From: Acidobacteriaceae bacterium
GTDB lineage: Bacteria > Acidobacteriota > Terriglobia > Bryobacterales > Bryobacteraceae
Assembly (NCBI GenBank): GCA_019233755.1
Contig: JAFAMD010000010.1
Location: 1 to 64,000 of the forward strand
Direction of reading: 5' to 3'
DNA length: 64,000 nucleotides
Shown piece after piece: positions 1 through 64,000 of this stretch. A program made the translations under genes and the position numbers. The notes beneath the pieces are model-generated. The model was not told where the DNA came from. It saw only the letters and a list, made by a program, of their open reading frames with translations, and made no database searches. Positions within the stretch are counted from its first letter, which is position 1. Every line of letters begins with the position of its first letter.

Positions 1-41
1 ACCGCCACGTGCATGCCGACATTATACCTATACTAGCACAA

Positions 42-60
42 TTGTACAAGAGATATCTCT
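42..60. promoter_or_regulatory. Two abutting palindromes upstream of the NIPSNAP gene
   Basis: An 8-bp palindrome TTGTACAA (42-49) runs directly into a 12-bp palindrome AGAGATATCTCT (49-60). They lie in an AT-rich stretch about 170 bases before the first gene. A regulator-binding site is possible, but no convincing -35/-10 pair is visible. Nothing else is recognised in positions 1-233. Confidence 0.25.
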
Positions 61-233
61 CTATTTACATGTCTACAAAAACGTGCTTGAAATACCCCAA
101 CTTAATAGAAACGCGTTCTTTACACACGGTCAGGGGTGGAACTTCGGGCTAGCCGATGGCCGCGACGTGCCGGAGTACGTCCTTCGATCCCGGAATCGGT
201 AACCTTGTCAAGTCTGCTGGAGGAGGCATTCCA

Positions 234-536
234 ATGATCATTGAAATGCGGACCTATAAGACCAAGCCCGGCTGCCGCTCACAATTCCTGGAGATATTCC
301 GACGCAAGTCTATTCCGGCACACGCAGAAATCGGAATGAAAATATTGGGTCCGTTCCTCTCCATAGAAGAGACCGACACCTTCTTTTTCATGCGCGGCTT
401 TCCCGACCTCGCTTCCCGTGAGCCGATGAAGGCAAAGTTTTACGGAGGAGAACTCTGGAAAGACGAACTGGAGAACGTTCTAATGCCGATGTTGGATAAG
501 TATGAGGTGGTGGCTGATGGTCTGATCCGATGGTAA
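234..536 (+). CDS. NIPSNAP-family protein
   Basis: The 100-residue product opens MIIEMRTYKTKPG and has the compact alpha/beta ferredoxin-like (dimeric alpha-beta barrel) character of bacterial NIPSNAP proteins, with the usual 'MRTY...PG' start and a 'FFFMRGFPDLASRE' segment in the middle. Their biochemical role in bacteria is not established. A longer reading frame begins at 156, but the ATG at 234 sits 7 bases after a perfect AGGAGG (221-226) and matches the family N-terminus, so I start it there. No signal peptide or membrane segment is visible, so it is probably cytoplasmic. It ends 26 bases from the convergent SulP gene. Confidence 0.8.
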   Translation: MIIEMRTYKTKPGCRSQFLEIFRRKSIPAHAEIGMKILGPFLSIEETDTFFFMRGFPDLASREPMKAKFYGGELWKDELENVLMPMLDKYEVVADGLIRW

Positions 537-562
537 TGGAATCGTTAGAAATCCGTAGAAGC

Positions 563-2272
563 TTAGAGGGCGGTGTGCTGAAAATCGCCGGCCATTTCTT
601 CTCCGACACCTCCGAAAGCCGCATTGATTTCACGGGCGCGCTGCAAAGCGGCCTCGACATGGGGCAGAATATTTTCAGGTCCGATGTGCTCCATAAAGTC
701 GGCTCTCTGAAGCAGCCGCGCCGGCTGGTCGCGCGCTCCGCACAGGAGGAGCGTTCTGCCCGATTTCCGTAGCCGCTTGGCGAATACTTCGAGCGCGTGG
801 AGACCGGTCGCATCGAGCGCAGTCATATTACGCAGACGGACGATCACAACGGCCGGAAACGCGCTGAGGTCGGTTGTCGCTTCGACAAGCTTCTCCGTGG
901 TTCCAAACAAGAAGGGTCCGTGAATGCGTAGAATCACTACGTACCACGGGACCTGCTTATCCTGCAGCACGTGCGGGCGCCCGTCGCGAATATATTCTTC
1001 AGTCACCGGTACCACGGTAGTTGTTTGTGAGATCCGGTAGATGTACAGGAGCGCTGCCAGAATCATGCCCACCTCGACCGCTACGGTGAGATCAGCCAAG
1101 ACCGTAAGTGCGAACGTTACGGCCCACACCGCTATGTCGGCCTTCGAGAGCCGCACGATCGTGCCAATTTCCCGCCACTCGCCCATGTTGTACGCAACCA
1201 CAAAAAGAACCGCAGAAAGCGTGGCCAACGGAACGTAGCGAGCCAGGGGAGCCGCCACAACCAGAATCATCAGCAGCGTCACCGCATGGATTACTCCGGC
1301 AACGGGCGTTCTGGCACCCGCCCGGATGTTTGTCGCAGTGCGCGCAATCGCGCCCGTTGCTGGAATACCGCCGAACAAAGGCGAAGCGAAATTGGCGACA
1401 CCCTGCGCCACCAGTTCCACGTTGGAATTATGCCTGGTTCCACTCATACTGTCGGCGACCACCGCTGAGAGCAGGCTCTCTACGGCTGCCAGCAGCGCCA
1501 CGGTCAGGGCGGAGGGAAACAATGGCAGCACCTGGTCGAGCTTGAATTCGGGGAGGGAAAGCTCCGGAAGGCCCGTCGGAATCCCACCGAATTTACTTCC
1601 GATTGTCTCGATAGGAAGGCCCAGTATGGCTGCGAAAACGGTGCAGCCGAGCATGGCCACAATGGAGCCGGGAATTCGCTTCGTAACACGTGGCAAGAGT
1701 ATGACGACCGCTAGAGAGGCGGCAGAAACGGCGAACGCCGCCCAGTTGATGGTGCCGATGTGCCGAACCAGGACCGTCATGCGCGGAATGAAAGCGCTCG
1801 GCACCTCACCTGTTTTCAGTCCCAGGAAGTCTTTGATCTGAGTAGAGGCAATGAGCAGAGCGATGCCGTTTGTAAAACCAATCGTTACCGGCCGGGGAAT
1901 GAATTTGACCGCCGCTCCGAGGCGCGTCAGCCCCATGACCGCGAGCATGGCTCCAGCCATCAGCGTCACCAGGGCCAGGCCCGCAGTGCCGAACTTCGCG
2001 ACGATGCCCGCAACGATAACTACGAATGCTCCCGTCGGGCCGCCGATCTGCATGCGGGAACCGCCAAGAGCCGAAATCAGACCACCCGCGACGATAGCCG
2101 TGTACAGGCCCGCCTGAGGCGTTACGCCGGATGCGATGCCGAAGGCCATCGCCAGTGGTAACGCGACCAGCCCGACGGTCAAGCCCGCCAGCAGGTCTGC
2201 ACCGAAATCCTGCCGTGAGTAGACGCGTAAGCAGCGCACTGACTCCGGCAGCCATTGCTCGGAAAGGCTCAT
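563..2272 (-). CDS. SulP (SLC26)-family anion transporter with STAS domain
   Basis: The 569-residue protein has the SulP layout: about 12-14 hydrophobic segments over residues 25-440 (including GGPTGAFVVIVAGIVAKFG in the early core and a conserved 'GGIPATGAIARTATN' motif), followed by a cytoplasmic STAS domain at about 450-560 ('FPAVVIVRLRNMTALDATG'). Family members move sulfate, bicarbonate or other anions across the inner membrane; the substrate here cannot be read from sequence. Its ATG overlaps the stop of the upstream ArsR gene by 4 bases, so the two are translationally coupled and probably controlled from the ArsR operator. Length is normal and I see no lesion. Confidence 0.93.
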   Translation of the reverse strand: MSLSEQWLPESVRCLRVYSRQDFGADLLAGLTVGLVALPLAMAFGIASGVTPQAGLYTAIVAGGLISALGGSRMQIGGPTGAFVVIVAGIVAKFGTAGLALVTLMAGAMLAVMGLTRLGAAVKFIPRPVTIGFTNGIALLIASTQIKDFLGLKTGEVPSAFIPRMTVLVRHIGTINWAAFAVSAASLAVVILLPRVTKRIPGSIVAMLGCTVFAAILGLPIETIGSKFGGIPTGLPELSLPEFKLDQVLPLFPSALTVALLAAVESLLSAVVADSMSGTRHNSNVELVAQGVANFASPLFGGIPATGAIARTATNIRAGARTPVAGVIHAVTLLMILVVAAPLARYVPLATLSAVLFVVAYNMGEWREIGTIVRLSKADIAVWAVTFALTVLADLTVAVEVGMILAALLYIYRISQTTTVVPVTEEYIRDGRPHVLQDKQVPWYVVILRIHGPFLFGTTEKLVEATTDLSAFPAVVIVRLRNMTALDATGLHALEVFAKRLRKSGRTLLLCGARDQPARLLQRADFMEHIGPENILPHVEAALQRAREINAAFGGVGEEMAGDFQHTAL

Positions 2273-2610
2273 CTATGGATCTTTTCGGCTTTATCGATCG
2301 CCTTAAGGGTTGCGAGCACTTCGCTCATATGAGCGTGGAAGTAGCGGCGCATGATGTCGAGAACTTCAATAATGAGAGGATCGCGCACAGAATAGAAGAC
2401 TTGATTGCCTGCTTTACGGTTGATGAGGATATTTTTCGCTCGCAGCACGGCGAGATGCTGCGAGGCGTTTGCCTGCTCAATCCCGAGCCGCTCAATCAGT
2501 GCGCCGGCCGATAGCTCACCATTTCGGAGCTGTTCCACAATGGCAATGCGGGTGGGGTGGGCCAGAGCCTGAAAAAAATCAGCCTTGAACTGACGGAGTG
2601 CGTCTTGCAT
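2269..2610 (-). CDS. ArsR-family winged-helix repressor
   Basis: The 113-residue product has the ArsR/SmtB fold: 'ALAHPTRIAIVEQLRNGELS', then a recognition-helix region 'EQANASQHLAVLRAKNIL' and a wing 'NRKAGNQVFYSVRD'. It has no cysteine, so the usual thiol-based metal or persulfide sensing sites are absent. A TTG 18 bases upstream (2628) is in frame, but the ATG at 2610 is the better start. It is coupled to the SulP gene by a 4-base overlap and preceded by a perfect inverted repeat, so autoregulation together with the transporter is likely. The inducer is unknown. Confidence 0.88.
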   Translation of the reverse strand: MQDALRQFKADFFQALAHPTRIAIVEQLRNGELSAGALIERLGIEQANASQHLAVLRAKNILINRKAGNQVFYSVRDPLIIEVLDIMRRYFHAHMSEVLATLKAIDKAEKIHR

Positions 2611-2631
2611 ATAAGAATGATCCGCCAACTA

Positions 2632-2651
2632 ATATTCGAAAATACGAATAT
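2632..2651 (-). promoter_or_regulatory. Candidate ArsR operator
   Basis: A perfect inverted repeat, ATATTCG - 6 bases - CGAATAT, lies 22 bases before the ArsR ATG. It contains ATTC-N8-GAAT, the half-site spacing I recall for the SqrR/BigR branch of ArsR proteins. Position and symmetry suggest autorepression of the ArsR-SulP operon; binding is inferred. Confidence 0.6.
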
Positions 2652-2736
2652 AGCATGGGTCTCGTGTTTAGCCCGCGCGGTGCCGAGCCCGTCCCGGACA
2701 CGTCCGCGCTGCTGACAGCAACCAAGCCTTTTAGCG

Positions 2737-2792
2737 AAAAACCGCAGGTTACAGCCAGAGCACCAGATGGCACACGGCTGCTGCCTGCGGTT
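2737..2792 (-). terminator. Rho-independent terminator after the lectin gene
   Basis: On the minus strand the outer stem AACCGCAGG/CCTGCGGTT (9 bp) is stacked, across a symmetric 3-base internal loop, on an inner CAGCC/GGCTG stem, and is followed by a short T-run ending at 2737. It begins 25 bases after the lectin stop codon and before the ArsR operator, so it separates the two transcripts. Confidence 0.65.
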
Positions 2793-2817
2793 CGAAGTTA
2801 GGTGTTACAACTAGCTT

Positions 2818-4197
2818 TTATTGAGCTGCAACCAACTGCCACTTCTGGTTATCGGCACCCGAACAACTGTTTTGGTTGACGACTGCTCCATTGTTGAGCG
2901 AGGCACCATTCACATTGAGACAGAGATCGCTGTTACGCGGCTTGATTTCAACGTAACCGTCTGAGGTGGGTACAACCTGGAATATCTCGTTGCTACCACC
3001 CCAATATGGATATTGCTGCAGCGGAACACCGTTGCCGGTAGCTGAAGGGCCACCTGCCATATCGAGTTGCATGCCGCTCAGCTTCACCGTCACCTTATAT
3101 CCGCCGTTGACCGGCGTAAATTCAAAGGTCTGATTAGGCCCGTTCCAACAGCTCCACTGCTGTGCGCGGTCACCCGCAGCAGTGGCAGCCTGCCCGCCAG
3201 CTATATCGAGACACTTCCCGGTCCGCTTGGACACCACGCGCACCCAACCAGTTGGAACGGCCGGGGCTGGACCTGAAGTGGGGGCCGTATTCACCTCTGC
3301 TGAGTCGAGGTTGACCATCAGACCCGATTCATCCACTGCTTCAAAATCTGCACCGGTTAATTGGGTCATCGTGTGCATTTCCGTGTCATCCCATCGCGGG
3401 TCCATTGTTCCGGCGATGTGCCACGGCGCACCATTGTCCCCGAGAATCATCCCGTACTCTTTCAAAGCGGTCAGGATCACCTGCACGTGCGGAGGGAACG
3501 AACTGATGTTGACGCTCGCCTTGAGCCGGAACCTCTGGCCCATGGGCGGGTATTGGGAGCCACCGAGGCTTGAGGCTTCAGAGCGCGCGGGCCAAATCCA
3601 GTTGTTTCTGGTCTGTGGAGCTGTGAACTCGATGGCATGGTTGATGTGACCCGACAGAACCTCGTCGTATCGCGCGAGGAGGGGGAAGATAGGGGTGCCG
3701 GCTGCATTTGCGGAGTTCAATGCGTTGGGGCGCAGGTTGTTCGATTTAAGCGACCAAATCGCGCCCGAGCCCGCTCCCCATGATCCGGGCGAGCCAGTGA
3801 GATTAAAGAGCTCATACAGAACGCAATTGGTGGTATCGATCATGATCGCGTGTCGGTCGCCGGTACTGTTCACACCGTTTTCAATCGGCGGGGGTACCGG
3901 GACGGGATATGGTCCCGGGTCACCTGAATAGTAAAACGCTACAGGATATTTAGGCTGGCTTCCCGGAACGAGTGCGTATGCAAAACCGCCGCCCGCGCCG
4001 TAATCCGGGTGCAGGACGGCAGTAGGCCCGATGGTTTGCACGTATCTGGCGGAATTGGGGTCGAGAGGCAAATTATCGACCCGGGTGTTCCAGACACTGT
4101 TTGCCGGAAATACCTCGCAGCCACCGACCGTCGGGACCTGTGCAAACAGGCAGGCTGATGAAGCAGCCAGTAACGAGAGTGTAATTGAGAATCGAAT
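2818..4197 (-). CDS. Secreted protein with C-terminal ricin-type beta-trefoil lectin domain
   Basis: With the start proposed here the product has 459 residues. Residues 1-20 (MRFSITLSLLAASSACLFAQ) form a clean signal peptide; about 25-325 are a secreted domain I do not recognise; about 330-459 are a ricin B-like beta-trefoil with three repeats ('CLDIAGG...', 'MQLDMAGG...', 'LCLNVNG...' and a final QKW). It should be exported and bind carbohydrate. There is no in-frame ATG, GTG or TTG before a TTG at 4071, which would delete the signal peptide. The ATT at 4195-4197 is 6 bases after AGGAG (4204-4208) and gives the complete signal peptide, with an in-frame TGA just upstream. An ATT start is rare, so the first codon needs proof; the lectin identity is secure. 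Confidence 0.82.
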   Translation of the reverse strand: MRFSITLSLLAASSACLFAQVPTVGGCEVFPANSVWNTRVDNLPLDPNSARYVQTIGPTAVLHPDYGAGGGFAYALVPGSQPKYPVAFYYSGDPGPYPVPVPPPIENGVNSTGDRHAIMIDTTNCVLYELFNLTGSPGSWGAGSGAIWSLKSNNLRPNALNSANAAGTPIFPLLARYDEVLSGHINHAIEFTAPQTRNNWIWPARSEASSLGGSQYPPMGQRFRLKASVNISSFPPHVQVILTALKEYGMILGDNGAPWHIAGTMDPRWDDTEMHTMTQLTGADFEAVDESGLMVNLDSAEVNTAPTSGPAPAVPTGWVRVVSKRTGKCLDIAGGQAATAAGDRAQQWSCWNGPNQTFEFTPVNGGYKVTVKLSGMQLDMAGGPSATGNGVPLQQYPYWGGSNEIFQVVPTSDGYVEIKPRNSDLCLNVNGASLNNGAVVNQNSCSGADNQKWQLVAAQ

Positions 4198-4240
4198 AGT
4201 TCTCTCCTTTCAGAACCGAGACAAAAGTTCCGATTGGGCT

Positions 4241-4328
4241 GCTTTGACGGGCAGGTACCGGAAGCACGCCTGCCTATCGGCAGGTTCCCGGTCGTGAAAC
4301 GGCACGCTCGCTCCCTGCTGGTCAAAGC
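4241..4328 (-). promoter_or_regulatory. Candidate structured RNA leader of the lectin gene
   Basis: An 8-bp closing helix (GCTTTGAC 4241-4248 with GTCAAAGC 4321-4328) encloses three further helices. CCTGCC/GGCAGG (4269-4274/4279-4284) sits inside ACCGGAA/TTCCCGGT (4257-4263/4285-4292, one bulged base), and CGTG/CACG (4293-4296/4303-4306) lies beside them. GGCAGG at 4250-4255 could compete for the same CCTGCC. The element ends 44 bases before the lectin start on the same strand. It matches no riboswitch class I know, and whether it is transcribed is inference. Confidence 0.38.
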
Positions 4329-4804
4329 CAAGGCAGTCCAATCGATTTACTGGACTCCCGAAAGATTACCACAGGAACTACCCTAGTTTTCCTGATCTTC
4401 TCCTATGGTAAGATCAAGACTTTTTATGCAATTCTCAATTTTTATCAGAAACTATAAGCGTGACTAGCCCGAAAGTAAAGCGAGGATAAATGCGGGTAAT
4501 TTTCGCGACTTGACGGGGGCGTGGTAGCGGAATTCAGGCGATTCGTCCTGGTTCAGATGAACGCCGCCGGGAGGGAACCGGGGATTGCGAGCGCACCGGT
4601 TCTCCTGATGGCGTAGTGCCACTCCGGATGCTGTTCCCAGCGCTAGGCACTCGATTTATTTTGATTCCGATCGAAGGTGTGGAAAAGATCCGCGGAGAGC
4701 TAAATGGCAACAGATTGCCCAAAGGCCACGGGGAACGGGGAGCGTATGAAGGAGAGGGACCAACCCGGCGCCGATCCATCTCCGGATAAGAGAGGAACGC
4801 AGCG
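4329..4804. other. Intergenic stretch without a convincing gene
   Basis: No reading frame here looks like protein. Notable are a dyad TGATCTT-N10-AAGATCA (4393-4399/4410-4416), which could be an operator for the lectin gene, and a second inverted repeat GAACCGG/CCGGTTC (4575-4581/4596-4602). The first dyad is followed on the plus strand by five T residues, but no plus-strand gene lies upstream, so I do not call it a terminator. Confidence 0.35.
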
Positions 4805-4999
4805 CTATTCGCCGTTCGAGAGAGGATCAAGAAGCGAGTCCGGTTTTTCGAGCACGCCTTCGTCTTCTTCTCTCGGTTCTACGCCGGCTTGCGCGGCCTG
4901 TCTCCGCTCGAGGCGGCGCGCAAGTTTTTCTTGCTGCTTTTCCTTCCGCTGCTGTTCCTTCTGGCGCTTTTTGAAAGTTTGCGGTCCGCGACCTGCCAT
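4805..4999 (-). CDS. Small basic helical protein, function unknown
   Basis: The 64-residue product begins MAGRGPQTFKKRQKEQQ and is extremely rich in Lys, Arg, Glu and Gln through about residue 35, suggesting one long charged helix, with an acidic, less ordered tail. I recall similar short 'GxxTFxKRxKE' proteins in acidobacterial genomes, but their role is unknown; binding to nucleic acid or ribosomes would fit the charge. It lies 87 bases downstream of the RRM gene on the same strand and may be co-transcribed, which would fit an RNA-related role. The opposite strand has longer open frames, but they look like shadows. Confidence 0.62.
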   Translation of the reverse strand: MAGRGPQTFKKRQKEQQRKEKQQEKLARRLERRQAAQAGVEPREEDEGVLEKPDSLLDPLSNGE

Positions 5000-5086
5000 C
5001 TTGTGTTCCCCTTCGCGCTCTCAGCGCAGCGTCTCTATGAGGCCCCCGAACTCCTCGGCTCGGGTGGCCCGGAATATTGGGTACGG

Positions 5087-5407
5087 CTACCAGCGAGGTT
5101 CGCGGCGGCTCTTGTGTCCACCGAAACCGCTGCTTTTGGGCTTACCCCCGCCGAAACCGCCTTCGGTTTTTGGGCGTGCTTCGTTGACATTCATAGCGCG
5201 TCCGTTCAACTCGGCGCCATTCAATGCGTTAATCGCATTCTGGGCTTCCGTGCGATCCGACATCTCAACAAATCCGAATCCCCGGGACTGGCCGGTCATC
5301 CGATCCGTGAGCACGGCAACGCTTTCCACGTGGCCATAGGGCGAAAAAGCCTGCAGAACATCGTCCTGCGTGGTCTGGAAACTGAGATTTCCGACAAAAA
5401 GTTTCAT
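5087..5407 (-). CDS. RRM-domain RNA-binding protein
   Basis: The 106-residue product is a single RNA recognition motif (residues 1-80) with a glycine-rich tail ('GGFGGGKPKSSGFGG'). RNP2 is LFVGNL at residues 3-8 and RNP1 is RGFGFVEM at about 42-49, both intact. Small RRM proteins of this kind in cyanobacteria and other bacteria bind single-stranded RNA and are often cold-induced. The frame is open further upstream to 5626, but that extension has no protein character and the family begins exactly with 'MKLFVGNL', so I use the ATG at 5407. A GGAG lies 14 bases before it, which is rather far. Confidence 0.9.
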   Translation of the reverse strand: MKLFVGNLSFQTTQDDVLQAFSPYGHVESVAVLTDRMTGQSRGFGFVEMSDRTEAQNAINALNGAELNGRAMNVNEARPKTEGGFGGGKPKSSGFGGHKSRREPRW

Positions 5408-5743
5408 CAAAGTACACTGCTCCAATTGGAAAAAATTGTCTTTGTCAGACTGCTCAGGAAACCGAACCGGAAAATCTGCGATACGGGAAGGGCGGCCAGA
5501 AATGGCACTCGTAGAAAGGACGGATGCGTCAAAGACTATGGTAATTTTAGCACGACTGTGGCGATCGTGCCTTAACCACGGCAGCGACGAACGGGTGCTA
5601 CAGCAGAGATATTTGGGACCGGGCAACTTTCCACGCTCCCTTCGGGCAAATCAGCAGAGTTGAGATGGTATTTAGTCCTGTAAGCGCGAACTTCTAGTCG
5701 ATATACTCTTCACAATCGATCGGTGATCGGTTCCTGGTAGACA
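5408..5743. other. Divergent intergenic region between the RRM gene and the DUF1549 gene
   Basis: This region must hold the promoters of both neighbours. A TATACT hexamer at 5702-5707 could be the -10 of the plus-strand operon, but no matching -35 is visible. I see no gene and no strong hairpin. Confidence 0.3.
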
Positions 5744-8700
5744 ATGCGAACCCGATTCCTTGTTGTTTGCTCGCTGACCTTGACGGCTGTCCGGGCGCTG
5801 AGCGCAGCGACATCGTCTATTGACTTCGACCGCCAGGTCAGGCCCATTCTGTCCGATAACTGTTTCACGTGCCACGGTCCGGACGAGAAGCACCGCATGG
5901 CCGGACTGCACTTCGACACGAAGGAAGGCGCGTTCAGCAAACCCGGCGTGATTACACCGGGAGATTCGGCGCACAGCAAGATGTACTGGCGGATCAGCAA
6001 TCCGAACGAAGCCATGCGAATGCCACCGCCGTATTCGGGTCGCAAGCTTACGCCCGCGCAGATTGAAACCATCAAGAGTTGGATTGATGCCGGAGCGGTG
6101 TGGCAGACGCACTGGGCATTTGTGCCGCCGAAGCGTCCTGATCTGCCGCCTGTGCAGAACAAAGACTGGGTCCGGACGCCGATCGATCAGTTCGTACTCG
6201 CGAAACTGGAGAAGGAAGGACTCAAACCGTCACCGGAAGCCGACAAGGCGACACTGCTGCGCCGGGTAACTTTCGATCTCACCGGTTTGCCGCCGACTCC
6301 CGCCGAATTACAGGCTTTCTTAGATGACACCTCGCCCGAGGCTTATGAAAAGGTACTAGACCGGCTGCTCGCGTCTCCGCATTACGGCGAGCGAATGACG
6401 ATGCAGTGGCTCGATTTCGCGCGCTACGCCGACACGCACGGGTACCACATTGATAGCGCCCGTGAAATGTGGCCCTGGCGCGATTGGGTGATTCAGGCTT
6501 TCAATCGCAACATGCCGTACGATCAGTTCACGCTGGAACAGATCGCGGGCGATCTGCTGCCGAAGGCTACTCAGTCGCAAATCATCGCTACCGGTTTCAA
6601 TCGCAATCACATGATCAATTTCGAGGGTGGCGCGATTCCAGAGGAATACCAGAACGAGTACATCGTGGATCGTATTGAAGCGACGTCAACAACCTGGCTG
6701 GGCGTCACCCTCGGCTGTGCCCGCTGTCATGACCATAAGTACGACCCCTTCAGGCAGAAGGATTTCTACAGTTTTGGTGCATTCTTTAGCAGCGTGCCGG
6801 AAAAAGGTCTCGATGGATATAAGGGAAACGCCGTTCCCTTCCTGCAGATGCCAAATGAGAAGCAAGCGGAGATGAAGGCTTTGCTGATCAAGGCAATCAA
6901 GCAGAAAGACGATGAAATCGCCGTGGCGGAGTCGAATTGGGAGCAGCACGATCGCGAGGCTTCCGTAATGGACGTAACGTCCGGCCTGATTGCGGAATAC
7001 GCGTTTAACGATTCCCTGTCGAATCGACTGCCGCCGGCCGTCGCCGCAAGAGTAGTGAATGGAAAGCTTCCGTTCACAGACGGCCGTGTCGGGCGAGCGG
7101 CGGACTTTGAAGAGGAACCTCAGGTTTCTTTCGGCAACACCGGCGGTTTTTCAACCGGCAAACCGTTCAGTTTTGCCATGTGGCTAAGAGCGGACGGCCC
7201 GTCCGGCATGGCCATTCTGCAGCACTATGAAAAGTCGCCCAAAGCGGGCCCGGGGTATGAACTGGCCCTCGATTACTGCAATAAAGACAATTGCAACGTT
7301 ATTGTCCGGTTTCAGTCCAACGGGCCCGATACAGGCATAGAAGCGAAGTCGACCGAGGGCGTGACCTTGAAAGAGTGGAATCACGTTGTTGTGTCGTATG
7401 ACGGCTCAGGGAAAGCGAAAGGCATCCAAATCTATATTGATGGCCGCGGCGTGAGAACGACTGTGGTCCTCGACAACATGACTCCGGCCTCTTTTGAGAC
7501 GGGAGAAATGCAGATTGGCAATAAAGACTGGGGCACGCCATTTAAGGGCCAGCTTGACGATCTACGCATCTACAATCGGCGGCTCTACGCAGACGAAGCG
7601 TACCAGCTTGGTTTGGTCAGCCCAATCCAGACTGTACTTGAGATTGAGAGCGAACACCGCTCCGATGATCAGAAGAAATGGCTTCGCGCCTACTTTCTGA
7701 GAGAGATCGGCAATCCGGCGGAAAAGCAGCTTGGCACTGACTACGCGACACTCAACAGAGGCCTCGATCAACTGAATCGCGAAATACCGTCGACGATGAT
7801 CATGGGCGAAATGGAGAAACCGCGTGACACCTTCGTCCTGCTTCGAGGTGATTATCGAAACCAGGGCGAGAAAGTAGAGCCAAACACTCCGGCCGTGCTT
7901 CCGCCGCTGCCCAAGGACGCACCGCGAAATCGGCTTACCCTGGCCAAGTGGCTGGTCGATCCCGGCAACCCTCTCACCGCACGCGTAGCCGTCAATCATT
8001 TCTGGCAAATGTATTTCGGCATTGGGATAGTCAAGACAAGCGAGGATTTTGGTTCGCAGGGCGATCCGCCAAGCAATCAGGAACTGCTCGATTGGCTGGC
8101 CACGGAGTTCATTCGAACCAACTGGAACGTCAAAGCAATGCAGCGGCTCATAGTGACGTCCGCGGTCTACCGGCAAGATTCAAAAGTCACGCCTGAATTG
8201 CTCGAAAAGGATCCGGAAAACCGATTGCTGGCGCGGGGGCCGCGCTTCCGGTTACCCGCCGAGATGGTCCGCGATAACGCGCTCTTAATCAGCGGCTTGA
8301 TGAACGATCAGATAGGCGGCCCGAGTGTCTTTCCCTATCAACCCAAAGGCCTCTGGGAAGAGATGGCCTTCGGCGGAGATTTTTCCGCGCAAACGTACGA
8401 ACAGAGTCATGGTCCCGATCTTTATCGCCGGAGCATGTACACGTTTTGGAAGCGCACTGTTCCGTACCCGTCGCTGAATACGTTCGATGCGCCCGATCGT
8501 GAAAAGTGCACAGCCCGCCGAGGTGTTACAAACACACCGCTGCAGGCCCTCGTGCTGATGAATGACCCGACTTATGTAGAAGCCTCACGCGCGCTTGCCG
8601 AGCGCGATTTGAGAGACGCAGCTCCGGCGGAGGCCGACCGGATCCGCTACGCTTTTCGCCTGGCGACCGATCGAGAGCCGTCGCCGCAGGAATTTACCAT

Positions 8701-8881
8701 TCTGGACGCGCTTTATAAGAAACAGATTGTTCACTACGAGAAAAACAGAGCGGCAGCGGAAAAATTGCTGTCCAGCGGCGAATCGAAGCGAAATCCCAAA
8801 TTTGACGCTGCCGAACTCGCCGCCTGGACGATGGTCAGCAGCACCATTTTGAACATGGACGAAACGATAACGAAGAATTGA
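5744..8881 (+). CDS. Secreted PSCyt1-DUF1549-LamG-DUF1553 protein
   Basis: This 1045-residue protein starts with a signal peptide (residues 1-22). The PSCyt1 region follows (about 26-115) with a c-type heme motif CFTCH at residues 40-44, then DUF1549/PSCyt2 (about 140-345), a concanavalin-like LamG domain (about 440-625), and DUF1553/PSD1 (about 735-1010). The architecture is abundant in Planctomycetes and Solibacter-like Acidobacteria; roles in periplasmic redox chemistry or polysaccharide breakdown have been proposed, but I know of no characterised enzyme. It leads an operon whose next gene starts 8 bases after its stop. The cytochrome and LamG domains together suggest a periplasmic enzyme acting on a carbohydrate-like substrate, which is inference. 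Confidence 0.93.
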
Positions 8882-8889
8882 GGCGCCGA

Positions 8890-10359
<1,470 letters not shown>

Positions 10360-10361
10360 AT

Positions 10362-11396
10362 ATGCAGAATCGGCGTTCCTTTCTTTTCGCGGTCGGAGGC
10401 AGTGCTCCCCTTATCCTTGGAGCCATGAACAAATCCGGCTCGGCCAAGCCTGTGCTTGGTTCCGGCGCTTACACGTATGAAGTGACCCACGACTGGGGCG
10501 AACTTCCGGCAGACATCAAATACGGCAATACGCATGGTGTGTGCGAAGACTCGCAGGGCCGCATCTATATTCACCACACGGTCAATGCCGCCAGCGAGAG
10601 CAGCGATTCCATGGTGGTGTTCGACGAAAAGGGGAAATTCGTCAAAAGCTGGGGTAAGGACTTCAAGAGCGGGGCGCACGGTCTACACATCAGAAAAGAG
10701 GGCAGCACTGAGTTTCTTTATTTATGCGATACGAAGCGCGGGCTCGTCGTGAAGACCACGCTGGATGGCGAGGAAGTCTTCACACTCGGCTATCCAACTG
10801 AGTCCGAGGCGTATAGACCGAGTCCGGACGGCAGCAAGAAGAAGTACAGCCCGACAAATCTCGCCATTGCGCCAAATGGCGATATTTATGTCGGTGACGG
10901 ATACGGATCCAGCTATATCAATGTCTATAACAAGGACGGAAAATACCTGCGAACATTCGGCGGACCCGGTAAAGAGGCGGGACAGTTGAATTGTCCGCAC
11001 GGCATTATTCTGGACGACCGAGGGCCGGAGCCGATCCTGATGATTGCCGACCGAGCCAATCATCGCATTCAAACCTTCACATTGGCAGGTGAGCATATCG
11101 CATTCATCGCCGGAACGAACCTGCCTTGCTACTTCGATTTCTGCACGTCCGGTGAGACCGTAGTCCCGGATCTGGGCGCACGGGTCACGTTACTCGACAA
11201 GAATAATAATGTGATCGAACATCTTGGCGACGATTCGGCGGCTCACAATTGGGAAGAGGTCCGCAAACTGGACCGGAGCGCGTTCAAACCCGGCAGGTTC
11301 GTCTGTCCCCATGGATCCTGCTTCGATCACAACGGCAATATTTTCGTTGTCGAGTGGGTAGAAATAGGAAGAGTCAGCAAACTTCGGAGAGTGTGA
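10362..11396 (+). CDS. Exported NHL-repeat / six-bladed beta-propeller protein
   Basis: The 344-residue protein begins MQNRRSFLFAVGGSAPLILG, a Tat-like signal (NRRSFLF). The remainder has NHL-type repeats such as 'NTHGVCEDSQGRIYIHHTV', 'NLAIAPNGDIYVGDGYGSSYI', 'NCPHGIILDDRGPEPILMIAD' and 'CPHGSCFDHNGNIFVVEW', as expected for a six-bladed propeller. Some relatives are lyases or lactonases, others binding scaffolds, and the activity cannot be assigned. Its ATG is 2 bases after the DUF1501 stop, with AGGAGG inside the end of that gene, so it is the third gene of the operon. Confidence 0.88.
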   Translation: MQNRRSFLFAVGGSAPLILGAMNKSGSAKPVLGSGAYTYEVTHDWGELPADIKYGNTHGVCEDSQGRIYIHHTVNAASESSDSMVVFDEKGKFVKSWGKDFKSGAHGLHIRKEGSTEFLYLCDTKRGLVVKTTLDGEEVFTLGYPTESEAYRPSPDGSKKKYSPTNLAIAPNGDIYVGDGYGSSYINVYNKDGKYLRTFGGPGKEAGQLNCPHGIILDDRGPEPILMIADRANHRIQTFTLAGEHIAFIAGTNLPCYFDFCTSGETVVPDLGARVTLLDKNNNVIEHLGDDSAAHNWEEVRKLDRSAFKPGRFVCPHGSCFDHNGNIFVVEWVEIGRVSKLRRV

Positions 11397-11413
11397 TCTG
11401 ATCTGCCGTGGTA

Positions 11414-11449
11414 CGCCGTGGTTTACTTGCCGCGGCGGTTAGTTTTTTT
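11414..11449 (+). terminator. Rho-independent terminator of the DUF1549/DUF1501/NHL operon
   Basis: CGCCGTGG (11414-11421) pairs with CCGCGGCG (11430-11437), 8 bp with one G-U, around an 8-base loop, followed after 5 bases by seven T residues (11443-11449). It starts 18 bases after the propeller gene stop. The rest of the space up to ispD (11450-11604) shows no gene. Confidence 0.75.
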
Positions 11450-11604
11450 CAGTCCAGACGATCAAAAATTCGCAGTTATCCATTGGCTACCGGTGGCCGT
11501 CAGGGGGTTGCCAAGTGGGCTACGAGAGCGAATCCGTTCTGCTGTCCTCTATCATGTAGGTTCGGGGAGATTAAGGGTGCTGCGTTCCTGAGGCCCAATT
11601 AGCG

Positions 11605-12336
11605 ATGAAAGTTTCCGTCATTATTCCTGCCGCCGGACTCGGAACGCGGATGGGCCGCGGCGCGCCAGAAAAAGAAGGTATCAGCCGAAAACAGTTCATG
11701 CTGTTGAACGGCTCGCCCATCCTGATTCACACGATCAGGAAGTTCGTCAGCACGCCGCTGGTCACAGAAATCGTGGTCGCGCTGCGAGCAGACGACCTCG
11801 CCTGGGCTGAGGAAGTATTCAAGAATCAGGGGCTCGCTGGGAGCGTGCGCCTGGTGGAGGGGGGCGAAACACGACAGCAGTCCGTGGAGAACGCGCTTGC
11901 TACGATTTCAAGCGACACGGACCTGGTTGCTGTGCACGATGCCGTGCGGCCGTTTATCGGACGCGAGACCATTGAGAGAGTGATTCAGGAGGCGGCCGAA
12001 ACAGGGGCAGCTATTGTTGGTATAGTCCCGGTCGATACCGTTAAACAGGTCCATCGCAATAAAGTACGCAGTACTCTCCCGCGCGAGCGCCTGATTCTTA
12101 CGCAGACACCGCAGGTGTTTCGGTTGGACCTTCTGAAGCAGGCGTTCGAGAAGGCGCGGGAGGATCTGTTTGTGGGCACCGACGAGTCATCACTGGTCGA
12201 GAGGCTGGAACAGGTAGAAGTGTCTGTTGTGCTCGGTACGGATCGCAACATCAAGATCACGAAGCCTGGCGACATGGACCTGGCTCGGCTCTATCTTGCG
12301 CTTGAGCGCTCCGCTCTCGAGAATTCCGCCGAATGA
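11605..12336 (+). CDS. ispD: 2-C-methyl-D-erythritol 4-phosphate cytidylyltransferase
   Basis: IspD joins CTP and methylerythritol phosphate in the non-mevalonate isoprenoid pathway. The 243-residue protein has the expected nucleotide-binding start 'VIIPAAGLGTRMG', a Lys-Gln-Phe motif (RKQFMLLNGSP), the 'VAVHDAVRPFI' metal/ribose region, and 'LTQTPQVFRLDLL' with 'GTDESSLVE' before the end, all typical of IspD in the right order. Length is normal. It overlaps ispF by 4 bases, a frequent arrangement because the two act at nearby steps. Confidence 0.97.
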   Translation: MKVSVIIPAAGLGTRMGRGAPEKEGISRKQFMLLNGSPILIHTIRKFVSTPLVTEIVVALRADDLAWAEEVFKNQGLAGSVRLVEGGETRQQSVENALATISSDTDLVAVHDAVRPFIGRETIERVIQEAAETGAAIVGIVPVDTVKQVHRNKVRSTLPRERLILTQTPQVFRLDLLKQAFEKAREDLFVGTDESSLVERLEQVEVSVVLGTDRNIKITKPGDMDLARLYLALERSALENSAE

Positions 12337-12833
12337 TGAATCTGGCCCGGCTGCCCTTCCGAGTAGGCCAAGGTTGGGACACGCACCGCATCGAAGCAGG
12401 CCGCCCATTGATTCTCGGCGGAATCCATGTACCGTGTGAATTTGGACTCGCCGGCCACTCGGACGCTGACGTTCTCTTTCATTCTGTAACCGATGCTGTG
12501 CTCGGAGCTCTCGCGCTAGGCGATATTGGGATGCACTTTCCAGATACGGCGCCAGAATGGAAAGACGCCAACAGCCTGCAATTCCTGCAACATGCTATCG
12601 GCCTCGCAGCGGAGCAAGGCTACCGGCTGGCGAACATTGATTCGACGATCATCCTTCAGCGACCCAAGCTGAAAGACTTTCGCGGTGCGATTCGTGCAAA
12701 TCTAGCCCAAGCCGCGGGCCTGCCCGAAAGTGCAGTGGGCGTTAAGTTCAAGACGGCTGAGAATGTGGGTCCGGTAGGGGAAGGCCGCTCATGCGAAGCA
12801 CAAGCGGTAGTGCTGCTTGTGCTTCAGAGCTAG
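12333..12833 (+). CDS. ispF: 2-C-methyl-D-erythritol 2,4-cyclodiphosphate synthase
   Basis: IspF cyclises CDP-methylerythritol 2-phosphate, releasing CMP. The 166-residue product carries the zinc ligands in 'GWDTHRI' and 'GHSDADVLFHSVTDA', the substrate segment 'IGMHFPDTAPEWK', and the conserved 'VKFKTAENVGPVGEG' before the C-terminus. Two ATG codons are adjacent (12333 and 12336); the first forms the ATGA overlap with the ispD stop and is coupled to it. The protein is soluble and forms a trimer in known cases. Confidence 0.97.
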   Translation: MMNLARLPFRVGQGWDTHRIEAGRPLILGGIHVPCEFGLAGHSDADVLFHSVTDAVLGALALGDIGMHFPDTAPEWKDANSLQFLQHAIGLAAEQGYRLANIDSTIILQRPKLKDFRGAIRANLAQAAGLPESAVGVKFKTAENVGPVGEGRSCEAQAVVLLVLQS

Positions 12834-12856
12834 GCATTCAGAGACGGGAACTGCAG

Positions 12857-14458
12857 CTAGCGGGCCGCTGCCCCCTCGTACTCTTCATAGCTGCCGAGGA
12901 AGTCTTCGATCTGGCCGTTCTCGAAATTCCAGATACGCGTGGCCACTTCGGAGACAAGGTCTTCGTCATGGGTGACCAACAGCACGGTACCTTCGAATTT
13001 CTGAAGAGCGATGTTTAAGGCGTTGATCGATTCGAGGTCGAGATGGTTCGTCGGCTCGTCGAACACCAACAGGTTTGGCTTCTGCAACATCAGTTTGCAG
13101 AACATCAGGCGAGCGGCCTCCCCGCCTGAGAGTGCATCAGTGGGCTTCAGGCCCTCTTCGCCGCTGAAAAGCATCTGGCCCAGCAGCCCGCGAATTTCTT
13201 CCCGGGAGGCTTGCGGGTCCCACTCGTGCAGCCACTCGGCGACAGTTGTGCCGTTCCGGATGCTGCCGCGGTGATCCTGAGCGAAGTATCCGACCTGCAC
13301 TTCGTGTCCCCACGTCACGTCGCCTGAATCGAGACCAACGTCCGGGTCGTCCACACCCGGTGCATTAGCGAGGAGCGCTTTGAGCAGGGTGGTCTTGCCG
13401 ACGCCGTTGCGGCCCATGAGCGCGATCTTCTCGCCGCGCTGGACCGCAGCAGAGAAGCCCTTGATCACTTCGAGACCGTCGTAGCCTTTGGTGACGTTCT
13501 TGAATTCGAGGGCATGGCGACCGGAAGGGCGCTTCATTTCGAAGCGGATGAACGGCCGTTGAATGTTGGACCGCGCGAGTTCTGTCGTTTGCAGCCGTTC
13601 GACTTCCTTCTTACGTGAGGTCACCTGGCTGGCGCGCGTACCGGCCGCGAAACGGGCGATGAACTCGTTCAATTGGGCAATCTTTTTTTCCCGCTGGGCG
13701 TTTTCGGCCTCAATACGAGCACGGATTTGCGTCTTTTGCAGAACCATATCGTCGTACCCGCCGGGATACGTGATGATGGTCTGGTAATCGATGTCCGCCG
13801 TATGGGTGCAGACGCTGTTGAGGAAGTGGCGATCGTGCGAAATCACGATCAGGGTCCCCTCGTTATGCGTCAGGAAGTTCTGCAGCCAGTGGATGGACTC
13901 GAGGTCGAGATAGTTCGTAGGCTCGTCGAGGAGAAGCGCTTGCGGCCGCCCGAAGAGCGCCTGCGCCAGGAGAACGCGCACCTTCTGGCCGCCCTGCAAT
14001 TCACCCATTTTGCGATGATGAAATGGCTCGGGGATATCGAGACCGTCGAGCAGAACGGCGGCATCGCTTTCGGCCGTGTAGCCGTCCTCTTCAGCAACGA
14101 TGCCCTCCAATTCACCGAGGCGCATGCCGTCTTCATCTGTCAACTCTGGCTTGGCATAGAGCTCTTCACGCTCTTCCAAAGCTTTCCAGAGTGTCATGTT
14201 GCCCATAATGACCGTATCTACAACGCGGTACTGGTCGAAGGCGAACTGATCCTGCCGGAGGATGCCGAGCCTCTTCGGGCGAACCACGTTGCCCTTTTGC
14301 GGCTCCGACTCGCCGGAGAGAAGCTTCATAAACGTCGATTTGCCAGCCCCATTCGGGCCGGTGAGCCCGTATCTGCGGCCGGGCAGGAAGGTGGTGGAGA
14401 CATCCTCAAACAGGATCTTGCCGCCGAAGCGCATGCTGACATTGCTGACTGAAATCAT
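12857..14458 (-). CDS. ABC-F ATPase, YbiT-like
   Basis: The 533-residue protein has two ATPase domains and no membrane segment, the ABC-F plan. Domain 1 (about 1-245) has Walker A GPNGAGKST, a degenerate signature LQGGQ and LLLDEPTNYLD; domain 2 (about 320-525) has Walker A GRNGVGKTT, signature LSGGEAARL and LLVFDEPTNHLD. A charged linker of about 80 residues (the 'P-site tRNA interaction motif' region in this family) separates them. ABC-F proteins bind the ribosome and relieve stalls or confer antibiotic protection. Sequence character, including the weak first signature, resembles E. coli YbiT more than EttA. It lies 47 bases downstream of the YihY gene and converges on ispF. Confidence 0.93.
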   Translation of the reverse strand: MISVSNVSMRFGGKILFEDVSTTFLPGRRYGLTGPNGAGKSTFMKLLSGESEPQKGNVVRPKRLGILRQDQFAFDQYRVVDTVIMGNMTLWKALEEREELYAKPELTDEDGMRLGELEGIVAEEDGYTAESDAAVLLDGLDIPEPFHHRKMGELQGGQKVRVLLAQALFGRPQALLLDEPTNYLDLESIHWLQNFLTHNEGTLIVISHDRHFLNSVCTHTADIDYQTIITYPGGYDDMVLQKTQIRARIEAENAQREKKIAQLNEFIARFAAGTRASQVTSRKKEVERLQTTELARSNIQRPFIRFEMKRPSGRHALEFKNVTKGYDGLEVIKGFSAAVQRGEKIALMGRNGVGKTTLLKALLANAPGVDDPDVGLDSGDVTWGHEVQVGYFAQDHRGSIRNGTTVAEWLHEWDPQASREEIRGLLGQMLFSGEEGLKPTDALSGGEAARLMFCKLMLQKPNLLVFDEPTNHLDLESINALNIALQKFEGTVLLVTHDEDLVSEVATRIWNFENGQIEDFLGSYEEYEGAAAR

Positions 14459-14505
14459 GGGAAAAGAAACAGGTGGGAATCTTCAGTTTAGCGCATTTTC
14501 AGCGT

Positions 14506-15384
14506 TTATGCAGGTGTGCTCTGGCTGCCCTTCGATGCCCGGGACCGGGAACCCACGGTATCGGCATATACATGAGTGAACGCCGCGCCGAAGAGGAGAA
14601 TCTGCGCCGAGTAGTAAAGCCAAACGACAAAGGCGATTAATGTGCCGGCGGCGCCATAGGTGGAACCGACGGCGGCCCTCCCGAGATAGAGCGCGAGCAG
14701 CGCTTTGCCGATCGTGAACAGGATCGAAGTCGGAATAGCGCCCACTACAACATCGCGCCAGGCGATACAAACATCGGGGACGAACTTGAAAATCAGCGCG
14801 AACAGGAAGGCGAGGGCGGCAAGTGTAACCGTGACATTCGCCATTTCGGCCCAGATGGCGGTGTGCAGGGGGATGATGTCTGAAAAAAACTGGGATACGA
14901 CCGTAAATGCGGTGCTCAGAAGAAGCGAGAGAAAGAGCAGACAGCCGAGCGCCAGCACCATGGCGAAGGAGCAGAGGCGTTGCTTGACCACGGCGCGCAG
15001 AGAAAAACAAGTGGCTGGAGCGTTCCAGATGGTATTTAGCGAATTACGTAGTTCTACGAAAGCGCTGGAGGCGCCGAACAGGAGTGTGACAAGTGCGATA
15101 CCGCTCGCGACAACCCCGCTATGGGCCTGGTGTGTGTGATCGAGTAGCGTTTTGATAGTTTTCGCACCCGCAGAGCCCATCAGATGCTGGGCGTTCCGGA
15201 GCAAGTCGCGCTCCGCGGTATTGCGATCGAAAGCCAATCCGCAGATGGCAACGGTCAGCACCGCAAGGGGGGCAACGGAGAGGAGCGTGTAGTATGCGAG
15301 CGCAGCCCCCAGGCGGGGCGCATCACGATCGGTCCATTGGGCCGCCGCGGACTTCAACATTGTCGCGACCACTTTCGCCGTCAT
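14506..15384 (-). CDS. YihY/virulence factor BrkB-family inner-membrane protein
   Basis: The product has about 292 residues with six hydrophobic segments and the family's N-terminal signature 'DRDAPRLGAALAYYTLLSVAPL', followed by 'LLFGASSAFVELRNSLNTIW' and 'GAIPTSILFTIGKALLALYLG'. The family was once thought to be RNase BN but is now regarded as an envelope protein of uncertain, possibly transport, function. The frame is open to 15537, but that would overlap the divergent outer-membrane gene, and the extra 51 residues lack family character. I use the ATG at 15384; another ATG at 15360 is possible and neither has a strong ribosome site. The 145 bases to the next gene should hold the divergent promoters. 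Confidence 0.9.
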   Translation of the reverse strand: MTAKVVATMLKSAAAQWTDRDAPRLGAALAYYTLLSVAPLAVLTVAICGLAFDRNTAERDLLRNAQHLMGSAGAKTIKTLLDHTHQAHSGVVASGIALVTLLFGASSAFVELRNSLNTIWNAPATCFSLRAVVKQRLCSFAMVLALGCLLFLSLLLSTAFTVVSQFFSDIIPLHTAIWAEMANVTVTLAALAFLFALIFKFVPDVCIAWRDVVVGAIPTSILFTIGKALLALYLGRAAVGSTYGAAGTLIAFVVWLYYSAQILLFGAAFTHVYADTVGSRSRASKGSQSTPA

Positions 15385-15529
15385 TGATGTTATAGATAGC
15401 AGGATCCGGACGCCCAGGACAGTGTAACGAGAGAGAACAAACTCACGTCCACGGAATGCGACAGGAGGCCTTACATCGGAAGGAATTTGCGTTGAAACGC
15501 TTTCAGCAGCAGGGAATGCAAGAGCGGAG

Positions 15530-18500
15530 ATGAACACCCGGATTCTGGCGCACCGTCTTACAGTTTTCTTCGCGATTCTACTTGCGGCCGGTTCATTCTC
15601 AACTTCCGCTCAGGATTTCGCCGGACGGACAGTAACAGCTATTGAATACCAGCCTGCGGCGCAACCCATCGACGCTCGGGACCTGGAGAGGTTGCAACTG
15701 GTACAACTCGGGCAGCCGCTGGATCCGGACCAGGTAGGGACGACCATCGATCGCTTGTGGTCGAGCGGGCTCTATGACAACATCGTCGTCGATGCAGAGC
15801 CGAACGGGGCGGGCGTAACCATTCGTTTCGTTACAACTCCACGACGCTTCATCGGCCATGTAGGCGCGCAGGGGAGGATCAGCGAGCCCCCCAATCGGGC
15901 CGTTATCATCAGTGATTCCCAGCTTTACCTGGGACAGCCGTTTGATCCCGAGGCGGTCGAGACCTCACGGAGAAACCTGGAGCAGGAACTCCGGGACAAC
16001 GGGCTTTTCGAATCAACAATCGGAGTAGCGACCATCGAGGATCCTGTCACTCACGATGTGACGATCCGATTTATCGTGAACGCGGGACGGCGGGCGCGAT
16101 ATGAGGCTCCGACGATCGAAGGTGATACGAAGCTCTCAAATGGGGCTATCATCAGGGCAACGGGCTGGCGCTGGCCAGTGATTCGCACGTGGCGGCAAGT
16201 AACGCAGGCGCTGACGGAGAAGGGCCAGGACGGGATTCAGAAAGCATACGCGAAGAAGGATCGACTCACGGCGTCAGTAAACCTGACTTCGCTCACATAC
16301 GACGCCAGCACAAACAGGGCCAAAGCTACCTTCGATATCGATGCCGGTCCCAAAATCACGATCCATGCGCTGGAAGCGAAGGTCCCGAAAAGAAAACTCA
16401 GGCAATTTGTACCGGTGTACACGGAGCAATCGGCCGATAACGATCTCCTCACCATGGGGGCGCGCAATCTTCACGATTACTTCCAGTCGAAGGGCTATCC
16501 AGATGTGGACGTCACGTTCAAGCGAGAGCCGGTAACAGGCGATCAAGAGGTTATCAACTACTACATCGCGACGGGTCCGCGGCGCAGGCTCGCGAATGTC
16601 GAGATAGAGGGCGATACTTACTTTACGATGGAAACCTTGCAGGAGCGAATGTTCCTCCGGCCGAACAGCCTGCTGATGCGATATGGCCGCTATAGCGAGG
16701 CGTTTCGGTCGGCCGACGAGGTGGCTATTGCGGATCTGTACAAGGCGAATGGGTTTCAGGGCGTAAAGGTTACTTCCACTGTACTGACGGATTACAAGGG
16801 CAAGCCGAGCGACCTGGGAGTTGTCTTTCACATTAAGCCGGGCCCCCAGTGGCGAGTGGCGACACTCACTATTAAGGGCAACAACCGCTTGGATCTTACG
16901 CCAATCCGGCATGAGTTAGCTTCGATTGAGGGCCAGCCCTATGCGGACATCAATATTGCAACGGATAGAAACCGCATTTTGGCCTATTACTACTCAAAGG
17001 GCTTTCTCTCGGCGGGATTCAACTATACGGTGTCTCCAGGGCCTGAGCCGGACACGACCGACCTAATATACGAGATCCGCGAAGGTCCGCAGGAGTTTGT
17101 GCGGCAGGCGGTTATCTCCGGGTTATACCGTACCAAACCATCGCTAGCCGAGAAGTTCATCACGGTGCGCAGCGGCGAGCCGATTTCGATGGAGCAGATT
17201 AACAACGATGCACGGATGCTTACCAGCCTGGGGGTATTCGCGAACGTAAACACCGCGCTGCAGGATCCCGACGGAACGAATCGGTACAAATATGTGCTTT
17301 ACGATTTCGATGAAGCGGCTCGCTATACCTACAGTGTAGGCCTGGGTCTGATCGTGGGGCAGTTAGGACAGACCACGACCAGCTTGACGGAGGCCGGTGG
17401 GGCCAGGGGTATCTCGCCGATTATTTCGTTCAACGTGAGCCGGTTGAATATGTTTGGCATTGGCCAGACACTCGCGCTGCAGACTTATTATTCAACTCTG
17501 GAACAGCGCGCATCACTAAACTACATCATCCCAAGATTCCTTGGAAGTCTGAATCGCACGATCACGTTCTCTGGCCTTTATGACAAAACGCAGGATGTGC
17601 AAACCTTCTCATCCCGCCGGGAGGAAGCGTCTGTCGAAATGTCACAGAAGTTAAATCGAGCCTCCACTTTTCTCCTGCGATTTGCATACCGGCGCGTCAG
17701 CACGAGCAATATAAATATTCCGGCGCTGCTAATCCCGCAGTATCTGGAATCCGTCCGGATAGGGATGCTCTCAGCCAGCTATGTGCAGGACCATAGGGAC
17801 AACCCAGGGGATGCACACCGGGGGTACTGGAACACAATCGATGTGGGCCTGGCAGGTAATTTCTTCGGATCGCAGCGGGACTTTGTGCGCGTGATAGGGC
17901 GCAACGCGACTTACACGCCGATCGGCGCGAAGCTTGTCTTCGCACGGCAGACGCAGATCGGCGCGATCATACCGTTTCGCGTGCCTGCGGGGATCAGCAA
18001 CTTTGAAGACATTCCCTTGCCGGAGCGTTTTTACGGCGGCGGCAATACATCCATGCGCGGCTTCGGTGATAACCAGGCCGGGCCTCGCGACATAGGAACT
18101 GTGTCGGAACTGCCGGGTCCGCCGACATCAACCCCTACCGGGTTTCCAATTGGCGGCAACGCTCTTTTCTTTAATACCCTGGAACTGCGGTTCCCTTTGC
18201 TGGGTCCGAACATCAGCGGCGTGTTGTTTGAGGACATGGGGAATATCTACACGACTTTCAACAAGCTTTCTCTGTCGTACACCCAAGGCAGCAATCAGAA
18301 CTTCAACTATGCGGTCCAAGCGCCGGGATTCGGCATCCGCTATAAGACACCGCTCGGCCCGGTTCGCGTGGACTTCGCTTACGCGCTGAATCCTCCCCGA
18401 TTTCTGGGATTCGGTGTCAACGAGCCAATTGACCAATTGGTGAAGTGTACTCCTGAGCAAATCGGCGTGATCCCGGCCTGCACGGCGACTCCGCAGCGAC

Positions 18501-18544
18501 TCAGCCACTTCCAATTTTTCTTTTCCATCGGGCAGGCGTTCTGA
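15530..18544 (+). CDS. BamA/TamA-family outer-membrane protein with POTRA domains
   Basis: The 1004-residue protein has a signal peptide (about 1-27, ending TSAQD), a long run of POTRA-type units (about 28-590, with repeated 'GLYDNIVVDAEPNG', 'KGYPDVDVTFKREP', 'NGFQGVKVTSTVL' style segments) and a C-terminal beta-barrel (about 600-1004) ending in phenylalanine (SIGQAF), the usual BAM-targeting end. The barrel contains the 'YGGGNTSMRGF' (RGF) motif of the Omp85 family. Because a TamB homologue follows in the same operon, a TamA-like role in lipid or outer-membrane-protein transport is more likely than being the essential BamA; this is inference. The next gene overlaps its stop by 1 base. Confidence 0.92.
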   Translation: MNTRILAHRLTVFFAILLAAGSFSTSAQDFAGRTVTAIEYQPAAQPIDARDLERLQLVQLGQPLDPDQVGTTIDRLWSSGLYDNIVVDAEPNGAGVTIRFVTTPRRFIGHVGAQGRISEPPNRAVIISDSQLYLGQPFDPEAVETSRRNLEQELRDNGLFESTIGVATIEDPVTHDVTIRFIVNAGRRARYEAPTIEGDTKLSNGAIIRATGWRWPVIRTWRQVTQALTEKGQDGIQKAYAKKDRLTASVNLTSLTYDASTNRAKATFDIDAGPKITIHALEAKVPKRKLRQFVPVYTEQSADNDLLTMGARNLHDYFQSKGYPDVDVTFKREPVTGDQEVINYYIATGPRRRLANVEIEGDTYFTMETLQERMFLRPNSLLMRYGRYSEAFRSADEVAIADLYKANGFQGVKVTSTVLTDYKGKPSDLGVVFHIKPGPQWRVATLTIKGNNRLDLTPIRHELASIEGQPYADINIATDRNRILAYYYSKGFLSAGFNYTVSPGPEPDTTDLIYEIREGPQEFVRQAVISGLYRTKPSLAEKFITVRSGEPISMEQINNDARMLTSLGVFANVNTALQDPDGTNRYKYVLYDFDEAARYTYSVGLGLIVGQLGQTTTSLTEAGGARGISPIISFNVSRLNMFGIGQTLALQTYYSTLEQRASLNYIIPRFLGSLNRTITFSGLYDKTQDVQTFSSRREEASVEMSQKLNRASTFLLRFAYRRVSTSNINIPALLIPQYLESVRIGMLSASYVQDHRDNPGDAHRGYWNTIDVGLAGNFFGSQRDFVRVIGRNATYTPIGAKLVFARQTQIGAIIPFRVPAGISNFEDIPLPERFYGGGNTSMRGFGDNQAGPRDIGTVSELPGPPTSTPTGFPIGGNALFFNTLELRFPLLGPNISGVLFEDMGNIYTTFNKLSLSYTQGSNQNFNYAVQAPGFGIRYKTPLGPVRVDFAYALNPPRFLGFGVNEPIDQLVKCTPEQIGVIPACTATPQRLSHFQFFFSIGQAF

Positions 18545-19185
18545 TGCGATGCCTCAACCCTGCCTTGTTGCTGTTAATAGGTTCGGTGTTGTTGGGAGTA
18601 ACGATCGATCGGATAGCCATTGTGGTCGGAAACTCCATCATCAAAGACAGTGATGTCGTGCGCGATTTACGGGTGACTGCCTTTCTGAACAGCCAGCCCC
18701 TTAGCGTCGACCCTGCCGCTCGCAAAGCGGCAGCAAACCGGTTGATCGACCAGGTATTCATCCGACGGGAGATTCGCATCGGCGATTACCCACGAGCCAC
18801 GATGGAGGATGCCGAGGCGGAATTGACGCAATTAGAGAAGCAGCGCTTCAAGACACCGGCGGCCTTTCAGCAGGCACTAAGACGATACGGCCTTGCCGAT
18901 CTGCAATTGCGCGAACAGTTTCAATGGGAGTTGACCGTACTTCGATTCATCGACGCGCGCTTCAGGCCGGCGGTTTTGATTACCGATGAAGAAATCCAGA
19001 AATATTACAACGAGCATGCTGCCGACTTGCGGCGCGAGCATCCGGGAAAAGGATCGCTGGAAGATCTGAGCGGCGGCATCCGCGAGACGCTCACCGGCGA
19101 GCAGGTCAATAAATTGTTTTTCGCCTGGCTCGACGAACAGAGGGCACAAGCAAAAATCAAGTACTTCGAGGAGAGCCTGCGGTGA
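18544..19185 (+). CDS. SurA-N-like periplasmic chaperone domain protein without PPIase domain
   Basis: This 213-residue protein has an N-terminal hydrophobic signal (about 1-20), then the SurA/PpiD N-terminal fold: 'IDRIAIVVGNSIIKDSDVVRDL' is the usual 'V..VN..vI..sdv' opening, followed by helices including 'AANRLIDQVFIRREI', 'FQQALRRYGL' and 'EIQKYYNEHAADL'. No parvulin PPIase domain follows, so it may act purely as a chaperone, and the C-terminal helix would complete the chaperone module. Overlaps of 1 base with the TamA-like gene and 4 bases with tamB place it in the outer-membrane biogenesis operon, perhaps escorting substrates of that machinery. Confidence 0.85.
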   Translation: MRCLNPALLLLIGSVLLGVTIDRIAIVVGNSIIKDSDVVRDLRVTAFLNSQPLSVDPAARKAAANRLIDQVFIRREIRIGDYPRATMEDAEAELTQLEKQRFKTPAAFQQALRRYGLADLQLREQFQWELTVLRFIDARFRPAVLITDEEIQKYYNEHAADLRREHPGKGSLEDLSGGIRETLTGEQVNKLFFAWLDEQRAQAKIKYFEESLR

Positions 19186-22100
19186 GTAAGCCAGCGAGAA
19201 TCCTCACAATTGCCGCTGCCTGTGTGGGCGGAGTGATGGCGGTGGTTATTGCCGCCGTCATAGTTATCCTGCAGACGTCGTGGTTCGCAAATTTCGCGAA
19301 GAACCAGATTGTTTCGATAGTTGAGGATTCCACCGGCGGATCGGCACAGCTCGGATCTTTCGAATTCGACCTCCAGCATCTGACCATCCGTCTCAGAAAC
19401 TGCGTTCTGCACGGCACGGAGCCGAAGGGAGCCGATCCGTTGTTACGCGTGGCCGTCATCGAACTGAAATTGAAGTTTTTTTCGGGGATCGCACATGCGA
19501 TAGACCTGAACTATCTCGGGATACAGCAGCCGCAGGTGAACCTGATCCTGCTACCGGACGGCACAACGAACATCCCGCAGCCCAAGACGACGGCGAGTAA
19601 TGGGAATCCGCTGGAGACGGTGGTGAACCTAAAGGTAAACAAGTTCGAAGTGCAGAGTGGACTGATTCAGGCAGCCGATCGGAAGACCGAGTTCCGCGCA
19701 AAGGGTGAGAACCTGCGAGCCTTGCTGAATTACGACGCAGCAAACCCAGGCTACACGGGAACTCTAGCAATAAACCCGCTGCTGCTCGACCTGGGCAACC
19801 GCACACCGCTGGGCGTGAACGTAAATATTCCCGTTGCCATCACGAAGAACAGTATGCGCGTCGAAGGCGCCACGTTGACGACCCAGCAATCGCAGATTGG
19901 GCTGACCGCCTCTTTCCAGAATGTGAACGCGCCGGTCATCACGGCGCAGATGAAGGCCGACGTATCGCTGCCCGAGATCCAGCGTTCGATTGCCATGCCG
20001 ATAGACGCGAATGCCGCTGGAGCGCCCAAAGCGCTGACCGCCGAACTGGCCTTCAACATCAGTGAAAAAACAAAAACGATACAGGTTCAGAGAGCGAGCG
20101 TCGTGTTGGGCAAAACAACGCTCCAGGCATCCAGCCGCGCGGAGCCATCTTCGAACGAGAGCATTGACTTTAATGCCAACCTGGCGCTCGGCGAGCTTGC
20201 GAAGTTGATGAAACTCGACGCCGTTCAGATTGGAGGCGCCCTGCGCGCGAATGGCAGCGCGACGCTGGATGCAAAAAATGACTATTCGGTGAACGGCACG
20301 ATCGATTCCCAAGGGCTGTCCATTGGTAGCGGCACGACCAAGGTATCCAATGTGAGCCTCTCCTCGCCGTTTCATGTTGATCCGAATCTCCTCAGCATGC
20401 AAGGACTGAAGCTGAACGTGCTGGGCGGGTCGCTGGCAGCGAAGATCTTCATCGAAAAGATGCAGCAACTCAGTATAGAAGGGGAGTTGCGGAACTTCTC
20501 GCTGCCGTCGCTTGCTTCGGCGTTCATGGGGAGACGGCTGGGTTACGACGGAACGATCGAGGGCTCGTTAAATGCCCAAGGGAATCTGAAGGCGAAAGGA
20601 ACAGCCGGTTATACGGCGGCGGCAAGACTCAGGATTGTTCCAGGCGCACGCGGAGTACCGGTGAGCGGGCGCCTGGATGCGAACTATGTTGGGACGACAG
20701 GAGCCGTGGAACTCGGACAATCCTACATCGCACTGCCGCACTCGCGCCTGGATATCGTGGGGACCCTGGGGCAGCACGTCGATTTAAACCTGGTTTCGCG
20801 CAATCTTAATGATTTCCTGCCCGCGGCGAATTTCGAAACGAACAAGCCTGCGACTTCGTTCCCTGTCATGCTCCACGGCGGCGCAGCGACAGTGACCGCG
20901 CAGATTACCGGCAAACTCTCAGCGCCGCAGGTAAGAGCGCAGGCGGCGATCAAACAATTTTCCATCGAGCAGCAACCATTCGATGAATTCGCGCTCAGCC
21001 TGATGGCCTCTCCCCAGGAAGCAGTCATTCAGAACGGAGTACTGAGAGGGAAAGATTTCGAGAGCAGCTTTAATGCGTCGCTCAGGCTGACGAAATGGGA
21101 GCCGTTGCCGCGATCGCCGGTGACGGCGGATCTCACAATCAGCAAGGGCAGTATCGTGGACCTACTTAGCCTCGCCGGGCAAGACCCAACGACAGGGTCG
21201 GGCCAGTTGACTGCGGATGCACACATTCGCGGGACCTATGGCAATCCGCTTGGTACCGCAACGGCGCAGGTATTGAACGGGAGTGCCTACAGCCAGCCGT
21301 TTCAGCGTTTGTATGCGAATGTGAATCTCAGCGATAGGCTAATCACTCTTTCAAATCTGCAACTCGATAGCGCCGGCGGCGAAGTTACTGCAAACGGCAC
21401 GTTCCAGCATCCGCCGGACAATTTGCTTACGGGATACGCACAGCTCCATCTGGCCGTGAATCATGTGCAACTGGCTCAGGTGAAGCCTTTGCAGAAGGAA
21501 GGCGCCGTTGCGGGATTGGTCCGCGTGACCGCGGATGCAAGCGCCAACGTCGTAAATAACGGCGCGCAGAGCGAGATCGCTGTCTCCAACATCAGCGCCG
21601 ATGTTGCGGCAAACAGTCTTGCGGTCCAGAATCAGCCGGCGGGCGATCTGACCGGAACGGCGCGCACGGTGAACGGCGCTGTGACCTATAACCTGACTTC
21701 CAATTTCGCCGGTTCGAAGGTTCGCGTGCACGGACACACGCAGCTAACGAAAGATTACCCGACCGTAGCGGATGCCGCCATTCAGAATCTCTCCATCGCG
21801 AACGCGTTGCAGCTTGCCGGCCAAACTTCCATTCCCGCGAGCGGTACTCTTTCCGCGAACGCGCATGTTTCTGGAACGCTATCAGCCCCCAGCGCGAATC
21901 TAAGCTTTACATTGGCTAACGCTAAGCTGTACCAGGAACCGGTCGAGCGGCTGGAAGGCAGCGTGCAATATTCGAGCACGCTGGTGGATATACGTTCGAT
22001 CAAGCTAAATGTTCCGGCCGGAAGCGTCAACCTGAGCGGACGGTTCTCCCATGCGGTAAACGACTTCAACAACGGCGCACTCACGCTGAAGGTAAACAGC

Positions 22101-24062
22101 AGTCCACTCCAGGTGGCAAAGATCGAGCACGTGGAAGCTCAGAAGCCAGGTTTGGCGGGAACACTGCAACTGGCCGCAGATCTGTCGGCAACATTGCGAC
22201 AGCGGAACGGCACGCGCTCCGTCTTTTTCTCGAACCTGAATGCCGATGGGTCGCTTAGGGACGTGAGAATGAATGCGACGCACCTGGGCAATGCTACGGT
22301 TACGGCGCACACAACCGGATCGAACTTAAATTTCCAAGTCGATTCGAACCTTGCACAAAGCCGGGTCCACGGTTCAGGGCAGGCGCAGTTGACAGGCGAT
22401 TATCCGGTGCGCGCGAGCCTGACATTTGCCAATCTCAAGTATTCGAACCTTGCACCGCTGTTCTCAATAGAGACAAGCGAGCTGGTGCCCTTAGATGCGT
22501 TGGTGGAGGGCGAAGCGAGCGTGGACGGATCGGTGCTGAATTTCGACACTCTGAGCGGCCAGTTACGCTTGAACCGCCTGAACGTAGGAACAATCCCGCA
22601 AAGTTCGCCCACCGGCGCGCCACCCGTCAGGAGAGTGGAACTGCAGAACCAGGGGCCGATCATTGTAGAGTTGAACCGCTCGGTCGTGAGGGTGAAACAG
22701 TTGCGGATCACCGGCCCGGGCACGACGATCTCGGCTTCAGGTGGAATGAGCTTGAAGAACGCGGACACGCCGCTGGCATTGACGCTCGCCGGTAATGTAG
22801 ATCTCGGCGTGCTGCAGGACATCGACCGCGAGTTCTATTCATCGGGTGCATTGGCGCTGGACGCAACCCTGCGCGGCAGCCTTTCGCAGCCTCTGATTAA
22901 CGGGCGTATTGAGCTGAAGAATGCCAACGTCAATTACATCAATGCGCCGAACGGGCTATCGAACGGAAACGGTGTGGTTCTTCTGAACGGCACGGGTGCA
23001 ACAATCCAGAGTCTCACCGGTCAGAGCGGTGGAGGAACGATTTCGGCGGCGGGGTTCGTCGGTTTCACCGGACAGGCCTTGACTTACAATCTGAAAGCTA
23101 CGGCAAACCGGGTCCGTGTCCTGTATTCCGGTGTTAGCGTGGTTTCGAACGCGAATCTATCGCTGATCGGCAATACCCGCCGGTCGCGGCTCGGCGGTAC
23201 AGTGACCGTCACGCGGATAGGCTATACGTCAAGCAGCGACGCGGGCTCCTTACTTTCGATTGCGTCGACACCGCCTTCCGCAGTGTCTACCCCTTCACCG
23301 CTGCTCGCGGGGCTGCACCTGGATATTCATATCCTGACCGCGCCCGGTATACGCGTCATTTCAACCTACACGCAAACCATGGATGTCGTGGCGAATCTGA
23401 CATTGCGGGGGACGGCGGAGAGGCCGGGCATGTTAGGACGCATCAACGTCACCAACGGACAGCTGGTGTTTTTCGGCAACACCTACACCGTGAATACGGG
23501 CACGATCAATTTCTACGATCCGACTGCCATCGAGCCAATACTGAACGTCTCGCTCGAGACGATCGCCCAGGGCGTGGATGTGGTGATCGGTCTTTCCGGT
23601 TCGATAGATGACCTCAAGCTGACTTATCGGTCGGATCCGCCGCTCACGTTCGAGCAGATCGTCCAACTGCTGGCGACAAACACCACGCCGGCGAATCCAG
23701 TCATCGCCGCGCAGCAGCCTCCCGTACAACAACAATCGTTCAGCCAGATGGGCGGATCAGCGCTGCTTGCCCAGGCAGTGGCGAATCCGCTGGCAAACCG
23801 AGTTCAAAGGGTATTTGGATTAACGCAGTTCAACATCGACCCTTCGTTCTCCGGCGCTAATGGACAGCCGGGCGCGAAGGTCACTTTGCGGCAGCAAGTC
23901 ACGAGCAACATCACCTTCACTTACATCACGGACGTCAGCGAAACAAATGCCCAGATTTTTCGCATCCAGTGGGACTTTACTCACAAGTTGTCGGCGGTCG
24001 CGCTTCGTGATTTCAACGGAACTGTGAGCGTACAGATCCTATACAAATTCACAAGGCGCTAA
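19182..24062 (+). CDS. tamB: TamB/AsmA-like translocation and assembly module protein
   Basis: The 1626-residue protein has a single N-terminal membrane anchor (about 8-32) and a very long periplasmic region of repetitive beta strands with AsmA-like sections near the start ('LRNCVLHGTEPKG'), ending with the TamB (DUF490) domain at about 1250-1626 ('RINVTNGQLVFFGNTYTVN', 'LTFEQIVQLLA', 'NITFTYITDVSETNAQIFRI'). Such proteins form hydrophobic grooves that bridge the envelope and move phospholipid to the outer membrane or assist autotransporter assembly. The start is GTG at 19182, overlapping the preceding stop by 4 bases. Pairing with a TamA-like barrel fits the TAM system. Length is somewhat above the E. 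coli protein. Confidence 0.92.
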   Translation: MSKPARILTIAAACVGGVMAVVIAAVIVILQTSWFANFAKNQIVSIVEDSTGGSAQLGSFEFDLQHLTIRLRNCVLHGTEPKGADPLLRVAVIELKLKFFSGIAHAIDLNYLGIQQPQVNLILLPDGTTNIPQPKTTASNGNPLETVVNLKVNKFEVQSGLIQAADRKTEFRAKGENLRALLNYDAANPGYTGTLAINPLLLDLGNRTPLGVNVNIPVAITKNSMRVEGATLTTQQSQIGLTASFQNVNAPVITAQMKADVSLPEIQRSIAMPIDANAAGAPKALTAELAFNISEKTKTIQVQRASVVLGKTTLQASSRAEPSSNESIDFNANLALGELAKLMKLDAVQIGGALRANGSATLDAKNDYSVNGTIDSQGLSIGSGTTKVSNVSLSSPFHVDPNLLSMQGLKLNVLGGSLAAKIFIEKMQQLSIEGELRNFSLPSLASAFMGRRLGYDGTIEGSLNAQGNLKAKGTAGYTAAARLRIVPGARGVPVSGRLDANYVGTTGAVELGQSYIALPHSRLDIVGTLGQHVDLNLVSRNLNDFLPAANFETNKPATSFPVMLHGGAATVTAQITGKLSAPQVRAQAAIKQFSIEQQPFDEFALSLMASPQEAVIQNGVLRGKDFESSFNASLRLTKWEPLPRSPVTADLTISKGSIVDLLSLAGQDPTTGSGQLTADAHIRGTYGNPLGTATAQVLNGSAYSQPFQRLYANVNLSDRLITLSNLQLDSAGGEVTANGTFQHPPDNLLTGYAQLHLAVNHVQLAQVKPLQKEGAVAGLVRVTADASANVVNNGAQSEIAVSNISADVAANSLAVQNQPAGDLTGTARTVNGAVTYNLTSNFAGSKVRVHGHTQLTKDYPTVADAAIQNLSIANALQLAGQTSIPASGTLSANAHVSGTLSAPSANLSFTLANAKLYQEPVERLEGSVQYSSTLVDIRSIKLNVPAGSVNLSGRFSHAVNDFNNGALTLKVNSSPLQVAKIEHVEAQKPGLAGTLQLAADLSATLRQRNGTRSVFFSNLNADGSLRDVRMNATHLGNATVTAHTTGSNLNFQVDSNLAQSRVHGSGQAQLTGDYPVRASLTFANLKYSNLAPLFSIETSELVPLDALVEGEASVDGSVLNFDTLSGQLRLNRLNVGTIPQSSPTGAPPVRRVELQNQGPIIVELNRSVVRVKQLRITGPGTTISASGGMSLKNADTPLALTLAGNVDLGVLQDIDREFYSSGALALDATLRGSLSQPLINGRIELKNANVNYINAPNGLSNGNGVVLLNGTGATIQSLTGQSGGGTISAAGFVGFTGQALTYNLKATANRVRVLYSGVSVVSNANLSLIGNTRRSRLGGTVTVTRIGYTSSSDAGSLLSIASTPPSAVSTPSPLLAGLHLDIHILTAPGIRVISTYTQTMDVVANLTLRGTAERPGMLGRINVTNGQLVFFGNTYTVNTGTINFYDPTAIEPILNVSLETIAQGVDVVIGLSGSIDDLKLTYRSDPPLTFEQIVQLLATNTTPANPVIAAQQPPVQQQSFSQMGGSALLAQAVANPLANRVQRVFGLTQFNIDPSFSGANGQPGAKVTLRQQVTSNITFTYITDVSETNAQIFRIQWDFTHKLSAVALRDFNGTVSVQILYKFTRR

Positions 24063-24251
24063 AGAATAGCGAAGAATAAGCGAAGCAAAGACCATTTCCT
24101 GGAAGCAGTATCGTTGCGTTTCGCTACAATAGGGAAGCACTTCGGCGTGCACCGAACTGAAAGGCAGTCAAAAGACTAACGGAATCAACAAGTTTGCATG
24201 TGACCACGCTCTGACGGCGGCGCGGGCAAAGCAGGCAACCCGAAGTAACAT

Positions 24252-25028
24252 ATGACCGAATTGGTGCGGGAAAGTCTCCGCTATCGTGAATTGATTTGGG
24301 CTCTGGCTTTAAAGGAGCTCAAGATCCGCTATAAGCGGTCAGCATTAGGGTTTCTCTGGGCGTTGCTGAACCCGATGCTGCAGATGCTGGTGCTCACGCT
24401 GGTGTTCTCTACAATCCTGAGCATGAACGTGCCGCATTATGCGGTCTTCCTTCTGAGCGTTCTCATTCCCTGGACGTTTTTTTCGCAGTCGCTGTCGTAC
24501 GCGGCTGATTCGATCGTCGGGAATGGAGATTTGATCAAAAAGATTCGTGTGGCGAAGCTGGTGTTTCCAATGGCAGCCGTCGTTTCGAACATGATCAACT
24601 TCCTGTTGTCTCTGATTCCAACAGCGTTGATTGTGCTTGCTCTCCGGCACCCGTTTCACTGGACCTGGATCTTTTTGCCCGTTCCTCTGATCGCGTTAAC
24701 GATCTTCACACTGGGAGCAACATTCTTCTTCGCCGTCGCCAATGTCTACTATCGGGACGTGGGTCACATTCTGCAGATCGTTCTGCAGTTGTGGTTCTAT
24801 GTCAGCCCGATTATGTTTTCGATCGACTTCTTCCCCGCGAAATACCGGTGGCTGTTTAAGCTGAACCCGCTGATTTTCGTGCTGAACCAGTTCCGTCTGA
24901 GCATCTACTATGGACTGCTGCCTGCCCTGGATTCGATAATCGCCGCGTTCGTCTGTGCGTTTGTGGCGTTAGGAATCGGATACTGGATTTTCCGGAAGCA
25001 CCAGGACGAGTTTGTTTTTTACGTATAA
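24252..25028 (+). CDS. ABC-2 type polysaccharide export permease
   Basis: The 258-residue membrane protein has six hydrophobic segments and the typical start of Wzm/TagG-type permeases, 'YRELIWALALKELKIRYKRSALGFLW', then 'NPLIFVLNQFR' and a last segment ending 'FRKHQDEFVFYV'. It would form the channel of a two-part exporter for a lipid-linked polysaccharide such as O-antigen or another surface glycan. The ATPase gene starts 6 bases after its stop. The 189 bases upstream (24063-24251) hold a TACAAT hexamer at 24125-24130 and a small TTCGG/CCGAA hairpin, but no clear -35. No glycosyltransferases are adjacent, so the substrate is unknown. Confidence 0.93.
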   Translation: MTELVRESLRYRELIWALALKELKIRYKRSALGFLWALLNPMLQMLVLTLVFSTILSMNVPHYAVFLLSVLIPWTFFSQSLSYAADSIVGNGDLIKKIRVAKLVFPMAAVVSNMINFLLSLIPTALIVLALRHPFHWTWIFLPVPLIALTIFTLGATFFFAVANVYYRDVGHILQIVLQLWFYVSPIMFSIDFFPAKYRWLFKLNPLIFVLNQFRLSIYYGLLPALDSIIAAFVCAFVALGIGYWIFRKHQDEFVFYV

Positions 25029-25034
25029 CCGCGC

Positions 25035-25814
25035 ATGAAGCAGAGTGCTGTAGCTATTGCCGTCGACAACGTCACCCAGCGTTTCCGGGTGATCCATGAG
25101 CGCCCCGATTCGTTGCGCGAACTGTTCACCCGGTTTTTCCGAAACAACGCGCAGTTTCACGACTTTGAAGCGGTAAGCAAAGTCTCGTTCACGGTCGGTA
25201 AGGGCGAAATGGTGGGCATTGTCGGACGGAACGGCTCCGGCAAAAGCACTCTCCTGAAAATTATCGCCGGGGTCTACCGGCCAACATCCGGCAGAGTGAC
25301 CGTGAACGGAACGATTGCGCCACTCATCGAACTCGGTGCGGGAATGCACAGTGAATTGACGGGACGAGAAAACATTCTGATCAACGGCTTGCTGATGGGC
25401 TACTCGAAGGCCGAAATGAAGGAGCGGGAGGAGCGCATCATCGATTTTTCCGAGATCGGTGAATTTATCGACGTTCCCATAAAGCAATATTCGTCCGGCA
25501 TGTATATGCGGCTTGCGTTTTCGGTCGCAACGGAAGTCGATCCGGAGATTCTGATTTTGGACGAGATTCTGGCGGTTGGTGACCTGCCCTTCCAGAACAA
25601 ATGCTTCGATCGCCTGCGGGCTTTCCGCGCATCCGGCAAAACCATCCTGCTGGTCACCCATAGCATGGGCAACATAGTCGACTTCTGCGATCGCGCGATC
25701 CTGATGGATCACGGACGCATGATGCTCGACGGCTCTCCGAAAGAGGTGGTGGAAGCCTTCGAGGCGGCCTCGTTACCGCACAAACACGAACTGGTCGAAG
25801 CCGAAACCAGCTAG
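25035..25814 (+). CDS. ABC transporter ATPase for polysaccharide export (Wzt/TagH type)
   Basis: The 259-residue ATPase has Walker A GRNGSGKST, Q-loop region 'IAPLIELGAGMHSELTGREN' (the diagnostic long segment of polysaccharide exporters), signature YSSGMYMRLAF, Walker B ILILDEILAVGD and H-loop 'LLVTHSM'. It lacks the C-terminal carbohydrate-binding extension found on some Wzt proteins, so the substrate need not carry a modified terminus; TagH- or KpsT-like relatives are equally possible. It is paired with the permease just upstream and converges on recA with only 4 bases between the stops. Confidence 0.94.
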   Translation: MKQSAVAIAVDNVTQRFRVIHERPDSLRELFTRFFRNNAQFHDFEAVSKVSFTVGKGEMVGIVGRNGSGKSTLLKIIAGVYRPTSGRVTVNGTIAPLIELGAGMHSELTGRENILINGLLMGYSKAEMKEREERIIDFSEIGEFIDVPIKQYSSGMYMRLAFSVATEVDPEILILDEILAVGDLPFQNKCFDRLRAFRASGKTILLVTHSMGNIVDFCDRAILMDHGRMMLDGSPKEVVEAFEAASLPHKHELVEAETS

Positions 25815-25818
25815 CCAT

Positions 25819-26883
25819 TCACGAAGCTGCGGAAACGAGCTTCGGCTGTCCGACAAGTTCAAACTCAGGCGAGTGCTTCTGCGCTCCTGTAAGACCGAGT
25901 GCGTGACGAACGTCAGCTTCAATTGCACGATAGAGTTCTGAGCGATCCAAGAGCGATTGCCGGGCGTTTTCGCGTCCCTGGCCGATGCGCTCGCCATGAT
26001 AGCTGTACCACGACCCGCTCTTTTCGATAATGGCGTGCTGCACTCCGAGATCGAGCAGATCGCCCTCGCGAGAAATGCCCTTGCCGTAAAGGATATCGAC
26101 CTCCACTTCACGAAAGGGCGCCGCAATCTTGTTCTTTACAATCTTTATTTTTGTTCGATTGCCAACAACTGTCTCGCCCTCTTTAATTGCGGTTGCGCGG
26201 CGGACCTCAGCGCGAACCGAGGCGTAGAACTTCAGGGCGCGGCCGCCGGTAGTGGTTTCAGGATTGCCGAACACCACGCCGATTTTCTCTCGCAGTTGAT
26301 TGATGAAGATCACGCAAGTGTTCGCACGGGCGATGGATGCCGTAAGTTTGCGTAGCGCCTGCGACATCATGCGCGCTTGCAGGCCCATGTGGCTATCGCC
26401 CATCTCGCCTTCGATCTCCGCCTTTGGAGTTAAAGCGGCAACCGAGTCGATGACAATCACGTCCAGCGCCTGCGACTGGACGAGAGCCTGGGCAATTTCC
26501 AGGGCTTGTTCGCCGTAATCTGGCTGCGAGACGATCAGGTTTTCGGTGTCTACACCAAGTTTCGTGGCGTACGTGGGGTCAAGCGCGTGTTCGGCATCGA
26601 TGAACGCAGCGGTACCTCCGTTTTTCTGTGCTTCCGCCACAACGTGCAGGGCCAGCGTGGTTTTGCCCGAGGATTCAGGGCCGAAGACCTCAATAATGCG
26701 ACCCCGCGGAAACCCGCCCGCTCCTAACGCGCTATCAACGGCGACGGAACCTGTGCTGATGACTTCTACAGGCAAAGCCGCGCGTGAGCCCAGCATGAGC
26801 ACCGATCCTTTGCCGAATTGCTTATCCATCTGGGCCAGCGTGGCCAAAATCTGTTTGCGACGTTCGTCCATACCGGGTGACAT
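25819..26883 (-). CDS. recA: Recombinase A
   Basis: RecA forms filaments on single-stranded DNA for homologous recombination and SOS induction. With the ATG at 26883 the protein has 354 residues. It shows '[14 protein letters not shown]', Walker [10 protein letters not shown], '[11 protein letters not shown]', '[19 protein letters not shown]' (Walker B and loop L1), and the loop L2 segment '[20 protein letters not shown]'. The frame continues to a TTG at 26913, which would place the N-terminus across a palindrome; a second ATG at 26871 is also possible. No good ribosome site is visible before any of them. A run of dyads lies just upstream. Confidence 0.97.
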
Positions 26884-26886
26884 TCT

Positions 26887-26964
26887 TGTTTGCAAACAGA
26901 ATGTTGCCGGCAAGGACGCGATATCTCGCGTCGGACGGATAAGGAAAACCTGATGGCGCCATCA
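26887..26964 (-). promoter_or_regulatory. Cluster of four dyads upstream of recA
   Basis: Reading toward the gene there are TGATGGCGCCATCA (26951-26964), GACGCGA-TATC-TCGCGTC (26915-26932), TTGCCGGCAA (26904-26913) and TGTTTGCAAACA (26887-26898), the last ending 4 bases before the ATG. All are perfect. One or more may be the SOS (LexA) operator; none matches the E. coli or Bacillus LexA box. Confidence 0.45.
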
Positions 26965-27000
26965 CGTTTGGCGAATCAGCAGGTGTTTGCAGAAACTAAT

Positions 27001-30000
27001 TCAGGTCGTACTACGGAGCTTCGCTGCAATTGTTTTTGCGCCGAACGGCAGGACGCGGCGCGGCTGCAAGTCGGTTATGGGGCGAACACGCAACGGCCGC
27101 TCCTGAAGGATGAGTTCGCTCGCCTGTACGAGCCGCTCGGCGTGAAACCAGCGCTGAAACGGAAAATCGAACAGCACATTACAAAGGGCAGTCAGGCTCA
27201 TGCCCTGATGGTGCGCCATCCAGCAGCGCACGAGTTCGTATTTGCGCGGCAGGAGTCTGCGGGCGCGCCCGGCGGTGTAGTCGGCAGATTCGTAGAAGCC
27301 GTAAGGGCTCAACCACTTCTTGCGTGCCATGCGAAGGAGATTTTTCAGCGAGACCGCGCGATCCACCATAAGCGCAAGGCAGCTTGAGTAGGGCGAAATG
27401 ACGAGCGAACCGGAACGAGCAACGTTCAGGGCCAGGCATGGAACACCGAAAGCCGCATATTGATAATTGCCGAGTTCATCTTTCTTGCTGTATGCGGCTT
27501 CGGATATGCCCCAGGGCACATTACGGTTCCGGCCGTAACCTTCTTGAGCGCGCACCGCCCCGCTCACAGCGCGATCGAGCAGTGTGTTCGGATGAGATTT
27601 CATCCAGATCACCGGCATCAGATACTCGAACATCGTGCCGGTCCACGAGATCGGAACAGTTTCTTTTTCGCAGACCGTATGCTGTCTTCCGAGGCGAAAC
27701 CAGGTGTCCTGCACTGCTTCATCCTTGGCAACCGCAATGAAAGTTGCGGTCCGCGCTTCAGATGCCAGCAGGTCATAGCAGGCCTTGCTGAGTTCCTGCT
27801 TGCCGACCTCATAGCCAATCGAAAGGAGATTCCGCTCGCGGTTCGCGAACATGGAAAAGCTCATCTCATCGGCCAGACGGTCACACTCCAATGCAAGGCG
27901 CTTCAGCCTCCCGCTGAGCACTTCGGCGCGTTCACGGCAAGCCGGCAGTTCGGTACGGAGCCGAAAGATAAGGGTCGAAACGTCCGGCGGAATCGCCGCC
28001 TGAAGTGCGAGGGAAGTCAGTTGTGAGTCAAGTTCCCGGTAATAGCTCTCAGAATTGTCAAGAGTGAGCGGCTTCGACGGCAGGGTGAACTGCGGCACCG
28101 CCATTTTGCGCAGCGGTTCGAACTCCGGCAGGCACCACGGAAGGAAATGCTGCGCTTCCTGCCGTAGGGCCGTAATGCGCGCACGCCATTGACGGCGCCA
28201 CCAGGCGCGATTTTTGTCAGCTTGTTCATCGTCTTCCGCAGGAACCAAATCCGGTAGCGAAAGAACTATCGGAAGCCACGTGGCGGCGTCTTTCTTTTTG
28301 AGATCCCGCTGCTTGAATAGCCGGCGCAGTTCACGGGGAAGGGGCATCGGATCCAGCATTCGAGCGTGGTCTTCCAGTCCGGAAAGGGCAGTTTGAGGAA
28401 TAAGTGGCTGGTCAAGCAGGTCGAGACAGCCTTGCTTCAGGCTCCATAAGGAAGCTACGAGATTGCCGCTATCAACCGTCGAGACGAACCGCGGCTCAAG
28501 CGGCTTCATTGAAACCGTTTCGTACCAATTGAGGAAATGGCCTTGATAGCGCGGCAGCTTCAGCGCCGAATTGAGCGTGTTTTCCGTTTGTTCGGCGAAT
28601 TCCGATCGCGTCACATACCCGAACTCCAGCGCGGCTTGCCTGGCGTTGAACAGGAAGCCGAGATTGGTTGGTGAGATGCGTTCCGCGATCCGGTATGGCT
28701 CCTCCTGCACATTGTCTGGAATAAGCCAGTTGTTGTTCTGGTTACTGAATTCAGCGAAGTAGCGCCAGGTGCGGAGAGCAAGATCGCGCAGAAAGACATG
28801 TTCGTCCGGCGTCAGCTCCGACTCATCCGAATGCGGTGATCGGTTCATCCAAATCGCAAGCAGCTTCGAGCAGCACCAGGCAATGAGAAACGGCAAAGCC
28901 CAAGGTGCGGCTTCTGGCCTCCAGATGAGACACACTCCGATGGCGACGGCCAGGAGCGGCACCCAATCGAGGTAGATATCAACGGGAGTGCGCTTGCGAA
29001 TTCCCAGTTCGGCTTCTGTGGCTGTTTCCCACTCGAGCAGACGGCTGTGCGTGATGGTGCTCCGAACAATGGTGCGGACGATCGCATCCATTGCGACCAG
29101 CGCCTGATGAGCGAGAAAAGCAATGTTCAGCACGATGCTCACGTGGGAGACCACGAAATCGCCGAGTGCTTCGCGAGCCGTGATGGTGTTTCGCAGGGCG
29201 ACTGCGCGAATGAGCGCGAAGATCAGCCTGAAGTAGATCGGCAGGAAGAGAAGTGCAAGCGTTACCAGAGTCCAGAAACGCGGGCCGCCGGGGAGCCAGA
29301 ACCAGCCTGCGATGAGCAGAAACAGCGTTGCCGGTTCCATGAGGCTGCGGCGCAAATTGTCGACGATTTTCCAGCGCGACACCAACGAGATCGGATTCTG
29401 AACCAGCCGCCGCGACTCGTCCGGCACACGATTGAAGATCCAGCGCACGATTTGCCAATCGCCGCGCAGCCACCGATGCCTGCGCCGGTTGTACGCGCTG
29501 TAGTGCGAAGGATAATCATCGATGACTTCAATATCGGACGCGAGACCGGCGCGTGCGTAGGCGCCCTCAATGAGATCGTGACTGAGCAAAGCGTTTCGCG
29601 GAAAGCGGCGCTCGAGTACCTGACGAAGCGCATTGACGTCGTAAATGCCTTTTCCAGTAAAGATGCCATCGCCATAGAGGTCCTGATACACGTCTGAAAT
29701 GGCTCTGGAATAAATGTCGAAGCCCGTTTGGCCGGAGTAGATGCTGGCGAGCCGGGACCGCGACGCTGAGTGAACGCTAATTCCCACCCGGGGCTGCAGG
29801 ATTCCGTATCCGCGGGTGACGATGTTCAGCTCCGGATCGATCAGGGGGCGATTCAGCGGGTGAGCCATCGCGCCGATCATCTTTTGCGCCGAACCGCGCG
29901 GCAATTGGGTGTCGGAATCGAGCGTGATCACGTATCGGATTACCGGCAGGCGCGACATATCGCCGGCTTTCACCGGAAACGGATCATAAGCGCCTCGCAG

Positions 30001-31545
30001 TAACTGGTTCAAATCCAGCAGCTTGCCTCGTTTCCTTTCCCAGCCCATCCACGCCCCTTCGCGTGGGTTGTACACCCGGTAACGATGAAATAGGTAGAAC
30101 CCGCCAAAAGGTTCACCGGCATATCTGCGATTCAAGTCCTCGATCAGGCGAATCGCCAGATCGAGGCGTCGATCCTGCTCAACGGCCGGCTCGGCAGTAT
30201 CGGGCAGATCGGTCAAAAGCGCATAGAAGATATTCGGATCGCGATTAACGAGGTAGCGAATCTCGAGATCGTCCACCAACTGCCGAATCTGTTTGTCGCT
30301 GATCAGCAGGGTGGGGATCGCGACCATGGTCGCGCAAGAAGCGTCCACGCCTTTGGAGAAGTCGAGCTTGGACAAAGGGTACGGCGTGAGCACGCTGGTG
30401 ACCAGGTAATTCATCAGCTCGACAGCCGCTTGGGCGGCGGGCAGGATGAGCAAGATGCCGCCGATGATGAGGCCAAGCCCGGCGTCTATCGAGACAATGC
30501 GCGTGATCAGGAAAACAACCGTTAACAGCGTAACGGCTTCAATGCCGATAATGTAGATCTCGTCCGGGAACCGGCAGAAGAGGTGTTGGATGCTGGCGCC
30601 CGGTCCCCGATGGTAACCGGCCTCCTGCAACAGCTCCTGGCTGCCGACGCTGTCTACTATGTAATAGCCGACGTGGCGCAGGCGCTCGCGCAGCGGTTCG
30701 GTAGTGTCGGGCTCGATCATGGCCTCTTCAGCCATCCGGACGGCAAGGCGCGCCAGTTCGAACTCGTTCAGATCGGATCGCGCCGCTATCTTGGCAACCC
30801 TGAGCCGATATTGTTCCCGACTGTGGAAATCCATTCGCGGATATACGCCGGAAGGGTCGAGCTGCAGGATCCGGTGAATAACCGAAAGGCGTTCGAGGAT
30901 TTCGCGCCAATCAATTTCGCCTATGAACCGAAGACTCGTAATGATGGCGCCGATGTCGAAAGAAGGCGCCGCCGCGCCTTTTTCCCGAAAAGCGGCTAGC
31001 GCCTGATGTCCGCGCCGCGCGAGCACTTCCAGCAGGCACACCTTAAGCGCAACGAGTATGCCTCCAAGCTCGGTGAGCCGAAGCGGTTCCACTTCCTGAA
31101 CGGATTCGACGAAATAGGAGAAAACCGGCACCGTCAGGCGGTATTTGGCGGCCACCAGCATGGCACGCGCCAGTACAATGCACCGCGGAATGGCGTCTTC
31201 GGTCTGCGTGCGCACCTGCGGCGTCGCCGAAAGCGTGCGCAGCGAATCGCGAATCCCCTGCAAATCGCTCCGTATCAGACGTAAGTTGTCATAGAGCCAC
31301 CTCAGGTCGTCGGTAGGCTCGTCGGATCGAAGCTTGTAGAGATCTTCTTCCAGAGCGGCAAGCCGGTGAGTCTCTGCGCGGAATATCTGGCGCGGCCTGG
31401 CCGAATGCCGTCTGCCCGGAAGCCAGGCGCATGATCGGGCAGCGCGCACAGCCTGGTCGTGAATATCCTCTCGTTCGGCGCCGGTGACGTGCAGCCGCTC
31501 CAATTCAATGAGCACGGCATTCATTTCGTGTGTAGGCTCGGGCAT
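27001..31545 (-). CDS. Cyclic beta-glucan synthase-like glycosyltransferase with glucoamylase-like domain
   Basis: The 1514-residue protein resembles the N-terminal and central parts of NdvB/Cgs. It has a cytoplasmic N-terminal region, membrane segments at about 330-390, a family GT84-type transferase core at about 395-730 (TLDSDTQLP with DxD-like acidic residues near 543, 'LLSHDLIEGAYARAG', 'RRRHRWLRGDWQ'), further membrane segments at about 735-900, and a glucoamylase-like domain at about 1200-1480 ('SWTGTMFEYLMPVIWM', 'RNVPWGISEAAY', 'SPYGFYESADY', 'WMAHHQGMSLTALCNV'). NdvB proteins are about 2800 residues and end in a GH94 phosphorylase domain; that part is absent and the frame stops cleanly. 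It follows a fused ABC exporter by 9 bases, as expected for an NdvA/NdvB-like pair. Product inferred, not proven. Confidence 0.85.
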   Translation of the reverse strand: MPEPTHEMNAVLIELERLHVTGAEREDIHDQAVRAARSCAWLPGRRHSARPRQIFRAETHRLAALEEDLYKLRSDEPTDDLRWLYDNLRLIRSDLQGIRDSLRTLSATPQVRTQTEDAIPRCIVLARAMLVAAKYRLTVPVFSYFVESVQEVEPLRLTELGGILVALKVCLLEVLARRGHQALAAFREKGAAAPSFDIGAIITSLRFIGEIDWREILERLSVIHRILQLDPSGVYPRMDFHSREQYRLRVAKIAARSDLNEFELARLAVRMAEEAMIEPDTTEPLRERLRHVGYYIVDSVGSQELLQEAGYHRGPGASIQHLFCRFPDEIYIIGIEAVTLLTVVFLITRIVSIDAGLGLIIGGILLILPAAQAAVELMNYLVTSVLTPYPLSKLDFSKGVDASCATMVAIPTLLISDKQIRQLVDDLEIRYLVNRDPNIFYALLTDLPDTAEPAVEQDRRLDLAIRLIEDLNRRYAGEPFGGFYLFHRYRVYNPREGAWMGWERKRGKLLDLNQLLRGAYDPFPVKAGDMSRLPVIRYVITLDSDTQLPRGSAQKMIGAMAHPLNRPLIDPELNIVTRGYGILQPRVGISVHSASRSRLASIYSGQTGFDIYSRAISDVYQDLYGDGIFTGKGIYDVNALRQVLERRFPRNALLSHDLIEGAYARAGLASDIEVIDDYPSHYSAYNRRRHRWLRGDWQIVRWIFNRVPDESRRLVQNPISLVSRWKIVDNLRRSLMEPATLFLLIAGWFWLPGGPRFWTLVTLALLFLPIYFRLIFALIRAVALRNTITAREALGDFVVSHVSIVLNIAFLAHQALVAMDAIVRTIVRSTITHSRLLEWETATEAELGIRKRTPVDIYLDWVPLLAVAIGVCLIWRPEAAPWALPFLIAWCCSKLLAIWMNRSPHSDESELTPDEHVFLRDLALRTWRYFAEFSNQNNNWLIPDNVQEEPYRIAERISPTNLGFLFNARQAALEFGYVTRSEFAEQTENTLNSALKLPRYQGHFLNWYETVSMKPLEPRFVSTVDSGNLVASLWSLKQGCLDLLDQPLIPQTALSGLEDHARMLDPMPLPRELRRLFKQRDLKKKDAATWLPIVLSLPDLVPAEDDEQADKNRAWWRRQWRARITALRQEAQHFLPWCLPEFEPLRKMAVPQFTLPSKPLTLDNSESYYRELDSQLTSLALQAAIPPDVSTLIFRLRTELPACRERAEVLSGRLKRLALECDRLADEMSFSMFANRERNLLSIGYEVGKQELSKACYDLLASEARTATFIAVAKDEAVQDTWFRLGRQHTVCEKETVPISWTGTMFEYLMPVIWMKSHPNTLLDRAVSGAVRAQEGYGRNRNVPWGISEAAYSKKDELGNYQYAAFGVPCLALNVARSGSLVISPYSSCLALMVDRAVSLKNLLRMARKKWLSPYGFYESADYTAGRARRLLPRKYELVRCWMAHHQGMSLTALCNVLFDFPFQRWFHAERLVQASELILQERPLRVRPITDLQPRRVLPFGAKTIAAKLRSTT

Positions 31546-31554
31546 AATTGGGGC

Positions 31555-33387
31555 CTACCTGTAGCTCGACGCCTGCAGCTCGAACATTTCGGCGTAACGC
31601 CCGCCATGAGCCATCAGAGTATCGTGGCTACCCTCCTCCGCAATGGCGCCGTCTTCCAGGACAATGATCCGCTCCGCCATGCGGACTGTAGAGAATCGGT
31701 GCGAAATGAACAGAGCCATTTTGCCCACTGTTAGTTCGTTGAACCGTTCGAAAACTTGATATTCGGCCCGCGCATCGAGCGCAGCCGTTGGTTCGTCGAG
31801 AATCAGGACCTGTGCTTCGCGAAGATAAGCACGGGCGAGCGCCAGCTTCTGCCATTCACCTCCCGAGAGATCTACGCCGCTTTCGAACCGTCGTCCTAGC
31901 ATCTGATCGTATCCCCGCGGGAGGCGCTCAATTACGCCGTCGGCCAGGCTCTTTTCGGCGGCTGACCGGATTCGGGAAAGATCTGACAAGAATTCAATCC
32001 GACCCACCGCGATGTTCTCTCGGGCGGTCATCTCATATCGCATAAAGTCCTGGAAGATGACGCCGATTTCTCTGCACAGATCTTCGATATCGTACTCGCG
32101 GAGATCCACACCATCGAGCAGGACGCGGCCGCCCGTCGGGTCGTAGAGCCGCGTGATCAGCTTCACGATCGTAGTCTTTCCTTGGCCGTTCTGGCCGATG
32201 AGGGCTATGCGCTCTCCGGGTTCGAGATGGAAATTCAGCCGGTTCAAGACCAGTCGCTCCGTACCCGGGTACCTGAACGAGACGTTTTGAAATTCGAAGC
32301 CCCGGACCATTGGCCGCGGCGCCGGAATCGCATCAGGCCGTGAAGTGACCGTTGGACGCATCTCGAAGAACGCCAGCAGGTCCGTGAGAAACAGAGCCTG
32401 GTCGGCGATGCTCGAGAGTGTCGAGAATATCTGCGAGATGTTGTTCGACGCGTTGATAATGGATTGGGTCAGGAACGATAAGGTCCCTATAGTGAACGCA
32501 CCGATAGCGGTTTGGTAGATAACCCACACGTACGAGCCGTAATAGCCGCCGGTGCTGACGAGCGACAACAGTGAAACCGCCCACAGCCTGCGCCGGAAGA
32601 GTTCGAGATTTTCATCGAAGATCTGGTTGGAGAGGTCGGTGAAGCGGCCGGTCAAGAAATTACTCAGACCAAACAGTTTCAGCTCCTTCGCGGCTTCCCT
32701 GCTGCCGCCAAGCTGACGCAGGTAGTCGAGCTGGCGCTTGATCGGAGTCTGGCGAAAATTCTTGGCGTAGTTCAAAAATGCGAAGTGACTTTCTCCGAGG
32801 AACGCAGGGATCAGGCAGGCGATCAGCAGAAGCAGCAGCCATGGAGAGAAGAACAGAATGGCCGCCGATAGCGAAAGAGTTGTCAGGACCTGCTGGAAGA
32901 GCCGGCCGATGGACTGAATCATCCCGAGCCGGTCCGTAGCCTGTACGCGGGCCCGTTCGAGCCTGTCATAGAAAACGGGATCTTCATAGGCTTGCAGGTC
33001 GAGCTGTGAGGCATGCCGCATGACCGCAATGCTGACGTGCCGCGTGTATCGGTCAGCGAGCACCGAATCGTAGTAATCAATCAGCCGGCCGGCAACGCTG
33101 CCGCTTACCGCAAGCGCGAATTCGATGATCGCAAGCCACCACAGATGCGTGGCTGAGGCAGCGAACGTGGTTCTGTGCTGAACGATATCGGTGATGACGT
33201 CGATGATGAGTTTGCTGACATAGGCGGTACTGACCGGGACGAGCGAGGCTACCACCCGAAACAGCAGGCCCAAGGCGACTACGTACGGCCCTGATTGCCA
33301 AACGATACGCAGTACGGGCGGCACGTTCTCGAGCGCTTTCAAGCGCTCGCTCCATGCAGAAAGAAAGGGTTGATTTTTATTCGTCAC
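31555..33387 (-). CDS. Fused ABC exporter (membrane domain plus ATPase)
   Basis: The 610-residue half-transporter has a six-helix membrane domain (about 25-330) and an ATPase domain (about 360-600) with Walker A GQNGQGKTT, Q-loop 'VIFQDFMRYEMTARENI', signature LSGGEWQKLALARA, Walker B VLILDEPTAALDA and H-loop 'ALFISHRFS'. It should work as a homodimer. Cyclic glucan synthases in Rhizobiales have such an exporter (NdvA), and here the synthase-like gene begins 9 bases after its stop, so export of that product is a reasonable inference; lipid or peptide export cannot be excluded. The start is GTG at 33387. Confidence 0.92.
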   Translation of the reverse strand: MTNKNQPFLSAWSERLKALENVPPVLRIVWQSGPYVVALGLLFRVVASLVPVSTAYVSKLIIDVITDIVQHRTTFAASATHLWWLAIIEFALAVSGSVAGRLIDYYDSVLADRYTRHVSIAVMRHASQLDLQAYEDPVFYDRLERARVQATDRLGMIQSIGRLFQQVLTTLSLSAAILFFSPWLLLLLIACLIPAFLGESHFAFLNYAKNFRQTPIKRQLDYLRQLGGSREAAKELKLFGLSNFLTGRFTDLSNQIFDENLELFRRRLWAVSLLSLVSTGGYYGSYVWVIYQTAIGAFTIGTLSFLTQSIINASNNISQIFSTLSSIADQALFLTDLLAFFEMRPTVTSRPDAIPAPRPMVRGFEFQNVSFRYPGTERLVLNRLNFHLEPGERIALIGQNGQGKTTIVKLITRLYDPTGGRVLLDGVDLREYDIEDLCREIGVIFQDFMRYEMTARENIAVGRIEFLSDLSRIRSAAEKSLADGVIERLPRGYDQMLGRRFESGVDLSGGEWQKLALARAYLREAQVLILDEPTAALDARAEYQVFERFNELTVGKMALFISHRFSTVRMAERIIVLEDGAIAEEGSHDTLMAHGGRYAEMFELQASSYR

Positions 33388-33714
33388 GCTGGTCCGCGGA
33401 AAAGCAGCGAAAAATCAGAGCGAGGCGTACCGCAGACCGGCACGCTATCGATGATGATCATAAAGTAGATTCGCTACCTACCTCTAGGTTACTTATAGGC
33501 TTGCTGATGGGAACGGGACGTGCAGCCTGGGAAGCGTTCACGCGCTTGGTATGACCGTCAAGCGAGTGGACGAGGTGGAGATTGTCATGCCCGAACGAAT
33601 GCGCCAAGGCTTGCAGCGCAAATGACGGATGGGGCCCGCAAAACTACGACGGCCCCGTCATCGGCACTGGCGTAGCGCATCCCTCGGCATCTTTTCAAAA
33701 ATTATCCGCTACGA
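33388..33714. other. Divergent intergenic region before the ECF42 promoter
   Basis: No reading frame here has protein character. It should contain the promoter of the minus-strand exporter operon, but I do not recognise a clear one. Confidence 0.3.
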
Positions 33715-33741
33715 TGTCGAGAATACGCCGCGTGCTCCGAC
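33715..33741 (+). promoter_or_regulatory. Candidate ECF42 sigma-factor promoter
   Basis: TGTCGA at 33715-33720 is followed, after 17 bases, by CGAC at 33738-33741. This matches the promoter pattern I recall for ECF42 sigma factors (TGTCGA in the -35 region, CGA/TC in the -10 region), and the ECF42 gene is the second gene of the operon it would drive. The start codon of the first gene lies about 47 bases downstream. Confidence 0.6.
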
Positions 33742-33788
33742 TACCGTCTGACAGCGCTAAAGGCCGTCGCAAAATGAAAGGAGAAGAC

Positions 33789-34184
33789 GTGAAGTACATT
33801 TTGATGATGAACACCATGAAGGCGGGTTGTGAACCGTTTCCCGACTGGTCCAAGAAGGACCTCCAGACGCACATCGCATTCATGATTGACCTGAACAAAA
33901 GACTCCGCGAATCCGGTGAGTTGGTGTCCGCCGAAGGTTTGGCCTTTCCGGATCAGGCTAGGCTGGTGCGGGCCGGAAAGGACGGGATGCCAGTCACGGA
34001 CGGCGTGTTCCCGGAGGGGAAAGAGTTTCTGGCCGGCTATTGGATCGTCGATGTCGATACCCCCGAGCGGGCGTATGCGGTTGCTGCACAAGCGTCGGCG
34101 GCTCCCGGACCCGGGGGCGTGCCGCTGAACATGCCCATTGAAGTGCGGCCGGTAATGAGCGGACCGCCTCCTGAATTCTTTTGA
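33789..34184 (+). CDS. YCII-related (DGPF-family) protein
   Basis: The 131-residue product begins 'MKYILMMNTMKAGCEPFP', the standard opening of YCII-related proteins encoded beside ECF42 sigma factors. The family is named for a DGPF motif; here the equivalent position reads TDGVFPEGKEFLAGYW, so Pro is replaced by Val. The fold is a dimeric ferredoxin-like barrel; the biochemical role is unknown. The frame is open to 33582, but the GTG at 33789 lies 5 bases after AAAGGAG and matches the family, so I start there. It overlaps the sigma-factor gene by 4 bases and the candidate ECF42 promoter lies upstream. Confidence 0.88.
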   Translation: MKYILMMNTMKAGCEPFPDWSKKDLQTHIAFMIDLNKRLRESGELVSAEGLAFPDQARLVRAGKDGMPVTDGVFPEGKEFLAGYWIVDVDTPERAYAVAAQASAAPGPGGVPLNMPIEVRPVMSGPPPEFF

Positions 34185-35491
34185 CGAGATCTGCTGTGAC
34201 GCCGGGGTTGTTGGACGGACCTTCCGAGCACCTGCTGCGAGAACTTATGCCGCAGGTGCTCGGGGCGGTGATTCGGCGTTTCCGCGATTTCGCCGGCGGC
34301 GAGGACGCGGTTCAGGAGGCGTTCATTGCGGCAGCCATTCAGTGGCCACGGGAAGGCGTTCCTGACAATCCTCGCGCCTGGCTGATTCAGGTCGCCTCCC
34401 GGCGGATGACGGATTACCTGCGCAGCGAGCTGGCTCGCCGGCGCCGGGAGGCCGACAAGGCCATGGAGGTGAACCAACGGGCGCCGGCGACCGATGTGCT
34501 GAACAAGGCAGAGGAAGATGACACACTCATCCTCCTCTTCATGTGCTGTCATGCATCTCTGAGTGCGTCATCGGCGATCGCCCTGACGTTACGGGCAGTG
34601 GGCGGCTTGACCACGGCCGAAATAGCGCACGCGTTCCTGGTACCGGAGCCGACCATGGCACAGCGGATCAGCCGGGCGAAGCAGAGCATCAAGGCTTCCG
34701 GGGTGCCCTTCCGCTTGCCCAGCAACCAGGAAACGGCGCAGCGGCTCCCCGCTGTGCTGCACGTGCTCTATCTGATCTTCAACGAGGGCTACACCAGCAG
34801 CGTCGGCCCAGGGTTGCAGAGACCCGAGCTATCCGGGGAGGCGATCCGGCTGACGCGAGCCGTTCACAAGTTGCTCCCGAACAACGCCGAGGTCGCGGGA
34901 TTGCTGGCGCTCATGCTGCTGACCGAGGCGCGCCGTGCTGCACGAACCGGACCCGGCAGCGAGTTGATCCCGCTCGCCAAACAAAATCGAAGTCTGTGGA
35001 ATCAGAAGCAGATCTCCGAAGGCATCGCACTCCTCACCGCGAGCCTCTCCCAGGGGTCGATTGGCGCGTATCAGCTACAGGCCGCCATTGCCGCCGTTCA
35101 TGATGAAGCGGCCCGCGCCGAGGATACCGACTGGCCGCAGATCCTGGCGCTGTATGACCTTCTAAAGCGCATGTCGGACAATCCCATGGTGATGCTCAAT
35201 CACGCAATTGCCGCTGCCATGGTCCATGGCCCGTCGGCGGGGCTCGAACTCCTTAATGCACTCGATGCCGATGGACGACTGGCCGGCAATCATCGCCTCG
35301 ATGCCGTTCGAGCTCATCTGCTGGAACTGGCCGGAGATCATGAGGCCGCGCTCGCACATTACCGCACTGCCGCCGGTCGGACGACGAGCCTTCCCGAACG
35401 GAATTACCTCATCACCCAGGCAGCCCGACTCGCAGAGAGCACAACGAGGCCGAAGTCGGAAGATTCCTCTCATTCCACCCGCAGCGCGTGA
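34181..35491 (+). CDS. ECF42-type RNA polymerase sigma factor with C-terminal extension
   Basis: The 436-residue protein joins sigma2 (about 30-100, 'FRDFAGGEDAVQEAFIAA', 'NPRAWLIQVASRRMTDYLR') and sigma4 (about 130-190, 'LTLRAVGGLTTAEIAHAFLVPEPTMAQRISRAKQ') to a long C-terminal region with helical-repeat character, including 'LYLIFNEGYTSSVG' and 'LLALMLLTEARRAARTGP'. This extended architecture and the YCII neighbour are typical of group ECF42, in which the extension is needed for activity and no anti-sigma factor is encoded nearby. I see none here. The start is TTG at 34181, overlapping the YCII stop by 4 bases; a GTG at 34196 is an alternative. Confidence 0.93.
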   Translation: MTRSAVTPGLLDGPSEHLLRELMPQVLGAVIRRFRDFAGGEDAVQEAFIAAAIQWPREGVPDNPRAWLIQVASRRMTDYLRSELARRRREADKAMEVNQRAPATDVLNKAEEDDTLILLFMCCHASLSASSAIALTLRAVGGLTTAEIAHAFLVPEPTMAQRISRAKQSIKASGVPFRLPSNQETAQRLPAVLHVLYLIFNEGYTSSVGPGLQRPELSGEAIRLTRAVHKLLPNNAEVAGLLALMLLTEARRAARTGPGSELIPLAKQNRSLWNQKQISEGIALLTASLSQGSIGAYQLQAAIAAVHDEAARAEDTDWPQILALYDLLKRMSDNPMVMLNHAIAAAMVHGPSAGLELLNALDADGRLAGNHRLDAVRAHLLELAGDHEAALAHYRTAAGRTTSLPERNYLITQAARLAESTTRPKSEDSSHSTRSA

Positions 35492-35513
35492 ATCACATCC
35501 CCGCGAGCCGCTC

Positions 35514-35849
35514 CTATTCACTTTCGTCGGACTCTGCGAGCAAATCGCCCAGCCGATCAAGCCTTCGTTCCCATAGCGAACGCCGATCGTCGATCCATTG
35601 CTCCAGGGCCGCAAGCCCTGCCGTCTCGATCCGGCAAGTGCGTACCCTCCCGACCTTCTCGGTGTGCACCAGTCCGCTTTCCTCCAATACCTGCAGGTGC
35701 TGAACCACCGCTGTCAGAGTGATGTCGAGAGGTGTCGCCAACTGCGAGACCGATAGAGGCCGTTCGCTGAGCTTCTCCACGATCGCGCGACGGGTGGGAT
35801 CGCCGAGCGCATGAAACACCCGGTCGACTGTTGCTTTGGGGCTGGGCAT
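35514..35849 (-). CDS. ArsR-family repressor
   Basis: The 111-residue winged-helix protein has 'VFHALGDPTRRAIVEKLSERPLSVSQLATPL', recognition helix 'TLTAVVQHLQVLEESGLV' and wing 'KVGRVRTCRIE', the subgroup normally encoded with AHSA1/SRPBCC proteins. There are no cysteines placed as metal ligands. The frame is open to 35903, but that would overlap the SRPBCC gene, whereas the ATG at 35849 lies 8 bases after that gene's stop and fits the family start. It probably represses its own operon through the two repeats upstream of the SRPBCC gene. It converges on the sigma-factor gene. Confidence 0.9.
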   Translation of the reverse strand: MPSPKATVDRVFHALGDPTRRAIVEKLSERPLSVSQLATPLDITLTAVVQHLQVLEESGLVHTEKVGRVRTCRIETAGLAALEQWIDDRRSLWERRLDRLGDLLAESDESE

Positions 35850-35857
35850 CTCACTGG

Positions 35858-36331
35858 CTAGCCTGCAAGCTCTGTCGCCAATTGATCGAGCAACTTGCGC
35901 CAACCCGCTTCGCGTATTTGAGGGCCATCAGCACCCTCAAAGAATGCTCCCTGAAATGTGCAGATGAGGTCGGTTCCTTTGTCCGTTGGCAAAAGCTCAA
36001 ACGTTACCAGCGAGGCCGAGATGCGCTTATCACCGAAGGTCATCGTGGAAGCGGTTACAACGCGCCGGTTTGGCACAATGTCCTGATATCTTCCCTCGTT
36101 CGTAAACGCGACGCCCTCGAATGGAGTTCCTTCCTTGAAACGAAACCGCGCCCGCTCGCTGCCTCCGACTCGAAAATCCATCTCGAATTGCTCGACGTCA
36201 TGGTTTTGCCCCTCTGCAAACCAGCGGCGCTTCATGGTCGCCTCGGCGAAAGCAGAGAACACGCGTTCGGGCGGCTTCGGATAGCTACGCTCGATGACGA
36301 ATGTGCTGTGAATAACAGATGGCTCTTGCAT
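35858..36331 (-). CDS. SRPBCC (AHSA1-like) protein
   Basis: The 157-residue product begins 'MQEPSVIHSTFVIERSYPKPPERVFSAFAE' in spirit of the START-like SRPBCC fold, continuing 'MKRRWFAEG', 'FRVGGSERARFRF', 'TSFELLPTDKGT'-like strands and a final helix 'GWRKLLDQLATEL'. These proteins have a deep hydrophobic ligand cavity and commonly travel with an ArsR regulator; the ligand is unknown. It is first in a two-gene operon with the ArsR gene 8 bases downstream. A purine-rich GGGAGAGG lies before its ATG, and a near-consensus promoter is present upstream. Confidence 0.9.
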   Translation of the reverse strand: MQEPSVIHSTFVIERSYPKPPERVFSAFAEATMKRRWFAEGQNHDVEQFEMDFRVGGSERARFRFKEGTPFEGVAFTNEGRYQDIVPNRRVVTASTMTFGDKRISASLVTFELLPTDKGTDLICTFQGAFFEGADGPQIREAGWRKLLDQLATELAG

Positions 36332-36352
36332 GGGTCCTCTCCCTTGTTAGTG

Positions 36353-36410
36353 AAGTGGCAACTTCAGTATCAGTCCAAGTCCCGCAATTGTCAAGTGGAT
36401 ACTTCAGTAT
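36353..36410 (-). promoter_or_regulatory. Promoter of the SRPBCC-ArsR operon flanked by two operators
   Basis: On the minus strand a perfect -35 TTGACA (36389-36394) and a -10 GATACT (36366-36371) are 17 bases apart. AAGTGGATACTT (36393-36404) overlaps the -35, and AAGTGGCAACTT (36353-36364) covers the expected start site. Both are AAGT-N4-ACTT dyads within an 18-base direct repeat, 40 bases apart (about four helical turns). This is a good layout for ArsR autorepression. Confidence 0.72.
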
Positions 36411-36555
36411 TTCTAAACCACTTCCGGATCACGGCATTTCTCAACGCAAAGCTTCCCCACACCGGAATCGCGCAACGACCCGGCGCCGCTGCTTCGGACG
36501 TACAATGATGCTGAATTCGTGGCGTTCTTTGAGCACGCAGAAAGAAAGGAACGAC

Positions 36556-36795
36556 ATGGGAACAGCACAAGGGGCGCGGACCGCTCGCGCAAAGAAATTT
36601 ACGATCGTTTCCGATAGCGCACAAGATTGGTTTGAAATTGTTGAGTGTGCGGACGGAGCTGAGGGCATTGCCGAACTCAACGAGAAGTATCCGGCCGCTG
36701 CTGGGTGGATGATCGTGGACAGTGCCGATACCAGGGAGGAAGCAACTCTGAAGCTCGGAAAGCACCGGGCCGAAGCGAGAAGGGATTTTGAGTGA
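36556..36795 (+). CDS. Small protein of unknown function
   Basis: The 79-residue product begins MGTAQGARTARAKKFTIVSD and contains 'DWFEIVECADGAEGIAELNE' and 'WMIVDSADTREEATLKLGKH'. It looks like a small soluble alpha/beta protein and I do not recognise the family. The start is supported by AAAGGA 5 bases before the ATG. A longer frame from 36319 overlaps the SRPBCC promoter and has no protein character. It is followed by a weak CCTTCA/TGAAGG hairpin (36825-36844) before frdA. Confidence 0.65.
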   Translation: MGTAQGARTARAKKFTIVSDSAQDWFEIVECADGAEGIAELNEKYPAAAGWMIVDSADTREEATLKLGKHRAEARRDFE

Positions 36796-36902
36796 GGTCG
36801 TCAGAGTTCAGCTTTGACTCCCTTCCTTCAGTGACTATTGAAGGCGCCTAAATCGGGACCTGAGGTCCGATCCGAGAGGTATCATTCAGCCTATCTGCCA
36901 TT

Positions 36903-38651
36903 ATGCTGGACGTCTCTTCACATGATGTTCTGCTGGTGGGCGGCGGTGGAGCTGGTTTGCGCGCGGCCATCGCCATCTCAGAAGCGGATGCGGGTCTTAG
37001 CGTGGCAATCGTCTCAAAGGTTTACCCGATGCGGAGCCACACTGTGTCAGCCGAAGGCGGCGCCGCCGGAGTGATCCATCCGGACGACAGTCTCGAGGAA
37101 CATATCTACGACACCATCTCCGGGGGCGACTGGTTATGCGATCAGGACGCCGTGGAAACCTTCGTGAAAGAAGCTCCGGAAGAATTGCTGCGGCTGGAGC
37201 ATTGGGGCTGTCCCTGGAGCCGCCAGGAGGACGGGCACATCGCCGTTCGCCCCTTTGGCGGGATGAAGAAAACCCGAACCTGGTTTGCCGCGGACAAGAC
37301 AGGCTTTCATTTGCTCCACACCTTGTTTCAAACCTCGCTCAAATTCAGCGCAATTACCCGATACGACGAGTACTTCGTTACCAGACTGCTGATCAACGAC
37401 GGCTGCGTTCAAGGTGTGGTTGCTATCGAACTTGCCACCGGACGCATTCAGGCGATCATCGCTAAAGCCGTGATCTTATGCACGGGGGGGTGCGGGCGCG
37501 TCTTCCGATTTACGACAAACGCCAGCATCAAAACTGGCGATGGTATGGCGCTCGCGTATCGGGCCGGCGCCCCGCTGAAGGACATGGAATTCGTCCAGTA
37601 CCATCCCACGGGCCTACCATTTACCGGCATCCTCATTACCGAGGCGGCCCGCGCCGAAGGAGGCTACCTGCTTAATAAGGAGGGCTATCGGTACTTGCAG
37701 GACTACAACCTCGGTACGCCGCAACCGAAACCTGTCCTTCGCAGCATGGAGTTGGGGCCGCGTGACCGGCTGTCGCAAGCTTTCGTCAAAGAGCAGGAGC
37801 AAGGCCGCACGTCTGAAGGACTATACGGCCCGGTGGTTTACCTCGATCTCCGTCATCTGGGAGAAAAGGTCATTAATGCGAGGCTCCCCTTTGTTCGGGA
37901 GCTATGCCTCAAATACGAGAATATCGACCCGGTGAAAGAGCTGATCCCAGTCAGACCGGTAGTTCACTACATGATGGGCGGGGTCCACACCGATCTGAAC
38001 GGGGCTACGCCTCTCAAGGGTCTTTACGCTGCTGGAGAAGTTGCTTGTGTCAGCATTAACGGCGCCAACCGCCTAGGTTCGAATTCACTGCCCGAACTTC
38101 TGGTATTCGGTGCGAGAGCCGGGCGCGCGGCAGCCGCATTCGCGGCCGGGCAGCAGGCACCCAACCGCCGGCAGATACTGGCCCAGGCGCTCGACGAGGA
38201 AACGCGGCTGCATGACCAGTTTCTTCAGAAAAGCGGAGGCCGGGAGCGTATTTCAACTCTCCGCGATGAGATGCAGACGACCATGGAAAAGGGCGCCGGA
38301 ATCTATCGCAGGGGCGACTTGCTCACACATACCGCAGGTAAGCTCATTGAGTTGCAGGAGCGATTGGGCAGCGTGACTCTCTACGATCGCAGCCACGTAT
38401 TCAATACCGAATTAGTTTCGGCATTGGAGTTATCGTTCATGCTCGATGTCGCTGAATGCATAACTCACGCTGCCCTCCAGCGGACTGAATCGCGCGGCGC
38501 CCACCAGCGAACTGATTTTCCGGCCCGGAACGATGAGAGGTTTCTGGCTCATTCGCTGGTTTACCGCCAGACGGACGGCCGGCCGAGAACGGAATACTTA
38601 CCGGTAACCATCACGCGTTGGCCACCCGGGGAGCGAGTGTACGGGAGATGA
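36903..38651 (+). CDS. frdA: Fumarate reductase / succinate dehydrogenase flavoprotein subunit
   Basis: The 582-residue subunit carries the FAD-binding start '[17 protein letters not shown]', the covalent-flavin segment '[17 protein letters not shown]' (His in SHT), '[28 protein letters not shown]', 'DLRHLGEK', and '[22 protein letters not shown]' with '[13 protein letters not shown]'. It interconverts fumarate and succinate at the cytoplasmic face of the membrane complex. Length is close to E. coli FrdA, and the two membrane subunits that follow are of FrdC/FrdD type, which favours fumarate reductase; the enzymes are reversible, so direction is an inference. Confidence 0.93.
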
Positions 38652-38657
38652 TCAGAC

Positions 38658-39401
38658 ATGGCGGACCGCATCACGCTCAAAGTTACCCGCTACGATCCAG
38701 GGCGAGATCACGAGCCCGGGTTTCAGACCTACGAAGTTCCGCTGCGAAAGGATTGGGTTGTTCTCGACGCGCTGAATTATGTGAAAGACAAGGTGGACGG
38801 GTCCTTGTCATTCCGGTGGTCTTGCCGGATGGGAATCTGCGGAAGTTGCGGAATGATGGTGAACGGAGAGCCGAAACTGACTTGCGCCACGTTCGTGTCA
38901 GAATATATGCCGGGCCCCGTCAGCGTGGAACCGCTGAAGCACTTCCCGATCCTCCGGGATCTTATCGTCGACATCTCAGATTTCCTGGAGAAACTCACCA
39001 AAGTGAAACCATGGCTGATTCGGGAAGAAGAGAGACGCGTGGTGGATGGTGAGTACCTCCAGACACCTGAGCAAGCGGACACGTTCCGCCAATTCAGCAT
39101 GTGCATCAATTGCCTGTTATGCTATGCCGCTTGTCCGGTCTACGGACTGGATCCGCTCTTCACGGGACCGGCTGCCATAGCTCTGGCGCAGCGCTACAAC
39201 ACGGATTCACGCGACCAGGGTACGAATGAGCGCCTCGACATTCTTTCCCAACACGATGGAATCTGGGGCTGTACCTTTGTGGGTGATTGCACGCGGGTTT
39301 GCCCCAAACATGTGGACCCCGCCGGAGCTATCCAGCAATACAAGCTGACAGCCGCCAAGGAATGGATTAAGTCCCTGTTGATGCCGTGGGGAGGGAGATA
39401 A
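38658..39401 (+). CDS. frdB: Fumarate reductase iron-sulfur subunit
   Basis: The 247-residue protein has all three cluster motifs: [21 protein letters not shown] for [2Fe-2S] is present as [10 protein letters not shown] plus a later Cys, [15 protein letters not shown] for [4Fe-4S], and [17 protein letters not shown] for [3Fe-4S]. It passes electrons between the flavin and the membrane quinone site. The 'CTFVGxC...[13 protein letters not shown]' ending is very close to E. coli FrdB. Spacing of 6 bases after frdA supports a single operon. Confidence 0.95.
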
Positions 39402-39409
39402 GAGTCTGA

Positions 39410-39817
39410 ATGGCTGGCCCTACCGAATACTTGCCAAAGACGTTCCGCCCTCGTGTCTCCACCTACTGGTGGCTCGGGCGCTGGTCCTATTTGAAGTTCA
39501 TCCTCCGGGAACTGAGTAGTATCTTCATTGCCTGGTTCGTGATTTTAACTCTCCTCCAGATCAGCGCACTGAAGCGTGGACCGGCAGACTATGTGCAGTT
39601 GCAGGAATGGTTGCGGAGACCAATTCTTGTGGCGCTCAACGCGCTGAGCCTATTCTTCGTAGTCTTCCACACGGTGACCTGGTTTAACCTGGCGCCGAAG
39701 GCGATGTCCATTCGTGTGCGCGGCAAACCGGTTTCCAATCTGCTCATCACCGCACCCAACTATCTCGCGTGGCTGGCGATTTCGGCGGCCGTTGCGTGGC
39801 TCCTTTTGCGAGGCTAA
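39410..39817 (+). CDS. frdC: Fumarate reductase membrane anchor subunit C
   Basis: The 135-residue protein has three hydrophobic segments (about 30-50, 70-92 and 110-132) and close similarity in pattern to E. coli FrdC, including 'RPRVSTYWWLGRWSYLKFILRE', 'ALKRGPADYVQLQEWL' and 'LFFVVFHTVTWFNLAPKAM'. In E. coli this subunit helps form the menaquinol site and contains no heme, and no suitable heme-ligand pair stands out. It begins 8 bases after frdB and is followed directly by frdD. Confidence 0.92.
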   Translation: MAGPTEYLPKTFRPRVSTYWWLGRWSYLKFILRELSSIFIAWFVILTLLQISALKRGPADYVQLQEWLRRPILVALNALSLFFVVFHTVTWFNLAPKAMSIRVRGKPVSNLLITAPNYLAWLAISAAVAWLLLRG

Positions 39818-40171
39818 ATGGGCAAGAGATCGAACGAACCGTTTCTGTGGCTGCTGTTCAGCGCTGGCGGCATGCTTGCGGCGATCCTGATCCCCATCCA
39901 CGTTTTCCTGTTCGGGTTGGCGTTCCCCTTAGGATGGCTCCACGGTCCAAGTTACCAAAGCCTGCTGGAGTTATTGAAGCAGCCGCTCACACGACTATAT
40001 TTCTTCGTTCTATGTACTCTTTCGCTGTTCCATTGGGCCCACCGATTCAGGTATACGCTATACGATGGTTTGCAGATCAAGCACCTGGACGAACTGATCA
40101 ACACGTTCTGCTACGGTGGAGCAGCCTTAGGAACGGTTCTGGCGGCGTATCTCCTATGGAGGATCCCTTAG
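39818..40171 (+). CDS. frdD: Fumarate reductase membrane anchor subunit D
   Basis: The 117-residue protein has three hydrophobic segments and FrdD-type features: 'KRSNEPFLWLLFSAGGMLAAILIP' at the start, a middle 'LFGLAFPLGWL' and 'FHWAHRFRYTLYDGLQIKH'. It completes the quinone-binding anchor with FrdC. Its ATG follows the frdC stop with no gap, indicating coupled translation. It converges on an AraC gene 44 bases away. Confidence 0.92.
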   Translation: MGKRSNEPFLWLLFSAGGMLAAILIPIHVFLFGLAFPLGWLHGPSYQSLLELLKQPLTRLYFFVLCTLSLFHWAHRFRYTLYDGLQIKHLDELINTFCYGGAALGTVLAAYLLWRIP

Positions 40172-40215
40172 CCGTTGGGGCGATCGCCATTGATCTACTC
40201 CAAAGTGACCTGCGC

Positions 40216-41115
40216 TCAAACGGAGAATCGATACCCGGTCGGAGTAGCGCCAACGATCCGCCGAAATACTTTCGCAAAGTGGCGCTGATCGACGAACCCG
40301 GTTCTGACGCTTGCCTCCAATACGCTCATTTTAGGATTCCGCAATAATTCTTTGGCTCGCTCGATGCGGCGGCGCAGAACGAATTGGTGAGGACTTTCTC
40401 CGGTACTCTGCTTGAACAATTTGGCGAAATGGTAAAGGCTCATCCCTGCGGCTTCGCTGAGATCCGACAGCTTAACGTTCTCGTCCAAATTTGCATCGAT
40501 GTACTCCAGCACTCGTTTCAGACGGGCGGGCGGCATGCCATCACGGTACGTTGCCAGGATGGGAGAAACCGACGCATAGCGCTGGGCAACGTAAATCGCG
40601 AGCGCCGTTCCTAGTGACTCGCCATATAACCTGCCCGCAGGGTTACCCCTTCGAATGTCATCCTGCATGGCCAGCGTCAACAGCTCGATCTGCCGATCAC
40701 GCACATCGAGTTGCTCGATGAGTTCCGGCCTCCAACCCGGCTTTGCGTCCTGTAATACTCGATCGAAATGAACCGGTTCGATCTCGAGGACCACGAGCCC
40801 ACCCGGTTCATCCCGCTCCATCAGGATCGAATGGCGCACACCTTGCGGTGCGATCGACACGCTGCCCGGTGCTGTATACGTGTGTGATACCCGACCGGCT
40901 GTTTTCCACTCCACCGAAGCCGCCGGGCCCGTGTGGACATGGATGACGTGAGTGTCGTGCTCGTGATAGGGAGCTTCAAACAGCGCAGGCGCGGCGAACT
41001 CTTCAAGCAGAAAACCTTCCCAGCGATTTTCGGCACTTGTCAGCAAGGGCGGATCGGAAATCAGCGGCTGCGATGTCCCGTGCTGTAGTACTTCTATTCG
41101 CGCGTCGGGTTCCAC
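40216..41115 (-). CDS. AraC-family transcriptional regulator
   Basis: The 299-residue protein has an N-terminal cupin-like sensing domain (about 35-135, 'YHEHDTHVIHVHTGPA', 'APGSVSIAPQGVRHS') and two C-terminal helix-turn-helix motifs (about 195-299, 'VKLSDLSEAAGMSLYHFAKLFKQSTG' and 'MSVLEASVRTGFVDQRHFAKVFRR'). The ligand is unknown. It lies 69 bases downstream of the frameshifted monooxygenase gene on the same strand and may be co-transcribed with or regulate it. Confidence 0.94.
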   Translation of the reverse strand: MEPDARIEVLQHGTSQPLISDPPLLTSAENRWEGFLLEEFAAPALFEAPYHEHDTHVIHVHTGPAASVEWKTAGRVSHTYTAPGSVSIAPQGVRHSILMERDEPGGLVVLEIEPVHFDRVLQDAKPGWRPELIEQLDVRDRQIELLTLAMQDDIRRGNPAGRLYGESLGTALAIYVAQRYASVSPILATYRDGMPPARLKRVLEYIDANLDENVKLSDLSEAAGMSLYHFAKLFKQSTGESPHQFVLRRRIERAKELLRNPKMSVLEASVRTGFVDQRHFAKVFRRIVGATPTGYRFSV

Positions 41116-41184
41116 TGATTTGCTTTACCCTTTAGTTCTTGAATGCGCCGGCAGAGCCCACCCTTCGATTCTCCCACCGCGGGC

Positions 41185-42487
41185 TCATGCAACGCGCGGC
41201 ACTTCCCCGGCAGGAAGCAGACCGCGAAGGTACGCTTCCTCGCAGAGAAGAGATTCCGATGAATGTTCCAGTAGGTGGGATGTTACGTAGCGCGCATCTT
41301 CTCCAGCGCCATAAAGGATTCCGGATTTTCTGGTATGGAGCCACGGCATGCCGAGGAAATAGAGTCCACGGAATTCAGTCACACCTCTCTTTTGGATCGG
41401 GTATCCCATCGTATCCAAAACAGGCAACCGTACTAACCCAAAATCGAAGCTGTAGCCCGAGGCCCAGATTACCGTCCTAATGTCTGCCTGTTCGAAGCTC
41501 AATGTATCGATCAAAGGGACATCGAAGCCATCACGAAGTTGGACTAACTTCTCCTCCGGAGCATCCAGATGATTCCTGGAAACGTACTCGTCGATCCGTT
41601 GAACAGTTGCGGCTTCGAAAGCATCTGCTTTGGCGAGGTTCTCCCGCAGATCTGGAGCGAAGGTGAGCACCCCGCCGGCAACCCCACGCAGCCTGCCCAA
41701 CAGCACAACCCCATCGCGGGCGAACTGATGCAGGTTTAACGTGCGGCCGCCGGCCTTTCCGGAAATCGTGGGATGCGGATCAAATTTTTCAGCACTCGAA
41801 GCTAGCTGATCCTCCGTGCGGTCAAACACGCCAAGCAGTTGAGACCAGCGATGAATGTCCCATCCGCGATATCGCCGGGGCGCTCGAACATTGCGGCCTA
41901 CTGAAAGAAATACCTTCCTCTCCGCCTGGTACAGTTCCTCGGCAATCTGGGCGCCGGATTGGCCGCTTCCGACCACTAATACGGCCCCATTCGGCAACTG
42001 GTTCGGGTTACGGTACTGACTGGAGTGGATTTGCCGAATATCGGCCGGCAACTGGCGCGCGAGCGGCGGAATTTTCGGATGCTGATAAACGCCCGAGGCG
42101 ATGATGACGTTTCTGGCCTTGTATTGGCCGCGATTCGTTTTCACGATATAGCCCCGGCCGGTTTCGCTCTGACTCACCATTAGAACCTCGACACCCGTTT
42201 TGATGGGGAGGTGAAAGCGAGAAGCATAAGTTTCGAAATAGTCAATGACCTGTCCGCGTGAGAGGAACCCGTCCGGATCATTACCTTTGTATTCCGCGCC
42301 TGGAAGCTGCAGTTGCCAGTTGGGAGTTACTAGTGTGAACGAATCCCAGCGGCCCTCTCGCCATGCGCTCGCAATTTGCGGTGCTCGCTCCAGCACCACA
42401 TGCGGATGCTTCTCGTGCTCGAGTAAGTAGCTCGCGGCCAATCCTGCCCTGACCTCCGCCTACTATGACCGTTTCTATCGTCTTCAT
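41185..42487 (-). pseudogene. Flavin-dependent monooxygenase, single-base frameshift near the start
   Basis: The gene would encode about 433 residues of an FMO-like NAD(P)H-dependent monooxygenase: N-terminal 'MKTIETVIVGGGQ', then 'AGLAASYLLEHEKHPHVVLER' in another frame, a second nucleotide-binding motif 'VLVVGSGQSGAQIAEEL', and 'TVIWASGYSFD' near the end. The ATG at 42487 is preceded by GAGGAG, so it is the real start, but after codon 13 the reading frame shifts by one extra base in the CCC run at 42447-42449 (plus strand). The shift splits the first FAD-binding glycine motif; the remaining 417 codons are intact. It could be a recent mutation or a sequencing error. A TTG at 42441 would give a protein without the FAD motif. 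Confidence 0.82.
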
Positions 42488-42632
42488 CTAATCTCCTCGT
42501 TCTGCCTTCAGTCAGACAGATGAAACGCTAGGGAGCCGGTTTGGGTCTGTTCTTGCCGGATGGGGTAAATTCTTGGTGTTAAAGAGCGGAGAATTTTGAG
42601 AATGAAGAGACGACGAAAACGTCAGCGATGCT

Positions 42633-42997
42633 TTATCGTAGCGGCCGGTTCTCGAGATATCCAAACTCCAGCCAGTGCTTCACCGGGTCGGTATTGGCCG
42701 CAACATCCGGATTCGCCTTTAGTAAGTCGCTCTATCGAATCCTGGCGGAATCTTCGTCGGGCGAACCGCAAAGTTCGCCGGAGCCGCGTGCGCCATCTGC
42801 TTCTTCGAAATCTCCACGCCATTCAGCATGTTCGGCACATGAGCGCCAATGCCGCTCCGCCATGCAGAGATTCGCAGCCAAATCAATGCCTGCCCCTCTT
42901 TCGCGTGGAACTGGAGCGGTTTTAGATCGAGCGCCTCCGCGCCGCGGCCGGTGCGCTTCTCCTCGTAGTTGCACTCAGTTCCGCGCCATTCTCGCAT
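42633..42997 (-). pseudogene. Frameshifted remnant with 'NPDV' repeat motif
   Basis: On the minus strand an open frame ends 'PGFDRATY' at 42719, and the next frame continues, after a missing base, 'LKANPDVAANTDPVKHWLEFG' to a stop at 42633. Joined, this makes 'FDRATYLKANPDVAA...HWLEFGYLENR', the motif of a repeat found in many bacterial surface and polysaccharide-related proteins. One T is missing at about 42719-42721. The preceding part, taken from an ATG at 42997, is not recognised, so the 5' boundary is approximate. Confidence 0.5.
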
Positions 42998-43004
42998 GCT
43001 TCTG

Positions 43005-43022
43005 CTATGCCGAATGGCATAG
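43005..43022. promoter_or_regulatory. Dyad upstream of the RND operon
   Basis: CTATGCC-GAAT-GGCATAG is a perfect inverted repeat 77 bases before the adaptor gene start. It resembles a repressor operator for the efflux operon, though no TetR or MarR gene is nearby. The rest of 42998-43099 shows no gene. Confidence 0.4.
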
Positions 43023-43099
43023 AGAACGATAGATCTTTCGGCAGTCGCGGCAGATGGCGCCCAAAGCTTATTTCTAGAGCAGCGAGTAAGTGCCAGCTC

Positions 43100-44386
43100 A
43101 TGAACACCGACCCGACGTCCCCAGCTAGTCCACAGGCCGAAGCGGCTCATACTTCACCTCAGCAACCGTCACGCCGGCCGCAAAGACGGTGGGCCGTCTG
43201 GATAGCAGCTTTCTTCGTTATCGCGGCCGCAGTATTTCTGCTTTCACAGCGGACGGCGGCGCAAAATGCCGGAGGTGGAAAGAGTCCTGCCGGAAATCGC
43301 CGCGGCGGTGGCGGCGCTATACCCGTTTCGACCGCAACCGTTCGAAAGGGCAATATGGGCGTATACATTGAGGCGCTCGGCACTGTCACGCCCGTCTACA
43401 CCGTCACGGTAACCAGCCGCGTTGCCGGCGCTCTCACCGAAATTCATTACACCGAAGGACAAATGGTTCATAAAGGCCAGTTGCTCGCGGTGATCGATCC
43501 ACGGCCCTACGCCGCGACGGCCCTGCAGGCACAGGGCCAGCTCGACCGTGATAAGGCGACGCTCGCAAACGCGCGGATTGATCTGGATCGCTACAAGATG
43601 GCCTACACGCAGCACGCCGTGCCGGAGCAGACGCTGGCCACCCAACAGGCAACGGTGCAGCAGGATGAGGGCGTCGTGAAGCTCGACCAGGGCAATCTCG
43701 ATGCGGCGAAGGTCAACGTCGATTACACGCAAATTACTTCGCCCATTGACGGACGCGTGGGCTTGCGGCAAACCGATCTCGGAAACATCGTCGCGGCAAA
43801 TGGCACCACCCCGCTGGTAACCATCACTCAACTCCAGCCGATAACCGTTATTTTCAACATGTCGGAGGATTTCATTTCGGACGTCGCCACGCAGATGCGC
43901 GCCGGTCACAAGCTGCGCGTCGACGCCCTCAACCGCGACAACCAAAAGGAACTAGCGCAGGGCACCGTCCTCACGCTGGACAACCAGGTCGACACCACAA
44001 CCGGCACCGTAAAGGTGCGCGCGACCTTCGCAAACCCCGATTACAAGCTATTTCCGAACGAATTCGTAAACGCCAAGCTTCTCGTGAAAACGCTGATGGG
44101 AGTAAACATCGTTCCAAACGCCGCGATCCAACGTAACAATGACGTCGCGTATGTGTACGTCATCAACCCCCAGGCGAAGACCGTTCAGTCGCGCAATGTG
44201 ACCGTCGCAACGACGGATGGTGTGAATTCGGCTGTGACCGGAGTCGCACCCGGCGAACTGCTGGTCACGGATGGCTTCGACAAGCTGCAGGACGGCACAA
44301 AAGTGGTGATACGGCAGGCTCCCGGCGAAGCGAACACGAACGCGGGCACCACGCCACAGAATCCCCAGGCTGGAAAGCATAAATGA
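43100..44386 (+). CDS. RND efflux periplasmic adaptor (MdtA-like)
   Basis: The 428-residue membrane-fusion protein has an N-terminal membrane anchor (about 33-55), a lipoyl/barrel-sandwich part ('[36 protein letters not shown]'-type region at about 105-140), an alpha-hairpin ('[23 protein letters not shown]...[12 protein letters not shown]') and beta-barrel and membrane-proximal domains to the end. It links the inner-membrane pump to the outer-membrane channel. A frame from 43007 is longer, but the ATG at 43100 leads directly into the polar leader and anchor. It overlaps the next pump gene by 4 bases. Confidence 0.92.
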
Positions 44387-47300
44387 ATCCTTCGCGGCCC
44401 TTCATCCTGCGGCCGATCGCCACCTCGCTGTTGATGGCAGCGGTGTTGCTCATCGGCATTGTCGCGTATAAGCAACTGCCGGTTTCTGCACTGCCGGAAG
44501 TGGACTATCCCACCATGCAGGTTGTCACGTTCTATCCGGGAGCCAGCCCCGCGGTAACCGCATCCGCCATTACGGCGCCGCTCGAACGGCAGCTCGGCGA
44601 AGTCCCCGGCCTGAATCAGATGCTCTCGACGAGCTCGCAGGGCGCGTCCGTCATCACGCTGCAATTCGTACTGAGCCTGAACATCGATGTCGCCGAGCAA
44701 GAGGTGCAGGCCGCCATCAACGCCGCTCAGACGTTTCTCCCTAACGACCTGCCGCTGCCGCCGATTTATAGCAAGACAAACCCTGCAGATGCGCCGATCA
44801 TGACGTTGGCGCTCACATCGAAATCGATCGCCCTGCAGGACGTGGAGGATTATGCAGACACCCGGCTCGCGCAGAAGATTTCGCAGCTCTCGGGCGTCGG
44901 AGCCGTCACCATCAGCGGCGGTCAGAAGAAAGCTGTTCGCATCCAGGCAAACCCGACCAAGCTGGCGGCCTATGGCTTGAACCTCGAGGATTTGCACACA
45001 GCCGTCACCGAAACCAGCCTTGATGCAGCAAAAGGTAGCTTCGACGGCCCCCACCAGAGCTATCAGATCAACGCCAATGACCAATTGCTCGCCGCCAAAG
45101 ATTACAACGAGGTCATAGTCGCCTACAGGAATAGTGCGCCAGTACTATTGAAAGACGTCGCGCACGCTGTCGATGGCGTCGAGAACGCGAATCAGGCCGC
45201 TTGGATGAACCAGGTCCCGGCGGTAATCGTCAATATCCAGCGCCAGCCCGGCGCCAATATCATTCAGGTGGTCGACCGCATCAAGGCACTGCTGCCAAAG
45301 CTGCGTGCCACGATTCCTTCTTCGATCGACATCGCCACGCTGACCGATCGAACCATTACCGTGCGCGCGTCCGTCGCGGACGTCGAATTTGAGCTGCTGC
45401 TGTGCATCGCGCTCGTTGTACTGGTGATTTTTCTCTTTCTGCGCAACCTTGCCGCTACGTTTATCCCGAGCGTGGCAGTGCCGCTGTCTCTCGTCGGCAC
45501 GTTTGCGGCGATGTACATGCTTGGCTACAGCCTGAACAACCTGACGCTGATGGCGCTGACGATCTCTACCGGATTCGTGGTCGATGACGCCATCGTGATG
45601 ATCGAAAACATCATGCGCTATGTCGAGGAAGGCGAAGCACCCCTCGAAGCGGCGCTCAAAGGCGCCGAGCAGATCGGCTTCACGATTGTCTCGCTGACCG
45701 TCTCGCTCATAGCGGTGCTGATTCCGTTGCTATTCATGGGCGACATAACCGGCCGCCTGTTCCGCGAGTTTGCAGTGACTCTTGCCGTAACCATCATCAT
45801 TTCGGCTTTCGTGTCGCTGACTCTGACTCCCATGCTCTGTGCCAAGTTGCTGCGGCACAAAGCGGATGCGCAGCAGGGACGCTTTTATCGGGCATCAGAA
45901 GTGGTCTTTGAAAAAACCATCGCCTTTTACGGCCGCACCCTGGAAGTGGTCCTGCGGCACCGCACAATTACGCTGCTGGTAGCTGCGGCAACGCTCGTTC
46001 TGACGATCTATCTTTACATTGTCATTCCGAAGGGCTTTTTCCCCGTGCAGGACACGGGAGAGATTCAAGGCGTCACTGAAGCCGACCAGAGTGTTTCCTT
46101 CGAGGAAATGTCTAAGCTGCAGCAGCGCGCAGCCGCTGTGCTGCTCAAAGATCCGGCAGTAGAAAGTCTTTCTTCGTTCATCGGGGTGGATGGCACAAAC
46201 ACCACGCTCAATTCCGGCCGCATTCAGATCAACCTTAAGCCACTCGAGCAGCGAAAGAGCAGTGCGTCGGACGTGATCCGCCGGTTGCAGCCTGACCTGG
46301 CGAAGATCGACGGTATCACGCTCTACATGCAGCCGATACAGGATCTCACGGTAGAAGACATCGTGAGCCGGACGCAGTATCAGTACACGCTCGAAGATCC
46401 CGACCTGAATGAGCTCTCGCGCTACACCGCTGCCTTCGTTAACAGGCTGAAGGGTCTTCCGGAACTGGCCGATGTCGCCAGCGACCTGGCAACGCACGGG
46501 CTGGAGTCTTCAGTCAACATTGATCGCCAGACGGCCATGCGATTGGGTATCACCACGCAAAATATCGATGACGCACTCTATGACGCATACGGGCAGCGGC
46601 AAGTCTCAACGCTCTTCACGCAGTTGAGTCAGTACCACGTCATTCTCGAGGTTCAGCCGCAATTCCGCGTCAATCCACGAAACCTGAGCGATCTCTACAT
46701 AAAGTCGGCAAACGGTTCGGTGTCGACTCCATTGAGTACCTTCACGAGCAACTCGAACTCGTCGATGCCCATCCTGATCAGCCACATCGGCCAGTTCCCC
46801 GCTACCACCGTATCGTTCAACCTGGCGCCCGGAGCCGCACTCGGCGAGGCGGTGCAGGCCATCCAAAAAGTTCAGAAGGAAATGCCGGCGCCGCCTGCGA
46901 TGCAAAACTCTTTTCAAGGCACGGCGGAAGCCTTTGTCGCATCCCTGACCAATGAACCGTTGTTGATTCTGGCAGCGCTTGTTACGGTCTACATCGTCTT
47001 GGGCGTGCTGTATGAAAGCTACATCCACCCGGTGACGATTCTATCGACGTTACCGTCAGCAGGCGTGGGTGCGCTGCTGGCGTTGATGGTATGTCGCGAG
47101 CAACTCACCGTGGTCGCGATTATCGGCATCGTGCTACTGATCGGCATCGTAAAGAAGAACGCGATCATGATGATCGATTTCGCGCTGGAGGCCGAGCGAA
47201 AAGAAGGTAAGACGCCCCGCGACTCGATCTTCCAGGCTTCCCTGCTTCGCTTCCGGCCCATCATGATGACAACCATGGCCGCTCTTCTTGGTGCCGTACC

Positions 47301-47523
47301 CCTGGCATTCGGCACCGGCGTCGGCTCCGAATTGAGGCGTCCTCTCGGGATCACTATCATTGGCGGCCTGCTGCTGAGCCAGCTCCTCACTCTTTACACC
47401 ACACCGGTCATCTATCTCTTTTTCGACGAGATTGCCTCCAGGTTTGCCGCCTGGCGCAACCGGCACGGCCATGAAGCGGGCCCGGGCGTTCAACCGACTC
47501 CGCAGCCGGAGGCCCAGCCGTGA
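44383..47523 (+). CDS. RND efflux pump inner-membrane subunit (MdtB-like)
   Basis: The 1046-residue protein has the HAE1-type RND plan: membrane helix 1 at the start, large periplasmic loops, and the helix-4 motif '[17 protein letters not shown]' with the adjacent aspartates of the proton relay near residues 405-406. The second half repeats the plan ('[19 protein letters not shown]'). Two RND genes in tandem after one adaptor is the MdtABC arrangement, in which a heterotrimer exports bile salts, novobiocin and related compounds in E. coli. The substrate here is unknown. It overlaps both neighbours by 4 bases. Confidence 0.95.
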
Positions 47524-50500
47524 GTCTTTCGTCGCCCTTCATCAAACGTCCTGTTGCAACGGCACTCCTCACAGTGGCTGTTGGCCTTGCAGGCGCAGTC
47601 GCGTTCAGGCTGCTGCCGGTGTCGCCGCTGCCTCAGGTGGATTTCCCAACCATCTCCGTCGGCGCATCACTACCTGGCGCGAGCCCTGAAATCATGGCAT
47701 CTTCCATCGCCACTCCGCTCGAGCGACAGTTTGGGCGGATTGCATCGGTGACGGAGATGACATCGGCGAGTGCGCTAGGCCAGACCGCAATCACTCTGCA
47801 GTTCGATCTCAACCGTAACATCGACGCCGCGGCTCGTGATGTGGAGGCGGCCATCAACGCGGCGCGTAGTTATCTTCCGGCCAATTTACCCTCCAACCCC
47901 ACCTACCGTAAGGTCAATCCGTCGGACTCGCCGATCATGATCATCGCGCTGACGTCCAACAAATTGCCGCCTTCCGCGCTGTACGATGCCGGTTCGACCA
48001 TCCTCCTGCAGCGCATATCGCAAATTCGCGGAGTGGGGCAGGTCGTCGTGGGCGGCAGTTCCGCACCGGCCGTCCGTATTGATGTCAATCCGACCCAGGC
48101 GAATCACTACGGCCTCAGTCTCGATGCGATTCGCACCGCGATTGCAGGCCAGACCGCCAATCAGGCCAAAGGCTTTTTCGCCGACGGCCATAAGCAGTGG
48201 CTGATCAATGCGAATGACCAGTTGATGCATGCAGTGGACTATCAACCGCTCGTGGTTGCCTACCGCAACGGCGCGCCGGTTATGCTGTCGAACATCGCAA
48301 AGGTGACGGACTCGGTTCAAACCGTGCGGTCTATGGGTATTGCGAACGGGCAGCGGTCGGCTTTGCTCATTATCTTCCGGCAGCCGGGGGCCAACATCAT
48401 CGATACGGTGGACGGCATCAAAGCGGCGCTTCCGGAACTGCATGCGGCCATTAACCCAGCCATCGACATGACGATCACTCTGGATCAGACCGTGACGATC
48501 CGCGCCTCGGTGAGCGACGTAGAGAAAACACTGTTGATCTCCGTCGTGTTAGTGGTTCTTGTCGTATTCGTCTTCCTGCGCGACTGGCGGACTACTTTGA
48601 TCCCGAGCGTTGCGGTTCCCGTGTCGCTCATCGGCACTTGCGGAGTCATGTACCTGCTCGGCTACAGCGTTGACAACCTTTCGCTAATGGCTCTTACGAT
48701 CGCCACCGGCTTCGTGGTGGATGACGCCATTGTCGTCGTGGAGAACATCACGCGTTATCGCGAGCGGGGCATGACAGCGACGGAGGCCGCGTATCGAGGC
48801 GCGGCGGAGATCGGCTCCACCGTATTTTCCATTAGCGTTTCGCTAGTGGCCGTATTCATCCCGATTCTGATGATGGGCGGTATCGTGGGACGCCTCTTTC
48901 GCGAGTTCGCGGTTACGCTGGCGGTCACCATCCTGGTTTCCATGGTGATCTCGCTTACCACAACGCCCACCATGTGCTCGCGATTGCTGGCCGATGAGCG
49001 GCGCCGCGGCCGCCTTTATCAGTTAAGCGAGAAGTTCTTCGATTTCATTCTCAAGATTTACGAACACAGTCTTGCGTGGGTATTGCGGAATTCGTTTCTA
49101 ATGCTGCTGCTCACAATTGCGACTCTCGCGGTCAACGTCTACCTGTATGTCGTGGTCCCCAAGGGTTTCTTCCCGCAGCAGGACACCGGGAGAATGATCG
49201 GCATCTTCATGGCGGACCAGGATACATCGTTTCAGTCGATGCAAAAGAAGATGCTCCAGCTCAGCGCTATCGTCCAGCGCGATCCCGGCGTCGCAACCAT
49301 TATGGCGTTCACCGGCGGAGGCGGCGGCACCACTACGAACACCGGCCGTGCCTTCATCACCCTGAAACCTTTGAATGAGCGGAAAGCAACTGCTGATCAG
49401 ATCATCAATCGGCTCCGACCCAAAACCAACAGCGTGCCCGGTGTAACACTTTACCTGCAATCCGCTCAGGATATTCGCGTAGGGGGCCGCACGACCGCAG
49501 CGCAATATCAATACACGCTGCAGAGCGACAATCTCGATGAGCTGATGACGTGGTCGCCGAAACTGCTGAACCTCATGCGAAGGATGAAGGAGCTCACAGA
49601 CGTCAATACCGACCAGCAGAACAGCGGTTTGGAAGCGAATCTTGTCATCGACCGGAAAAGCGCCATGCGGGTCGGCGTCACTCCGCAGACGCTCGACCGC
49701 GTTCTCTATGATGCGTTCGGCGAGGAGGAAATCGCCAAAACATACACTTCTATGAACCAGTACTTCGTGATCATGGAGGTCGATCCGGTGTTCTGGCAAA
49801 CGCCGAGAGGCTTGAACGACGTCTACATTCCGTCCAGCACCGGCACCCCGATTCCGCTATCTGTATTTACTCATTACCAGCCAAAGACCGCGCCACTCAC
49901 GGTGAATCACTCCGGTGTTTTCCCATCCGTGACCATATCGTTCAATCTCGCGCCAGGAATTGCGCTCGGCCAGGCTGTCAACGCGATTAACGCGGTCGAG
50001 ACGAAGGCAGGCATGCCGACCACCATCAACACAAACTTCAGCGGCACGGCCCAGGCATTCCAGTCTTCGCTCGCAACCGAACCCTTTCTTATTGCGGCAG
50101 CGCTAGCGGCCGTCTACATCGTGCTCGGGATTCTCTACGAAAGCTACATTCACCCGATCACCATCCTCTCCACGTTGCCGTCCGCCGGAGTAGGCGCAAT
50201 TCTGGCGCTGCTTATTACAAAGACGGAGCTCAGCATTATCGCACTCATCGGCATCATCCTGCTGATCGGCATCGTAAAGAAGAACGCCATCATGATGATC
50301 GATTTTGCGCTCGAAGTAGAGCGGCGCGATCGCAAATCTCCGAAAGAGGCGGTTTTTGAAGCCTGCCTGATGCGGTTCCGCCCTATCATGATGACGACCA
50401 TGGCGGCTATGCTTGGCGGGCTTCCGCTCGCCCTGGGCACGGGCATGGGCTCGGAGCTGCGGCGTCCTCTGGGTATTACCATCGTCGGCGGCCTGATCGT

Positions 50501-50630
50501 AAGCCAGGCCTTAACGCTTTACACCACGCCGGTCATTTATCTCTACATGGATCGCTTCAGCCTCTGGCTGCAACGCTTGCGAGGAGGCCACATACCCGAG
50601 GCTCCTGCCGAAGCTGTTGGACCCGCTTAA
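47520..50630 (+). CDS. RND efflux pump inner-membrane subunit (MdtC-like)
   Basis: The 1036-residue protein is a second RND subunit, clearly related to the one before it but diverged; its proton-relay motif is '[17 protein letters not shown]' and its second half has '[20 protein letters not shown]'. In MdtBC one subunit mainly carries protons and the other binds drugs, but both proteins here keep the aspartate pair. The GTG start overlaps the previous stop by 4 bases. The following STAS-like gene begins on its last base. Confidence 0.95.
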
Positions 50631-50935
50631 TGAAGGACGCGCGCATGCAAACGCAGTACACCATCACAACCGAGCCGCATCCCGCCGGACGTTCGATCAC
50701 GCTCCTGCTCAACGGCAAATTCGGCGAAGACGCGATACCCGAGCTGGAGCAATCGATCACCGAGGCGCGCGGAGCCCATCAGGAGGTCTATATCGACCTC
50801 AGCGAGGTCACACTGGTGGATCGCAAAACAATTCAATATTTCTCGGCGCGGGCAGCAGCGGACGTGAAGCTGGTGAACTGCCCCATTTATCTGAAGCGCT
50901 GGATTACACAGGTGAGTGACGATGCGGAAAAGTAA
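50630..50935 (+). CDS. STAS-like domain protein in the RND operon
   Basis: The 101-residue product has the STAS pattern: strands 'YTITTEPHPAGRSITLLLNGKFGE', helix 'AIPELEQSITEARG', strand 'EVYIDLSEVTLVDRKTIQYFSA' and final 'VKLVNCPIYLKRWI'. STAS domains bind nucleotides or act as anti-sigma antagonists, and in MlaB they support a lipid-transport ATPase. The usual phosphorylatable Ser/Thr after the 'VD' is replaced by Arg-Lys. The first ATG overlaps the pump stop by 1 base; an ATG at 50645 with AAGGA before it is an alternative start. Its overlap with the TolC-like gene makes it an integral part of the operon. Confidence 0.7.
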   Translation: MKDARMQTQYTITTEPHPAGRSITLLLNGKFGEDAIPELEQSITEARGAHQEVYIDLSEVTLVDRKTIQYFSARAAADVKLVNCPIYLKRWITQVSDDAEK

Positions 50936-52559
50936 GCGAAGCCCAAGCAGCCTGAACGGCGCTGCGCCCCTGGGAGTTGCGGCGGGGCTGGCACTACTCT
51001 GCGCCTGCAATCCGGCGCCGAAATATTCCACCCCCTCGACTCCCGTTCCAACTGCCTATAAGGAGACCACTCCTGACCGGTTCAAGGAAGGACCGGGCTG
51101 GGTTGTGGCCAAACCCGGCGACGACAAGATTCGGCCGAAATGGTGGGAAATGTACAATGATCCGCACCTGAACGCGCTGGAGGAGCAGGTCGCGATTTCG
51201 AATCAGACCGTTGCTCAGGCCGAGGCAAACTTCCGCGCAGCCCGCGCCCTTGTTGTTTCTGCCCGTTCCTCCTTGTTCCCGACAATCGGCAGTACGGCCT
51301 CTTACTCACGCTCGCATTATCCGAGCAGCAATCCCACAAATAGCGCGGCGAGCAGTGGAAGAACGCTGAATAACTACGCGGCCGCGGCGGACATTTCGTA
51401 CAGTGTCGACCTGTGGCACAAAGTTCGTAACACGATCGCTGCTAATACTTACTCGGCACAGGCGAGTGCCGCGGACGTGGCCACGGCACTGCTCACCACG
51501 CACGCGGAATTGGCGCAAGATTATTTCGAGGTTCGCGCTCTCGATGCCGAAGAAGGCATTCTCCAGGACACTATCGGTAATTATCGCCAAGACCTGAATC
51601 TCACCACGATTCTCTTTCGCGCCGGCATCTACTCGGACGAAGATGTATCGCAGGCGCAAACCCAACTGGATACCGCAACTGCTCAGGCAACGGATCTTGG
51701 CGTGGCGCGGGCACAATACGAGCACGCCATCGCAACGCTTATCGGCAAGCCGGCGGCTGAGTTTTCCATCTCCGTTGCACCCTTCGTAACCCATCCCCCA
51801 CCCGTGCCGGTTGCCGTACCCTCCGTATTGTTGGAAAGACGCCCCGACATAGCTGCCGCGGAGCGATTGGTGGCGGCACAGAATGCGGAAATCGGCGTAT
51901 CACGAGCGGCCTATTACCCATCACTCAATCTCAGCGCCAGCGGCGGTTTCGAGACCGCTGTCTTCTCCAGTTGGTTTACCTGGCCAAGCCGGGTGTGGTC
52001 GATCGGACCTGCCTTATCGCAGACTCTTCTCGACTTCGGCGCGCGCCGCGGGGCAGTAGAGCAGTCCGAGGCGCAATACGATAGCGCGGTCGCGGCGTAC
52101 CGCCAGACCATTCTCAGCGATTTCCAGGCGGTAGAAGACAACCTGGCCTCCCTGCGAATTCTGGCGCAGGAAGTGGCGGAATACGGCACGGCGATCACCT
52201 CGTCCGCGCACTACCTCGACCTTGCGCTCACCCGCTACAAAGCTGGCATCGATAGCTATCTCAACGTTGTAACCGCGCAGAACAGCGTGCTTACAAACCG
52301 CGAAACGCAGGTGCAAACCCAACTGCGGCAGATGACGGCGAGCGTCTCGCTGATCATGGCACTGGGCGGCGGCTGGGATGCTTCTCAGCTTCCGCGGTAT
52401 GAGGAAGTGCTGCAGAAACCGGCAAAGTGGTCTCCGGCGACCAGTCCGGCTCCGGTAGCTCCAGTCGCTCCGGCGAATCCGCCGGAGGTACCCAGCATCC
52501 CACTGCCGTCGGACCCGGATACAGGTACGTCGCCATCTGCAGCGCCGAATCGGCGTTAG
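50922..52559 (+). CDS. TolC-like outer-membrane lipoprotein (NodT family)
   Basis: The 545-residue protein has a lipoprotein signal with lipobox 'LLCAC' at about residues 24-28, so the mature N-terminus is a lipidated Cys, and the two long duplicated outer-membrane-factor regions ('LNALEEQVAISNQTVAQAEANFRAARA', 'ERRPDIAAAERLVAAQNAEIGVSRAAYYPSL', 'RYKAGIDSYLNVVTAQNSVLTNR'). A proline-rich tail of about 50 residues follows the last domain. It supplies the outer channel of the tripartite pump. A GTG at 50916 is also in frame, but the ATG at 50922 has the better AGGTGA spacing. It overlaps the STAS-like gene by 14 bases. Confidence 0.92.
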   Translation: MRKSKRSPSSLNGAAPLGVAAGLALLCACNPAPKYSTPSTPVPTAYKETTPDRFKEGPGWVVAKPGDDKIRPKWWEMYNDPHLNALEEQVAISNQTVAQAEANFRAARALVVSARSSLFPTIGSTASYSRSHYPSSNPTNSAASSGRTLNNYAAAADISYSVDLWHKVRNTIAANTYSAQASAADVATALLTTHAELAQDYFEVRALDAEEGILQDTIGNYRQDLNLTTILFRAGIYSDEDVSQAQTQLDTATAQATDLGVARAQYEHAIATLIGKPAAEFSISVAPFVTHPPPVPVAVPSVLLERRPDIAAAERLVAAQNAEIGVSRAAYYPSLNLSASGGFETAVFSSWFTWPSRVWSIGPALSQTLLDFGARRGAVEQSEAQYDSAVAAYRQTILSDFQAVEDNLASLRILAQEVAEYGTAITSSAHYLDLALTRYKAGIDSYLNVVTAQNSVLTNRETQVQTQLRQMTASVSLIMALGGGWDASQLPRYEEVLQKPAKWSPATSPAPVAPVAPANPPEVPSIPLPSDPDTGTSPSAAPNRR

Positions 52560-52596
52560 CCTGAAACAGCGGCGGCTCAGCGCAAGTCCACTTCGC

Positions 52597-53073
52597 ATGA
52601 AAAGTGACGAACTGACGGTTCTACGCAAGCAGCTTGCTAGCGCATTGACGGGCAGCGAGACGCATATCGACTTCGAGTCAGCGTTGCACGACTTCCCGTC
52701 GAAAGTGCGCGGAGTGAAGCCGCACGGGCTCCCGCACACGGCGTGGCAATTGCTTGAGCACATGCGGATCGCTCAAAACGACATTCTGGAATTTTCCCGC
52801 AACCCTAACCATCAATCGCCCAAATTCCCTGAGGGCTATTGGCCGGGGGCGGAAGCTCCGCCTGATGATGCGACTTGGGATGCCAGCATACGGGCGTTCC
52901 AGAAGGATGCGAGAGAGCTGAAAGAACTGACACAACGAGGCGATCTGTTCACGCCCTTCCAGCATGGCCAGGGCCAGACGCTTCTCCGCGAGATCCTGCT
53001 GGTAGCCACTCACAACTCCTACCATCTCGGGCAACTCGTTCTTCTAAAGAAAATGCTCCTGAGCGGCGGTTAA
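52597..53073 (+). CDS. DinB-family protein
   Basis: The 158-residue protein fits the DinB_2 four-helix bundle: 'PHTAWQLLEHMRIAQNDILEF' supplies one metal-type His, and the C-terminal 'LREILLVATHNSYHLGQLVLLKKML' supplies another, the usual 'H..yH.gQ' signature. Many relatives are metal-binding thiol S-transferases using bacillithiol or mycothiol, but no substrate can be named. It lies 37 bases after the TolC-like gene and may be transcribed with it. A perfect hairpin follows its stop. Confidence 0.88.
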   Translation: MKSDELTVLRKQLASALTGSETHIDFESALHDFPSKVRGVKPHGLPHTAWQLLEHMRIAQNDILEFSRNPNHQSPKFPEGYWPGAEAPPDDATWDASIRAFQKDARELKELTQRGDLFTPFQHGQGQTLLREILLVATHNSYHLGQLVLLKKMLLSGG

Positions 53074-53081
53074 AACACACC

Positions 53082-53102
53082 CCGCTGGCATTCTGCCAGC
53101 GG
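53082..53102. promoter_or_regulatory. Perfect hairpin overlapping the cimA -35
   Basis: CCGCTGGCA-TTC-TGCCAGCGG has 9-bp perfect arms and a 3-base loop, beginning 8 bases after the dinB stop. It may end the upstream transcript, although no T-run follows, or be an operator, because it covers the -35 of the downstream promoter. Confidence 0.5.
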
Positions 53103-53114
53103 CTGTCCTATAAT
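53085..53114 (+). promoter_or_regulatory. Promoter of the citramalate synthase leader
   Basis: A perfect -10 TATAAT (53109-53114) is preceded after 18 bases by CTGGCA (53085-53090; 4 of 6 to TTGACA). Transcription would start about 53121, some 16 bases before the leader-peptide ATG. Confidence 0.65.
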
Positions 53115-53136
53115 CGAGGAAGAATTCACGGGTCTC

Positions 53137-53196
53137 ATGCTCCTCCTTATTCAGAGCAGCCTCCTCATTAGCGTGGCCATTACTGGCCCTGCCTGA
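53137..53196 (+). CDS. Branched-chain amino-acid leader peptide
   Basis: A 19-codon frame encodes MLLLIQSSLLISVAITGPA and then stops. Nine of the 19 residues are Leu (5), Ile (3) or Val (1), clustered at positions 2-5 and 9-15. It lies just after a strong promoter and before a strong terminator, with citramalate synthase downstream. This is the classical layout of an ilv/leu attenuator, where ribosome stalling at Leu/Ile codons under starvation prevents termination. The peptide is too short for normal gene finding. No strong ribosome site is visible before its ATG. Confidence 0.75.
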   Translation: MLLLIQSSLLISVAITGPA

Positions 53197-53222
53197 GACC
53201 TCGTGTACTACGAAATTTTCGA

Positions 53223-53263
53223 GGCCACCGGCGGGGATCTCCAGCCGGTGGCCTTTTGCTTTT
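53223..53263 (+). terminator. Attenuator terminator before cimA
   Basis: GGCCACCGGC (53223-53232) pairs perfectly with GCCGGTGGCC (53244-53253) around an 11-base loop and is followed by TTTTGCTTTT (53254-53263). GTGGCC inside the leader frame (53173-53178) can pair with GGCCAC (53223-53228) instead, giving a possible antiterminator. The hairpin ends 43 bases before the cimA ATG. Confidence 0.85.
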
Positions 53264-53306
53264 AACAATGAACTTTTGCTGAGACGATTTCAGGACAACC
53301 TCCTTT

Positions 53307-54920
53307 ATGAAGATCTTTACCTTCGACACCACGCTTCGTGACGGCACGCAAGGCGAGTCGGTCTCTTTCTCCGTTGAAGACAAACTACTCATTGCGGAGA
53401 AGCTCGATGACCTTGGTATTGACTACATTGAAGGCGGCTGGCCTGGCTCGAACCCCAGAGACAGGGAGTTCTTTGAGCGAGCCAAGCACTTGAAGCTGAA
53501 GCATGCGCGCCTGACCGCATTCGGTGCGACCCGCTTCGCCAAAAATCCCGTCGACAAAGATCAGAATGTCGCCGAGTTATTGAATGCTCAGACGCCGGTG
53601 GTATCCATCTTCGGCAAGACCTGGGATTTTCACGTCCGGCGCGCCCTCGGCATTACTGAGGAAGAAAATCTGCAGTTGATTTCAGATACGATCGCCTATC
53701 TGAAGGAGCACGGCCGCGAGGTCGTCTATGACGCCGAACACTTCTTTGACGGCTACAAAGCAAACGCGACCTATGCACTCAAGACGCTGGAGGCGGCAAA
53801 GAATGCCGGGGCTAGTGTGCTTTGTTTGTGCGATACCAATGGCGGCACGCTGCCCATGCAGTTGGCTGAGCTCGTGGCGCAAGTCCGCAGCCGTTTTGAT
53901 GGCGTTATCGGCATTCACTGCCATAATGATTCCGAAGTTGCCGTCGCCAACACTCTGGTTGCCGTAGAGGCAGGGGCTACTCACGTGCAAGGCTGTATCA
54001 ATGGATACGGCGAGCGCTGCGGCAACGCGAATCTGTGCTCCGTCCTGGCCAATCTGGAACTGAAGCTCGGACACACCACGGTCGGCAATGAGAACCTCAA
54101 GCGGCTGACGGATGTCGCAAAGTTCATCGCGGAAATGGCGAATCTGCCCTTGCGGCGCGATCAGGCTTTCGTAGGAGCCAGCGCGTTCGCGCACAAGGGC
54201 GGCATTCACGTAAGCGCTGTCATGAAAGACGCGTCGACCTACGAACACGTACAACCGGAAATGGTCGGGAATCGACAGCGCGTCCTGCTCAGCGATCTTT
54301 CAGGTCGCAGCAATATCGCCTACAAATTGAAGCAGCTCGGCTTCAATGATTCGCTTGCGGAGACCGCCGGACGCGAGATTCTGCAGCGTATAAAGCAGAT
54401 GGAACACCAGGGATACGACTTCGAAGCATCCGAAGGCACCTTCGAGCTTTTAGTCCGCGAAGCCGCACATCCGGAGTTTCATCCGTTCGAGGTAGTGGAC
54501 TATGAAGCCACCACCAAGCTGCACGGCGGCGGCGATGAAACCGTGACCACCGCGAGTGTCACGCTGCGCATCGGCGACTCCGTTCACTCGTCCACCGCCA
54601 CCGGTCACGGGCCCGTGCACGCCCTCGACGTTTGCCTGCGTCAGTGTCTGGCGGCCATTTATCCGGCGATCATGAACGTCCATCTCACCGACTACAAGGT
54701 CCGCGTGTTGGGCGGCAAAGGCGGTACGGAATCAAAAGTGCGCGTGCTGGTCGAGTGGACCGATCACCAACGCAATTGGGCGACAGTCGGCATCTCTGAT
54801 AACGTCATCGATGCCAGTTGGCGCGCGCTCGTCGATGCCCTGCGGCTGGAGCTCATGCGGCTGCTCGAAACGGACAAACCGGCCAGGGCGAGTGTTCACG
54901 ACTACAGTTGGGCGGTGTAA
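53307..54920 (+). CDS. cimA: (R)-citramalate synthase, LeuA family
   Basis: CimA condenses pyruvate and acetyl-CoA to citramalate, opening the threonine-independent route to isoleucine. The 537-residue enzyme has the aldolase-type barrel start 'FDTTLRDGTQGESVSFS', 'DYIEGGWPGSNPRD', metal ligands in 'GIHCHNDSEVAVAN', 'VQGCINGYGERCGNANL', 'AHKGGIHVSAV', then the C-terminal LeuA dimer/regulatory domain (about 395-525) ending 'HDYSWAV'. The 'WPGSNPRD' and 'GTQGESVSFS' segments point to the citramalate-synthase subfamily rather than isopropylmalate synthase. It lacks a Shine-Dalgarno sequence; the bases just before its ATG are ACCTCCTTT. The upstream leader peptide and terminator predict control by branched-chain amino-acid supply. 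Confidence 0.93.
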   Translation: MKIFTFDTTLRDGTQGESVSFSVEDKLLIAEKLDDLGIDYIEGGWPGSNPRDREFFERAKHLKLKHARLTAFGATRFAKNPVDKDQNVAELLNAQTPVVSIFGKTWDFHVRRALGITEEENLQLISDTIAYLKEHGREVVYDAEHFFDGYKANATYALKTLEAAKNAGASVLCLCDTNGGTLPMQLAELVAQVRSRFDGVIGIHCHNDSEVAVANTLVAVEAGATHVQGCINGYGERCGNANLCSVLANLELKLGHTTVGNENLKRLTDVAKFIAEMANLPLRRDQAFVGASAFAHKGGIHVSAVMKDASTYEHVQPEMVGNRQRVLLSDLSGRSNIAYKLKQLGFNDSLAETAGREILQRIKQMEHQGYDFEASEGTFELLVREAAHPEFHPFEVVDYEATTKLHGGGDETVTTASVTLRIGDSVHSSTATGHGPVHALDVCLRQCLAAIYPAIMNVHLTDYKVRVLGGKGGTESKVRVLVEWTDHQRNWATVGISDNVIDASWRALVDALRLELMRLLETDKPARASVHDYSWAV

Positions 54921-54956
54921 ATTCCCCGGCACGAGCCCCATCGTAGAATCTCCTAC

Positions 54957-55928
54957 ATGAAGGCTGTTGTTGCTGATCCAGTCGGCGGCCCCGAAAATCT
55001 TCAACTGATGGACCTGCCCACGCCGCAGCCCGGCGAAGGTGAGGTCCTGGTCAAGATCGAATCCATTGGCGTCAACTACATCGACGTTTACTTCCGTAGC
55101 GGCCTCTATAAAGCGCCCGAGACGCCGGTCAAGCTTGGCAACGAAGCCGCTGGCACAGTAGCCGCCGTCGGCAAGGGTGTGGTGAGTGTTCGCGTCGGCC
55201 ACCGCGTTGCGTACGCCATGGCGCGCGGCTCCTACGCCGAATATGCAGTGGTGCCGGAGCGTTTGCTTGTTGAGATCCCGGATTCCGTCAGCTTTGAACA
55301 GGCTGCGGCGGTGATGCTGCAGGGCATGACCGCTCACTATCTGACTCACTCCACTTTCCCGCTCAAAGCCGGGCATACCTGTCTCATTCATGCAGCGGCC
55401 GGGGGCGCAGGCCTGCTGATAGTGCAAATGGCCAAGATGGCGGGCGCAAGAGTCATCGGCACAACCTCCACTGCGGAAAAAGCGAAGCTTGCACAAGCGC
55501 AGGGTGCGGATCACATGATCCTCTATACCCGGCAGGATTTCGTCGCGGAAGTGAAGCGCATCACCAATGATGCAGGCATCGACGTCGTCTACGATTCAGT
55601 CGGCAAAACGACCTTTCATAAAAGCCTCGACTGTCTGAAACCTCGCGGTCTGATGGTCAGCTTCGGCCAATCGGGCGGCGCCGTGGGCGAGATTGATCCG
55701 CTGGTCCTGAGCCAGAAAGGATCGCTTTTCCTTACGCGGCCCACTCTGGCAAATTACGTAAGCGATCCCACAGAGTTGAAGTGGCGGGCATCGGACGTAC
55801 TTAACTGGATCGCGTCCGGACGCCTGAAAGTGCAGATTTATCGGACCTGCCCCTTGGCCGAAGCGGCGCAAGCGCACCGCGACCTGGAAGCGCGAATAAC
55901 CACCGGCAAGCTCCTGCTGAAGCCCTGA
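54957..55928 (+). CDS. Quinone oxidoreductase (zeta-crystallin-like)
   Basis: The 323-residue MDR-family enzyme begins 'MKAVVADPVGGPENLQLMDLP' and has 'GVNYIDVYFRSGLYK', a Rossmann segment 'CLIHAAAGGAGLLIVQMAKMAGARVIGT' and 'YDSVGKTTFHKSLDCLKPRG'. It lacks the zinc ligands of alcohol dehydrogenases, as expected for NADPH:quinone reductases. It would reduce quinones or related enones in the cytoplasm. It lies 36 bases after cimA and 8 bases before the peptidase gene, so it may share a transcript with them. Confidence 0.93.
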   Translation: MKAVVADPVGGPENLQLMDLPTPQPGEGEVLVKIESIGVNYIDVYFRSGLYKAPETPVKLGNEAAGTVAAVGKGVVSVRVGHRVAYAMARGSYAEYAVVPERLLVEIPDSVSFEQAAAVMLQGMTAHYLTHSTFPLKAGHTCLIHAAAGGAGLLIVQMAKMAGARVIGTTSTAEKAKLAQAQGADHMILYTRQDFVAEVKRITNDAGIDVVYDSVGKTTFHKSLDCLKPRGLMVSFGQSGGAVGEIDPLVLSQKGSLFLTRPTLANYVSDPTELKWRASDVLNWIASGRLKVQIYRTCPLAEAAQAHRDLEARITTGKLLLKP

Positions 55929-55936
55929 GGATTGAT

Positions 55937-57019
55937 TTGACGGACCACAATGAGCACCAACATCGCCGGGAGCGGCTGCTCCCCGCTCTCGAATCAGCCC
56001 GCGCAGGTGCATTTTTCACGACGGCGCTTCCGAACGTGCGCTATCTCAGCGGATTCACGGGAAGCAACGCGGCTCTCTTAGTAACCCCCGATCGCGCTCT
56101 TCTTTTTACAGACCCGCGCTATCAGACCCAGGCTCCGCAGGAATCAGACTGCGAGGTCAAGATAGCCAAAGGGCCGCTTTTGCCCGAAGCCGGAAAGTGG
56201 CTCAAACGGTTGCGCCTCAAGTCGTTCGGTTTTGAGCAGAACCGGATCAGTTTCGAAGAATACCAACAATTGAAGAGCGTGGCCGACGGCGTGCGGTTCA
56301 GGCCGTTGTCGGGCACTGTGGAAGAGCTCCGAATGGTCAAATCGCCGGCCGAGGTCGCCACGATCCGGGCCTCCGTCCAACTGAACTCGGCTGCGCTCGA
56401 GCAGGCCTTGGATCATTTCCGGCCTACTATGAGCGAGGTCGATCTCGCAGCCGAAATCGAGTATCGTATGCGTCTGCTGGGCGCCGATGGCACGGCTTTT
56501 CAGACCATTGTCGCCTCCGGCCGGCGCAGCGCCCTGCCCCACGCCCACCCGACAGATCATCCCATTCAGGCTGATCAACTATTATTAGTGGATATGGGCG
56601 CGAACGTCGCTGGATACGCCAGCGACATGACCCGTACCCATGCCGTTGGCAAGTTGGAGGCGAAGGTCCGGCGGATGTACCGGGCCGTGTTGGAAAGCCA
56701 GCTTGCTGCAATTGATGCGGTAAAGCCGGGAATTCTTTGCGCCACCGTCGACCGGGCTGCTCGTCAGGTATTGCGCAGCTACGGACTGGATAAGCTGTTC
56801 ATTCACTCGACTGGACACGGACTCGGCCTGGAAATTCATGAGCGGCCGCGAGTCGGCCGCAGGGAAAGGACGAAGCTGGAACCGGGCATGGTGATCACAG
56901 TGGAGCCTGGTGTCTATGACGAAGCCCTCGGCGGCATTCGCATCGAAGACACCGTGGTGGTCACCTCTAAGGGCTGTGAGGTCCTGACGCCAACCGGTAA
57001 AGAGCTGATCGTTCTGTAA
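55937..57019 (+). CDS. Xaa-Pro aminopeptidase-type metallopeptidase (M24)
   Basis: The 360-residue protein has the creatinase-like N-terminal domain ('VRYLSGFTGSNAALLVTPDRALLFTDPRY') and the pita-bread peptidase domain (about 130-355) with the five metal ligands in 'LLVDMGANVAGYASDMTRTHAVG' (two Asp), 'HSTGHGLGLEIHE' (His), 'VITVEPGVY' (Glu) and 'GGIRIEDTVVV' (Glu). It should remove N-terminal residues next to proline. The start is TTG at 55937, well placed 6 bases after GAGG (55927-55930). Confidence 0.93.
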   Translation: MTDHNEHQHRRERLLPALESARAGAFFTTALPNVRYLSGFTGSNAALLVTPDRALLFTDPRYQTQAPQESDCEVKIAKGPLLPEAGKWLKRLRLKSFGFEQNRISFEEYQQLKSVADGVRFRPLSGTVEELRMVKSPAEVATIRASVQLNSAALEQALDHFRPTMSEVDLAAEIEYRMRLLGADGTAFQTIVASGRRSALPHAHPTDHPIQADQLLLVDMGANVAGYASDMTRTHAVGKLEAKVRRMYRAVLESQLAAIDAVKPGILCATVDRAARQVLRSYGLDKLFIHSTGHGLGLEIHERPRVGRRERTKLEPGMVITVEPGVYDEALGGIRIEDTVVVTSKGCEVLTPTGKELIVL

Positions 57020-57055
57020 GTGAGCCGGGCATGGTTGCTTCGGCATGAGTAAACG

Positions 57056-57541
57056 ATGACGATTCAAGAGATCAGAGAGTTAATTCAGTTTGTGCGTGAT
57101 ACCGGTATCGCGGAGCTGGAAGTTCAGTGGGGCGAGGATCGCGTCCGCATCAAGGGCGCCGGCGGCGCCAACCACGATTTCGTGATTCCAGGCGCAGTGC
57201 CGGTTCCCATAGCAGTGCCGGCCGCTGGTCAGTCGGCTATCCCGGCTGGGGCACCCGTCACTGTGGCTGCGGCCCCGTCCGCGCCGGCCGAAGAAGACCG
57301 CCACATGATTGTGAAATCTCCCATTGTCGGCACATATTACGATGCTCCTTCACCCGGCGCGGACCCCTTCGTCAAAGTCGGCGATCGCGTCGAACCCAAA
57401 CAAGTGCTCTGCATCATCGAGTCGATGAAGCTCATGAACGAAATTGAGGCGGAGACTGCGGGCACCGTTGTCGCCAAGCACGTCGAAAACGGCCGGCCAG
57501 TGGAGTACGGCGAGTCTCTGTTTACTATCCGCCCGCTATAA
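57056..57541 (+). CDS. accB: Biotin carboxyl carrier protein of acetyl-CoA carboxylase
   Basis: The 161-residue protein has an N-terminal helical region 'MTIQEIRELIQFVRDTGI', an Ala/Pro-rich linker (about 45-80) and the C-terminal biotinyl domain. The biotin attachment site is Lys125 in the ESMKLM motif (EAMKM in many species). It carries CO2 between AccC and the carboxyltransferase in fatty-acid synthesis. It is 15 bases upstream of accC. The ribosome site is weak. Confidence 0.96.
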   Translation: MTIQEIRELIQFVRDTGIAELEVQWGEDRVRIKGAGGANHDFVIPGAVPVPIAVPAAGQSAIPAGAPVTVAAAPSAPAEEDRHMIVKSPIVGTYYDAPSPGADPFVKVGDRVEPKQVLCIIESMKLMNEIEAETAGTVVAKHVENGRPVEYGESLFTIRPL

Positions 57542-57556
57542 CACAAAGCACTGGAA

Positions 57557-58936
57557 ATGTTTCGTAAAATTCTTATTGCGAACCGCGGCGAAATCGCGCT
57601 CCGCGTGATATGCGCTTGTAAAGATCTCGGCATCAAAACGGTTGCCGTCTATTCGGAAGCGGACCGCCACAGCCTTCATGTTCGCTTCGCCGACGAAGCG
57701 ATCTGTGTAGGACCTGCCAAAAGTACGCTCAGTTATCTCAATGTGGCGTCCGTCATGAGCGCCGCTGAAATCACCAATGTCGACGCCGTCCATCCCGGCT
57801 ACGGTTTTCTGAGCGAAAATGCCGATTTCGCGGAAGTGTGCGACCTGTCCGGCATCAAGTTCATCGGTCCCAAGCCCGACGTGATCCGCGACATGGGCCT
57901 GAAGCAGCGCGCTCGCGCGATTATGGAAGACGCCGGCGTTCCCATCCTGCCCGGCTCGCGCGGCGTTCTCAAGAGCGTGGACGAAGCACTCGCGCTTGCC
58001 TCCGAAATCGGCTATCCCATTATGCTGAAGGCGGCCGCCGGCGGCGGCGGTCGAGGCATGCGCATTGTACGCTCTGAATCCGAGCTGCCGAATCTTCTCG
58101 CGCAGGCGCAGTCGGAAGCCGAAGCGGCATTCTCCTGCGGCGACGTCTATATGGAGAAGCTGGTCGAAGCGCCGCGCCACATTGAGTTCCAGGTTCTCGG
58201 CGACGAACACGGCCACGTCGAAATCCTCGGCGAACGTGAGTGCTCCATCCAGCGGCGTCACCAGAAGCTGATCGAAGAATCACCCTCGCCGTCTGTCACG
58301 CCCAAGCTCCGCGCCAAAATATCCGACGGCCTCCGCAAAGCCATGAAAGCCATCGGCTACACGAATGCAGGCACGGTGGAGTTCCTGATGGACGAAAGGA
58401 AGAACCTCTACTTCATCGAGGTGAATGCACGCATCCAGGTGGAGCATCCGGTAACGGAATTCGTCACTGGCATCGATCTCGTCAAATCGCAGATTCGCAT
58501 CGCCGCCGGCGAGAAACTCGCCGAGGTTCTCGGAGGTCCGGTAACGATGCACGGCCACGCTATCGAATGCAGGGTGAACGCCGAGGATCCGCGCACCTTT
58601 GCACCTTCACCCGGCCGGATTACCGGGCTGAATCTTCCCGGTGGAATCGGCGTGCGGGTGGATACCGCCGCTTACACAGACAGTGTGATTCCGCCTTATT
58701 ACGATTCGCTCGTGGCTAAGCTTATTACGCATGGGAAGGATCGCACTGAATCGATCCATCGAATGCGGCGTGCGCTGAGCATGTTCGTTGTGGAGGGCAT
58801 CCACACCTCAATTCCGCTGCACGAGCAAATACTCTGCGATCAGAATTTCCTGGCGGGCAGATTCGATACCACATTCCTGAATCATTTCAAGTTCAGGGAA
58901 CGGAATGTCGCCGAGCCCGCCGCGGTCGGGAAATAG
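57557..58936 (+). CDS. accC: Acetyl-CoA carboxylase biotin carboxylase subunit
   Basis: The 459-residue ATP-grasp enzyme carboxylates biotin on AccB. It has '[14 protein letters not shown]', '[18 protein letters not shown]'-like segment, the glycine-rich loop '[15 protein letters not shown]', '[20 protein letters not shown]' and the active-site stretch '[16 protein letters not shown]'. Length is normal. It is the last gene of the accBC pair and meets the convergent secreted-protein gene with only 4 bases between the stops. accA and accD are not in the window. Confidence 0.96.
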
Positions 58937-58940
58937 CCGC

Positions 58941-59828
58941 CTATTTCCCAGCCATCTGGTCCGGATGGCGCCTGTTGTGCCACCACAGCTTCACGTCCGG
59001 CCAGAACTCCTTCAGCACCTGCGAAGTGGCGTCGGTCGCGAGCGCAACTCCCCAGTTCTCCATAAAACCACCCACGTTGCGGTCATCGGGATAGTAGGAA
59101 AGACCTATTCCTGACGCAATCCCGTTTCCAACGACCTCGGCGTAGTTGAAAGTGGTCCCGCCGGAATCTGTGCGCGTCACGAAGATGCGGCTTAGGGCGT
59201 AAAGCGTCCGGTGAGTTTTCGTGCCTTCTGACAGGCGGAAGTAGCGCGGGTCCTCATGCAGGAGGATCGGCATGAAAGCTTCCGTAAACATGTTCCCTGT
59301 CACCTGATCGCAATAAGCTGTCCCGAACCGCTTGGCATACCCCTCAACGCCCTGGCCGAATTCCGCATGGCTGTTGTCCAACTGGGATATCCCTGCGTAC
59401 GCCATGCCAAGAAGAACCAGGGGATAATCGAAGGAATCCTTCAGCGCGATCTTCGTTTTTGCACCCGGCGAGATTGGCTGATATTCCGCGGTTTTTTCGG
59501 CGGTGCGGTAATTTGGCAACACGCCAAAGATACGTTTGTCTTCGCCCGCAGCCGTCTTTCCAGGCGCTTGCACTCCTGGCTGTTCGGAGAGCGGCAACTG
59601 CCCCGGCTGCGGCGGCCGATCCTGTACGGCGGTCGCCTGCTCTTGAGAGACACTCTGCTGTGATTGCGCATCGTCAGAGAGCACCGATGAAGTGCCTGAA
59701 GCCGTCGCCGTATTATTTCGGGCAACCTGGGCAAGCTCCTGTGCTGAAACGAAACCCGGCTTGAAGCTCACCAGCGAGACCAGAAAGAAGAAGAGCGAGC
59801 GCTCGTTAACTATTCGGCTAAACGCCAT
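58941..59828 (-). CDS. Secreted protein of unknown function
   Basis: The 295-residue product has an N-terminal signal peptide (about 1-30, ending GFVSAQ), a low-complexity Gln/Ser/Pro-rich linker (about 35-95), and a conserved-looking C-terminal domain of about 190 residues containing 'RIFGVLPNYRTAEKT', 'YPLVLLGMAYAGISQLDNSHAEFGQG', 'MPILLHEDPRYFRL' and 'ENWGVALATDATSQVLKEFWPDVK'. I recall similar secreted proteins in acidobacterial genomes, but no function is known. Two short hydrophobic stretches suggest an envelope association. Confidence 0.82.
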   Translation of the reverse strand: MAFSRIVNERSLFFFLVSLVSFKPGFVSAQELAQVARNNTATASGTSSVLSDDAQSQQSVSQEQATAVQDRPPQPGQLPLSEQPGVQAPGKTAAGEDKRIFGVLPNYRTAEKTAEYQPISPGAKTKIALKDSFDYPLVLLGMAYAGISQLDNSHAEFGQGVEGYAKRFGTAYCDQVTGNMFTEAFMPILLHEDPRYFRLSEGTKTHRTLYALSRIFVTRTDSGGTTFNYAEVVGNGIASGIGLSYYPDDRNVGGFMENWGVALATDATSQVLKEFWPDVKLWWHNRRHPDQMAGK

Positions 59829-60133
59829 TTTTGTGCTTTATCCTAGAGATTCAAAGTCGATTTAAAGATTCGAAAGCGGCTCCGGGAGTCGGCCATCGTT
59901 TTCGGGCCTCCTGCAAGGGACGTAAGCAGTTCTACGCAGGTTATCCAAAGACTGTAGTAATTTGCGATTCATCAACTGTTGTTTTTTTGTAGAGGCTGAG
60001 CCCATTGGCTGCGCACAGAAATTATCTTGGCGGAGCAATGCTCAACCGGGCGTTCAAAAAATCTGGAACCGTGATTGCCGAGGAACAATCGAACGATTGA
60101 AGATATGGCGAAAACTTCTAGCAAGGAAGTGCG
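59829..60133. other. Divergent intergenic region
   Basis: No gene is visible. The region should contain promoters for the secreted protein on the minus strand and the STAS-like gene on the plus strand. A small dyad AATCG-AA-CGATT lies near 60088, and an AAGGAAG ribosome site precedes the plus-strand ATG. Confidence 0.3.
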
Positions 60134-60544
60134 ATGACGACTCCACCCGAGCCCACTCGTAGCAGATCGGGGAGCATTTCTCGCTCGTCCTCTTTTAAGT
60201 ATTACATTCATGACGGCACTGACGCCTGCAGGCTCCAGCTAATAGGCGAATTAACCGAGACTGAAGTAACGGATCTCGATGGATGCTGGCGCACCGCCAG
60301 AACAACTCTCGGCAGCCGCAAACTGGTGTTGGACGTTCATGCCCTGGCGCGGGTAGACGAGGCCGCAAAGCAATGGCTCGCTGCCATGGCGGTTGAGGGC
60401 GCGCATTTCTTCCCGGATTCGTATCTCCGCGGCGCGATCGCCAGCGATACTCCGCTCGCCAAGCCGGCAGCCGCCCCAGAGAAGCTCTCGTTCTGGGGCC
60501 GGATCCTCGGATGGCTGCGCGGCTCACCCGTAACAACCGAGTAA
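60134..60544 (+). CDS. STAS-like domain protein
   Basis: The 136-residue protein has a Ser/Arg-rich N-terminus (about 1-20), then a STAS-like core at about 22-110: 'YYIHDGTDACRLQLIGELTE', 'LDGCWRTARTTLGSRKLVLDVHALARVDEAAKQWLAAM' and 'GAHFFPDSYLRGAIA'. The C-terminal part ends with a tryptophan-rich 'SFWGRILGWLRGS'. The 'VDEAAKQWL' site echoes 'VDRKTIQYF' in the STAS-like protein of the RND operon, so the two may belong to one family. The ATG is 5 bases after AAGGAAG. It converges on mqnE. Confidence 0.68.
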   Translation: MTTPPEPTRSRSGSISRSSSFKYYIHDGTDACRLQLIGELTETEVTDLDGCWRTARTTLGSRKLVLDVHALARVDEAAKQWLAAMAVEGAHFFPDSYLRGAIASDTPLAKPAAAPEKLSFWGRILGWLRGSPVTTE

Positions 60545-60546
60545 GA

Positions 60547-61698
60547 CTACACAAGAACGGTGAACGCCGATTCTGTTCGGGTGACCGGCCGGTACGCAGT
60601 ATCCCGTTCCACCGGTTCTCTCCCGGCCTCGCGAATCAGACGGAGCAGATCCTGGCGCCGCAGATGCTGGGCTGTCGTCGCCCCGGCGTCGTGATAGATT
60701 TTCTCCTCTACCACGGTCCCGTCGATATCATTCGCCCCGAACCGCTGCGCGATCTGCGCGACGCTCGGCGTCATCATAATCCAGTACGCCTTTATGTGCG
60801 GGATGTTGTCGAGCATGAGGCGGGCTATTGCGATCTGTTTCAGATCGTTGAACCCAGTGGTTTTCGGCAGATGGGCTAGCGCGGTATTTTCCGGATGAAA
60901 CGCGAGGGGAATGAATGTGACGAACCCGTTCGTTACATCCTGTACCGCACGCAGTCGCACCAGGTGATCGGCGAGATCTTCCGCTGTCTCGATATGGCCG
61001 TAGAGCATCGTGCAGTTGCTTTTCAGCCCGATCTGGTGCGCGATGCGCGCCGTTTCCAACCATTCGTCGCCATCGATTTTGTGATCGCAGATAATGCGCC
61101 GCACCCGCTCGGAAAAAATCTCGGCGCCGCCACCGGGCAACGAGTCCACTCCCGCCGCCTTGAGCCGTTCCAGCGTTTCGCGGATGGAAATCTTCGCGCG
61201 CTTCGCCAGGTACGCCACTTCCACCATCGTGAACGCCTTCAGGTGTACGCCTGCGTACCGCTGCTTCAATCCGCGCAGCATTTCACAGAACCAGTCCAGC
61301 GATAACTCGGGGTGCAGTCCGCCCACAATGTGGAACTCTGTCACCGCCTCGGCGTAACCCTTCCCCGCCACTTCCCATACCTGCTCCAGCGACATCGTAT
61401 AGGCATGCGGATCCTTGGCTTTCTTGCCGAATGCGCACAGCCTGCAGCTCGCCACGCACACATCGGTCGGGTTGATATGCCGGTTGACGTTGAAATAGGT
61501 CACGTCGCCATGCTTCCGCTCGCGGACCATGTTCGCCATGTACCCCAATGCCAGCAGGTCAGCGCTGCGGAACATCGCCACGCCATCTTCATGGCTCAGC
61601 CGCTCACCCGTTTCTACCTTGTCGAGGATCGGTTTCAGGCGCCGGTCTTCAATGACGGGCTTGCTCGCTTGCGATTTTGAAAGGTGGCTCATTTCCAT
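60547..61698 (-). CDS. mqnE: Aminofutalosine synthase (radical SAM)
   Basis: MqnE joins the enolpyruvyl-benzoate product of MqnA to adenosyl radical chemistry, giving aminofutalosine in menaquinone synthesis. The 383-residue protein has the radical-SAM cysteine motif CVASCRLC at about residues 82-89, 'TEFHIVGGLHPELSLDWFCEMLRGLK', 'LPGGGAEIFS' and 'NCTMLYGHIET', all typical of MqnE/CofH-type enzymes; the mqnP neighbour favours MqnE. MqnC is closely related but usually begins differently. The ATG follows the mqnP stop with no gap. Confidence 0.9.
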   Translation of the reverse strand: MEMSHLSKSQASKPVIEDRRLKPILDKVETGERLSHEDGVAMFRSADLLALGYMANMVRERKHGDVTYFNVNRHINPTDVCVASCRLCAFGKKAKDPHAYTMSLEQVWEVAGKGYAEAVTEFHIVGGLHPELSLDWFCEMLRGLKQRYAGVHLKAFTMVEVAYLAKRAKISIRETLERLKAAGVDSLPGGGAEIFSERVRRIICDHKIDGDEWLETARIAHQIGLKSNCTMLYGHIETAEDLADHLVRLRAVQDVTNGFVTFIPLAFHPENTALAHLPKTTGFNDLKQIAIARLMLDNIPHIKAYWIMMTPSVAQIAQRFGANDIDGTVVEEKIYHDAGATTAQHLRRQDLLRLIREAGREPVERDTAYRPVTRTESAFTVLV

Positions 61699-62589
61699 TT
61701 AGAGATAGTGGCGATGCAGCAGAATGTCCGCCGCCCAGAAAAGAAAGAACAGAAAACTGACGTAGCCGTTTACCGTGAAGAAAGCGGCGTTTACTCTCGA
61801 TAAGTCGTGCGGCTTCACCAGGCCATGTTCGTAAACGAGCAGGATGATCACCGCGACAATACCCGCTATAGCAAGCGGCCCCAGGTGGAATGAAACCACC
61901 AGGGCGATCAGGCAGCCTACCATGGCAACGTGCAATAGCTTGGCAATCTGCAATGCGCCGCTCACTCCGAAGCGCCGCGGGATACTGAACAATCCCTCCG
62001 CGCGGTCGAATTCGAAGTCCTGACACGCGTAGATCACATCGAACCCGGCGGTCCAGAACATAACTGCTGCGGTTAGCCAGAGGATGCGGATATCGAGCAA
62101 GCCGCGCATCGCAATCCATGCGGCCGCAGGCGCAATGCCGAGACAGAAACCCAGAATCAGATGCGACAACAGGGTAAAGCGCTTCGAAAACGAATAGAAG
62201 AATAGAAGCGCGAGCGTAAACGGCGCCAGCACAAAGCAAAGAAATCCGAGCTGCCGCGCCGCCCAGAGGAATACCACGGAACTGATCAGCGTAAATCCCC
62301 AGGCGAAGCGGGCCGAAAGAAGGCCCGCCGGGAGATGGCGGTTCGCGGTGCGCTTATTCCTTGCGTCGATATCGGCATCGAGGATTCGGTTGAAAGCCAT
62401 GGCCGCCGACCGGGCTGCGACCATCGCGACCACGATCCATAGAAATCTCCAGCCGAGCCCCTGAATCGCAAACCCGCTATCGCGCCACGCCAGCAGCGCG
62501 CCCGTCAGGGCAAATGGCAGCGCGAACACCGAATGCTCGAACTTGATCATGTCAAGCGTGAGTCGCAGGCGTTTCCAGAATCGAGCCAT
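61699..62589 (-). CDS. mqnP: UbiA-family prenyltransferase, probably MqnP
   Basis: The 296-residue membrane protein has eight or nine hydrophobic segments and both prenyltransferase acidic motifs: 'NRILDADIDARNKRT' at about 67-81 and 'DFEFDRAEGLFSIPRRFG' at about 190-207. It attaches the isoprenoid chain to the aromatic precursor. In the futalosine pathway this step is done by MqnP, and mqnE directly downstream supports that assignment over 4-hydroxybenzoate polyprenyltransferase UbiA. Only 28-58 bases separate its start from the divergent larB gene. Confidence 0.9.
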   Translation of the reverse strand: MARFWKRLRLTLDMIKFEHSVFALPFALTGALLAWRDSGFAIQGLGWRFLWIVVAMVAARSAAMAFNRILDADIDARNKRTANRHLPAGLLSARFAWGFTLISSVVFLWAARQLGFLCFVLAPFTLALLFFYSFSKRFTLLSHLILGFCLGIAPAAAWIAMRGLLDIRILWLTAAVMFWTAGFDVIYACQDFEFDRAEGLFSIPRRFGVSGALQIAKLLHVAMVGCLIALVVSFHLGPLAIAGIVAVIILLVYEHGLVKPHDLSRVNAAFFTVNGYVSFLFFLFWAADILLHRHYL

Positions 62590-62617
62590 ATTCGGAGTAA
62601 CGCTACTATTTTAGGGG

Positions 62618-63394
62618 ATGTCGCCGGCATCCCTTCCGTCGCAAATTATGAATCCACTTCAACTGCAGCAACTTCTACAGCGCGTACGCGATGGCGAGAC
62701 CTCCGTCGACTCGGCGCTCCGCGCCCTGCGCCATCTGCCCTACGAAGACCTCGGCTTCGCCAAAGTCGATCATCATCGGGCCTTGCGCCACGGCGTGCCG
62801 GAGGTGATTCTCGGCCAGGGCAAGCACCCGGACCAGGTCGCCGCCATAGCCGCTTCCCTGCTCGCGAAGTCTCCCAACCTGCTGCTCACCCGCGGGAGCG
62901 AAGAGATGGCATCGCGCATCGCTGAGATCGCGCCCGAGGCCGAGTTCTTTCCTCTCTCCGGCATTGTCCGTGTATGGCGCGATCGCACCGTTCACGGCAA
63001 AGGAAAAATCGCGGCGATTTGCGCCGGCACAAGTGATCTTCCGGTGCTCGAAGAAGCCCAGCTCACCGCTGAAGTCATGGGTAACGAAGTCACCCTCATC
63101 TGCGACGTCGGTGTGGCGGGCATTCACCGCCTTCTGAAGCAGCGCGATCGTCTGTTCGAAGCCCGGGTCGCGATTGTCTGCGCCGGCATGGAGGGAGCAT
63201 TGCCCAGCGTGGTCGGCGGCCTGGTGTCCTGCCCGGTCATTGCCGTGCCCACCAGCGTCGGCTACGGCGCCAGTTTCCAAGGCCTGGCTGCGCTGCTGGG
63301 AATGCTGAACAGCTGCGCGAGCAATGTTACCGTAGTGAACATTGATAACGGCTTTGGAGCCGGCTATGTCGCAAGTCTGATTAACCGGTTATAG
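62618..63394 (+). CDS. larB: LarB-like nicotinate dinucleotide carboxylase
   Basis: LarB carboxylates and hydrolyses nicotinic acid adenine dinucleotide in the synthesis of the nickel-pincer cofactor of lactate racemase and related enzymes. The 258-residue protein has the expected '[30 protein letters not shown]', an AIR-carboxylase-like (PurE fold) C-terminal domain with '[19 protein letters not shown]', '[31 protein letters not shown]' and a final '[10 protein letters not shown]'. The first in-frame ATG is at 62618; an ATG at 62648 ([10 protein letters not shown]) matches known LarB proteins better, so the start is unsettled. larC and larE are not in the window. Confidence 0.92.
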
Positions 63395-63415
63395 GAGCAA
63401 TAGAGCTTCAATGAT

Positions 63416-64000
63416 CTACTGCACGTTAGTCACGAAGAAGTTCTGGCTTGTGGTGTAGCGGTGCCCGTCAGCCGACGTAGCCTGCACTTGCAGCGTGTGC
63501 GTGCCGTTAGGAATCGCCGTTGTATTCAGCGTGTAAGTCCAGCCCACATTCGGGCACGCCGCTGCGCTCGGGAATGCCGCGCAGACATCCGGCCGGTCCG
63601 CCCCATAAGTCGCCGTTCCGTTCAGATCGCCATCCACTAGCACCACCACGCTTTGAATGGGAATTCCGTTCACATCAACAGCCCATCCGCGCAACGCTGC
63701 TGCACCCGTTAGACCCTGGTTTGCACTCGGCGTGTCGATGTTCATTTTCACCGGATCCGTCCCGGCATTCGATACCTGAAAGCTCGTAATCGCTGTCGAC
63801 GATTGCCCGCCGCTCGATGTGGCGGTAATCGCCAATTGATGGGCTCCGTCTGCAACCAGCGTGGTATCGAGCGAAAAGTTCCATCCGACGTTCGGGCATC
63901 CGGCACGCCCCGGATAGACCGCGCACACATCCGCGCGAACGCCGCCGTAGGTTGCGTTTCCAACCGGCGCGCCATCCACTGACACCGTCACTGTGCTGAT
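63416..64000 (-). CDS. Ig-like repeat surface protein, C-terminal part (runs off the window)
   Basis: The frame is open from the right edge of the window to a stop at 63416, giving at least 194 residues. Two copies of an approximately 70-residue Ig-like repeat are visible, each with the pattern 'ATYG..R.DVCA..P....CPNVGW....(D/N)TT...(N/D)G.H.L...ATS..G', and their Cys spacing suggests an internal disulfide. They are separated by a 'TDPVKMNIDTPSANQG' linker that contains 'GWAVD'. This composition is typical of large secreted or cell-surface adhesin-like proteins in Solibacter relatives. The N-terminus, export signal and any other domains lie outside the window. Confidence 0.8.
   Translation of the reverse strand: MSTVTVSVDGAPVGNATYGGVRADVCAVYPGRAGCPNVGWNFSLDTTLVADGAHQLAITATSSGGQSSTAITSFQVSNAGTDPVKMNIDTPSANQGLTGAAALRGWAVDVNGIPIQSVVVLVDGDLNGTATYGADRPDVCAAFPSAAACPNVGWTYTLNTTAIPNGTHTLQVQATSADGHRYTTSQNFFVTNVQ

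Follow-up and report, generated by a model that had tools for sequence, protein, structure and literature searches.

Is citramalate synthase, the product of cimA, controlled by a leader-peptide attenuator in this acidobacterial genome, and if so, which amino acid does the leader report? The question arises from the window, by which we mean the whole stretch of 64,000 nucleotides analysed, on contig C68 of the source genome (G000; 71 contigs, 92.7% complete). A first-pass annotation had read the region upstream of cimA as a promoter, a short frame rich in Leu, Ile and Val, a terminator and a possible antiterminator. Our analysis indicates that the cimA leader-peptide attenuator is very probably real, that it is a new instance with an ordinary mechanism, and that the interesting part is its apparent origin by copying and codon re-specialisation.

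Organisation and conservation of the cimA upstream region

The structural gene matches TIGR00977 with 706.3 bits against a cut-off of 450, which confirms its annotation as cimA, and among named genomes the closest CimA proteins come from metagenome assemblies of acidobacteria (Acidobacteriaceae, 84% identity; Terriglobia, 75%; Bryobacteraceae, 70-72%). A promoter, a leader, a terminator and a T-run occupy the space between cimA and a small upstream gene (52597-53073), and the stretch 53085-53306 folds better than 200 of 200 dinucleotide shuffles (z -5.13). The elements are as follows.

53085..53114, plus strand: sigma-70-like promoter (CTGGCA, 18 nt, TATAAT), a motif match with a similar hexamer in relatives
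53137..53196, plus strand: leader frame MLLLIQSSLLISVAITGPA and stop, 19 codons; frame and C-terminus common to 18 leaders
53222..53254, plus strand: intrinsic terminator hairpin AGGCCACCGGC...GCCGGTGGCCT, predicted at -28.8 kcal/mol, pairing conserved
53254..53263, plus strand: interrupted T-run TTTTGCTTTT, read from the sequence
53307..54920, plus strand: cimA, citramalate synthase

Of the 17 genomes of the genus (g1), 15 carry the unit of leader and terminator directly 5' of cimA, as do three genomes of two nearby genera (G158 and G159 of g58; G068 of g12). The two exceptions within the genus are a genome whose contig end falls inside cimA (G028) and one with a model match of E 0.08 only (G039). 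Aligning the cimA upstream regions of relatives, a check proposed with the first-pass annotation, showed that the short frame and the terminator are conserved in these 18 genomes, and a covariance model built from the 18 cimA-type leaders (R1) matches the window unit with an E value of 2.5e-31, the window being one of the training sequences.

The TATAAT hexamer is present at 53109-53114, 18 nt from CTGGCA at 53085-53090, and 15 of the 18 cimA-type leaders, among them that of the window, carry a similar hexamer 13-24 nt 5' of the leader ATG, which implies a 5' untranslated part of very small length. No clear Shine-Dalgarno site was seen near the leader ATG of the window. Taken alone, the promoter match does not exceed chance expectation (1 found versus 0.6 expected), which is what would be predicted if the locus held an ordinary terminator and a chance short frame without regulation. 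We regard that explanation as scarcely credible, since it is contradicted by family-wide conservation, by covariation between the leader end and the terminator, and by codon content that tracks the downstream gene. Furthermore, the unit at cimA stands above chance because the TATAAT-like hexamer (15/18), two Ile codons (18/18) and the R1 match are all conserved.

An intrinsic terminator separates the leader from the structural gene. Its stem is a perfect 10 bp (GGCCACCGGC/GCCGGTGGCC), as first described, or 11 bp with the flanking A-T pair (53222-53232 with 53244-53254), and the T-run that follows is interrupted. In an alignment of 100 sequences that was fitted to the terminator hairpin, its positions are paired in 84-100% of the sequences. 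The window terminator is missing from the list of our terminator scan, probably because the scan allows loops of up to 8 nt and this one has 11. Minus-strand model matches that fall on the cimA terminator (e.g., G000:C68:53213-53321) arise from the near-palindromic sequence read in reverse and were discarded, and weaker matches elsewhere in the genome (contigs C40 and C2) resemble plain terminators by eye.

Elsewhere in the window, positions 50630-50935 hold a small frame that resembles, by eye, a STAS-type anti-sigma antagonist, between efflux pump genes and an outer-membrane factor gene.

Isoleucine codons at fixed positions in the leader

The 19-codon frame at 53137-53196 contains nine Leu, Ile or Val residues, as first reported, of which five are Leu, three Ile and one Val. 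Of these three amino acids, the alignment singles out Ile, which is fixed at two positions; Leu shifts place, and Val is scarce.

53167..53169, plus strand: Ile control codon ATT, -9 from the stop; Ile in 18/18 cimA-type leaders
53179..53181, plus strand: Ile codon ATT, -5 from the stop; ATT in 18/18 cimA-type leaders

Leader length ranges from 15 to 20 codons among the 18, and the commonest residues read QGGILISVAI(S/T)GPA before the stop; all 18 have Pro at -2, and 17 have Ala at -1. Val is kept at -7 in 13 of 18 and is otherwise rare, and Leu is common at variable positions. Ile is encoded by ATT in 60 of the 72 Ile codons of these leaders, compared with 89 of 271 in seven genes of the window. 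The short frame thus carries codons of the putative regulated amino acid, Ile, at -9 and -5 throughout.

These features bear on whether leader translation in this species senses chiefly Leu, or else Leu, Ile and Val together, a reading to which we give a small but real probability. The window leader has more Leu than Ile codons, Leu makes up 13% of the last 16 codons of the cimA leaders, and the Val at -7 is frequent. However, only Ile is fixed by position, and the related leaders that precede ilvB are no poorer in Leu (17% of the last 16 codons). Attenuation keyed to Ile is the reading that we carry forward.

A probable antiterminator formed by the end of the leader

Attenuation further predicts a second structure that excludes the terminator. 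The first-pass annotation had offered GTGGCC in the leader frame, pairing with GGCCAC, as the antiterminator; we rejected this candidate since it is paired in 80.1% of cells versus 80.0% in shuffles, with 0 double-changed cells. A different pairing, together with a hairpin around the leader frame, emerged from predicted folds and from the alignment.

53131..53137, plus strand: helix 1, 5' arm of a protector hairpin, GGTCTCA, overlapping the leader start codon; predicted fold and swap test
53187..53193, plus strand: antiterminator 5' arm CCCTGCC, the last leader codons; minimum-energy fold, covariation over 100 sequences, weaker over 18
53194..53200, plus strand: helix 2, 3' arm of the protector, TGAGACC, holding the leader stop codon; predicted fold and swap test
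53199..53203, plus strand: inner antiterminator arm CCTCG, pairing with 53220-53224; fold and pair counts, less kept outside the genus
53220..53224, plus strand: inner antiterminator arm CGAGG; fold and pair counts
53230..53236, plus strand: antiterminator 3' arm GGCGGGG, overlapping the terminator 5' arm and loop; fold and covariation

The pairing was evaluated in 100 sequences (18 cimA-type leaders and 82 others, 12 of 112 having been left out), which were aligned to the R1 terminator and not fitted to the antiterminator. With kinship not removed, GCCCCGCC/GGCGGGG is paired in 93.0% of 700 cells and shows 26 double-changed cells versus 9.1 in shuffles (0/500 as high). Four pairs have changes on both sides, a number reached in 5/500 shuffles, and sliding the partner along lowers pairing to 39-60%. 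Native arms bind better than 5000/5000 swapped sets over the 100 sequences, over 63 distinct arms and over the 82 others alone. Outside the family both arms differ together, as in GCCCCGG with CCGGGGC in the genomes of f3.

Inside the set of 18 cimA-type leaders, covariation support for the antiterminator appears weak. These leaders are paired in 88.9% of cells versus 85.7% in shuffles (1/500 as high) and have 7 double-changed cells versus 3.0 (9/500 as high), with 2 double-changed pairs versus 2.2. The swap test on these 18 alone was not significant (498/5000 as good), and in 13 of the 14 cimA-type rows listed, pairing with foreign terminators is on average stronger than with the native one. 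The clearest change is CCCTGCC with GGCAGGG or GGCAGGA in three genomes (G025, G026, G068), and in the window itself T53190 and G53233 meet as a G-U pair. The proposal that bases covary in this region is therefore borne out for CCCTGCC/GGCGGGG over the 100 sequences but not for GTGGCC/GGCCAC. Taken together, a mutually exclusive antiterminator with compensating changes is seen at the level of the family and faintly within the cimA-type leaders, with the supported consensus GCCCYGCC/GGCRGGG, joined within the genus by CCTCG/CGAGG.

The same arm offers an account of the conserved peptide end. A C-terminus of the form I-x-G-P-A-stop could in principle arrest the ribosome on a free metabolite, and not on uncharged tRNA, and the near-invariant Pro and Ala, together with the recurrence of a GPA-stop end across the family, would fit such a nascent-chain sensor. 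However, the conserved Pro/Ala end is explained by RNA pairing because those codons form the antiterminator arm; other ends (SPG, VPV, RPA) also occur in the family, and the Ile/Val content of the leaders tracks the downstream gene. We consider a nascent-chain sensor improbable, and we retain uncharged Ile-tRNA as the likelier signal.

Strong conservation of the RNA in the terminator and the leader end would likewise be expected of a signal-binding RNA (a riboswitch or T-box) or of a protein-bound terminator, with the short frame incidental. The covariance models of Rfam (release 15) gave 0 matches at gathering score in the window, and for 11 leader loci searched with E values up to 10 they gave five weak matches, all below gathering and none to ilv or T-box families. 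The absence of a gathering-score match and the Ile codons fixed in 18/18 leaders make this explanation very improbable, a little more so than the nascent-chain sensor. Leader-peptide attenuation is the best reading because the frame, the control codons, the terminator and the alternative antiterminator are conserved together, and this joint conservation supports the attenuation of cimA first proposed for the locus.

Predicted folding states and a model for attenuation

We compared predicted folds of the RNA left free by a ribosome at different codons. When the window RNA is free from 53183 to the loop, it is predicted to form exactly the antiterminator (-21.0 kcal/mol), and when it is free from 53205 it is predicted to adopt another fold, which suggests that a ribosome at the Ile codon at -9 would free the arm and that a ribosome at the stop codon would cover it. 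Occupancy of the terminator 5' arm was higher in the stalled than in the stop state by >0.2 in 17 of 18 cimA-type leaders and in all 82 others, three of which are wrong-frame rows. Because longer free RNA pairs more, this contrast is a consistency check, on the geometry of the predicted switch between control codon and stop codon only.

In untranslated RNA, the protector hairpin may hide the region: native pairing of GGTCTCA/TGAGACC beats 5000/5000 swaps among the 18 leaders (kinship not removed), and occupancy of the terminator 5' arm is 0.03 in the window. The mean occupancy is 0.49 for the 18 and 0.76 for the 82, which indicates that the protector is no general off state.

We infer ribosome stalling, the Ile-tRNA signal and read-through as the steps of the following model. 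With Ile-tRNA charged, the ribosome would reach the stop codon at 53194 and cover the arm at 53187-53193, which would allow the terminator at 53222-53254 to form before cimA. With Ile-tRNA short, a stall at an Ile codon would leave this arm free; the useful codons would be -9 and earlier ones, as a ribosome halted at -5 would sit on part of the arm. The free CCCTGCC would then pair with GGCGGGG, the terminator would be blocked, and cimA would be transcribed. If the window RNA is not translated at all, the hairpin 53131-53137/53194-53200 would hide the region and favour termination, an effect that would not be general in relatives. On the basis of sequence comparison and modelled folds, we hold it highly likely that a ribosome-mediated transcription attenuator ties cimA expression to charged Ile-tRNA, the unit having apparently been copied from the attenuator of an ilvBNC-cimA operon, as discussed below.

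Homologous attenuators before ilvB and other genes

R1 matches at E<=1 were found in 212 of the 237 genomes of the family, although the weakest may be chance. Eighty leaders were taken by region and others as loci, and 94 loci were read for leader peptides, with the automatic frame choice wrong in three (L226, L238, L258); ilvB leaders were recognised partly by their richness in Ile, Leu and Val. In the rest of the family, an ilvB-like start follows the leader in 78 of 80 aligned leaders, the other two standing before an ACT-domain gene (L213) and at a contig end (L214). Of 67 leaders compared with the listed places of cimA, 41 are followed after 3.3-3.7 kb by a cimA on that contig and in the same orientation; for the other 26 the comparison list holds no such place (cimA on another contig, unlisted or not found). 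The order ilvB-ilvN-ilvC-cimA was seen in seven operons (L181, L182, L188, L191, L194, L195, L198).

A further model, R2, matches 128 of 399 genomes of the class at E<=0.01, including 32 outside the family. In 10 of 13 outside-family genomes inspected by eye, the match lies before an ilvB-like gene and includes an Ile/Leu/Val-rich frame; in one of these ten (G362), the ilvB-like gene fragment was checked against TIGR00118. By eye, 7 of 20 further model matches were not branched-chain leaders (G505, G055, G115, G114, G016, G329, G335). The suggestion that the cimA attenuator is a new instance in this group therefore stands in part: none described for cimA was seen in the open-access literature, but the attenuator is not isolated, since almost the whole family carries a homologous one before ilvB, and such attenuators also occur in other families of the class.

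Similar leaders precede other genes of the pathway. A Leu-rich leader ending in GILNLSLLALGLLTGPA and a stop lies before a leuA-type gene (G196:C95:5064-5145, minus strand, L187; TIGR00973, 661.6 bits), and Ile-rich leaders lie before an ACT-domain gene and ilvA (G099:C206:2670-2774 and G100:C98:13637-13741; TIGR01127, 466 bits in G099). An Ile-rich leader of similar architecture precedes an ilvN-like gene (G158:C1:3638690-3638810; TIGR00119, 89.8 bits), and in G120 a further leader precedes a short ACT-domain gene (38.4 bits, below cut-off). The leuA gene of the source genome was rejected as a further member, as no leader was seen upstream of it but instead a divergent gene and a common A/T motif. 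At this locus (contig C43, L299) and nine others, the divergent gene resembles, by eye, a LysR-like regulator and the common motif is TATAAATTTG.

Codon content follows gene order

In the clade of the window, ilvBNC lies apart from cimA and has its own related leader, which in the source genome is the following.

G000:C14:136695-136807, minus strand: second attenuator, before ilvBNC, with Val/Leu leader MNRLQKVVVLLGAVAHRTA and stop (L179); model match E 1.2e-8

Codons were counted in the last 16 positions only, because the 5' start of many ilvB leaders is ambiguous. The 18 cimA leaders contain 72 Ile and 14 Val among 288 codons, compared with 5 Ile and 50 Val among 160 codons in 10 ilvB leaders of the same clade (seven from g1, two from g58, one from g12), a split with a Fisher p of 1.6e-19 for sequences that are not independent. 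The ilvB leaders elsewhere in the family (n=75, the 80 less the three wrong-frame loci and the two lacking a visible ilvB start) contain 277 Ile, 319 Val and 63 Leu among 1200 codons.

Within the genus, ilvB was matched in 13 genomes, of which 12 were examined and one (G030) left out. Their upstream regions comprise seven complete leaders, one partial leader (G026), three without a frame and one that is unreadable (G033), such that no leader frame was seen before ilvB in 3 of 11 readable regions (G034, G039, G029; L285, L287, L288). In G029 and G034 a terminator-like hairpin seemingly remains by eye, which would fit decay of the attenuator.

A CimA tree of 75 rows, which leaves out three genomes with short or unused CimA fragments (G068, G026, G036), contains 52 rows with ilvC just upstream of cimA, 15 with their own leader, and 8 with neither (five outgroups, two contig ends and L034). 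The own-leader rows, which represent 15 of the 18 genomes, form one clade with support of 100/100, nested among the ilvC-cimA rows. It seems that cimA left an ilvBNC-cimA operon in the clade of the window and took with it a copy of the operon attenuator. The history that we favour, with moderate confidence, is that the attenuator was copied at that departure and that the two copies then split an ancestral Ile+Val signal, Ile going to cimA and Val to ilvBNC; the control codons of the cimA copy would have changed from Ile+Val to mainly Ile.

Discussion

If this history is correct, the codon content of a leader would record the amino acid served by each enzyme, and a change of codons, with the RNA switch itself conserved, would have been enough to re-aim transcription control. 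The family would then offer a natural experiment in regulatory evolution, in which one RNA switch has three codon settings (Ile+Val, Ile and Val) that follow gene order. The cimA leader also supports a role for cimA in isoleucine supply in a genome that lacks an over-cut-off match to TIGR01127: a search for threonine ammonia-lyase in the source genome (93% complete) gave a best score of 304.4 bits against a cut-off of 378.75. Matches over the cut-off are present in G068, of the same clade as the window, and in G099, G100 and G201.

As far as the open-access literature shows, no leader-peptide attenuator had previously been described for citramalate synthase, and the present one would extend leader-peptide attenuation to a soil phylum without an earlier case in the open-access literature searched. 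Among the matches listed from that literature, none deals with a cimA attenuator, or with attenuated ilv operons in Acidobacteriota, although an earlier computational mention is possible (Lopatovskaya et al., 2010, to which PMC4833913 and PMC10272879 refer). The portion of PMC4833913 available mentions Acidobacteria only for leader-gene distances, and the word Acidobacteria is absent from the main text of PMC8632094.

The unit is best understood beside known systems. In Escherichia coli, the ilvGMEDA and ivbL leaders are classical cases of leader-peptide attenuation with branched-chain control codons; they control ilv operons and not cimA. In Actinobacteria, frames rich in Ile, Leu and Val with terminators likewise precede ilvBNC, but the main text of that report does not contain the term citramalate, and the portion available does not describe codon specialisation between two genes (PMC1262725). 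According to the accessible parts of two reports, the closest working system is the ilvBNC attenuator of Corynebacterium glutamicum and its ilvB-II motif, which likewise combine a short leader of branched-chain codons with a terminator, an antiterminator and an anti-antiterminator (PMC10272879; PMC11857589). The leader start codon there adjoins the transcription start, similar to the very short 5' part implied at cimA (PMC11857589, as excerpted). However, that system belongs to another phylum and controls ilvB instead of cimA, its likeness to the present unit is one of described architecture, and the available description does not include a division of codons between two leaders (PMC10272879; PMC11857589). 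The ilvB leaders of the same family and of other families of the class have the leader end in common with the cimA unit, and also the layout of antiterminator and terminator. They differ in standing before ilvB and in their codons, which are those of Val in the clade with a separate cimA leader and those of both Ile and Val in the remainder of the family.
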